In this document: positions 1 through 36,844 of the stretch, in pieces
Layout: each line of letters begins with the position of its first letter
How positions within the stretch are numbered: position 1 is the first letter of the stretch
Source: Micavibrio sp.
Lineage (GTDB): Bacteria; Pseudomonadota; Alphaproteobacteria; Micavibrionales; UBA9664
Direction: 5' to 3'
NCBI GenBank assembly: GCA_002699085.1
Contig: PAAR01000018.1
Span: 1-36,844, forward strand
Length of the DNA stretch: 36,844 nucleotides
Made by a program: the position numbers and the translations under genes
The notes under the pieces: model-generated
What the model saw: only the letters and a program-made list of their open reading frames with translations
Told to the model about the DNA's origin: nothing
Databases searched by the model: none

Positions 1-133
1 CCTGCCCCGAAAAAGAGCCTGATTTTTTTGAATTTTGGTTAGAAATTTGAAAGCCGCTATTCTTAAGGGTTTCATATAAATCATACATATGAGCGATTAG
101 AGCTTTGGGAAAGTCACCCTCAAGGCGCACCAC
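1..133 (-). CDS. Possible C-terminal-open fragment of an unknown gene
   Basis: On the minus strand an open frame runs from about position 133 off the left edge of the window. It reads MVRLEGDFPKALIAHMYDLY and continues with a protein-like mix of residues (ETLKNSGFQISN). The only early start candidates are two adjacent GTG codons at 131-133 and 128-130; neither has a convincing Shine-Dalgarno sequence. The frame begins just after the stop of the 148-957 gene, so it could be the next gene of a minus-strand operon. I do not recognise the family. The fragment is short and its start is weak, so this is a tentative call. Confidence 0.25.
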   Translation of the reverse strand, partial: MVRLEGDFPKALIAHMYDLYETLKNSGFQISNQNSKKSGSFSGQ

Positions 134-147
134 AAAAAAACCAAGAT

Positions 148-957
148 TTATGCTGCGTATTCGTCAAATTGTCTAGGAACAGATGTTCTTGATGATGGAC
201 GCACTGAGGTCTTATTAAGAGCACTATCTACATCCACAGCACCCACGGCCTCTCCTTGTATAGTTGGCAAAGCCTGCTCAACAGATCCACTCATCGCTGA
301 TTCCATGTGCGAAACAACGCCTAAATGTGCTGCAAAATCACAAATACCTAAAGACGCATGCTTGGCTAGTTCTGCACAGGCTAACCGCGTAACCATTGCC
401 AGTGTCACAAATTGGTCAAGCGCAATCCGTTGCTGTATCACGTCTAATCCATCATAATGCCGTTTAAGATTAAGAAGCTTCTCACCACTCACAATTATTC
501 TAGCTACACTCCCCGCCATTAAGGTTTTTGCAGCCTGCTCAGGTGCCTGAGACACAGCCCAAAAGGCAGAGCCCAATAAAGCTATAGCCGTGGGCAATGT
601 TTCTTTTACCGTATCTTGTGCCACACTTAAATGACGGGACGCAATATCCGATCGGCTTTCAGCACACTCAGGAAGATGAGATCTCCACTCTTGTACAAAT
701 TGATCCAAATCTTTTTGGTTCAAAACAAGGTCAGAGCCATCAGTGTCTTGCCCCACCAAGACCCATTGTTTTCTGAACAACTTATTATCAATTCTAACAT
801 CAAAACCAAACTCTTTGATGCACTTAAGAACAAAACGGTCATTGGCATCAAGTCGCTGCGCAATGCTATTCATCTTTTTAAAGTTCTTCCATAATTTAAG
901 AAAAAATTTATCGTAAATATCGTCAGCGTTAGCTACAGGTTCATTCATTATTGGCAT
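148..957 (-). CDS. Hypothetical protein, 269 aa
   Basis: I do not recognise this family. The protein starts MPIMNEPVANADD. An N-terminal part rich in charged and aromatic residues (about 1-90, including KLWKNFKKMNSIAQRLD) is followed by a long, mostly helical, alanine-rich middle (about 105-220) and a polar serine- and valine-rich tail. There is no signal peptide and no clear membrane segment; stretches near residues 120-155 are only mildly hydrophobic. An in-frame ATG three codons downstream (MNEPVAN) is an alternative start. The gene lies on the minus strand downstream of the phospholipase-like gene and could share a transcript with it. Composition suggests a real cytoplasmic or accessory protein, but no function can be assigned. 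Confidence 0.6.
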   Translation of the reverse strand: MPIMNEPVANADDIYDKFFLKLWKNFKKMNSIAQRLDANDRFVLKCIKEFGFDVRIDNKLFRKQWVLVGQDTDGSDLVLNQKDLDQFVQEWRSHLPECAESRSDIASRHLSVAQDTVKETLPTAIALLGSAFWAVSQAPEQAAKTLMAGSVARIIVSGEKLLNLKRHYDGLDVIQQRIALDQFVTLAMVTRLACAELAKHASLGICDFAAHLGVVSHMESAMSGSVEQALPTIQGEAVGAVDVDSALNKTSVRPSSRTSVPRQFDEYAA

Positions 958-1030
958 TTAATTACTACATCCCTAAATTTAATTGAGATATAATTACATA
1001 ATAAAAGTTAATGAATTATTAATAGAGTAA

Positions 1031-1357
1031 TTAACTTTCAGTTTTTTTAACGAGTCGCTTTGATAACTGCCCTGTCCACAGCCCTTTACGGTAATTAAAA
1101 AATATCCAACCAAAAAGACGGGTCGCCAAATACACAAGACCTGCCATAGGATCTTTATTTTCTTTAAGCTTCTGATACATAATTTTATCCGCCTGCAAGC
1201 GATCCTTACCTGTACCGCCGCCACGTATACCATAGGCATTGTCATGGAATTTACACACCATATTACGGCCATGCTTAGAACTATCGAGAACCATACAGTA
1301 ATCCCGATGTAATTTGACCTGCTTCGAATGTTTCTGCTTGCCTTCACCTTTTTGCAT
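1031..1357 (-). CDS. Small phospholipase A2-like protein
   Basis: The protein has 108 residues counted from the ATG at 1357; a TTG at 1393 in the same frame would add 12 residues. The core motif is C35-K-F-H38-D39-N-A-Y42, followed after a glycine-rich loop by D52-R-L-Q-A-D57. This resembles the catalytic HDxxY...D arrangement of the phospholipase A2 superfamily, where histidine and aspartate activate water and the glycine-rich loop binds calcium. There is a second cysteine at 21, one hydrophobic stretch around residues 72-88 (GLVYLATRLFGWIFF) and a basic tail. No signal peptide is visible. The gene diverges from the membrane hydrolase pair with about 16 bp between ATGs. Seen: motif and context. 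Inferred: lipid-cleaving activity. An inactive relative or an unrelated HD protein remains possible. Confidence 0.45.
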   Translation of the reverse strand: MQKGEGKQKHSKQVKLHRDYCMVLDSSKHGRNMVCKFHDNAYGIRGGGTGKDRLQADKIMYQKLKENKDPMAGLVYLATRLFGWIFFNYRKGLWTGQLSKRLVKKTES

Positions 1358-1373
1358 GGCTAAGAAAGTACCT

Positions 1374-2492
1374 ATGTCTATTGATCGCCGCAAGGTTTTT
1401 TATATTTCTGGCTTTGACCCTCGAGGCGCAAGGCATTATCATAATCTTTTTGTAAATGAAGCTGAACGCTTTAACCAAAAGATCGACGGTGATTTAACTG
1501 TGTCGTCGCGCGTTAAAGAAAGCGATGAAGAAATAAGCTGGCAAACTATATATGAGAACGAACAAGGGACAACCGTCAGTGACCATACAATGCTTGGCTG
1601 GGACGATATTATTCGTCAAAATTGGCTCAAAGACCCATTTAAATTATTTACCAAATCAATCCATGCCTACATCGACAACATTACAATTGCTGACTGGCAA
1701 ACAGCACTTAAACTCTCCAGAGCGCCGATTATTACTCTAGGCTACCCTGTACTTGTCTTGTTCGTTTTAGGCTTATTAATTTTTAGTTTCAGCCAATATC
1801 TCTTTTTTTTCACTACTAATATCTGGCTTTGTCTCGCAGGTTTAGCCATCTTGTTTTTTTTAGCTTACAAACTGTTCAGTATTGTTAAAGCACCTTGGTT
1901 ATTAAGACTTTTTATCATTAACAATAAAATGGCACATGGCCCCGTAAAAGATATTGAGGACCGCATAGACTTATTTGCTGCCATTATCCAAGATACTGCA
2001 GACCGTGACAAATATGATGAAATATTACTGATCGGCCACAGTAATGGCGCAACATTTTTGGCCCCTATAATTTCGCGCCTTATAAAAAAAGGCGTGCCGC
2101 TCAATAAAATTCGTATTATCAGCCTTGGACATTGTATTCCTCTCGTGAGCCTCAGTAAAAAAGCACTTTATTATAAAGAACACCTTAAAACAGCTGCCTC
2201 TCGTGATTTCTTATGGCTTGATATTGGTGCTGTAGCGGACGGCACATGTTACGCTATGATCGGCCCCTATAAAGGCGCCATTGATGAAACCGACATAAAA
2301 ACCGAACTCGTTTTAAAATCCCCACGTTTTCATGCCAGCTATGATAAGAAAAAATATAAGACGATGAAGCTAAACAAATATGCCTTTCATTTTTTATATC
2401 TAACTTGCCCCGATACACTCGGTAATTATGATTACTTCACAATGACAACTGGTCATTTAGGATTAAGAAGCTACATAAAGACTTTGAAATAA
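1374..2492 (+). CDS. Membrane-anchored alpha/beta-hydrolase-like protein, paralogue 1
   Basis: The protein has 372 residues from the ATG at 1374. That start is preferred over upstream in-frame ATGs because an AG-rich AAGAAAG precedes it and because the paralogue downstream begins at the equivalent place (R-K-V/I-F-Y-I-S-G-F-D-P-R-G). In the middle lie two hydrophobic segments of membrane-span length (about 120-170), then a LLIGHSNGA motif. GHSNG matches the GxSxG nucleophile elbow of alpha/beta hydrolases, so serine is the probable nucleophile. A C-terminal FHFLYL motif, shared with the paralogue, may carry the catalytic histidine, and WLDI an acid. The substrate is unknown; a cytochrome P450 in the same operon suggests a lipid or another hydrophobic compound. 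Only 4 bp separate it from the paralogue. Confidence 0.65.
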   Translation: MSIDRRKVFYISGFDPRGARHYHNLFVNEAERFNQKIDGDLTVSSRVKESDEEISWQTIYENEQGTTVSDHTMLGWDDIIRQNWLKDPFKLFTKSIHAYIDNITIADWQTALKLSRAPIITLGYPVLVLFVLGLLIFSFSQYLFFFTTNIWLCLAGLAILFFLAYKLFSIVKAPWLLRLFIINNKMAHGPVKDIEDRIDLFAAIIQDTADRDKYDEILLIGHSNGATFLAPIISRLIKKGVPLNKIRIISLGHCIPLVSLSKKALYYKEHLKTAASRDFLWLDIGAVADGTCYAMIGPYKGAIDETDIKTELVLKSPRFHASYDKKKYKTMKLNKYAFHFLYLTCPDTLGNYDYFTMTTGHLGLRSYIKTLK

Positions 2493-2496
2493 GACG

Positions 2497-3537
2497 ATGA
2501 TAAAAAAGAGGAAAATATTTTATATTTCTGGATTTGATCCACGTGGCCCTGGTTTTTATCATGCGCTTTACGCTCAAAATGCGCCGCAATTTCATGTATC
2601 AAAGCGCTCTAAAAAATCAGCCCATGAAAGCCACTGGCTTGTAGAGAATGAGAACACAGAAACCGATTACATCTTTTTACGCTGGGACGATATAATCAGA
2701 CAATATTGGATCAAAGACCCGCTGACACTTTATAAAAAAACACTGACCATGTACCTCCAACAGTTCAGAGATTTTAATTGGAAAGATGCTAGACATCACA
2801 ATAAGATGACCCTTATGACGGTATTTCACTTACCGCTCATGTTACTGTTTTGGGCTGTATTGCTTTTACTCCACACGCCATTGCTCATCTTTGCAACTAT
2901 ATTTCTTTTTAGCCTATGGCACCTAAGACGGATACAATCTAATTGGTTATTACGTGTCTTCATTTTCAACAATGCCTTTATATATGAACAGCCAGAAAGC
3001 ATAGAAAAAAGGCTTGATACATTTGCAAAATGTATCAAAGAAGCAATTGATGATGAAAACTATAATGAGATATTATTGATCGGCCATAGCAATGGTTCAG
3101 TCATGATTCCACCAATCATTGATAGACTAGGCGAGAGCGCACAACGGGTTCATGTTATTACTTTAGGCCAAATATTCCCTCTCGTTACACTCAATAAAAA
3201 AGCAAATACTTATAAAGACGTTTTAAGAAGAATATCTCACATTCCTTTTAAATGGCTTGATATCAGCAATCTAGGAGACCGAGCCTGCTTCCCTTTAACC
3301 AGTCCGTTCAAAGATGTTGTGACATCTTATAAGACCAAACTCACACTTGCATCAGCGCAATTTCATAAGCTTTATACGCCCAAACGCTTTCATCAGCTCA
3401 AAATGAAAAAGTTTGATTTTCATTTTCTCTATCTTAAAAAAGGTGAAATAAAAGGTAGTTATGACTATGCTGAGTTAACAGCTGGTTCGAAATCTTTTGA
3501 CGGATACGTAAAAACCCTTAAAGTCGTCAAAGCATGA
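2497..3537 (+). CDS. Membrane-anchored alpha/beta-hydrolase-like protein, paralogue 2
   Basis: At 346 residues this is a tandem paralogue of the preceding protein, alignable along its whole length. It shares the N-terminal YISGFDPRG block, the LRWDDIIRQYWIKDP block, two adjacent transmembrane segments (about 105-145), LLIGHSNGS with the presumed nucleophilic serine, WLDISNLGD, FHFLYL and a GSYDY motif near the end. It is shorter mainly because the linker after the first block is reduced. It starts 4 bp after its paralogue and its stop overlaps the P450 start (ATGA), so the three genes are very probably one translationally coupled operon. Two divergent copies kept side by side suggest a heteromeric complex or different substrates; that is inference. 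No experimentally known family is recognised with certainty. Confidence 0.65.
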   Translation: MIKKRKIFYISGFDPRGPGFYHALYAQNAPQFHVSKRSKKSAHESHWLVENENTETDYIFLRWDDIIRQYWIKDPLTLYKKTLTMYLQQFRDFNWKDARHHNKMTLMTVFHLPLMLLFWAVLLLLHTPLLIFATIFLFSLWHLRRIQSNWLLRVFIFNNAFIYEQPESIEKRLDTFAKCIKEAIDDENYNEILLIGHSNGSVMIPPIIDRLGESAQRVHVITLGQIFPLVTLNKKANTYKDVLRRISHIPFKWLDISNLGDRACFPLTSPFKDVVTSYKTKLTLASAQFHKLYTPKRFHQLKMKKFDFHFLYLKKGEIKGSYDYAELTAGSKSFDGYVKTLKVVKA

Positions 3538-4907
3538 AACAGACAGAAAAATTTACACCACCATATCCCAAGCCGCATAAAAGCCCATTAAAGCAATTTA
3601 CCCGTTTTTTGCTTGGGTGGCAGTCATGGATACATACCATCTCTGAAACCAGCTATAAAATGAGCATGGGAGCGGTAAAATTTCCGCATATTGATTTTTT
3701 CGTTGTTAATGATCGGGCGCTTGTACAAAAAATCGGCATTAAAAATTATAAAAAATTTCCTAAACACCGCCTCCAACATGAAATCCTTTGCCCTCTTTTA
3801 GGTGAAAGTATTTTCACGACGAACGGGAAAACATGGGAACGCCAACGTCAAATGATGAACCCTGCTTTTGCCCATACGCATCTGCAACGTGCGTTTAATA
3901 ATATGGACGGGGCAATTAAAAATTTACTGGCACGCATTGATCGTGCAGATAGATCAACACCCGTGGCAATTGACCCGCTTATGACTCATGTCACCGCAGA
4001 TATCATTTTCCGTACAATTTTATCCCATACAATTGAAGAGGGCGATGCCTACAAAGTCTTTGAAAACTTTAATGTATTTCAAGATTATACCCAGCGCACG
4101 ATGGTCCTAAAGTCATTTCATCTGCCGAGTGGCTTTTTTAAAAAGCAAATTGACAGAGCCTGTGACAATATTCGCTCTGTTTTAAGACCCATCATCACGG
4201 AACGCTATGAAAATTACCATGCAGGAAAAAAAGACGATAAGAGCGATATTCTTTCAAGCCTATTGGAAGCAAAAGATGATGAAGGCACACATTTTCCTCT
4301 TGATGAGCTGATTAATCATGTGGCGATGTTATTCTTAGCAGGCCATGAAACCAGTGCTTCAGCACTCACATGGTCTTTCTATTTGCTATCAAAATGTCCG
4401 CATTTACAAAAAGAGATCCGAAAAGAAATCGCCGATAATGCAGTAGATGGGGAGATTGTCTTTGAAAGCATCAAAAACTTAAAAATAACACGCAATGTTT
4501 TTAATGAAGCTTTACGCCTTTACCCACCTGTAAGCTTTTTACCACGTGAAGCATCCCGTGACTGTGTCATCCGCAAAAAGGACGTCAAAAAAGGTTCAAT
4601 GTTCTCTATTTCACCATGGTTGATACAACGCCACCGCAAGCAATGGCAAGATCCCGATGTATTTGATCCATCTCGTTTTGATGATCCTGCCCAACAAGAA
4701 TCAGTCAAGCAAAGCTTTCTACCTTTCGGCATTGGACCACGCATATGCATCGGTAAAGGTTTTGCCATGCAAGAAGGTGTTATGGCGATCGCCAATGTCT
4801 TGCAACAATACGAATTACGCAACAAAGAAGGGCAAGTGCCAGAGCCTATGGCACGTATTACAACACGCCCAAAACATGAAATTGAACTCTGGTTTGATAA
4901 GCGTTAA
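3534..4907 (+). CDS. Cytochrome P450
   Basis: This is a 457-residue haem-thiolate monooxygenase with all diagnostic elements. They are WxxxR of helix C (W101-R105), the oxygen-activating I-helix A269-G-H-E-T273, ExxR of the K helix (EALRLYPP, about 325-332), a PxRF-like DPSRFDD and the haem loop FGIGPRICIG with cysteine 405. There is no N-terminal membrane anchor, so it should be soluble and use separate redox partners; none is encoded nearby. The layout resembles the CYP102/CYP4-like fatty-acid-hydroxylating group, but the substrate cannot be read from sequence. The start overlaps the hydrolase stop by four bases (ATGA). Its stop codon overlaps the stop of the convergent dioxygenase gene. 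Confidence 0.95.
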   Translation: MKQTEKFTPPYPKPHKSPLKQFTRFLLGWQSWIHTISETSYKMSMGAVKFPHIDFFVVNDRALVQKIGIKNYKKFPKHRLQHEILCPLLGESIFTTNGKTWERQRQMMNPAFAHTHLQRAFNNMDGAIKNLLARIDRADRSTPVAIDPLMTHVTADIIFRTILSHTIEEGDAYKVFENFNVFQDYTQRTMVLKSFHLPSGFFKKQIDRACDNIRSVLRPIITERYENYHAGKKDDKSDILSSLLEAKDDEGTHFPLDELINHVAMLFLAGHETSASALTWSFYLLSKCPHLQKEIRKEIADNAVDGEIVFESIKNLKITRNVFNEALRLYPPVSFLPREASRDCVIRKKDVKKGSMFSISPWLIQRHRKQWQDPDVFDPSRFDDPAQQESVKQSFLPFGIGPRICIGKGFAMQEGVMAIANVLQQYELRNKEGQVPEPMARITTRPKHEIELWFDKR

Positions 4908-5920
4908 GCAGCCTCTTTTTGCTCAGTCAAATCAACAGGCTGCCACATCGGTGTGCGGCCATGTTGAGCCGCCTCATACTCGCTACGCTTTTGTTTATTC
5001 TTCAAATAAGCAACACGCCATTGCTGGAACAATTTAAAATCCAGCGCAAAGAAGCCCCAAAATGGATTAGCACGATCTTGCATATATACAGACATACGTG
5101 TTGAGCCCTTATTTGCCTGCCCTCTCCTATGAAAGCCATATGTATTAGCAAAGACTAATGTGTTTTTCTTAACAGTGAATGGTTTTGGTTGAGGCAAGCC
5201 GAGTTCATCTAAATCTTTATCACGTGCACGGAACGAACCACGCTGTGTGTAACTATCTTCGCTAGTTGCCGCCGTCAAACTTTTTTTGTACTCCCATTTA
5301 ATACGTTTCCAATCAAGTCTGTGAGACCCTTCAACGTACTCCAAAGGTCCATTGGCCTCAGTCACATCATCTAAATATAGCCATGCTTTAACCGTTGGGT
5401 GGAATGTATCACTGTGTAAATTCTTTTGAGGATCTTCACCTTTTTTTAAAACACCATTTCTAATATGCTCGATGTACATAAGCGGCGAATGGTTGGCAGA
5501 CCCACCATAGCGAAACAGGCCTTTTAATCGCTTATCTTGTGCAAATGTGGCAGCAGCCGATGCATCTACATCCTCAAATATATGGCGCTGCGTAAGTGTA
5601 TCCCCCTGACGACATTGCAAAAAACCTCCCGTTACAGCACGCAATTGCTTATTCAATTTTTCAAACTGAACATCAGGCAAGAAATTTTCAATCACGACGA
5701 ATCCTTGGGCGTGATACGCATCACGATATTTTTTATCGAGACGCCAAAACAGTAAGCACCAGCGAAAACGGGTCATTAAATGCGCCATAACCAACCGAAA
5801 AACATGCAACCCCATGCGATTCATTGTTTTTGAGCCTATAATGGGATTATCTTTAAATGATTTAGCTTGAGTAAAAAACTCAAAAAACCAGATCAGATTT
5901 TGTTTTAAACGCATATTCAA
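4904..5920 (-). CDS. Phytanoyl-CoA dioxygenase (PhyH) family protein
   Basis: This is a 338-residue Fe(II)/2-oxoglutarate-dependent oxygenase. The iron-binding facial triad is visible as H169-x-D171 (in NLHSDTFHP) and distal H264 (YGFHRRGQ). R275 in STRMSVY is placed to hold 2-oxoglutarate. The segment DDVTEANGPLEYVEGSH between them is typical of the PhyH family, which hydroxylates lipids, antibiotics or small metabolites. An N-terminal extension of about 60 mostly basic and aromatic residues precedes the domain and may touch the membrane. The gene is convergent with the P450 and their stop codons overlap, leaving no room for separate terminators. Two different oxygenases beside hydrolase-like proteins support a modification or breakdown pathway for a hydrophobic substrate; that is inference. 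Confidence 0.88.
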   Translation of the reverse strand: MNMRLKQNLIWFFEFFTQAKSFKDNPIIGSKTMNRMGLHVFRLVMAHLMTRFRWCLLFWRLDKKYRDAYHAQGFVVIENFLPDVQFEKLNKQLRAVTGGFLQCRQGDTLTQRHIFEDVDASAAATFAQDKRLKGLFRYGGSANHSPLMYIEHIRNGVLKKGEDPQKNLHSDTFHPTVKAWLYLDDVTEANGPLEYVEGSHRLDWKRIKWEYKKSLTAATSEDSYTQRGSFRARDKDLDELGLPQPKPFTVKKNTLVFANTYGFHRRGQANKGSTRMSVYMQDRANPFWGFFALDFKLFQQWRVAYLKNKQKRSEYEAAQHGRTPMWQPVDLTEQKEAA

Positions 5921-5989
5921 CCTTTGCCCTTCAAGAAAGCTATGCTACTTTAAGCGCATTCAAATTTAAAGAAAAATCAAAGGAAAATT

Positions 5990-6214
5990 ATGACCCCTGA
6001 AGAAACAAGAAAAGTAGAAACATACCTTAAAAATAAATTCCGCAACGAATCTATCAACCTGAAAAAGCGCGCTAACAACGATGACTCTGTTGAGGTTTTA
6101 ATGGGCGCTGAATTTATCGGACTTCTTTACAAAACAGAAGATGAAGGCGAAACATCGTTTGATTTCAATATGTCAATTCTGGATATCGACCTCGAAGGTG
6201 GATCAATTGCATAA
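5990..6214 (+). CDS. DUF3126 family protein
   Basis: This is a 74-residue cytoplasmic protein of the DUF3126 family, which is largely limited to Alphaproteobacteria. Recognisable signatures are the start EETRKVETYLKNKF, the central GAEFIGLLYKTEDEGE and the end MSILDIDLE. The length fits the family. A strong AAAGGA Shine-Dalgarno sequence lies 6-7 bases before the ATG. No biochemical function is known for the family. It stands alone between the dioxygenase and a pair of exported-protein genes. Confidence 0.88.
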   Translation: MTPEETRKVETYLKNKFRNESINLKKRANNDDSVEVLMGAEFIGLLYKTEDEGETSFDFNMSILDIDLEGGSIA

Positions 6215-6219
6215 TAAAT

Positions 6220-6249
6220 TTGATTTGAGCCTATAAGTGCTGCTATACT
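6220..6249 (+). promoter_or_regulatory. Candidate sigma-70 promoter for the exported-protein pair
   Basis: TTGATT at 6220-6225 and TATACT at 6244-6249 are separated by 18 bases, close to the sigma-70 consensus. The predicted transcription start, near 6256, is very close to the coding start at 6265, so the leader would be almost absent. This is read by eye only. Confidence 0.4.
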
Positions 6250-6264
6250 AGTGGAGTGTGTGAG

Positions 6265-6789
6265 GTGAAGAAATTGTTATTTAAAACATTAACAGTTGCG
6301 TTATTTATAATGGGCTTTGCCCTCCCTTCTCATGCAGAAACAAATGACATCAAAGATTCGACTTCAAAAAAAGTTGAGTATGATTACACACAATCCGGCA
6401 CGACATATCAACTTGCACGCATCGCATTACGTGACAAAATCTTTGATTTAGAAGGTCAAATCAATCGTAAAATCATCGTTTTTACCGCCCGAGAAGACTT
6501 AAACGGTGACCGTGTTCCAGAAATTTTTGTAAAATTAGACGACAAAAAGTTTTTTTGTTCAGAAGATGAAGGCTGCGACACTTATATTCTAGCCGTTTCT
6601 GAAGATGGACCTGTGAAAATTGGTGAAATGAAAGCTGACGATATTTACATAGAACAAGATCGACACAATAACGCATCAATACTAACCGCTTCACGCAAAT
6701 CAAAAAAAACGACAACAACATATATCTTTGAAGATGGTATGTTTGTCGAGAAAAACGCAGAAGAAACAAAGAAAGAGACCACGCTATGA
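6265..6789 (+). CDS. Exported protein with FG-GAP-like segment, 174 aa
   Basis: A classical signal peptide is present (KKLLFKTLTVALFIMGFALPSHA, cleavage expected before ETND). The start is taken as the GTG at 6265 because GGAG at 6253-6256 sits 8 bases before it; a GTG at 6256 would add three residues. The mature protein is charged and contains DLNGDRVPEIFVKL, a calcium-loop-like motif as seen in FG-GAP/VCBS repeats. It also has FFCSEDEGCDTY, whose two cysteines could form a disulfide in the periplasm. Its stop overlaps the start of the next gene (ATGA), so the two are translationally coupled and probably work together. I do not recognise a named family. Confidence 0.6.
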   Translation: MKKLLFKTLTVALFIMGFALPSHAETNDIKDSTSKKVEYDYTQSGTTYQLARIALRDKIFDLEGQINRKIIVFTAREDLNGDRVPEIFVKLDDKKFFCSEDEGCDTYILAVSEDGPVKIGEMKADDIYIEQDRHNNASILTASRKSKKTTTTYIFEDGMFVEKNAEETKKETTL

Positions 6790-8321
6790 TGAAAAAAATG
6801 ATCCTTACTTTTTCATGTTTCATGTTAACAATCATGGCTTTCAGTGCTTCAGCCTTTGCTGTTGAAGGTGAATATCAAAAACCGACAGCTGCTACGAATA
6901 TTATTGATTACTATGGCTACCATGATGACCAATTCTTCGCTGGTGTTACATGGGATGTATATAGCACCGCCACTAAATATCGGGATCAAGTATATGCGCC
7001 CCTAAACGGAAAAATATTAAAAATAGCTGAAAATGATGCACTGGGTAAGTTCATCATTATAGAACATAATGATGAATTAAGAACACTTCTTGCTGGACTG
7101 GACAAAGTTGACGTTACAGAAGGACAAGATGTCGCACAAGGTAGTGTGGTTGCGACCACCCTTACTGACAAACCCTTATATCAAGAAATCACTTATTTAG
7201 GCACACCTATCGATCCTGCAAGCGTTATTGGTTTTAAAGCTGAGGACTTCCAGTATTTTTACACAGAAGCCGTTGATGAAATTGAGCGTGGTCCATATTT
7301 ACTTATTTCCGATTTAGACTTTAGCCAATGGGATCAAGGCAAAGAGATGAGCCTTGCCGCACAATCAGCTGCCAATGCTGCACAAGATATTGCCGAAGGT
7401 AATTCTATGGTCTGTGACCCAAGAAATGCCGGTGAAACAACATTCGCAGGTAGTGACGATGTCTATTATTGTTGTGAATTGAAAGCCTTAACAACAGGCG
7501 ACCAACCAATAGAATATGCAGGTCGGTATGTTAAAAAGAATGAATGCGACTGTGACATATTAAACAATATGACACATATTGCGCTTGTTAAAGACAGGAT
7601 TACTGAAAAATTAATCCGTGCAGCGAACCATAACCAAGCACCAACAAGCATTATGGATCTTATATGCTGGGATCAATGGTCTGCCATGGAAGGCCAAATC
7701 GGTGACACATACCAGCCACCAAAAACGATCGGTGGCATTATCAAAGAAAGTGTGCAAAGCGTTGTAGGCGGTATTGGTGACAGCTTCAACTCGCTCATTC
7801 AAAACACAACAGTACCATTAGCCGATGCTTGGCGTAAAAGTTATTATGGCGCTTCAGCAGGACAAGGTGGTGATATTTTAAATCTGCCAGGTCTAGCTGT
7901 GCTCTCATATATGCGCGCACAAGAATTTTTGGATCGTGCTGTTGACATTATCAATGACGGTGTTCGTCAGCTAGCTGGTGCTGTTTTAAACGGTATCACA
8001 GGCGGTATATTCTCTGGATTTTTACCTATATTTAAAGAGTTTGAATGTGATGTAATGAGACGTCTTTGGAACGTTGCTGAAGACTGCTATGATTTAAAAA
8101 TCCCTGAAATTCCTGATTTGTTAGGCCGTATCAAATTACCAGGCTTAAATTGTGAGCTTGAAGCCTTTGCTTATGGCGGCACAGGTTTAAGCAACGTATC
8201 TGACCTAGTTTATAGCTATAGTCCATATGGTCCAAATTGGGATCCATATGTAGGCGTACCTTTCTTTAGCCCTCGTGCTAGTGAGTTAAGCGATCCGTAT
8301 ACGATACAATTCGGCCAATAA
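6786..8321 (+). CDS. Exported protein with degenerate M23 (LytM-like) domain and cysteine-rich C-terminal part
   Basis: The 511-residue protein begins with a signal peptide (cleavage expected after SASAFA, near residue 25). Residues about 45-150 follow the M23/LytM plan: FFAGVTWDV, VYAPLNGKILKI, GKFIIIEHN, VTEGQDVAQGSVVAT, LYQEI and a closing DPASVIG. Compared with active M23 peptidases, the first zinc histidine (FHxGVD) is alanine and the terminal LHFE histidine is tyrosine. It is therefore probably a non-catalytic relative, as known for activators such as EnvC. The remainder has nine cysteines in CC, CDC and single patterns, and two glycine-rich amphipathic helices (about 320-345 and 385-420). 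It is coupled to the preceding exported protein by an ATGA overlap. A role in peptidoglycan binding or regulation is inferred. Confidence 0.6.
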   Translation: MMKKMILTFSCFMLTIMAFSASAFAVEGEYQKPTAATNIIDYYGYHDDQFFAGVTWDVYSTATKYRDQVYAPLNGKILKIAENDALGKFIIIEHNDELRTLLAGLDKVDVTEGQDVAQGSVVATTLTDKPLYQEITYLGTPIDPASVIGFKAEDFQYFYTEAVDEIERGPYLLISDLDFSQWDQGKEMSLAAQSAANAAQDIAEGNSMVCDPRNAGETTFAGSDDVYYCCELKALTTGDQPIEYAGRYVKKNECDCDILNNMTHIALVKDRITEKLIRAANHNQAPTSIMDLICWDQWSAMEGQIGDTYQPPKTIGGIIKESVQSVVGGIGDSFNSLIQNTTVPLADAWRKSYYGASAGQGGDILNLPGLAVLSYMRAQEFLDRAVDIINDGVRQLAGAVLNGITGGIFSGFLPIFKEFECDVMRRLWNVAEDCYDLKIPEIPDLLGRIKLPGLNCELEAFAYGGTGLSNVSDLVYSYSPYGPNWDPYVGVPFFSPRASELSDPYTIQFGQ

Positions 8322-8330
8322 CGCAAATTT

Positions 8331-9467
8331 ATGCTCATTTGGTTACACGGCGTAAGTATTGGAGAGAGCCTTGCTAATATAACCCTTAGCAAGGCTTTGT
8401 CACATCAATATCCTAAAGCTAAAATTCTGCTGACAAGCACGACAAAAACCTCAGAAAAAATTCTTACTGACTTTGTGCACAAACATCCACAAATGTCCTA
8501 CGATAAATACCCTCATGACTGGCCATGGCAGGTAAACGCTTTCCTTAATAAATGGCAACCAGATGTCGTTATATTTGGTGAGTCTGAATTATGGCCTTTC
8601 ATGCTATGGGGTCTTCGCCGTCGCAATATACCCGCTGCCCTTATCAATGCTCGACTATCTGAAAAATCCTATCGACGCTGGAAATGGCTTCTTTTCCTTA
8701 TTCACCTCATGCTTAAAACCTTTTCGATCATTCTTGCACAAAGTGATGATGAAGCAGCGCGCTATGTTGCACTAGGTGGTGAGAACGTTTTTACCGTCGG
8801 TAATTTAAAATTTGCAACAGAACCACTAACGCATGATCGCAAAAAGCTTGCGACACTCAAAAAGCAACTCAACAAACGCCCCCTTATGCTATTTGCAAGC
8901 ACTCATGCGCCAGAAGAAGAAATGGCCGTCCGCCTTCACAAAAAACTAAAGAAGGATATGCCTGATCTTCTTAGCATCATTGTGCCTCGCCATCCCGATC
9001 GTGGCGAAAAGATCATGTCGACTTTGGGTAAGGCTGTAACACAACGCTCTAAAAATGCCCCCATCACTGAAAATACAGAAATATATCTTGCCGACACATT
9101 AGGAGAACTAGGCTTGTTTTACACGCTCTGTCCTATTGCTTTCATTGGCAATTCCATGACGACACAGCCTGGTGGTGGACACAACCTCATTGAGCCTGCA
9201 CAGCTGAATTGTGCAATTATCTACGGCCCCGAAATGTTTAATTTTAAAGAAATGGATCAAGATCTTACAAGCACCAAAGGTGCTATTAAAGTCACAACAG
9301 AGGCGATGCTATACAAAAAAATAAAAGAACTCTTAAAAAACCCGCAAAAACAAAAAGAATTGACCAAAGCCGCTGTCGCCTACGCTCAATCAAAACAAGA
9401 TGTTTTGCCTAATATACTTGAAAAGCTATCGCCAGTGATAGATACTGCAAAACATGCAGGCTCCTAA
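8331..9467 (+). CDS. waaA: 3-deoxy-D-manno-octulosonic acid (Kdo) transferase
   Basis: WaaA (KdtA) transfers Kdo from CMP-Kdo to lipid IVA at the inner membrane, the first core step of LPS synthesis. The protein begins almost directly at the glycosyltransferase domain: IWLHGVSIGES contains the catalytic glutamate (E12). The C-terminal half carries the donor-site motif GGGHNLIEPAQ. At 378 residues it is shorter than the usual 420 or so because the N-terminal membrane anchor of about 45 residues is missing. The preceding gene ends only 9 bp upstream and no extension is possible in frame. The first gene of an envelope operon, it overlaps lpxK by 14 bp. Confidence 0.93.
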   Translation: MLIWLHGVSIGESLANITLSKALSHQYPKAKILLTSTTKTSEKILTDFVHKHPQMSYDKYPHDWPWQVNAFLNKWQPDVVIFGESELWPFMLWGLRRRNIPAALINARLSEKSYRRWKWLLFLIHLMLKTFSIILAQSDDEAARYVALGGENVFTVGNLKFATEPLTHDRKKLATLKKQLNKRPLMLFASTHAPEEEMAVRLHKKLKKDMPDLLSIIVPRHPDRGEKIMSTLGKAVTQRSKNAPITENTEIYLADTLGELGLFYTLCPIAFIGNSMTTQPGGGHNLIEPAQLNCAIIYGPEMFNFKEMDQDLTSTKGAIKVTTEAMLYKKIKELLKNPQKQKELTKAAVAYAQSKQDVLPNILEKLSPVIDTAKHAGS

Positions 9468-10434
9468 ATTTTGGTATGACATTGAGATAGCTAAAAAACT
9501 ATGGTACTGGCCTTTTTTAACAGGTCTCAGTAAAATCTACCTATGGTGTCACCAACAATACCAAAATGCCTCTTCTTCTTACCATGTCGATATCCCTGTT
9601 TTTTGTGTAGGGAACATTGTTGCTGGCGGTGCTGGTAAGACACCAACAGCCCTTATGCTGCATTCATTACTCAATAAAAAATATAAAAATATTGCTTTTT
9701 TAAGCCGTGGCTATGGCGGCGATCTAGAAGGCCCAGTATTTGTCGACCTCAATATCCACCGCCCTAAAGACGTAGGTGATGAACCTTTATTACTTGCAAA
9801 ACATGCACGCACCATTATTGCCAAAGATAAAGCGGCTGGCGCTCGCTATGCCATAGAAAACAATATTGATTGCATCATTCTCGATGATGGCTTTCAAAAT
9901 CCGCATCTACAAAAAAGCTGCCATGTTCTTGTCATTGACGGGCGAGGTTTTGGTAATGAAGAGCTGATCCCGGCTGGTCCTTTACGTGAACCTATTAAAG
10001 AAGCTTTAGAAAAAGCCGATATTGTTATTGCTACAGAGCCACTTCCTCAACAAGTCAAAGCTCATCTAAAGGCCAATTGGCTGCCTGTATTTAAAGGAAA
10101 TTTCACAGCACAAATCAAAACACCAGAAGATCCAAAAGTTTTTGGTTTTGCTGGCATTGCTAATCCAGAAAAATTTAAAAAGACATTAGAAGATAATGGT
10201 TATGATATTGTCGGTTTTATGGGCTTCCCAGATCATCATGTTTATACAGAACATGATATGCAACGTCTATACGATAAAGCCCGTACTGTTCAATTGATTA
10301 CAACAGAAAAGGATGCTGTCAAAATACCTTCACATTGGCAGAATAAAATACAAACACTGCCCATCACTTTAACGATAGAAAACCAAAAAGATTTAGATAA
10401 ATGGCTAGAAACCCATCTTTCCTCAAACGCATAA
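9454..10434 (+). CDS. lpxK: Tetraacyldisaccharide 4'-kinase
   Basis: LpxK phosphorylates the 4' position of the tetraacyl disaccharide to make lipid IVA. The 326-residue protein has the family start APKFWY, a hydrophobic membrane-associating N-terminal helix (about 15-32), the Walker A loop G53-NIVAGGAGKTP (GAGKT near 59-63), LSRGYGG, and the DDGFQNPHL motif typical of the family. ITTEKDAVK near the C-terminus is also characteristic. The gene overlaps waaA by 14 bp and the acyltransferase gene by 34 bp, so the three are likely translated in a coupled way. It provides the substrate that the neighbouring waaA and acyltransferase act on. Confidence 0.95.
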   Translation: MQAPKFWYDIEIAKKLWYWPFLTGLSKIYLWCHQQYQNASSSYHVDIPVFCVGNIVAGGAGKTPTALMLHSLLNKKYKNIAFLSRGYGGDLEGPVFVDLNIHRPKDVGDEPLLLAKHARTIIAKDKAAGARYAIENNIDCIILDDGFQNPHLQKSCHVLVIDGRGFGNEELIPAGPLREPIKEALEKADIVIATEPLPQQVKAHLKANWLPVFKGNFTAQIKTPEDPKVFGFAGIANPEKFKKTLEDNGYDIVGFMGFPDHHVYTEHDMQRLYDKARTVQLITTEKDAVKIPSHWQNKIQTLPITLTIENQKDLDKWLETHLSSNA

Positions 10435-11297
10435 GACATGTTCTTGAATATGTGCTGCTCAAGCTCTATTTAGCGCTTTGTATCCTTGTGGGCGCAAAGA
10501 ATGCCTCTAATATGGGCGGCGTTGTTGGCCGCTTCATCGGTTCTTTATTAGGCAAATCACGTGCCGTTGTAAAACGTATAGAAGCACATTTAGACGATGC
10601 AGATGGTCAGGAAATTATGCTGGGTATGTGGGATAATTTAGGCCGTGTCTTATCTGAATATCCACACCTTCGTCATATCGCTAAGCATAAAGTACATATT
10701 GAGAACCCCAAATTAATCAAAAAAATTATCGACCAAGGTAAGCCTATTATGTTTATTGGCGGGCACTGCGCAAATTGGGAATTACAAACAATGCTTATTT
10801 TTACCCATTATGGCATAGGTATTAATGCGCTTTATCGCCCACCAAACAACCCTTATGTCGACAAAGCATTACAAGCCATGCGTAAAATTGACGCTCATAC
10901 AAACACTATTCCAAAATCAGCCACCGGTGCCAAAGAACTTATCAAGGCCATGCGTGATAAAAAATCAATTGGCTTTTTATTCGACCAAAAATTTAACAAG
11001 GGTGAGGCTATTCCCCTGCTCGGCGAGGAAGCTATGAGCTATACAAGTATTATTCCTTTAGTACAAAAATATGATTATGTACTTTTCCCTTTTCATATAA
11101 AACGTGACAAGCAAGACCCTACAAAATTCATTTTTCGGGCGGAACATCCGATTGATCTCTTTAATCAAAAGGGTGAAGCTAGATCAAGCCTTGCTGTCTT
11201 TACCGATATGCATGAACTCCTTGAGAAATGGATTAAAGAAACGCCAGCAGAATGGCTATGGCTACACAATCGTTGGGGAAAGCCTAAGCGTCGATGA
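10401..11297 (+). CDS. Lipid A late acyltransferase (LpxL/LpxM family)
   Basis: This is a 298-residue member of the Lip_A_acyltrans family, which adds secondary acyl chains to Kdo2-lipid IVA from acyl-ACP at the inner membrane. A hydrophobic N-terminal anchor (about 12-32) is followed by the HX4E catalytic motif in GGHCANWE and by downstream blocks LYRPPNNPYVD, GFLFDQK and the C-terminal WLWLHNRWG, all typical. It cannot be decided from sequence whether this is the LpxL- or LpxM-type activity. The start overlaps lpxK by 34 bp and the stop overlaps nadE by 4 bp (ATGA). Confidence 0.93.
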   Translation: MARNPSFLKRIRHVLEYVLLKLYLALCILVGAKNASNMGGVVGRFIGSLLGKSRAVVKRIEAHLDDADGQEIMLGMWDNLGRVLSEYPHLRHIAKHKVHIENPKLIKKIIDQGKPIMFIGGHCANWELQTMLIFTHYGIGINALYRPPNNPYVDKALQAMRKIDAHTNTIPKSATGAKELIKAMRDKKSIGFLFDQKFNKGEAIPLLGEEAMSYTSIIPLVQKYDYVLFPFHIKRDKQDPTKFIFRAEHPIDLFNQKGEARSSLAVFTDMHELLEKWIKETPAEWLWLHNRWGKPKRR

Positions 11298-12865
11298 AAC
11301 TCACACTTATTCAAGAAAATCCTATTGTTGGTGACATCCAAGGCAATATTGCTCTGGTCAAGAAGCATTGGCAAAATGCTGAAAGCGACCTATTAATTTT
11401 CTCAGAATTATTTATATGCGGCTATCCCCCAGAGGATCTCATTTTACGAGACGACTTTATCACAGACATAGAAGTCGCTATGCAAGACTTGCAGGCTTTT
11501 AGCCAAAATCAAAATGCCGCCATTCTCATCGGCACACCCGTCAAAGACCATAACGGCTTATACAATGCGACCCTTACTATTCATAAGGGAAAAATCATTC
11601 ACCAATGCTATAAACGTGAGCTACCTAATTACGGTGTCTTTGATGAGAAACGTCTTTTCACGCCAGCTACAGACGCATCTATTCTCGATTTTAAAGGCGT
11701 TAAAATCGGCATACAAATTTGTGAAGATATTTGGTTCACACATCAAACAAACCAGCTCAACGAACTGGGCGCTGAACTTCATATCGTTCTTAATGGCTCA
11801 CCTTACACTATCGATAAAAAAGAGCAGCGGCTGGAGCTTGCTAAAGCTATAAGTAGACCCATGATCTATGTGAACCAAATTGGTGGTCAAGACGAGCTTG
11901 TCTTTGACGGTGGCTCTTTTGCGCTCAATAGTAAAGGTGAAATGGTTTGTGCATTGCCTTCCTTTGAGACAAATACCGCCACCATTGAGTTTGATAAAGA
12001 TTTCAACAACACACCTATCAGATCACTACCCCATGACAGTCTTTCAGAACTTTATACGGCGCTTGTCTTGGGTCTTAAAGATTATATCCGTAAAAACGGC
12101 TTTAGAAACGGCGTTATTTTGGGTATGTCTGGCGGCATAGACAGCGCTTTATCAGCAGCTATTGCAGCCGATGCATTAGGCGCAGACAAGGTACGTGCCA
12201 TAATGATGCCTTCACCCTATACGTCACAAGAAAGCTTGGAGGATGCCGCCGCCTGTGCCAAAGCCTTAGGCATATCTTATGAAATAATCCCAATCCAAAT
12301 AGGCATGACAGCACTTGAACAGTCTATTGAAGATTTAAAAGGTCTTGCCCATGAGAATATGCAATCTCGACTACGTGGCCTTATTTTAATGAGCCTGTCA
12401 AACACGACAGGTGAAATGGTTCTCACAACGGGTAACAAATCAGAAGTAGCCGTTGGTTATTCTACACTTTACGGTGATATGTGCGGTGGTTTTAATGCCC
12501 TAAAAGATATCTATAAAACAGAAGTATATGCCCTTGCGCACTGGCGTAACAGCCAAAGCCAAGTCATTCCCATGCGTATCATCACCAAAGCACCGACGGC
12601 AGAATTGCGTGATAATCAAAAAGATCAGGACTCCCTCCCCGCCTATGAAATTCTTGACGGCATCCTCACACGTCTTATCGAGCAAAATTTGGATATTGAA
12701 ACCATTGTCGCACAGGGCTATAACAAAGACGATGTCGAAAAAACATGGATTTTATTGAACCGTGCAGAATATAAGAGACGGCAAGCTGCGCCTGGTGTTA
12801 AGATTACAAGCAAGAGTTTTGGCCGAGATCGCCGCTACCCAATAACAAATAAATATAAAGGCTAA
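11294..12865 (+). CDS. nadE: Glutamine-dependent NAD+ synthetase
   Basis: This two-domain enzyme of 523 residues converts deamido-NAD to NAD using glutamine. Residues about 1-250 form a nitrilase-type glutaminase domain with E38 (FSELF), a lysine in the CYKRELPNYG block (about 107) and nucleophile C143 (QICEDIWF). Residues about 255-523 form the ATP-dependent synthetase domain with pyrophosphatase loop SGGIDS at 279-284 and LTTGNKSEVAVGYSTLYGD. The ATG overlaps the acyltransferase stop, placing a cofactor enzyme inside the lipid A operon; this is probably a growth-linked grouping rather than a functional link. Length and motifs are complete. Confidence 0.95.
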   Translation: MKLTLIQENPIVGDIQGNIALVKKHWQNAESDLLIFSELFICGYPPEDLILRDDFITDIEVAMQDLQAFSQNQNAAILIGTPVKDHNGLYNATLTIHKGKIIHQCYKRELPNYGVFDEKRLFTPATDASILDFKGVKIGIQICEDIWFTHQTNQLNELGAELHIVLNGSPYTIDKKEQRLELAKAISRPMIYVNQIGGQDELVFDGGSFALNSKGEMVCALPSFETNTATIEFDKDFNNTPIRSLPHDSLSELYTALVLGLKDYIRKNGFRNGVILGMSGGIDSALSAAIAADALGADKVRAIMMPSPYTSQESLEDAAACAKALGISYEIIPIQIGMTALEQSIEDLKGLAHENMQSRLRGLILMSLSNTTGEMVLTTGNKSEVAVGYSTLYGDMCGGFNALKDIYKTEVYALAHWRNSQSQVIPMRIITKAPTAELRDNQKDQDSLPAYEILDGILTRLIEQNLDIETIVAQGYNKDDVEKTWILLNRAEYKRRQAAPGVKITSKSFGRDRRYPITNKYKG

Positions 12866-12872
12866 AAATAGC

Positions 12873-14204
12873 ATGACTAAAGTTAAATCAAGATTTGCCC
12901 CTTCTCCAACCGGTCGTTTGCATATCGGTAATATCCGTGCTGCCATTATCACATGGCTATTCGTCCGCTCTCAAGGTGGTGAGTTCATGCTTCGCATTGA
13001 CGATACCGATGCTGAACGCTCAAAAGACGAATATACACAAACTATCAAAGAAGACTTAACATGGCTTGGTCTTAACTGGGACAGCTATGCACACCAACGT
13101 GACCGTTTTGACCGTTACAATGAAGTGATCCAAAAACTAAAAGATGATGGCCGTTTATACCCATGCTATGAAACGGCAGAAGAGTTAGATCTTAAACGTA
13201 ACTTACTGCTTAAACGTGGTAAGCCACCGCTCTATGATCGTGGCGCACTCAACTTAACGGATGCGCAAAAGGCAGCCTATGAGGCTGAAGGACGTCGTCC
13301 ACATTGGCGTTTCAAAATGAATGATGCGCCCATCGAATGGGATGATATTATTCGTGGTAAGGTATCTTTTCACGGCAAAGATATGTCTGATCCAGTGCTT
13401 ATCCGTGAGGATGGTTCACCGCTTTATCATATCTGTTCAGTTATTGATGACATTGATTTCGAAATCACCCATGTGGTGCGTGGTGAAGACCATGTGTCGA
13501 ATACCGCTAGCCATATTCAAATGATGGAAGCTATTGGCGGCAAAGTGCCAACGTATGCCCATACATCGCTTATCTCGGATGCTCAAGGCGGCAAACTTTC
13601 AAAACGTATTGGATCGCTTGGCATCTCCCAACTACGTGATGATGAAGGCTTAGAGCCTATGGCTATTATCAGCTTAATCTCTCGTCTCGGGACATCTGAT
13701 CCAATTGATGCGGTTAAGTCACTTGATGAAGCCGTTGCTAATTTTGATTTTTCTAAATTTTCTCGTGGCACACCTAAATTTGATCCAAATGATTTAGATC
13801 GTTTGAATGCCAAACTTTTACATGAGATGAGTTATGAAGAGGCTAAATCTCGCTTACCAGAAGGGGCGGATAAAACTTTCTGGGAGACAGTGAAGCCAAA
13901 CCTAGAAAAAATGAGAGATATCAACGAGTTATATCGCATCATTTATGGACCAGTTGAGCCTGTTATTGACGATCAAGACTATGCCGTAGCTGCAGCAGAA
14001 ACATTGCCCGACGCACCATGGGACAATACAACATGGAGCACATGGGTTGGTGCAATTAAAGACAAAACTGGCCGCAAAGGAAAAGAGCTTTTCATGCCAC
14101 TACGTCTTGCCTTAACAGGTATGGAACATGGGCCAGAACTTGCCAATATGCTGCCGCTCATTGGTCGTGAAAAAACGTTAAAACGCTTGAAAAAAGCTGC
14201 TTAA
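12873..14204 (+). CDS. gltX: Glutamyl-tRNA synthetase
   Basis: This is a class I aminoacyl-tRNA synthetase of 443 residues. The HIGH-type signature is H17-I-G-N in APSPTGRLHIGN, the KMSKS-type loop is KLSKR at 241-245, and RIDDTDAERS and VVRGEDHVSN are GluRS-specific blocks. The length is in the usual bacterial range. Many alphaproteobacteria carry two GluRS copies, one acting also on tRNA-Gln; which one this is cannot be told from one copy. It starts 7 bp after nadE and is probably the last gene of the operon starting at waaA. The next gene is convergent 11 bp away, and I see no terminator in between. Confidence 0.93.
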   Translation: MTKVKSRFAPSPTGRLHIGNIRAAIITWLFVRSQGGEFMLRIDDTDAERSKDEYTQTIKEDLTWLGLNWDSYAHQRDRFDRYNEVIQKLKDDGRLYPCYETAEELDLKRNLLLKRGKPPLYDRGALNLTDAQKAAYEAEGRRPHWRFKMNDAPIEWDDIIRGKVSFHGKDMSDPVLIREDGSPLYHICSVIDDIDFEITHVVRGEDHVSNTASHIQMMEAIGGKVPTYAHTSLISDAQGGKLSKRIGSLGISQLRDDEGLEPMAIISLISRLGTSDPIDAVKSLDEAVANFDFSKFSRGTPKFDPNDLDRLNAKLLHEMSYEEAKSRLPEGADKTFWETVKPNLEKMRDINELYRIIYGPVEPVIDDQDYAVAAAETLPDAPWDNTTWSTWVGAIKDKTGRKGKELFMPLRLALTGMEHGPELANMLPLIGREKTLKRLKKAA

Positions 14205-14215
14205 TTATTTACTGC

Positions 14216-15412
14216 CTATCCATAGCGCACTACAGAAGCCGGTGTGGCGGGCACTCTTTCCAACTGCCTTTTAAGCGCACGTAAAGCACGACTAGGTGTT
14301 AAACCAACTCCCCATATAGACGACAATGCACCTTGCTCTGCTTTCGAACTATCTACTAGAACTGTCATTGGAACAGAAACATTATCAACGCGTGCTGCAT
14401 AATCCGTTATCTTACCCACCGAAGGCGCAAAGTCTCTTTTTGCGCTAGGTCGCCGCTGACTCAACATTTCAGCATTTTGTCTTTTTAACAAATAATCACC
14501 TTTTATGCCCTCAATTTCATCAGCAGTATAGGGTGCAGTCTGATTTCTTAGATAAGCATTTAAAACACGCATATTCAAAAGGCAGCCGTAATCCCTTATA
14601 GTTTTTGTAATACCTATTTTTGGATCAAGAGAGACGACATCTTGAAAAAACTCTTCTGCAAATGAAAGACACGGTGCATTGCGCTTCATTACTTGAATAC
14701 CATATTCAGGTTTAACCAATGGCATACCCACCAAACCATACTCCTGAAAAGCTTCAGTCACTGCATTACGAGCAATCGACTTAATATCTCCAACAATATT
14801 CATCATATCTTCCGATATATCTCTAAAACAAACCTTGGAAGCTTCTGCAGCCCCCATTTTAGGCATCTCGGAAAGAGACAATCCTTGTTTTTGACGCGCA
14901 TAATCATCTAACCGTTGCAATATTTTTGTCCGTCTCAACACAAAAAAATCAATCCATGACTGAATATGCGGATCACCTTTCTTTACTAGATTTTTTAACC
15001 CTGCATCCGTAAAAGCCCGCTGATTTAAAAAGAAAGACTCATAAAGACGTGTTTTATCTTTCTCTAAATCAGCCTCTGAATCAAATGACAACTCAATGGT
15101 AATAGCACGACGTACTTCATCCTCTCCTAAACTCATTCTCATCTCAAACTTTTTTGAAGGTAACATTGGATGACGAATAGTTTCACCAGATGACCTGTCA
15201 TAGACGACCACCCCTCTACTTTGAGCGACCTTATCTTCTTTACTATCTTTCTTAATATGATGAGGAACATTTACAAACGATAACGTTAAAATCCAACCAC
15301 CCTCTTTTTTGGGTGTTAAGAAAAAACCATCATCTAATATTTGTGTCGGCACAGTATCAAGTGTGATACCTTGTACAATAGGGATTTTCCCAGTCGTTTT
15401 TATTAATTCCAT
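14216..15412 (-). CDS. Stand-alone, partly degenerate RNase II-like (RNB domain) protein
   Basis: The protein has 398 residues from the ATG at 15412, preferred because AGGGAG lies 10 bases upstream; a TTG at 15445 is the alternative. The order of motifs follows the RNB exonuclease domain. An acidic cluster D19-x5-I25-x-D27-D28 matches the RNase II set D201/D207/D209/D210, with the second position changed to isoleucine. It is followed by a LSFVNVPHHI block (VHIADVSxYV in RNB), A-x-x-RGVVVYD, HPMLP and MSLGEDEVRRAI. A later TIRDYGCLLNMR matches the SPIRKYGDMINHR segment with the catalytic arginine. No cold-shock or S1 RNA-binding domains are present. Either a weakened nuclease or a pseudoenzyme is possible. 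It sits between gltX and trmJ, transcribed opposite to both. Confidence 0.6.
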   Translation of the reverse strand: MELIKTTGKIPIVQGITLDTVPTQILDDGFFLTPKKEGGWILTLSFVNVPHHIKKDSKEDKVAQSRGVVVYDRSSGETIRHPMLPSKKFEMRMSLGEDEVRRAITIELSFDSEADLEKDKTRLYESFFLNQRAFTDAGLKNLVKKGDPHIQSWIDFFVLRRTKILQRLDDYARQKQGLSLSEMPKMGAAEASKVCFRDISEDMMNIVGDIKSIARNAVTEAFQEYGLVGMPLVKPEYGIQVMKRNAPCLSFAEEFFQDVVSLDPKIGITKTIRDYGCLLNMRVLNAYLRNQTAPYTADEIEGIKGDYLLKRQNAEMLSQRRPSAKRDFAPSVGKITDYAARVDNVSVPMTVLVDSSKAEQGALSSIWGVGLTPSRALRALKRQLERVPATPASVVRYG

Positions 15413-15482
15413 TATTATGTAACTCCCTAGAATTAGGATAAACAATAAACAAACAAAAACTCAAGCGAAAAAGTAATTTAAT

Positions 15483-16214
15483 ATGAATAACCCCCGTATA
15501 ATTTTAATAAACCCACAAATGGGCGAGAATATCGGCATGGTTGCCCGTGCTATGATGAATTTTGGCTTGAGCGATCTGGCTATCGTTAACCCCCGTGATG
15601 GCTGGCCAAATCCACAAGCTACCGCTACCGCCTCGGGTGCCGTCAAAATATTAGAGGAAGCCAAACTCTTTAAAACAACTAAAGAAGCGATAGCTGATCT
15701 TCACTATGTATTTGCCACAACGGCTAGGGATCGGGATATGAGTAAAGAAGTATTTCTGCCGCACGCCGCCGCTACCAAAATAAAAGAGCTTAATGAGAAA
15801 AGCGCACAAACAGGTATACTGTTCGGCGCAGAGCGCACAGGTTTAGAGAATGACGATATAGCGGCCTCCCATGCGATCATCACCTACCCTACCAACCCTG
15901 ATTTTTCATCGCTTAACCTAGCGCAGGCCGTGCTATTAATGGCTTATGAAATAGGCAACGCACAGACAGATATGCCAGACGTGCAACTCACAACAGGTAA
16001 ATCTGATATTGCCACCAAAGAAAGTATGGATAATTTCCTGCAGCGGCTCTATGACCGCCTAGATCAAAACGGCTTTTTTAAATCAAATGACATGCGCCCT
16101 TCTATTGAGCGTAACATAGAAACACTTTTCTTACGCGGTCAACTCACCGAGCAAGAAGTTAGTACATTACATGGAATTGTCGCTTGCCTGAGTAAAAATT
16201 CTGTTGCAGATTAA
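15483..16214 (+). CDS. trmJ: TrmJ-type tRNA 2'-O-methyltransferase (SpoU family)
   Basis: This is a 243-residue SPOUT methyltransferase. Motif 1, NPQMGENIGMVARAMMNFG, motif 2, GILFGAERTGLENDDI, and motif 3, FSSLNLAQAVLLMAYEI, are all present and form the knotted S-adenosylmethionine site. The closest known function is TrmJ, which methylates the ribose of nucleotide 32 in tRNA anticodon loops. The C-terminal extension, with predicted helices (MDNFLQRLYDRLDQNGFF), also fits TrmJ rather than TrmH. The gene is divergent from the RNB-like gene, which starts about 70 bp upstream, so two genes for likely RNA-acting proteins share a promoter region. Confidence 0.88.
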   Translation: MNNPRIILINPQMGENIGMVARAMMNFGLSDLAIVNPRDGWPNPQATATASGAVKILEEAKLFKTTKEAIADLHYVFATTARDRDMSKEVFLPHAAATKIKELNEKSAQTGILFGAERTGLENDDIAASHAIITYPTNPDFSSLNLAQAVLLMAYEIGNAQTDMPDVQLTTGKSDIATKESMDNFLQRLYDRLDQNGFFKSNDMRPSIERNIETLFLRGQLTEQEVSTLHGIVACLSKNSVAD

Positions 16215-16283
16215 AAGATTAATAATTTTATCGCAAATTAACCTTTTTTTATGTAATATGCGATAGGGTGAGAGGGAAATATA

Positions 16284-17978
16284 ATGAGGGTAGAAACAAG
16301 TATCATGGCAGATGGATCTCCAATAGCACAACATTGCTTTGAAGAAAGCAGCGGCACACCGCCAAAGTTTCTTGTTGTTCTGCATGGAAAATCATTGGCT
16401 ATACTCACTTTATGGGGAAAAGATGCCACTTGTATAAGTGCAGAAGTTCTAGACGACGCCTTCTATGAAATTTTACCACGCAGCAAAGAAAACCCATACA
16501 TTTTATCAACCTTCGTGAACCTAATTCCTCAAACATCGTTTTTAGGCTCTTTGCTAGACGTTGACAATGATCGGGGTAAATATTGGCAACGTGTAAAAAG
16601 CGAAAAAGACGATGAGACACGGCTTAATGAAAAAGCATCAGGGCGTAAAACATCCTTTCCATCTGGACTCGACATATACATGGTTACGAGCGATGAAGAT
16701 ATTGAAAGCGTTAGATCTATGCTTAAAGCAGATCGCCGCAAAAAAATAAGACATGCGGAGCCTATTAAATTTGATGATCTTCATATTTACAATGGAGACA
16801 TAGAAGAAACTGGAGAAAATGCAGTGCCCAAAGGGTTGGCTGGCGAAAAGAAAACAGAAAATAACATTACTTCTATTATAGAACTTGAAGACACTGGCGA
16901 TCGTATCTCTGGCAAACAAATGAAAATTTTCTGCTGTGTCAAAAACGGACAGATCCACCGTGCTCATTTAGGATGTCCACCCGATGTTATTTATAAAGTA
17001 GGCGAACTAGGTGGCATGGAATTTGCGCCACTATCAGAATGGTTTGCGCTCCGATTATGGAACAGCGTTGTTGAAGATAGCCCAGAACATAAAGCCGTCT
17101 TTGCGCTTGTACCGCAACCTAACGATTATCCTCCAGCCTTAGCCATTCAAAAGTTTGAAAATGATGGCTGGATGATGCAGGATTTCTTGTCTCTTTTAGG
17201 TACAAACCCACAGCAAAACGCACATGGTCAATATGACGATGCGAGTATTTCTTATGAAACTATGGCCAAAGCCATGATTGACCACGCAAATAAAATTGGC
17301 GTTCCAGAAGAATCAACCCGTAAAAACATAGAGATGTTTTGTCGTAACATCGCATTCTCATGGTTGACTTGCGAGCCCGATCTACACCCTAAAAACTTAT
17401 CTGTTTATATTAAGCTTGATAGAGAAACTGGTGAAGCAGACATGGCAATAACACCCGGCTATGATAAAAATATCAATGTAATAGAGTCACATATCAATGC
17501 AGAGACAAAGCAGCCTCTCCTTGATAACCATAAAGGCCGTGGTGGAAAAAGCTACGCACAAATCATTGAATTCTTAAATTCACCAATCTTACGAGAATAT
17601 TTGCCAAGTGATTTTAACCCAGAGCAGTATTTACGAGACATGGCTAAGACCGTTGCAGATAAAACGATCGATATACAAGAAAATATGCCTGTCGATATTT
17701 TACCAAAAGAAGAAGTCGCCGAGCGTTTCTGGAAAACAGATATAGGCACAGGTGTTACAAATATTCTAGAGCGAGCAAAGGCCGCAGGTTATGACCGCAC
17801 AAATGACTTTAGTTTCCCGCACGGAAAATCAGCAAGAAAGAAGTGTGGCAGCAATGCACGGCGCATCATCACAAATAAAGTCAATATTGCCACATTCGCA
17901 GCACTAACAGCACAGATTGGCCGAGAAGCAGAAAGATATACTGGCCGCCTTATTAAAAATGCGAGCCTAACAGCATAA
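16284..17978 (+). CDS. Orphan HipA-like kinase
   Basis: The 564-residue protein is longer than the roughly 440 of E. coli HipA. Residues 28-95 resemble the HipA N-terminal subdomain (LVVLHGKSLAILTLWG, then FVNLIPQ). An insert of about 100 charged residues follows. Then come the HipA signature ISGKQMKI (208-215), a nucleotide-binding lysine candidate in VIYKVG (K238), LAIQKFENDGWMMQDF (partner of the VERFDR...EDFCQ block), the catalytic loop D366-x-H-x-x-N371 and the metal-binding ITPGYDKN (D394). HipA kinases phosphorylate GltX in E. coli. No HipB-like DNA-binding antitoxin is adjacent. AGAGGG precedes the ATG by 8 bases. It ends before a bidirectional terminator shared with rpsD. Confidence 0.7.
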   Translation: MRVETSIMADGSPIAQHCFEESSGTPPKFLVVLHGKSLAILTLWGKDATCISAEVLDDAFYEILPRSKENPYILSTFVNLIPQTSFLGSLLDVDNDRGKYWQRVKSEKDDETRLNEKASGRKTSFPSGLDIYMVTSDEDIESVRSMLKADRRKKIRHAEPIKFDDLHIYNGDIEETGENAVPKGLAGEKKTENNITSIIELEDTGDRISGKQMKIFCCVKNGQIHRAHLGCPPDVIYKVGELGGMEFAPLSEWFALRLWNSVVEDSPEHKAVFALVPQPNDYPPALAIQKFENDGWMMQDFLSLLGTNPQQNAHGQYDDASISYETMAKAMIDHANKIGVPEESTRKNIEMFCRNIAFSWLTCEPDLHPKNLSVYIKLDRETGEADMAITPGYDKNINVIESHINAETKQPLLDNHKGRGGKSYAQIIEFLNSPILREYLPSDFNPEQYLRDMAKTVADKTIDIQENMPVDILPKEEVAERFWKTDIGTGVTNILERAKAAGYDRTNDFSFPHGKSARKKCGSNARRIITNKVNIATFAALTAQIGREAERYTGRLIKNASLTA

Positions 17979-17987
17979 CGAAGTATT

Positions 17988-18017
17988 AAAAAAAGCGCCT
18001 CGAAAGGCGCTTTTTTT
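17988..18017. terminator. Bidirectional rho-independent terminator
   Basis: A 7-bp stem AGCGCCT / AGGCGCT (17994-18011) with a CGAA loop is flanked by an A-run on the left and a T-run on the right. It can therefore terminate both the HipA-like gene (+) and rpsD (-). Confidence 0.9.
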
Positions 18018-18051
18018 AAATTCTTTATATAGGTCAAATTTCTCGTCTCGA

Positions 18052-18672
18052 TTAACGAGAATAGAATTCGATAACCAGATTTGGTTCCATTTGTACCGCA
18101 TAAGGTACATCAGCCAAATTAGGACGACGGATCAACTTCGCTGTAAATTCTTTTACATCTGTTTCGATGTAATCACAGAACTCACGCTCGCCTGATTCAA
18201 TTGCTTGCTGTACAGCTGGGATCTTACGACCTTTTTCACGCATTTGAACAACATCACCTTCTTGAAGCATGTATGAACCAATGTTCACTACTTTACCATT
18301 AACAGTAAAGTGTTTATGGCTAACTAGCTGACGAGCAGCAAATACTGTTGGTGCTAATTTAGAGCGGTATACAACAGCATCCAAACGGCATTCTAAAAGG
18401 CCGATAAGGTTTTCAGATGTATCGCCTTTCAGACGAACTGCTTCTGCATAATAGCGACGGAATTGTTTTTCACCAATATTACCGTAATGGCCTTTAAGGC
18501 GCTGCTTCGCAATAAGCTGCTTACCGTAATCTGATGTTTTACCACGACGGTTTGGGCCGTGTTGGCCTGGGCCATATTGTCTTTTGTTAAATGGAGATTT
18601 CGCACGGCCCCAGATATTGGCACCTAAGCGGCGGTCGATTTTACCTTTTGAGGTAGGTCTTTTTTCACTCAT
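18052..18672 (-). CDS. rpsD: 30S ribosomal protein S4
   Basis: S4 nucleates assembly of the 30S body by binding the 5' domain of 16S rRNA and often represses its own operon. The 206-residue protein has the expected N-terminal domain ([18 protein letters not shown]) and the S4 RNA-binding fold ([16 protein letters not shown]...[14 protein letters not shown]), and ends in NLVIEFYSR. The N-terminal zinc-binding cysteines seen in some S4 proteins are absent, as in many alphaproteobacteria. AAGGAAA lies shortly upstream of the ATG. It is a single-gene transcript from a good promoter near 18811-18840, followed by a shared terminator. Confidence 0.97.
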
Positions 18673-18759
18673 AGTCGTTTCCTTTTTCTAGCTTGTCGCG
18701 CAGTAGTGAGGCACGAAAGCGGATTATTGTCCCGATTGGTATACCTTAATTTGATATAC

Positions 18760-18793
18760 TTGACGTTGCCGTCAATGCTGGCCCCATGCCAGC
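18760..18793 (-). promoter_or_regulatory. Two hairpins in the rpsD leader
   Basis: In the rpsD transcript a hairpin GCTGGC / GCCAGC (18777-18793) is followed by TTGACG-GCAA-CGTCAA (18760-18775), a 6-bp stem closed by a GNRA tetraloop. They lie in an untranslated leader of about 130 nt. Such a structure could be the target of S4 autoregulation; this is inference. Confidence 0.45.
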
Positions 18794-18810
18794 CCTCTTG
18801 GGAATGACGT

Positions 18811-18840
18811 GTTATAGGGCAAAACCCCAAGTCTTGTCAA
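18811..18840 (-). promoter_or_regulatory. rpsD promoter, sigma-70 type
   Basis: On the minus strand TTGACA (18835-18840) and TATAAC (18811-18816) are spaced 18 bases apart. The predicted start near 18804 gives a leader of roughly 130 nt before the rpsD ATG. Confidence 0.75.
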
Positions 18841-18867
18841 GCTTTGATCGATTGATTATGCTGCCCC

Positions 18868-19596
18868 ATGAAAAAAATTATCTTAGCCCTCTTCATCCTT
18901 AGTTTCACAAGCATAGCACAGGCCTCAACCTCTTCTGTTGGTGGCTCTACCGTCACCAAAGGAAAACATCAGCTTGATGCCCGCACCTCATGGTCAGAGG
19001 ACGACAAAAATGCTGGTAATGATGACCGTTTGCGCACCCGCATGATCTATGACTATGGCCTCACCGATAAAATCGCCATAGGCACTCAAATAGACTTCGA
19101 TAAACGCCACCATGACAATCTTGAATATGACGATATTTCCTTCCAAATACGGCGTCAGATGAGTTCGCAAGCCGAACATGGTTGGGATACAGGCCTGCGC
19201 CTGCGCTATACGCACCGAGACGGCGCAAATACCCCGCATAATGCCGATATCCGTTTCACCGCCGCTAAGGATTTTGACCGCCTGCAATTCCGCTTTAACC
19301 AGTTATTTGAGCATGATCTGGGTGAAAATGCGGTCAGTGGCGTGATCTTGGATACACGCTTACAACTGACCTATAAAATGGATAACGGCCACCGTCTCGG
19401 CGTTGAAAGTTTCTCCGAAATTGATAATGTCCGCACCACCAATGGCTGGTCAGACCAAGACCACAGCATCGGCCCAGTCCTTAAGGGCGCACTGCCTTTT
19501 GGCGAAAATCTCAGCTATGAAATAGGCTATCGCCACGGTATCTCAGACGCCGCAGCGGATAATATGTTCAAGTTTTTTGTGTCGAGAGGGTTTTAG
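18868..19596 (+). CDS. Outer-membrane beta-barrel protein, 242 aa
   Basis: A signal peptide (MKKIILALFILSFTSIAQAS, cleavage after AQA) precedes a mature part of alternating polar and hydrophobic residues typical of beta strands. Periodic charged turns (DDKNAGNDDR, HRDGANTPHN) recur, and the protein ends in KFFVSRGF, with the terminal phenylalanine recognised by the BAM machinery. The size suggests a barrel of about 8-12 strands. No specific porin family is recognised; the ligand is unknown. Codon choice is visibly richer in G and C at third positions than in neighbouring genes, which may mean recent transfer or different selection. No clear Shine-Dalgarno sequence precedes the ATG. It is divergent from rpsD. 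Confidence 0.75.
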   Translation: MKKIILALFILSFTSIAQASTSSVGGSTVTKGKHQLDARTSWSEDDKNAGNDDRLRTRMIYDYGLTDKIAIGTQIDFDKRHHDNLEYDDISFQIRRQMSSQAEHGWDTGLRLRYTHRDGANTPHNADIRFTAAKDFDRLQFRFNQLFEHDLGENAVSGVILDTRLQLTYKMDNGHRLGVESFSEIDNVRTTNGWSDQDHSIGPVLKGALPFGENLSYEIGYRHGISDAAADNMFKFFVSRGF

Positions 19597-19653
19597 AAAG
19601 ATTAAAAGATACCCTCACTCTGTACAAATAATAATATAAAGTAACAAAGCCTC

Positions 19654-20445
19654 TTATCTCTCTTCATATCTTCCCGCCTCAATGGCACGAACAAAAAGCA
19701 AAACAGCACTGATTGTATCAAATATATATCTAGCCTCTAACGGTTCTAAAATAATATTATCATGTGCTAAAGAATGATTATTTCTTATATCATTATATTC
19801 CTCAAACAATCCTATTGCAGCCTTAAGAGCCTTGTCCGTGAATGGCCTCAAATCTCGTTCTTGATTGATAACATTTCTATATTTACCTAAGCGTGCATTA
19901 AGTGCTTCATTTTCTGCACATGAAATATTGCGAATACGAAGTAAATGGGTAAATTTTTTCATACAATATGTATGCAGGTGATCCATAGCAACTTCTGGCT
20001 TGTTGGCTCGCAAATCACGTTCAATATCACTTATAAGTTCATCAAGAGTTCTATCAGATTCATACCTCTCCAAAGCATCTGTTCTTGGCGTATCCGACTG
20101 GTTTTCTATATCCTGAAGAAGTTTAAAAAAATTTTTCTTCATTTCTTTTTCATTTTGAGAATTTTCATCGCCAAACTTACGTATCAGGCCCTCTCTACGA
20201 TCCCATAAAACCCTAAGAATTTTAGCCCCAGTATATCCATTTTCCAAAGAAATAAGGGTCGTAAGCCTATTTCCTTTTGAAGTCCCATTAACTAAGTACC
20301 TGTCCTCTTCAATATCAATAGAAAATTCTTCATCAAAAAAATCAATAATAGATTGATCTGACAAATCGAGTACATACCCATAACCTCTAGGATAGGCCAT
20401 AGCTTCTTTTATACTGTCAATTTGCGTCTTTTTTAATTTTGGCAT
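19654..20445 (-). CDS. Abi_C-type abortive infection / antiphage candidate
   Basis: The protein has 263 residues from the ATG at 20445; a GTG at 20454 adds three. Its N-terminal block (YGYVLDLSDQSIIDFFDEEF, then DIEE, GTSKGNRLTTLI and LRVLWDRRE) matches a domain often found before Abi_C in abortive-infection-like proteins. The C-terminal 130 residues fit the Abi_C region: LHTYCMKKF, a central variable stretch, then FEEYNDIRNNHSLAHDN and a final helix YIFDTISAVLLFV. The conserved R-N-x-x-S-L-A-H motif is intact. Family members are linked to phage resistance by genomic context; the mechanism is not established. It lies downstream of a YegP protein on the same strand. Confidence 0.7.
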   Translation of the reverse strand: MPKLKKTQIDSIKEAMAYPRGYGYVLDLSDQSIIDFFDEEFSIDIEEDRYLVNGTSKGNRLTTLISLENGYTGAKILRVLWDRREGLIRKFGDENSQNEKEMKKNFFKLLQDIENQSDTPRTDALERYESDRTLDELISDIERDLRANKPEVAMDHLHTYCMKKFTHLLRIRNISCAENEALNARLGKYRNVINQERDLRPFTDKALKAAIGLFEEYNDIRNNHSLAHDNIILEPLEARYIFDTISAVLLFVRAIEAGRYEER

Positions 20446-20462
20446 CTTTCTCACACATAATA

Positions 20463-20490
20463 TAGGAAGGGGTAACCATACCCCTTCCTA
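20463..20490 (-). repeat. Perfect 12-bp hairpin between the YegP and Abi_C genes
   Basis: TAGGAAGGGGTA (20463-20474) pairs perfectly with TACCCCTTCCTA (20479-20490) around a 4-base loop. It directly follows the YegP stop on the minus strand. No strong T-run follows, so it may be a processing or stability element rather than a plain terminator. Confidence 0.7.
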
Positions 20491-20496
20491 ATTATT

Positions 20497-20823
20497 TTAA
20501 CTTAAATCTACTATTGGAGCATTAGGCGCATTTTCCCTACATGATCTCGCACCATTTTCTGCACCTTGTTTAGAAACATATCCTTCACTTTGACAAACAA
20601 TTTGCCCATTAGAAGCCTTTAGATTCCAATAGTGCTGACTATCCTTGCCAATCAAGAATGTAAAATTTGCTCCTTGACTATATATTTTACAAGCCTCAAT
20701 ACCATTTTTAGCATTCTGCTTTGTTGTATAGCCTTCACTATGACAAAGCGTCTCACCGTTAGCTGCTTTAAGGTTCCAATAAAATTGACCATTACGGCCA
20801 GTAAAAAGGGTGAATTTACCCAT
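20497..20823 (-). CDS. YegP family protein with two DUF1508 repeats
   Basis: The 108-residue protein consists of two copies of the DUF1508 (UPF0339) motif. The copies are KFTLFTGRNGQFYWNLKAAN...SEGYTTKQNAKNGIEAC and FTFLIGKDSQHYWNLKASNG...SEGYVSKQGAENGARSC. Each repeat forms a small beta-beta-alpha unit, and tandem repeats pack into a compact domain. The family is widespread and its function is not established. An AAAGGAG Shine-Dalgarno sequence lies 9 bases before the ATG. The gene sits upstream of the Abi_C protein on the same strand, with a strong hairpin in the 50-bp gap, so expression may be linked but unequal. Confidence 0.88.
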   Translation of the reverse strand: MGKFTLFTGRNGQFYWNLKAANGETLCHSEGYTTKQNAKNGIEACKIYSQGANFTFLIGKDSQHYWNLKASNGQIVCQSEGYVSKQGAENGARSCRENAPNAPIVDLS

Positions 20824-20845
20824 AGTTTATACTCCTTTGAGTTAC

Positions 20846-20873
20846 GATATTGCAGAGAGAAGGCTACAATATC
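20846..20873 (-). promoter_or_regulatory. Operator-like inverted repeat upstream of the YegP gene
   Basis: GATATTG (20846-20852) and CAATATC (20867-20873) form a 7-bp inverted repeat with a 14-base spacer, just upstream of the YegP ribosome-binding site. It could be a repressor site or a leader hairpin. No experimental match is known to me. Confidence 0.35.
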
Positions 20874-20887
20874 AGTTGCATAAAAAA

Positions 20888-20968
20888 GGAGAGTCCCATA
20901 TATTACAAATTAACAACTTGGGTGGGACTTCCCACTCTCCTATTAGGCCATCTGTTAGCGCAGATGGC
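20888..20968. repeat. Cluster of overlapping hairpins
   Basis: GGAGAGT (20888-20894) can pair with ACTCTCC (20934-20940), while a competing local hairpin GTGGG-ACTT-CCCAC (20923-20936) uses part of the same bases. Immediately right of it, GCCATCTG / CAGATGGC (20947-20968) forms an 8-bp stem directly after the stop of the 20969-21298 gene. None is followed by a good T-run in the minus direction. Confidence 0.6.
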
Positions 20969-21298
20969 TTAATTCTTTTTAAAATAGTCGACTAACTCTT
21001 TTTTAGTCGTATATGCACCTTTCTTTCCCATAACAGAATAGAGCAATTTATTTTGGCTCATACGGTACATTTTATTAGAGAGAAATTGCCTATTATCAAT
21101 TATCTCATTATATTTCCTGTATAAACCTACTATCACTTCGTCCAAATTTGCCATGCCTGAATATAATTCATTCAACACTGACAATATCTTCTCTTCCAAT
21201 TCATCTGTTTTGGATATTTGTAGATGCTTTTTCAGCTCTTCTGGCAGATCATCAATATCACCAACTCTCCGCCCTATATTTTTAAAATCTTCTTCCAT
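20969..21298 (-). CDS. Hypothetical small helical protein, 109 aa
   Basis: I do not recognise this family. The start is the ATG at 21298 because a GAGG Shine-Dalgarno sequence lies 8 bases upstream. An ATG at 21304 adds two residues, and a longer version would add a hydrophobic N-terminal segment. The protein is acidic at the N-terminus (MEEDFKNIGRRVGDIDD) and then helical with heptad-like spacing (DELEEKILSVLNELYSGMANLDEVI). It ends in a basic tail with GKKGAYTTKKELVDYFKKN. It has no signal peptide. It is the first minus-strand gene before the YegP and Abi_C genes and could belong to the same accessory group; a regulatory or antitoxin-like role is only a guess. Confidence 0.55.
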   Translation of the reverse strand: MEEDFKNIGRRVGDIDDLPEELKKHLQISKTDELEEKILSVLNELYSGMANLDEVIVGLYRKYNEIIDNRQFLSNKMYRMSQNKLLYSVMGKKGAYTTKKELVDYFKKN

Positions 21299-21496
21299 AC
21301 TCATTACCTCATCTTGGATTAAATCACTAAAAAATGAATAAATCAACGCGAAAAATGCAAGAATCCACAAAAAGAAATAAAATTACAATCAAAAAATCCG
21401 TCGTTAAAAAATCTTTCTATAAACCAATCTGTAAATCAATTTACACTTTGAAAAAATAAAGGCAAAATTCTTTTTGCTTCTTTCAAAAATAAAAGG

Positions 21497-21743
21497 CATA
21501 CTGGCGATGGATTGGCTAGGTTGGCTGGTCTGGGGCGTCGTAACCTCTCTACACAAGCGGTTGGCATTAACCGTGATTGATGCGCACTCAAAATAAATAG
21601 TCGCATCGAATATGTCGTTCTCAGTCTTATGGCTGGGGACGGCGGTCATGTCCAGAGCTTCGGCTTAAAAGCCGTCGGCTATTCCTTGTGTATAGTTACG
21701 AATCCCCAGTCACCAGAGAGAAACCCTCTTTTGGTGGCTTTTT
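21497..21743 (+). ncRNA. Candidate structured non-coding RNA or leader, unknown class
   Basis: A possible promoter (TTGCTT 21473-21478, CATACT 21497-21502, 18-base spacer) precedes a GC-richer segment ending in a strong terminator at 21709-21743. Long-range pairing is visible: GGCTGGGGA (21631-21639) with TCCCCAGTC (21703-21711), GACGGC (21638-21643) with GCCGTC (21671-21676), and local hairpins CGGTT/AACCG and CGGCT/AGCCG. The 3' end CCCCAGTCACCA looks tRNA-like, but a proper T-loop is missing. It may be an independent RNA or an attenuating leader of the 54-residue gene that follows 24 bp after the terminator. No known RNA family is recognised. Confidence 0.4.
21709..21743 (+). terminator. 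Rho-independent terminator
   Basis: GTCACCAGAGAG and CTCTTTTGGTGGC pair almost continuously around an AAACC loop and are followed by TTTTT on the plus strand. It ends the structured region and precedes the 54-residue gene. Confidence 0.8.
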
Positions 21744-21766
21744 CGTCATAATGATTGGAGAAAAAA

Positions 21767-21931
21767 ATGGGTAGCGTAAGTAAGGAACAGCATATCACTT
21801 TGATGCTCAAACTCGGTGAGGCTGAAAAGCTTATCAATGATATATACAAGCAGATTGCCGCTTATAATGAAACGCATCACCCTAAGCCTGTACAGCCGAT
21901 TGATCCAGCATTTTTAAAAGATGAAGGATAG
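21767..21931 (+). CDS. Small protein, 54 aa
   Basis: A short frame starts ATG GGT AGC and encodes MGSVSKEQHITLMLKLGEAE followed by a helical stretch (KLINDIYKQIAAYNE) and a proline-rich end (PKPVQPIDPAFLKDEG). GGAG lies 7 bases upstream, a good Shine-Dalgarno sequence. The amphipathic helix could mediate protein contacts. I do not recognise the family. It ends 8 bp before the stop of the convergent DUF155 gene and begins 24 bp after the terminator, so it may be controlled by readthrough from the structured RNA. Confidence 0.6.
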   Translation: MGSVSKEQHITLMLKLGEAEKLINDIYKQIAAYNETHHPKPVQPIDPAFLKDEG

Positions 21932-21938
21932 ATGTACC

Positions 21939-22754
21939 TTACATAAACTTATCGTAAAGACCTAAGATAACCTCTATAACGATCAAGATCACAATATACC
22001 ATTCAACATGGTAGGTTCTACGCTCTTGCAGAAGCCCCATCATCGTTTCGGCGATTTGATGGATCAGGGCTAATTTATTACGCAATGCTTGATGACGCTC
22101 GGTAATTTCGTACTCGGCCTCGGTTTTCATATAGATAGAGGTCAGCTCTGGCATATCCCATAGTAAATCTGGTTTTTCTTCAATTTCTATCTGTCCAACC
22201 ATGTCACGCTGGATCGAAAGGGTCATACCAATATGCTTTAGCAGCTGTCTTGAATGCCCACTTTTTGGCCAGCCACCCGATTTCATTGCTGAAGATACCT
22301 TATCCATTTGGTCAAACGCATCTTTGACTTGCTCTTCATAATGGGTCAGGACAGCACTCTTAGCGAGGACTTCGGCCACTAACTGCATCCGTGGTAAATC
22401 CCACTCTTTTAAGATAATATGCTCTGGTTGTGCGCCTTCTGTACCTTTTTTCTCAATACGGACTAAACCTTCTTCGATAGCAGGTATTTCAAAGCCTTCG
22501 ACGATAAAGTCACTCATACCCTCAAGAAAATTATTCTCTTCTATGGCATTGAGGTTAAACAATACCACCACGCCGTATCGAAACAGCACAGCATAGCCAT
22601 TTGCGCCTACCTGAATAACATAAGGCATCGCTGTTAATCGTTTGGCATGTTCGAATTTCTTTAAATTAAGACGCTTACCGATAAACAGCGCACGGACAGC
22701 AATGTCCTCTTGGTTGCTAAAAAGCTTTTTTTCTATTGGCATATTTCTTTTCAT
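21939..22754 (-). CDS. RMD1/YagE family protein (DUF155)
   Basis: This 271-residue protein of the DUF155 family includes yeast Rmd1 and Rmd8 and bacterial YagE. Signatures seen are GYAVLFRYGVVVLFNL in the N-terminal beta-rich half and LAKSAVLTHYEEQV and RRTYHVEWYIVILIVIEV at the end, where a single C-terminal transmembrane helix (about 248-268) anchors the protein. A helical hairpin region (about 200-240) precedes it. In mitochondria, relatives act in translation; the bacterial role is unknown. The gene starts 7 bp after the tRNA(CAT) gene on the same strand, so it may be co-transcribed with it. Confidence 0.87.
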   Translation of the reverse strand: MKRNMPIEKKLFSNQEDIAVRALFIGKRLNLKKFEHAKRLTAMPYVIQVGANGYAVLFRYGVVVLFNLNAIEENNFLEGMSDFIVEGFEIPAIEEGLVRIEKKGTEGAQPEHIILKEWDLPRMQLVAEVLAKSAVLTHYEEQVKDAFDQMDKVSSAMKSGGWPKSGHSRQLLKHIGMTLSIQRDMVGQIEIEEKPDLLWDMPELTSIYMKTEAEYEITERHQALRNKLALIHQIAETMMGLLQERRTYHVEWYIVILIVIEVILGLYDKFM

Positions 22755-22760
22755 TTTACG

Positions 22761-22837
22761 TGGTGGGCCCAGCCTGACTTGAACAGGCGACCAATCCGTT
22801 ATGAGCGGACTGCTCTAACCAACTGAGCTATGGGCCC
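22761..22837 (-). tRNA. tRNA with CAT anticodon (elongator Met or Ile2)
   Basis: This is a 77-nt cloverleaf with acceptor GGGCCCA / TGGGCCC, D-arm GCTCAGTTGGTTAGAGC, anticodon stem GTCCG/CGGAT around loop CTCATAA, T-arm GCCTGTTCAAGTCAGGC, and an encoded CCA. CAT reads as methionine, or as isoleucine if C34 is modified to lysidine; sequence alone does not settle it here. It lies between rpoD and the DUF155 gene on the same strand. Confidence 0.93.
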
Positions 22838-22879
22838 TTATTCGCTTTTATAAGGTACTCATCAGAAAAAGACAACAGA

Positions 22880-24823
22880 TTACGTATCCAAGAAACTACG
22901 CAATTTACGTGAGCGGCTTGGGTGCTTCAGTTTACGCAGCGCCTTTGCTTCGATCTGACGAATACGTTCACGTGTTACGTTGAACTGCTGCCCTACTTCT
23001 TCCAATGTGTGATCTGTATTCATACCGATACCAAAGCGCATACGTAGAACGCGCTCTTCACGTGGTGTAAGTGAGGCCAAGACACGGGTTGTTGTTTCAC
23101 GTAAATTAGACTGGATCGCCGCATCAACTGGCAGCAACGCATTCTTATCTTCAATAAAATCACCCAATGATGAATCTTCTTCATCACCGATCGGTGTTTC
23201 AAGTGAGACTGGTTCTTTCGCAATTTTCAATACCTTACGGACTTTATCCAAAGGCATGTGCAAACGTGTTGCCAGCTCTTCTGGCGTTGGCTCACGACCA
23301 ATTTCATGCATCATTTGACGTGATGTACGAATGATCTTGTTGATCGTCTCGATCATGTGCACAGGAATACGGATTGTGCGGGCTTGGTCAGCGATAGAGC
23401 GGGTAATAGCCTGTCTGATCCACCATGTCGCATAGGTCGAGAATTTATAACCACGGCGATATTCAAATTTATCAACCGCCTTCATCAAACCGATATTACC
23501 TTCTTGAATAAGGTCAAGGAATTGCAGACCACGATTTGTATATTTCTTAGCGATAGAGATAACCAGACGAAGATTGGCCTCAACCATTTCTTTTTTCGCA
23601 CGGTTAGATTCTTTCTCGCCTTTTTGAACGATACCGACAATACGGCGGAATTCACGGATATTTAGGCCTGACTCATCAGACAAAGCAGAGATTTCATCAC
23701 GCAGAGCATTCACCTTATCTCCGTGCTTTTCAGCAAAATCAGCCCAGCCCTTGCCTTTTAATTTACCGACACGCTTCATCCATGTCGGATCGAGCTCTGC
23801 ACCAAAATATTCTTGCAAGAATTCTTCACGCTTTACTTTGCATTCCAGCGCCAAACGCATAATCTGGCCTTCGATGGCGACCAAATCACGGTTCATTTTA
23901 TACAGACGCTCAATCAGCTGTTCGATACGTGCATTATTCAAATGCACGTCATTCATATAGCCGACCATTTCGGTCTTCAATGCTTCGTATTTATCATTAA
24001 CTTTTTTAGATGGCTCGTCGCCTTTGTTAATTTCTGCCAAGCGTTCTTCTTGGACTTTAACCATTTTCTTATAGGCTTTTTTGATATTGCCGAAAACTTC
24101 AAAAACACGAGGTGCTAAATCTTCTTCCATTTTGGCAAGAGAAATACTGATTTCATCATCATCCCCATCATCGCCACCTTCTTCGCCCTCTTTTTCATCA
24201 TCATCGAGGTCTTTCATGGTCTTGTCTTCATCAGACTCATTATTGGCTGTGTCAGATTCAGGACCATCTGTGTAAGTGGCATCAAGGTCGATAACCTCGC
24301 GCAACAAAATATCACCTTTTTCTAAGGCTTCGTACCACGCAATGATCGATTCAATAGCGAGCGGTGCTTCACAGATCCCGCCGATCATCATTTCACGCCC
24401 AGCCTCTATACGTTTGGCAATCGCAATCTCGCCTTCACGAGACAGCAGCTCAACCGTTCCCATTTCACGCAAATACATGCGGACAGGGTCATCTGTACGA
24501 CCTAGATCGGTTTGCGCCAAATTACCTGACGCATCTTTTTCAGAAGCATCTTCTGAATCGTCACCTTCTTCAACGCTGATACCCATCTCTGAAAGGCTGG
24601 CCATCACATCATCAATTTGCTCAGATGTAAATTTTTCTTCAGGCAGAAGCTTATTCAGCTCGTCATAGGTAATAAAGCCACGTGCCTTACCCTGAGATGC
24701 TAATTTTTTAATAATCTGTTCAGTAGAGGCTACACGAGTACTAGAACTTTCCTGTTCTTGATCGTCTTCCTCTTCTTCTGCTTCTGCTGTTTTGTCTTTA
24801 ACTTGTGATTTCGTTTTTACCAT
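22880..24823 (-). CDS. rpoD: RNA polymerase primary sigma factor RpoD (sigma-70)
   Basis: This is a 647-residue housekeeping sigma factor. Region 1.1 (about 28-95) precedes the region 1.2 block [12 protein letters not shown] very acidic insert lies about 195-230 ([20 protein letters not shown]). Region 2 contains [20 protein letters not shown] and [14 protein letters not shown]. Region 3 follows, and region 4.2, [20 protein letters not shown], binds the -35 element. A clear AAGGGTGAG lies upstream of the ATG. It follows dnaG on the same strand, as in the conserved macromolecular synthesis region, but a hairpin terminator stands between them. Confidence 0.97.
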
Positions 24824-24873
24824 TGAATATACTCACCCTTAAAAATTCATTCCATCCATGTTTCACCATGCAC

Positions 24874-24910
24874 AAAAAGGACAGAGCAAAGCGCTTGGCT
24901 TGGCTGTCCT
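24874..24910 (-). terminator. Terminator or attenuator between dnaG and rpoD
   Basis: In the minus direction AGGACAG and CTGTCCT form a 7-bp stem around a 19-base loop that contains a second palindrome (AAGCGCTT), followed by TTTTT. It would stop or reduce dnaG readthrough into rpoD, which has about 50 bp of leader after it. Confidence 0.65.
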
Positions 24911-24991
24911 ATTAATATTATCTCGTTCAGCGAGTTTGTGCGGGGAATGTAATTCATTTTCATATGGCTCATTCTTAATAAAGTGGCCATT

Positions 24992-26830
24992 TTACTCATT
25001 CCCATCCGCCAACAAACGTTGCGCTGTCTCACCCATCCGCCGACGCCCAGATTTAATAACTGACGAATCAGTCGACTCAGCCCCTTCGGAAGGATCAAAA
25101 CTGCCACGTTGCACAATGTTTTGCAATAGCTGATTTATACCCGTGACAATCGTTTCGCTCTTCTGCGCATCTGCCAAAAATCCAGCATGCAGATGTGCTT
25201 TATCTTTCACATAGTGCAAATATAGATCAGTTTGTTCAAAATCAAGGAAAATCTCTTTTAAACGCCCGTGATTAAGTGTCTCTTCACTATCAACATAGGC
25301 CTTCAACAAAGCATCGCACATCGCCTGATATTGCGGCTCTTCAAAATTAATCATCGCCAGCATTTCTTCAAAACGCCCAATATGTTGAGGGTAAAGATAG
25401 AGCGCATAAAGCAATGTCGCCTGCATATGATTTTGCTTCTTTTGCTGCCCCGGTCTCGTTAAAGCAATTAATGGATTTGCGGCTGCTTTTTTCTTATACT
25501 TAGCCTGCTTTAGCGCATAAGGTGAATAAGTATCTCTAATCTTGTCACGCAAATGCGTTTTATAATGATGCGCCACAGACGCATGAGAAATTTTATCCAC
25601 AATGTTTTGCACAGACTTTTCCAGCCCTGCTATACGTTCTGGTGTATCAAATATCTGTCCCTCAGTAAGCTGCGCCCAAATCACATTAATCATCGGCTCT
25701 GCACGCTCTAAATAACGCTGAAAAGCACCCTTGCCACCAGATTTGATAAGGCTATCAGGGTCCTCACCCGCCGGCATAAACACAAAACGAGCCGACATGC
25801 CTGGTTGAATAAGTGGCAACATGCGTTCCACCGAACGTTCCGCTGCACGCTTGCCTGCATTATCACCATCAAAACATACGTAAAACTCTTTAATATCTTG
25901 GGATATCATCGACCAGCAAAGCTGTATTTGCTCTTCTGTCAACGCTGTTCCCAAAGGAGCCACCGCACCATGGAAACCAGCCTGCACCAGCGCAATAACA
26001 TCCATATAGCCTTCGGTAATAATGATCGGTGCATTCTCTTTACCAGAGGCTGTGCGGGCAATTGACTCATTAAACACCATGCGCCCTTTATGAAAGACGA
26101 GCGTGTCAGATGAATTAATATATTTAGGCGGCGTAAAATCGCCTTGTTCAGGCTGTTTCAAATGATCTGGTAATATCCGTCCGCCAAAGGCCACAACACG
26201 CCCTCTGCCATCCGTAACAGGGAACATCAGACGGTCACGAAAAAAAGCGTAAACGCTATCGCCTTTTTTTGAGCGACGACATAAAGAGGCCTCAATCATT
26301 TCTTTTTCAGAAAAGCCCTTGGCTTTAAGATGTGCTGGCAAAGCATGACGATCGGCTGGCGCAAAACCTAGACGAAACTGTTCCAAGGTCTCTTCATTCA
26401 ACCCACGCTCCAACGCATATTGTCTAATCTCTTTGTATTTCGGGTCATGCAAACACTCTCGAAAGAACTTAGACGCTTCTGCCAAACAGCCCATAACACG
26501 GTCATATATTTCATAGGCCTTTTTTTGCTCTGGCGTTTGTTGCGGCACTTGAAGACCTGCTTCAGCAGCCAACATTTCAATCGCTTCCATGAAAGGGAGG
26601 TTATTGATCTCCATTGCAAAAGTGATGATATCGCCATGCGCCCCGCAGCCAAAACAATGGTAAAATTGCTTTTGGTCATTAATCGTAAAACTAGGCGTTT
26701 TCTCATGGTGAAATGGGCAGCACGCCTTATATTCCGCACCCGCACGCGTGACTTTAACCTTCTTACCAATCCATGCGGATAGCGGCAAACGCTGGCGTAA
26801 CTCTTGTTTAAAGGCTGCTGGGATACTCAT
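24992..26830 (-). CDS. dnaG: DNA primase
   Basis: DnaG makes RNA primers at the replication fork together with DnaB helicase. The 612-residue protein has an N-terminal CHC2 zinc-binding domain (CCPFHHEKTPSF...FYHCFGCGAHGD, about 38-65). The RNA polymerase core and TOPRIM fold follow, with acidic residues in IITEGYMDVIAL and FDGDNAGKRAAE. A C-terminal helicase-interaction region lies after about residue 430. Length and domain order are normal. In many alphaproteobacteria a GatB/YqeY gene precedes dnaG; here the upstream gene is an aldo/keto reductase 47 bp away on the same strand. Confidence 0.96.
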   Translation of the reverse strand: MSIPAAFKQELRQRLPLSAWIGKKVKVTRAGAEYKACCPFHHEKTPSFTINDQKQFYHCFGCGAHGDIITFAMEINNLPFMEAIEMLAAEAGLQVPQQTPEQKKAYEIYDRVMGCLAEASKFFRECLHDPKYKEIRQYALERGLNEETLEQFRLGFAPADRHALPAHLKAKGFSEKEMIEASLCRRSKKGDSVYAFFRDRLMFPVTDGRGRVVAFGGRILPDHLKQPEQGDFTPPKYINSSDTLVFHKGRMVFNESIARTASGKENAPIIITEGYMDVIALVQAGFHGAVAPLGTALTEEQIQLCWSMISQDIKEFYVCFDGDNAGKRAAERSVERMLPLIQPGMSARFVFMPAGEDPDSLIKSGGKGAFQRYLERAEPMINVIWAQLTEGQIFDTPERIAGLEKSVQNIVDKISHASVAHHYKTHLRDKIRDTYSPYALKQAKYKKKAAANPLIALTRPGQQKKQNHMQATLLYALYLYPQHIGRFEEMLAMINFEEPQYQAMCDALLKAYVDSEETLNHGRLKEIFLDFEQTDLYLHYVKDKAHLHAGFLADAQKSETIVTGINQLLQNIVQRGSFDPSEGAESTDSSVIKSGRRRMGETAQRLLADGNE

Positions 26831-26877
26831 AATCCCTTTATAGCATAGGGATTTAGATTAAAAACGAAAAAATTTAC

Positions 26878-27939
26878 CTAAAACAACAGAGGATACTGTT
26901 TATACACACGGTCAATCTCATTCATTACATCTGGGACGAGATCGAGATCAAAAGCGGCAATATTCATCGTCAATTGATCCATATTTGTTGCGCCGATAAT
27001 TGTTGAGGTCACAAAATTCTGTTTCTTACAAAAAGCGAGTGCCATTTGGCAGACATCTAAACCAAAACGTTCTGCCACTTTGATATAGGCATCAATAGCT
27101 TCATGCACTAGCGGTGTATCTCTGAACTCTTTGAAGCCTTTAATAAGCTGCTCAGATACCGTCCAACGAGCCCCTTCTGGTCGTGCGCCATTACGATATT
27201 TACCGCTTATCATCCCTCGAACCAATGGCGACCACGGCAAATAAGCCACATCTTCTCTGACACAAACCTCCGCCACATAGGGGTCATCCGATCTATTGAG
27301 GAGTGAGAATTCATTTTGGATAGAGGTCACCCGTGGCAAATTATGCGTCTTTGCTAATTCTATATATTTGGTAATACCCCATGCACTATCATCTGATAAA
27401 CCAAAGTGACGGACTTTGCCTTCTTTAACAGCCTCACCAACACCTTCCAAAATATCCAATAAATTGTCTTCAACATCGGCTGTTTGATTAGCAAGAAAAT
27501 CAATCTTGCCTGCATGGCTTCTGCCAAAATGCGGAAAAGGTCTGTTTGGCCAATGCAGTTGATAGACATCAATATAATCTGTTTGCAGTCGTTGTAGCGA
27601 CCCTTCGACAGCTTCTTTAATAGATTTAGACGTTAATGGTTCGCCATTTCTGATCCACGCCGTATTAGGCCCAGCGACCTTAGTCATCAAGATAATATCT
27701 TTGCGCTTACCAGAGTTTTTAAACCATGATCCAACAATTTCTTCGGTCTTGCCATAGGTTTCAGGACGGGGCGGGATAGAATAAAGCTCAGCTGTATCAA
27801 AAAAGTTCACGCCTTTTTCAACGGCATAATCCATTTGCGCATGGCCTTCAGCCTCATTGTTTTGCTCACCCCATGTCATCGTACCCAGACAAACATCTGA
27901 AACTTTTAAACCACTTGACCCCAATGTTCTGTATTTCAT
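26878..27939 (-). CDS. Aldo/keto reductase (Tas-like)
   Basis: This 353-residue NADP(H)-dependent oxidoreductase has the aldo/keto reductase barrel fold. The catalytic tetrad is visible as D48 (NFFDTAELYS), Y53, K87 (LMTKVAG) and H129 (DVYQLHWPN). The length, the insert after YQLHWPNRPFPHFG and the motifs NEFSLLNR and PWSPLVRGMISGKY match the Tas subgroup, known from E. coli as a suppressor of tyrosine auxotrophy. The physiological substrate is unknown. It sits between the rplM-rpsI terminator and dnaG on the minus strand. Confidence 0.93.
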   Translation of the reverse strand: MKYRTLGSSGLKVSDVCLGTMTWGEQNNEAEGHAQMDYAVEKGVNFFDTAELYSIPPRPETYGKTEEIVGSWFKNSGKRKDIILMTKVAGPNTAWIRNGEPLTSKSIKEAVEGSLQRLQTDYIDVYQLHWPNRPFPHFGRSHAGKIDFLANQTADVEDNLLDILEGVGEAVKEGKVRHFGLSDDSAWGITKYIELAKTHNLPRVTSIQNEFSLLNRSDDPYVAEVCVREDVAYLPWSPLVRGMISGKYRNGARPEGARWTVSEQLIKGFKEFRDTPLVHEAIDAYIKVAERFGLDVCQMALAFCKKQNFVTSTIIGATNMDQLTMNIAAFDLDLVPDVMNEIDRVYKQYPLLF

Positions 27940-27961
27940 TCACACACCTTCTTTTGACAGT

Positions 27962-27992
27962 AAAAAAGCCAGTCTAAAAGATAGACTGGCTT
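27962..27992 (-). terminator. Rho-independent terminator after rpsI
   Basis: An 11-bp stem AAGCCAGTCTA / TAGACTGGCTT with a 5-base loop is followed by six T residues in the minus direction, 31 bp after the rpsI stop. Confidence 0.9.
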
Positions 27993-28023
27993 AAATAAAT
28001 AATTAATTCTTGAAATCGGTGGA

Positions 28024-28485
28024 TTAACGTTTAGCCCACTGTTTCTTACGACGTGCTTTGTGAAGACCAACCTTCTTACGTTCAACCATACGGCTATCAC
28101 GTGTTAGCATACCAGCATCTTTCAATGAACCGCGTAATTCTGGTTCAAATTGAATAAGTGCACGAGAAATACCGTGACGTACCGCACCAGCTTGGCCAGA
28201 AAGACCGCCACCTTTAACAGTACATATAACGTCAAATTGACCCGCACGTTTTGTTTGAATAAATGGTTGGTTAATAAGCAAACGTTGCGTTGGACGTGCA
28301 AAATAAACAGCTTGGTCACGACCATTAATTGTTACTTTACCAGAACCTGGCTTAACCCATACACGGGCAACAGCATCTTTACGACGGCCTGTACCATAAG
28401 AACGCCCTTGAGCATCTTTCTTTGGTTCAGCCGGTGCTGCTACTGCTTCTACTTTTTCTTCTACTTTTTCTACTGCTTCAGTCAT
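28024..28485 (-). CDS. rpsI: 30S ribosomal protein S9
   Basis: S9 sits in the head of the 30S subunit with its tail reaching the P-site tRNA. The 153-residue protein has an alanine- and glutamate-rich N-terminal extension of about 28 residues, common in alphaproteobacteria. The S9 domain follows: [37 protein letters not shown], and the C-terminal [20 protein letters not shown] tail ending in AKR. It is the second gene of the rplM-rpsI operon, 12 bp after rplM, and ends before a strong terminator. Confidence 0.97.
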
Positions 28486-28497
28486 TTCTATACTTCC

Positions 28498-28965
28498 TTA
28501 TGCAACACGTTTATTTTTAGCGTTCAAACCAGCAACATCCATAGTCACAGGCTTTTGTGCTTCATGTGGATGCTCAGCACCTTTATATACATGCATCTTT
28601 TTGAACTGGTCACGTGATAGTGAGCTATCTTTTGGCATCATACGACGCACTGCATTCTCGATAACACGCTCAGGGAACTTACCTTCCAAGATCTGACCTT
28701 GTGTACGGCCTTTAATACCGCCTGGGTGGCCTGTGTGCCAGTAAAATACTTCTTGTTCTTTTTTATTGCCTGTAATGCGTACTTTTTCAGCATTGATAAC
28801 AATAACGTTGTCACCGCAATCAATATGTGGCGTGAACATTGGTTTATGTTTACCACGCAAATGCTTGGCAATAACAGCAGCCAAACGGCCTAATACAACA
28901 CCTTCAGCATCAATCAAGACCCAGTCTTTTTGTACTTCAGATGGCTTCGCAGAATATGTTTTCAT
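28498..28965 (-). CDS. rplM: 50S ribosomal protein L13
   Basis: L13 binds 23S rRNA early in large-subunit assembly. The 155-residue protein carries the family blocks [44 protein letters not shown] and GMMP-like [17 protein letters not shown]. It is the first gene of the rplM-rpsI operon and is preceded by a strong promoter at 29003-29032, whose -10 box lies within an inverted repeat. Confidence 0.97.
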
Positions 28966-29002
28966 CTTATTTATCCTTATTCTTTATTCATTAGAATATG
29001 CG

Positions 29003-29032
29003 TATATAGACGCATCTCTTAGCCCCTGTCAA
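29003..29032 (-). promoter_or_regulatory. rplM-rpsI promoter with palindrome over the -10 box
   Basis: On the minus strand TTGACA (29027-29032) and TATATA (29003-29008) are 18 bases apart. The -10 box lies between the arms of ATGCGT-ATATAG-ACGCAT (28998-29015), a 6-bp inverted repeat that could be an operator or an early transcript hairpin. Confidence 0.75.
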
Positions 29033-29207
29033 TAAAAAATAACACAAAAAAGTGCAATAAAAACAACAGACTAAAAAATGGTACTATAACACCTTATACG
29101 CAGAGCACTGTTTTTAAACATTTTTTTAAAAAGAATGTCCGAAAACTATTTGCATAAATTAAAATTCTTTGCTTTAGTAAAATAAAAAAACAGCGTGAGA
29201 GACAATT

Positions 29208-29705
29208 TTGAAATATTTATCAACTGCCATTCTTAGCATTATTGCAACAAACATATTAATTTCAGACAAAGCTAGTGCCCTAGACACGCACATTATTGAA
29301 GCAGCCACAAACACTCTGGACGTTCCTTTCGAACTGATAATTTGTTCGCCCGATAAAAAAGAGGCTCTGTCACAAACAACAACATTGCGCGTCTCATTCA
29401 CTTTTGCATCTAACAAATCAGCGCTATCGGATTTTGAACAAGCCCTTGTAAGTAACATTGCGCAAGAGGTATATAGCACTTATTTAAATGTTGCTTTAAG
29501 AAACCCACAAAAAGTCCCTTACACTCAAGAAATGCCCGCTGATATTATAGAAATCACACTAAAGAAAACCCATAAAGATGCTGTCTTAAATGTTATTAAT
29601 GGACTAAGAATAACGTCGATTAATGCTGATCGCTTCTCACCTAGAGTAGAGAATGACCCCATGGCCATACAAGCCTGCTCTGGTGGTAAAAAATTTAGAA
29701 TATAA
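29208..29705 (+). CDS. Exported hypothetical protein, 165 aa
   Basis: The start is TTG at 29208, preceded by a GTGAGAGA stretch that can serve as ribosome-binding site; no better ATG exists before the signal peptide. The signal peptide KYLSTAILSIIATNILISD is followed by a likely cleavage after KASA. The mature protein has two cysteines (IICSPD and QACSGG) that may form a periplasmic disulfide. It has a regular alternation of strands and helices (TTLRVSFTFAS, DFEQALVSNIAQEVYSTYL, DIIEITLKKTHKDAVLNVI). The family is not recognised. It stands alone, divergent from rplM and convergent with tRNA-Pro. Confidence 0.6.
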   Translation: MKYLSTAILSIIATNILISDKASALDTHIIEAATNTLDVPFELIICSPDKKEALSQTTTLRVSFTFASNKSALSDFEQALVSNIAQEVYSTYLNVALRNPQKVPYTQEMPADIIEITLKKTHKDAVLNVINGLRITSINADRFSPRVENDPMAIQACSGGKKFRI

Positions 29706-29726
29706 TAAATCACCAAGATCAAATAA

Positions 29727-29803
29727 TGGTCGGAATGACTGGATTCGAACCAGCGACCCCTTGCACCCCATGCAAGTGCGCTACCAGGCTGCGCTACATT
29801 CCG
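29727..29803 (-). tRNA. tRNA-Pro (GGG)
   Basis: This is a 77-nt cloverleaf with acceptor CGGAATG / CATTCCG, D-arm GCGCAGCCTGGTAGCGC, anticodon stem CTTGC/GCAAG around loop ATGGGGT (anticodon GGG), T-arm with GGTTCGAATCC, and an encoded CCA. It lies 34 bp after the MerR-family gene on the same strand, the usual alphaproteobacterial position. Confidence 0.95.
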
Positions 29804-29837
29804 ATTTGTTGGTTATATCAATAGATAGAAAAGAATA

Positions 29838-30389
29838 TCAAGACTTAATGATATTGCGCATTTCTTTTAGTTCACCAAGCATCGCTTCTAAAATACTGCG
29901 CTGCTTTGTGCTTAACCCTTGCTTAGAAGAATTTACTGTCTCTTCAGGAGCAGTTACATCTTCACTTGTATAATCATATTCATGCGGCGTTGCTTCAATG
30001 GAGCCTTTTTCTACCAAGCTTTGAACGATTTGGTTTTTTGATGATCCTTTGAATAATTTTTGTACACCTTTAATAGTGAAACCTTCTGAATAGAGTAGAT
30101 AATGAATATGTTTAAGCAAAGCCACATCTTCTGGACGGTAATAACGACGTCCGCCACCACGTTTTAATGGTTTGATCTGAGAGAATTTTGTTTCCCAAAA
30201 ACGCAATACATGCTGAGCTACATTCAGCTCATCAGCTACTTCACTAATCGTACGAAACGCCCCTGGCGCTTTTTTGTCTTTACTCTGGTTGAGACCAGAA
30301 ATCTTTACAACACGCTCAGTAGTATCCGCCATAGTTTTAGCAGATGTGTTACCTGATTGATTGCCTCTATTATCTTGATATGTATCCAT
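29838..30389 (-). CDS. MerR-family transcriptional regulator
   Basis: This 183-residue protein has an N-terminal extension of about 45 residues and a MerR winged-helix domain. The domain includes [20 protein letters not shown] (helix-turn-helix) and the wing [19 protein letters not shown], followed by the family helix [15 protein letters not shown]. The C-terminal part is a polar, threonine- and glutamate-rich linker and an amphipathic helix ([14 protein letters not shown]) that may dimerise. There are no metal-binding cysteines. This MerR type next to ihfA is conserved in alphaproteobacteria; its target is not known to me. It follows ihfA by 35 bp. Confidence 0.9.
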
Positions 30390-30424
30390 TTTCTTCCTTC
30401 TCTCTCAAACCCTTATAACCACGC

Positions 30425-30721
30425 TTAATCGTCATTCATGCCTTCTTTTAACACATGCGATGCCTTGAAGCTTAAAACTTTGCGTGGTGTAATCGGTATT
30501 TCTTCACCCGTTTTTGGATTACGGCCAATACGTTCAGCTTTTTCACGGATAGAAAAGCTACCAAAACCAGAAATCTTTACAGATTCTCCTGCGACGAGTG
30601 CGTCAGATATTTCTTGAAGTACAGCTTCAATTAAATCAGCAGATTCATTACGTGACAGCCCTACTTCTTCATAAATTGAATCCGCTAAATCAGCCCGTGT
30701 AAAAGTTTTTTCATTCATCAT
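30425..30721 (-). CDS. ihfA: Integration host factor subunit alpha
   Basis: IHF-alpha pairs with IHF-beta to bend DNA sharply. The 98-residue form from the ATG at 30721 fits the family start ([20 protein letters not shown]); the next codon at 30718 is also ATG, and a TTG at 30745 would add a non-family extension. The DNA-binding arm is clear: [18 protein letters not shown] then KTGEEIPI with the intercalating proline, and [13 protein letters not shown]. It lies between fabH and the merR gene on the same strand, as is usual in alphaproteobacteria. Confidence 0.94.
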
Positions 30722-30846
30722 GGTCGAAAAATATGCCCTATTCAATTTTGTGTTCTATCTTTTTACAAAACCAAAAAAACGTAACCACGTCAACAAGAAA
30801 GGACTCGGCGTTAAGATGAATCGTCAAAGAAAAACGGAAAAGCTAC

Positions 30847-31806
30847 TTAATAGCGAATAAGGGCAGCACCCCATGTAAAGCCGCCGCCCATAGCCTCTGT
30901 TAAGATCAGATCGCCACGCTTAATACGACCATCTTTGACTGCCGTATTAAGCGCCAAAGGGATAGAGGCAGCAGATGTATTCCCATGATCTTGAACCGTT
31001 GTCACAACCTTATCCATGGACATTTCGAGCTTCTTTGCGGTCGCTTCAATGATACGGATATTAGCCTGATGTGGCACCAACCAATCAAGTGCTTCTGGTT
31101 GAAGATTATGATGAGTTAGAACTTCATCAACGACTTCAGCTAAATACGTTACTGCATATTTGAAAACATCACGACCCTGCATTTTTATAACACCAGTTGA
31201 TGCGGTTGTAGAAGCCCCACCATCTGTATAAAGCATATCTTTGAACTCACCGTTAGAGTGCAAATGCGTTGAAAGTATTCCACCATCACTCTCTTCGCCT
31301 GATAAAATAACACCACCGGCTCCATCGGCAAAAAGCACACATGTTGTGCGATCATCCCAATCAAGAATAGATGACATCTTTTCAGCACCCAGAACGAGGA
31401 TATTTTTCACCTGCCCTGAGCGGATCATCCCGTCCGCCACCGACAATGCATAGACAAAACCAGAGCAAACGGCTTGCACATCAAAGGCAAAGCCATGTGC
31501 CATGCCAAGAGCTGCTTGCACATGAACGGCTGTCGCAGGAAATGTTCTGTCAGGTGTTGTCGTTGCAACAATAATTGCATCAATTTGATTAATGTCCATT
31601 TTGGCATGTGACAGCGCATCTAATGCTGCCTTTGTCGCCATCATCGAGGTTGTTTCGTTTTCGGCAGCAATATGTCGTTGCTTTATACCTGTACGTTGAA
31701 AGACCCATTCATCAGATGTATCTACACGCTTTTCTAAATCGGCATTGGTCACAACATTCTGCGGCAAATAACCGCCCACACCTTTGATAACTGATCGTAA
31801 ACCCAC
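30847..31806 (-). CDS. fabH: Beta-ketoacyl-ACP synthase III
   Basis: FabH condenses acetyl-CoA with malonyl-ACP to start fatty acid synthesis. The 319-residue protein has the catalytic triad C114 (DVQAVCSGF), histidine in LVPHQANIRI (about 246) and asparagine in DHGNTSAAS (about 276). TDGGAS and EAMGGGFTWGAALIRY also fit the family. The start codon is GTG, placed directly after the plsX stop (TAA-GTG), with GAGG upstream inside the end of plsX. The adjacency indicates translational coupling within the plsX-fabH operon. Confidence 0.96.
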   Translation of the reverse strand: MGLRSVIKGVGGYLPQNVVTNADLEKRVDTSDEWVFQRTGIKQRHIAAENETTSMMATKAALDALSHAKMDINQIDAIIVATTTPDRTFPATAVHVQAALGMAHGFAFDVQAVCSGFVYALSVADGMIRSGQVKNILVLGAEKMSSILDWDDRTTCVLFADGAGGVILSGEESDGGILSTHLHSNGEFKDMLYTDGGASTTASTGVIKMQGRDVFKYAVTYLAEVVDEVLTHHNLQPEALDWLVPHQANIRIIEATAKKLEMSMDKVVTTVQDHGNTSAASIPLALNTAVKDGRIKRGDLILTEAMGGGFTWGAALIRY

Positions 31807-32856
31807 TTAAGCCGCCTCGTCCTGTATTATTTTCATTTTTTCTAACTCGGCTGCCACTTTGTCTAAATAATCATTTCTAACCATTTGTGCGCCAACCTCT
31901 AAGGCACGCGCAAAACCATACGCATCCGTGCCACCATGGCTTTTAATGCATACGCCCTTCAAACCGAGGAATAAACCGCCATTATAATCTCGAGGATCAA
32001 GCTTTTTCTTCAAACGGTTCATTGCACCAATACAAAATAAATAGCCAATCATCGCCGATAAAGAGGATTTAAACGCTTCAGCAATAAACGTCTTACTCAT
32101 TTTGCCGATACCCTCCATGGTTTTTAACGCCACATTGCCAGTAAAACCATCAGTTACAATGACATCAACAGTTCCCTTGCCAATATCATTGCCCTCAACA
32201 AAGCCGTAATATGTCCCTGGAAAATTCGTCGCTGAAGTTAATATCTCAGCAGCTGACCATACTTCTTCGTGGCCCTTTGTATCCTCTGATCCAATATTTA
32301 AAATACCCACAGATGGTTTTTCAACCTTCATAATAGCCCGCGCATAAACAGCACCCAAAATAGCAAACTGCGCTAAACTCTTACCATCACAACTCACATT
32401 CGCCCCTAAATCGAGCATTAATGTCGGATTTGCCATTGTTGGCATTATACTGGCAATTGCGGGGCGTTGCACACCCTCTTGAGGGCGCAAGTATATTTTT
32501 GCCATTGCCATTAACGCACCAGTATTACCCGCCGAAACAACACAATCAGCACGACCTTCTTTAACGGCCAAAATAGACAAGGCCATACTCGAGTCTTTCC
32601 CCTGCCTTAATGCCACAGAGGGCTTATCATTACTAGATACAACCGTTTCCGTATGATGGATTGACGAACGTTTTTGTAATTTTGGGAATTTCTCTAACTC
32701 AGCCTTGATCTTGTTCTCTTCACCGAAGAAAAGAAATTCGACAGATTTATGTTTTTTGAGAAGTTGCGTGCATGCTGCATGCGCACCAGCGATAGTAACA
32801 ACAGGGCCGAAATCCCCGCCCATTGCGTCAACCGCAATTTTAATTTCTTGTGACAT
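31807..32856 (-). CDS. plsX: Phosphate acyltransferase PlsX
   Basis: PlsX converts acyl-ACP to acyl-phosphate, the substrate for the first acylation of glycerol 3-phosphate. The 349-residue protein has the family start AVDAMGGDFGP, SAGNTGALMA, LDLGANV and TDGFTGNVALKTMEG. Length and motifs are complete. It follows rpmF by 56 bp and abuts fabH. A hairpin at the end of rpmF may adjust its level relative to L32. Confidence 0.96.
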   Translation of the reverse strand: MSQEIKIAVDAMGGDFGPVVTIAGAHAACTQLLKKHKSVEFLFFGEENKIKAELEKFPKLQKRSSIHHTETVVSSNDKPSVALRQGKDSSMALSILAVKEGRADCVVSAGNTGALMAMAKIYLRPQEGVQRPAIASIMPTMANPTLMLDLGANVSCDGKSLAQFAILGAVYARAIMKVEKPSVGILNIGSEDTKGHEEVWSAAEILTSATNFPGTYYGFVEGNDIGKGTVDVIVTDGFTGNVALKTMEGIGKMSKTFIAEAFKSSLSAMIGYLFCIGAMNRLKKKLDPRDYNGGLFLGLKGVCIKSHGGTDAYGFARALEVGAQMVRNDYLDKVAAELEKMKIIQDEAA

Positions 32857-32897
32857 GCGGCTAGCTTAAACTGTTCATATTATAAAATAAAGCCGTT

Positions 32898-32923
32898 AAA
32901 AAGCCTGTTTATTTAGGCTTTTT
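32898..32923 (-). terminator. Weak terminator or attenuator at the end of rpmF
   Basis: AAAAAGCCT and AGGCTTTTT form a 9-bp hairpin whose 5' arm contains the last codons of rpmF, with the stop at the stem edge. In the minus direction a run of five T residues closes the stem. It probably reduces rather than stops transcription into plsX. Confidence 0.5.
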
Positions 32924-33092
32924 CTGTAACAACTTGACGACCTTTATACATACCTGTTTTCAGATCCATGTGGTGACGGCGTTTAATTTCGCCTGTGTGC
33001 TGATCTTCAACAACATTTGTCGCTACAAGAGCGTCATGAGCGCGTCTATTGTTACGTCTGCTTTTGCTTACTTTTTTCTTTGGAACTGCCAT
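32913..33092 (-). CDS. rpmF: 50S ribosomal protein L32
   Basis: The 59-residue protein begins [20 protein letters not shown], the standard L32 start, and continues with [20 protein letters not shown]. The zinc-binding cysteines of the C+ form are absent, so this is the zinc-independent type. The gene is in its usual place between the DUF177 gene and plsX, 78 bp after the former. Confidence 0.96.
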
Positions 33093-33170
33093 GTTAAATC
33101 CTATAAATTTAAAAAATTATCAATCAAGGGCATGTGATACCCAATATTATGCATCAGTGCAAGGAAAATT

Positions 33171-33773
33171 TTACTCTTCTTGTTCTTTCAATATCTTCTT
33201 CATCGCCTCTAGCTTGGCAAAAGGATTCTCCCGACGAGAGGTTTTCCGCTCAATATCTTTGTCCTCATCGGTTAATTCATGTTTAGCACCCTCTTTGCGT
33301 GGATATGGATCAATACCTAAACATACATATTGAGTGGCCAGCTCACCGACATCAACCATGCCATCCACAATCGCCTCAGGGTCTTCTTCTTCATCCAAGA
33401 AAGGGGCTTCAGGGTCTTGGTTCTCCACAATACGATCACGCTTAGCTTTTGCAAAAGATACAGCTTCAGTCTTCTTCATAAAGAAAGCATCAAACTCTTC
33501 TTTAACAGTTGTATTAATCGGCTCCAACGTCACAACACAATTTTGCGTTAAATGGGCCTCAACTACCCCTTTAACATGCAAACGTACGCTATTGGAATAA
33601 TGCAAATCTAATACAGCCTTAACGCTTTCAACTGACACGACATTAAATCGTGACACAAGTGCTTCACATTGTTCTTTTGTGGCCTCAATCGTTAATGTTG
33701 AATGTGGTGGCAAGTCATCCACATCAACCATATATGAAAATTCTGGCTCTTTTGGTTTACGCTGTAACTTCAT
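33171..33773 (-). CDS. YceD/DUF177 family protein
   Basis: This 200-residue protein of the DUF177 family is linked to 23S rRNA accumulation in bacteria and plants. The core is visible as LHVKGVVEAHLTQNCVVTLEPI, then EEFDAFF, an acidic block EAPFLDEEEDPEAIVDGMVD and GELATQYVCLGIDPYPRKEG. A lysine-rich tail follows. The gene is directly adjacent to the upstream chaperone gene (its ATG follows the chaperone stop without a gap) and precedes rpmF, a nearly universal arrangement. It is cytoplasmic. Confidence 0.9.
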   Translation of the reverse strand: MKLQRKPKEPEFSYMVDVDDLPPHSTLTIEATKEQCEALVSRFNVVSVESVKAVLDLHYSNSVRLHVKGVVEAHLTQNCVVTLEPINTTVKEEFDAFFMKKTEAVSFAKAKRDRIVENQDPEAPFLDEEEDPEAIVDGMVDVGELATQYVCLGIDPYPRKEGAKHELTDEDKDIERKTSRRENPFAKLEAMKKILKEQEE

Positions 33774-34334
33774 TTATATTTCACCTTTAAAACGCACATT
33801 ACCATTCAAAAAGTCTTGGATGCTTTGATCTTTCAATATCTGCGCTGTTTCTATCAAATAAACTCGCATTAAGTCTATGATTTTCTTTGGTACAGCCTTC
33901 TCTACTGTCCCGTATATATTTTTCTTGATAGCTTTATTAAGCTGCTGTTCATCATTCTCATAAGCAGCCGCACCTATAAGATGAATTCGTCCATTCAGAG
34001 ACTGCATCATATATTTCATACGTCTTGGTATCCCCATATCACCAATACCTATTTGACGAAGAGATTCTTCCATATCAGTAAACATTGCATCAAAGAGAGC
34101 TTGCGACAACGCCATTAAATCATGGTTATTCTTATTTTCTTCTATTTCAATACCAATGCGCGCAATAATAAGCGCTACATGTGCACACACCATCTCAAAA
34201 CGACCTTCTACTGTATCTGGCACAGACATTTCTTCAAAAAAAATAGGATTGCGTGCCTGCTGCATCGCTGTATGATAAAGCGCAAAGCTTTCATTTTTAT
34301 AAGGCACTTGACCTTTATGGAAGAAATTAAACAT
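33774..34334 (-). CDS. Ubiquinol-cytochrome c chaperone family protein
   Basis: This 186-residue member of the family includes mitochondrial Cbp3/UQCC1, required for assembly of the cytochrome bc1 complex. Characteristic features are the start MFNFFHKGQ, a LYHTAMQQARNPIFF segment, GRFEMVCAHVALIIARI and MFTDMEESLRQIGIGDMGIP with the family's RRMKYMMQSLNGR. It shares its start region with the divergent bamE gene. Its presence implies that the organism has a cytochrome bc1 complex and respires aerobically or microaerobically; that is inference. It is first in the operon with the DUF177 gene. Confidence 0.92.
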   Translation of the reverse strand: MFNFFHKGQVPYKNESFALYHTAMQQARNPIFFEEMSVPDTVEGRFEMVCAHVALIIARIGIEIEENKNNHDLMALSQALFDAMFTDMEESLRQIGIGDMGIPRRMKYMMQSLNGRIHLIGAAAYENDEQQLNKAIKKNIYGTVEKAVPKKIIDLMRVYLIETAQILKDQSIQDFLNGNVRFKGEI

Positions 34335-34337
34335 AGT
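34308..34337 (+). promoter_or_regulatory. Candidate bamE promoter
   Basis: TTGACC (34308-34313) and CATAGT (34332-34337), spaced 18 bases apart, lie just before bamE and within the start of the divergent chaperone gene. The -10 box is weak (four of six bases), so this is only a candidate. Confidence 0.35.
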
Positions 34338-34361
34338 ACAAAGATGAGAAGAACTACAGAA

Positions 34362-34826
34362 ATGTCAAAACGTTTTTTATACCTATGCAGCCTTTTATGC
34401 TTAATTTTCGTCCTTCAGGCTTGTGCGCCGAGTAGAAATGTTCGAGGCAACAACGTGGATGTAACACGTTTATCTGAATTAGAGCTTGGACAATCAAATA
34501 AAGATGATGTTGTTAGCATTATCGGATCACCCACAAGCAAAGCCGCTTTTAACGACAATATCTGGTATTATATTGGTTTAGAAACTGTTAAACAGGGCTT
34601 CTTAGACCCAAAGATAGAAAATAAACAAGTCTATATCGCCAGTTTTGACGAAAATGAAATGCTATCCTCCTTTCAAAAGTTAGATGCTAAAAGCGAAGAT
34701 ATACCCATTCAAAGCCGCAAAACACCGACACATGGCAAAAATCTTACGCTTATTGAGCAGTTTATCGGAAATGTAGGACGCTTTAACAGTGCCCTAGGCG
34801 ACCAAGAAGCCCAATTAGAGCGTTAA
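34362..34826 (+). CDS. bamE: Outer membrane assembly lipoprotein BamE (SmpA/OmlA)
   Basis: BamE is a small lipoprotein of the BAM complex, which inserts beta-barrel proteins in the outer membrane. The 154-residue protein from the ATG at 34362 has a lipoprotein signal peptide SKRFLYLCSLLCLIFVLQAC with the lipobox LQAC, so acylation would occur at that cysteine. GQSNKDDVVSIIGSPTSKAAFNDN and NIWYYIG match the BamE domain, and KQVYIASFDENEMLSSFQKL completes it. GAGAAG lies 10 bases before this ATG; an ATG at 34344 would add six residues. It is divergent from the cytochrome c chaperone gene, the common alphaproteobacterial arrangement. Confidence 0.92.
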   Translation: MSKRFLYLCSLLCLIFVLQACAPSRNVRGNNVDVTRLSELELGQSNKDDVVSIIGSPTSKAAFNDNIWYYIGLETVKQGFLDPKIENKQVYIASFDENEMLSSFQKLDAKSEDIPIQSRKTPTHGKNLTLIEQFIGNVGRFNSALGDQEAQLER

Positions 34827-34940
34827 CAGCCCAAGTATTTAACCTATTTTTAAGCTCTATTTGCTATGCTATAGTGGTGTAAGTGTATACGTGAGGACGT
34901 GTATATAAAGAATAATTGAGAGAGTATTGGGGTTTTAAAG

Positions 34941-36844
34941 ATGAGACGTATACTAGCATTAGTGGTAAGTTTGGGGCTGTTAGTTGGGTGTAATCCTGAG
35001 AGTTTTTTAAGTAAAGATAAGGTGGCGAGTGAGGCTGGTCGTGTGTCTGAGGCAGCGACGGTGAAGAATTATGCGCGTGGGCTTGAGGCCTATGCCTTGG
35101 CGGCCCAAGAAGTATTAGTTTCTGAAGGTGGAGCTGTAGAGAGCTTTACCGCTGGTTCAGTGGATGGCGCTCAAGCTTTGGGCGGTGTCGATAATAGTGC
35201 CATGGGGGCAATGGCCTCAATGTATTGTTCTGGGACACAAACCCAGATTAGCTGGATGAATAATCGTGATGCCAATGATGTATTTGTTGCTAAAGGCTTA
35301 GGCCGTAATGCGGGTGAGCGTATTTTATCCAATGTGGCCGGTCTATCGCCCAATCAGATTGGCTATTATGACGGATTACGGATACAGATGGTTGACGGCA
35401 CGCAGATAGCCATCCCTGATGCGGCAGATTGTGGCTCTGAAGTGGTTAATATTCCTGTGGGTGCGCCTGTGGTGGTATTTGCTGGTATTATGAAAGCTTC
35501 GGAACAAGTCGCCACAACACAGGGCTATGAATATCGTAATGAAGCCTGTCAGGACGCAAGTGAAGACGGGACAACGCTTTATCGTGAATTAGTAGAATAC
35601 AGCCAATTAGCCGATGGGACGATCTCTAAGAATGTTACCAACACAGAGCTTGTCAGCTCAAACTGCTCTAATGCCGATCAATTAGTGGCTGATGCCGCTT
35701 TGGCGGGGAACGCCCTGTCTAATTCTAATATTGTCGGGGCTGGTACTTTTGCGGGGGGTGGCTCGGCCTCTACTGGGGCGCTTGAAGGCGCTTTAGGGGA
35801 TCAGCTCTCTAACATTGATTGTCGTGAAGTAGAAGGCACACAAGCTGTTGATCTGAATGGTGATGGCAGTATTGATGAAGACGAACAAGCAGCCGCCTCT
35901 AACTTTGATACCTGTGGTGAAGGCCAAGTCTTAGCCGCCAATGACAATGCGCTTGATGAGAGCTTACAAGATGAGACCGAATGGAAGATCCTGACCACTG
36001 CATGTGGTGGCACGGGTGATAGCAACGTGTCTGACACGATCTCAACAGGCTCTGGTAACAAGGCGGGTCTGAAAAGCTATCCAGCCTATAGTGGTGTGGT
36101 GACCTACAGACAGAAGAAATATATCTCTCAGCCCCAAGATGGTACAGGTGACACCTATATACGTTACGGTGCCCCTGAAGCCTATGCAATTAACTGTAAT
36201 CGTGTGCAGACAGCCGTTGTGGCCTGTTCACAGATCAAACCCTCTGGCTATAACGCCTCGACATGGTCAAACACAGGTGGTCAATATAATTACAGCCGTA
36301 ATGAGGCTGTGAGCAGCTTTGCCAATGCCTCAGCCACACCACCTGTCCCTTCTGCCCCAGTCTATTCGAACTGGTCATTCACAGGCTCAAACTGTCAGTG
36401 GCAAGCAAGGACATCTGTCACAAGCTGTCCATCTGGACAAGCTCTTATTTCAGCAGGTGAACGTACCACTATTTATAAATCAAGCAATGACACAGGTGGC
36501 ACAACAAGTGTTAGTTCATCCATTACAACACCGCCAAACTGTGCCCCAATTGTGGCAGGCGGTTGTGGACCAGCTAACGGCACAAGCGTTTCGTCAGCAC
36601 CCTCCTCAGGCCTATGTAGCGCAGGTTCAGCCTCTGCCGTATCAGGCTCTGGCCCATGGTCATGGACATGTACTGGTGAACATGGTGGCGGCAACTCTAG
36701 TTGCTCTGCTAGTTTAGCCGTTGTTGCAGTAAACGGCGCATGTGGCGTAGCCACGAATGCCTGTACAGCTGGGTCATTATCTGATGTTGCCGACAACGCC
36801 ACTAACTATCTATGGAATTGTACTGGCTCAGGTGGCGGAACAAA
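34941..36844 (+). CDS. Large cysteine-rich surface lipoprotein, truncated by the window
   Basis: An open frame of at least 634 codons runs off the right edge. It begins MRRILALVVSLGLLVGCN, a lipoprotein signal with lipobox LVGC. The following 250 residues are alanine- and serine-rich. A loop D-L-N-G-D-G-S-I-D-E-D-E resembles an EF-hand or dockerin calcium site. The C-terminal part has many tryptophans and cysteines. Two modules are in view, NGxCG...LCSxG...GPWSWTC and NGACG...CTAG...YLWNCTG, with glycine-rich spacers, as in some secreted adhesin-like proteins. Third-position GC is higher than in neighbouring genes. Disulfide-rich repeats and an anchor suggest a long cell-surface protein; the function is unknown. 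Confidence 0.75.
   Translation, partial: MRRILALVVSLGLLVGCNPESFLSKDKVASEAGRVSEAATVKNYARGLEAYALAAQEVLVSEGGAVESFTAGSVDGAQALGGVDNSAMGAMASMYCSGTQTQISWMNNRDANDVFVAKGLGRNAGERILSNVAGLSPNQIGYYDGLRIQMVDGTQIAIPDAADCGSEVVNIPVGAPVVVFAGIMKASEQVATTQGYEYRNEACQDASEDGTTLYRELVEYSQLADGTISKNVTNTELVSSNCSNADQLVADAALAGNALSNSNIVGAGTFAGGGSASTGALEGALGDQLSNIDCREVEGTQAVDLNGDGSIDEDEQAAASNFDTCGEGQVLAANDNALDESLQDETEWKILTTACGGTGDSNVSDTISTGSGNKAGLKSYPAYSGVVTYRQKKYISQPQDGTGDTYIRYGAPEAYAINCNRVQTAVVACSQIKPSGYNASTWSNTGGQYNYSRNEAVSSFANASATPPVPSAPVYSNWSFTGSNCQWQARTSVTSCPSGQALISAGERTTIYKSSNDTGGTTSVSSSITTPPNCAPIVAGGCGPANGTSVSSAPSSGLCSAGSASAVSGSGPWSWTCTGEHGGGNSSCSASLAVVAVNGACGVATNACTAGSLSDVADNATNYLWNCTGSGGGT

Follow-up and report, generated by a model that had tools for sequence, protein, structure and literature searches.

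A conserved hydrolase–cytochrome P450 gene pair in a Micavibrio genome: a candidate lipid-processing module associated with KpsC/KpsS-type capsule genes

The window, meaning the whole stretch of DNA analysed here (36,844 bp), covers contig C19 of a Micavibrio sp. MAG (1.89 Mb in 31 contigs) from end to end. Five adjacent genes lie near its start, with the following layout:

1031-1357, minus strand: small phospholipase A2 (PLA2)-like protein with an HDNAYG-GGG motif (ORF, divergent from hydrolase A)
1358-1373: 16 bp separating the start codon of hydrolase A from that of the divergent PLA2-like gene (window sequence)
1374-2492, plus strand: hydrolase paralogue A, YISGFDPRG family, with GHSNG (ORF, homologue alignment, tree)
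2497-3537, plus strand: hydrolase paralogue B, YISGFDPRG family (AlphaFold2 model, conservation over 90 members)
3534-4907, plus strand: cytochrome P450 (PF00067, E = 2.4e-79; in the clade of hydrolase-linked P450s)
4904-5920, minus strand: PhyH-type Fe(II)/2-oxoglutarate dioxygenase (PF05721, E = 3.1e-11; HxD...H kept in comparison with four homologues)

All five genes were present where the original prediction had placed them, and ORFs, Pfam and motif reading confirmed their motifs. Hydrolases A and B are 4 bp apart, and an ATGA at 3534-3537 combines the P450 start with the stop of hydrolase B. An overlap of the kind that the proposed translational coupling of the P450 to the paralogues calls for was thus seen with hydrolase B only. 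The dioxygenase and the P450 do have the stop-codon bases 4904-4907 in common, as had been remarked; however, they lie on opposite strands and the overlap is convergent, so the shared bases do not place PhyH in the operon. The one same-genus genome examined had no copy of the hydrolase, and within the order 3 of 142 genomes had one, which makes the module patchy. PADLOC gave no anti-phage defence match for six window proteins. Next to the block, at 148-957 on the minus strand, a 269-aa protein matched nothing in Pfam or NCBIfam and had no homologue among the fetched loci.

GHSNG had been reported twice in membrane-anchored hydrolase-like proteins, and this was borne out. Both paralogues (41% identical) carry the motif, and both contain hydrophobic segments: two near residues 114-173 in A and one stretch near residues 104-143 in B. 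The AlphaFold2 model of paralogue B (pLDDT 93.4, pTM 0.92) confidently predicts a serine alpha/beta hydrolase with a parallel sheet core, a nucleophile elbow and a Ser-Asp-His arrangement for which S198, D261 and H309 are the candidate triad. Across 90 aligned members E191, H197, D255 and D261 were essentially invariant, H309 was kept in every alignment row with letters, and position 198 was Ser in 89 of 90 members, the other (L081) having Cys. This L081 protein (762-1889; the same as G002:C7) shows SHCMG in place of GHSNG, so that the Ser nucleophile becomes Cys, and retains the P450 coupling.

The fold search with paralogue B was led by feruloyl esterases, followed by lipases and other serine hydrolases, at E > 1e-3 and a TM of about 0.3; the low TM is due to the inserted membrane hairpin. 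No Pfam family scored above its cut-off for either window hydrolase. The leanings below cut-off were lipase-like (LIDHydrolase, Lipase_3 and Tle3), with hydrolase B reaching 22.1 bits for LIDHydrolase PF10230 against a cut-off of 27, too low for membership. The window hydrolases therefore share the GHSNG elbow, the Ser/Asp/His residues and the parallel sheet with the alpha/beta hydrolase superfamily (lipases, PF10230, feruloyl esterases), but differ from its known members by an N-terminal YISGFDPRG strand and the inserted membrane hairpin. Database entries label members of the family as hypothetical proteins, except for a single one named alpha/beta hydrolase. A search of viral contigs turned up no relative of the hydrolase.

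The P450 is full-length, as had been stated, with the PF00067 domain and every P450 motif, including the heme loop FGIGPRICIG, the I-helix AGHET and the K-helix ExxR. The nearest solved structures were CYP97A3/LUT5, then CYP102 and CYP46 types, which include fatty-acid hydroxylases. It shares all motifs with known P450s, yet falls in its own clade, defined by hydrolase linkage and outside any assignable CYP family, and it is the single match for this P450 in the window's genome. No ferredoxin or reductase gene adjoins it, in agreement with the original prediction, and two adrenodoxin-type ferredoxins are encoded on other contigs of the genome. In Gammaproteobacteria and Burkholderiales the P450 is followed by a conserved 115-aa protein that has a single hydrophobic segment at its N-terminus, and on the Polaromonas JS666 plasmid its gene lies between P450 and hydrolase. 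Tested as a candidate ferredoxin, it gave no Pfam match. The gene was located at:

L040, 3737-4090
L056, 3527-3874
L060, 5453-5800
L065, 12558-12905
L075, 10708-11055
L080, 3627-3974
L086, 7714-8076
L199, 6645-6989

Sister P450s with 36-37% identity, at L103, L104 and L105 (G246, G237 and G269), had no hydrolase neighbour, and we recognised no neighbours common to them.

PhyH scored 44.4 bits for PF05721 against a cut-off of 22. Its Fe(II)/2-oxoglutarate triad was found intact as predicted: H-S-D, the distal H and an additional R were conserved in the four homologues compared. Other PhyH homologues (40-42% identical to that of the window) were observed immediately 3' of kpsS in Hyphomicrobiales-type MAGs, at L090:3652-4704 and L095:3462-4565.

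The PLA2-like ORF runs over 1031-1393 on the minus strand, with a likely ATG start at 1357. The same divergent PLA2-like/hydrolase arrangement was found in 52 other loci, nearly all from Sphingomonadales, together with Rhizobiales dw_265. The start-to-start gap was 14-22 bp in 49 of the 52 and is 16 bp in the window; hydrolase A is read from 1374 because that start fits this conserved spacing. In 53 aligned members of the small protein, R-x-YC, C-x-x-HDN-x-YG, GGG and a D were invariant. All profile matches were below threshold (1FAZ, E 0.33; 1OWS, E 0.55; PF08398, E 0.03), and in the 1FAZ alignment C-x-x-HD-x-x-Y and the conserved downstream D line up. The structure model was poor (pLDDT 66), and a fold search with this weak model gave no match. 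The HDNAYG motif of the proposed PLA2-like fold is real, but the fold itself was not recovered: residues of the catalytic motif align with prokaryotic PLA2 of the 1FAZ type, whereas the model does not reproduce the PLA2 structure. The sequence likeness hints at a weak kinship to true phospholipase A2. No secretion signal was seen in the protein.

We scanned public genome contigs with a five-sequence profile and obtained 80 loci; gene calls at the fetched loci came from a simple caller of our own and have approximate boundaries, and taxonomic names are taken from submitters' titles. In 72 of the 80 loci a P450 was located just downstream of the hydrolase on the same strand. Five of the remaining eight are cut short by a contig edge; of the 75 testable loci 72 thus retain the P450, the exceptions being L064 (= G141), L090 and L095. 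At L079, L086 and L091 the P450 is still close, with other genes, an IS-type gene or some 450 bp in between. The pair was spread over Sphingomonadales, Rhizobiaceae, Gammaproteobacteria, Burkholderiales and one Verrucomicrobia MAG. A second scan, over the phylum-wide draw of 398 genomes described below, found the P450 in 27 of 27 loci (L145-L171).

In the trees, hydrolase-linked P450s formed one clade (98/98), and P450-linked hydrolases formed one clade (99/99) that is sister to a P450-free clade. The lone apparent exception within the P450 clade, G002:C65, breaks off at a contig end on the flank expected to carry the hydrolase. The window pair A/B groups together in both trees, on long branches. 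The adjacency counts and both trees together suggest that the common ancestor of the clade already had the linkage and that it has seldom been lost since. Homologues of this hydrolase clade overwhelmingly adjoin a P450 and the model of the hydrolase is an alpha/beta hydrolase; on these two points the original prediction was open to contradiction, and neither contradicts it. The neighbourhood expected for PhyH was not borne out: it lies beside the P450 in two other loci only (L061 and L069) and also in the kps cluster of L090/L095, and was rejected as a general partner.

A chance cluster of five genes without a joint role is hardly credible after these counts. It would suit PhyH, which is on the opposite strand and is a rarely conserved neighbour, but the pair and the divergent PLA2-like arrangement are conserved clade-wide, which refutes chance clustering for the hydrolase, the P450 and the PLA2-like gene. 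The block is best read as the local version of a lipid-processing module that is conserved but undescribed, with a membrane-anchored serine hydrolase and a dedicated P450 subfamily at its core. The PLA2-like protein accompanies this module in particular lineages, and PhyH is a local addition to it.

Lipid-related genes were also observed beside the module at other loci. An AlkB-type monooxygenase, with the motifs HE-hist, EHxxGHH, NYxEHYGL and HxxHH read from its sequence, immediately precedes the hydrolase in L055, L061, L069 and L077. At L079, a desaturase-family gene and a PF10118 gene stand between hydrolase and P450. A PEMT/ICMT-type methyltransferase adjoins P450-free hydrolases. The AlkB, desaturase-family and PF10118 genes, together with the fatty-acid hydroxylases and CYP97 among the nearest solved P450s, would fit a version of the joint role first proposed: a catabolic or signalling pathway, unrelated to capsules, that frees and oxidises a fatty acid, alkane or prenyl chain of a membrane lipid. 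We consider such a pathway distinctly unlikely, as no beta-oxidation, transport or regulator genes were consistently found beside the pair and it leaves the kps co-occurrence and linkage described below unexplained. The lipid theme of the proposal is upheld by the AlkB, patatin, LpxR and GT21/GT28 neighbours, but the evidence favours a link to KpsC/KpsS over a fatty-acid or prenyl pathway that stands on its own.

Family f49 shows a tight operon in the order FGGY kinase - LpxR (lipid A 3'-O-deacylase family) - patatin - hydrolase - P450 - GT21 - GST. GT21 was also found at L091, and GT28 lies beside hydrolases in three loci (Polaromonas JS666 plasmid 1, Methylorubrum plasmid pCMU01 and L186). 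In the window itself, genes for KdtA, LpxK and a lipid A acyltransferase (LpxL) occupy 8331-11297 on the same strand, 2.4-5.4 kb downstream of the block. These observations would be accounted for if the module remodelled another envelope lipid, such as lipid A, a glycosphingolipid-like or other glycolipid, or bulk phospholipid, with the hydrolases deacylating it and P450/PhyH hydroxylating its acyl chains; the kps link would then reflect a shared envelope lifestyle. This reading is possible but rather unlikely. No lipid A gene recurs beside the module outside the window, for which lipid A genes were rejected as a general partner. LpxR was confined to f49, and the KdtA-LpxK-LpxL order of the window did not reappear around the module at other loci. 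KpsC/KpsS, in contrast, recurs in more independent lineages and in nearly all carrier genomes.

KpsC and KpsS are the Kdo transferases that start ABC-transporter-dependent capsules on (lyso)phosphatidylglycerol. Their family, PF05159, was detected in 42 of 44 hydrolase-carrying genomes, both misses being MAGs, versus 44 of 354 in the background (about 12%; p = 4e-30, without correction for kinship or genome size). Of 398 genomes drawn across the phylum, 44 gave strong hydrolase matches; of these strong carriers 36 had PF05159, compared with 44 of the 354 others (Fisher p 2e-21, likewise uncorrected). For P450-linked carriers of the same draw the values were 30/30 and 44/354 (Fisher p 7e-24, also uncorrected). 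Sphingomonadales carriers had the family in 19 of 20 cases, against a Sphingomonadaceae base rate of 25 in 100 (p = 7e-10, with neither kinship nor genome size corrected for). The carriers are phylogenetically clustered, 26 of 30 belonging to one family, and their genomes tend to be larger. In the P450-free sister clade of hydrolases PF05159 is often absent.

In several independent lineages kps genes adjoin or enclose the hydrolase or PhyH. The hydrolase is 3 bp from kpsS in G591, and in Zobellella maritima kpsC lies 88 bp upstream of it. L090 and L095 have the hydrolase between kpsE and a kpsT-like ABC gene and PhyH right after kpsS, and the order in L061 and L069 is AlkB-hydrolase-P450-HAD-PhyH-kpsM-T-E-D-S. 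On Polaromonas JS666 plasmid 1, a kpsC-like gene and GT28 are beside hydrolase-P450-hydrolase. KpsC/KpsS-family or other kps genes were also found near the hydrolase at L057, L064 and L091. The window contig itself has no kps gene, and the window's genome carries all six in a contiguous kpsD-C-S-M-T-E cluster on contig C8 (G000). In the sequence fetched for Sphingobium and f29 (Paracoccaceae-type) the module was not part of a kps cluster, so for these genomes the link is at genome level only.

The position of hydrolases inside kps clusters, and the feruloyl esterases as best fold matches, could suggest a hydrolase that acts on the polysaccharide instead of the lipid, as a sugar O-acyl esterase or transacylase, with the P450 oxidising a capsule precursor or polyprenyl carrier. 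We regard this as very unlikely in view of the hydrophobic membrane segments, the lipase-like Pfam leanings and the lipid-enzyme neighbours.

KpsC/KpsS systems function in E. coli without this module. The window's genome and nearly all carriers share the kps genes of E. coli group 2 capsule assembly, but the described E. coli pathway includes no hydrolase, P450, PLA2-like or PhyH gene. In that pathway, KpsS transfers Kdo to (lyso)phosphatidylglycerol (PMC10148158, PMC7694667), KpsC extends the Kdo chain and KpsMTED exports the polymer (PMC10148158, PMC7694667, PMC11041684). The anchor is written as (lyso)phosphatidylglycerol, with no enzyme named for the lyso form (PMC10148158, PMC7694667, PMC11041684). 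Our literature search found nothing on this gene set and no paper joining KpsC, KpsS and cytochrome P450.

We tentatively favour, as the most likely target of the module, the lipid end of a KpsC/KpsS-type capsular glycolipid or its (lyso)phosphatidylglycerol precursor. The substrate and the reaction order that we infer, like all catalysis, are given here as a proposal; the structure model itself points to no substrate. In this scheme the lyso form would arise when the hydrolase and the PLA2-like protein cleave off an acyl chain. Hydroxylation of that released chain, or of the one left on the lipid, would fall to PhyH and to the P450, the latter drawing on ferredoxin from elsewhere. A serine hydrolase, a PLA2-like protein or patatin, and alkyl-chain oxygenases (P450, AlkB, PhyH) are the set expected if a lipid end is deacylated and oxidised. 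A P450-modified capsule anchor is a rather doubtful extension of this proposal, in which the hydrolase-P450 module makes and oxidises the lyso-phospholipid end and also serves as the enzymatic source of the lyso form. Since the pair tracks KpsC/KpsS across phyla, it provides concrete candidate genes for lipid-anchor processing in a pathway described without lipid-modifying enzymes. For a hydrolase family that matches no Pfam entry above threshold, and for a P450 subfamily lacking a known substrate, it likewise offers a starting point towards function.

Tandem hydrolases were considered as a unique feature of the window, and this was rejected. Polaromonas JS666 plasmid 1 (L199, NC_007949.1) carries two hydrolase paralogues that flank the P450 and the 115-aa gene. 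In L209/G591, one hydrolase is beside kpsS and a second hydrolase fragment is beside its P450.
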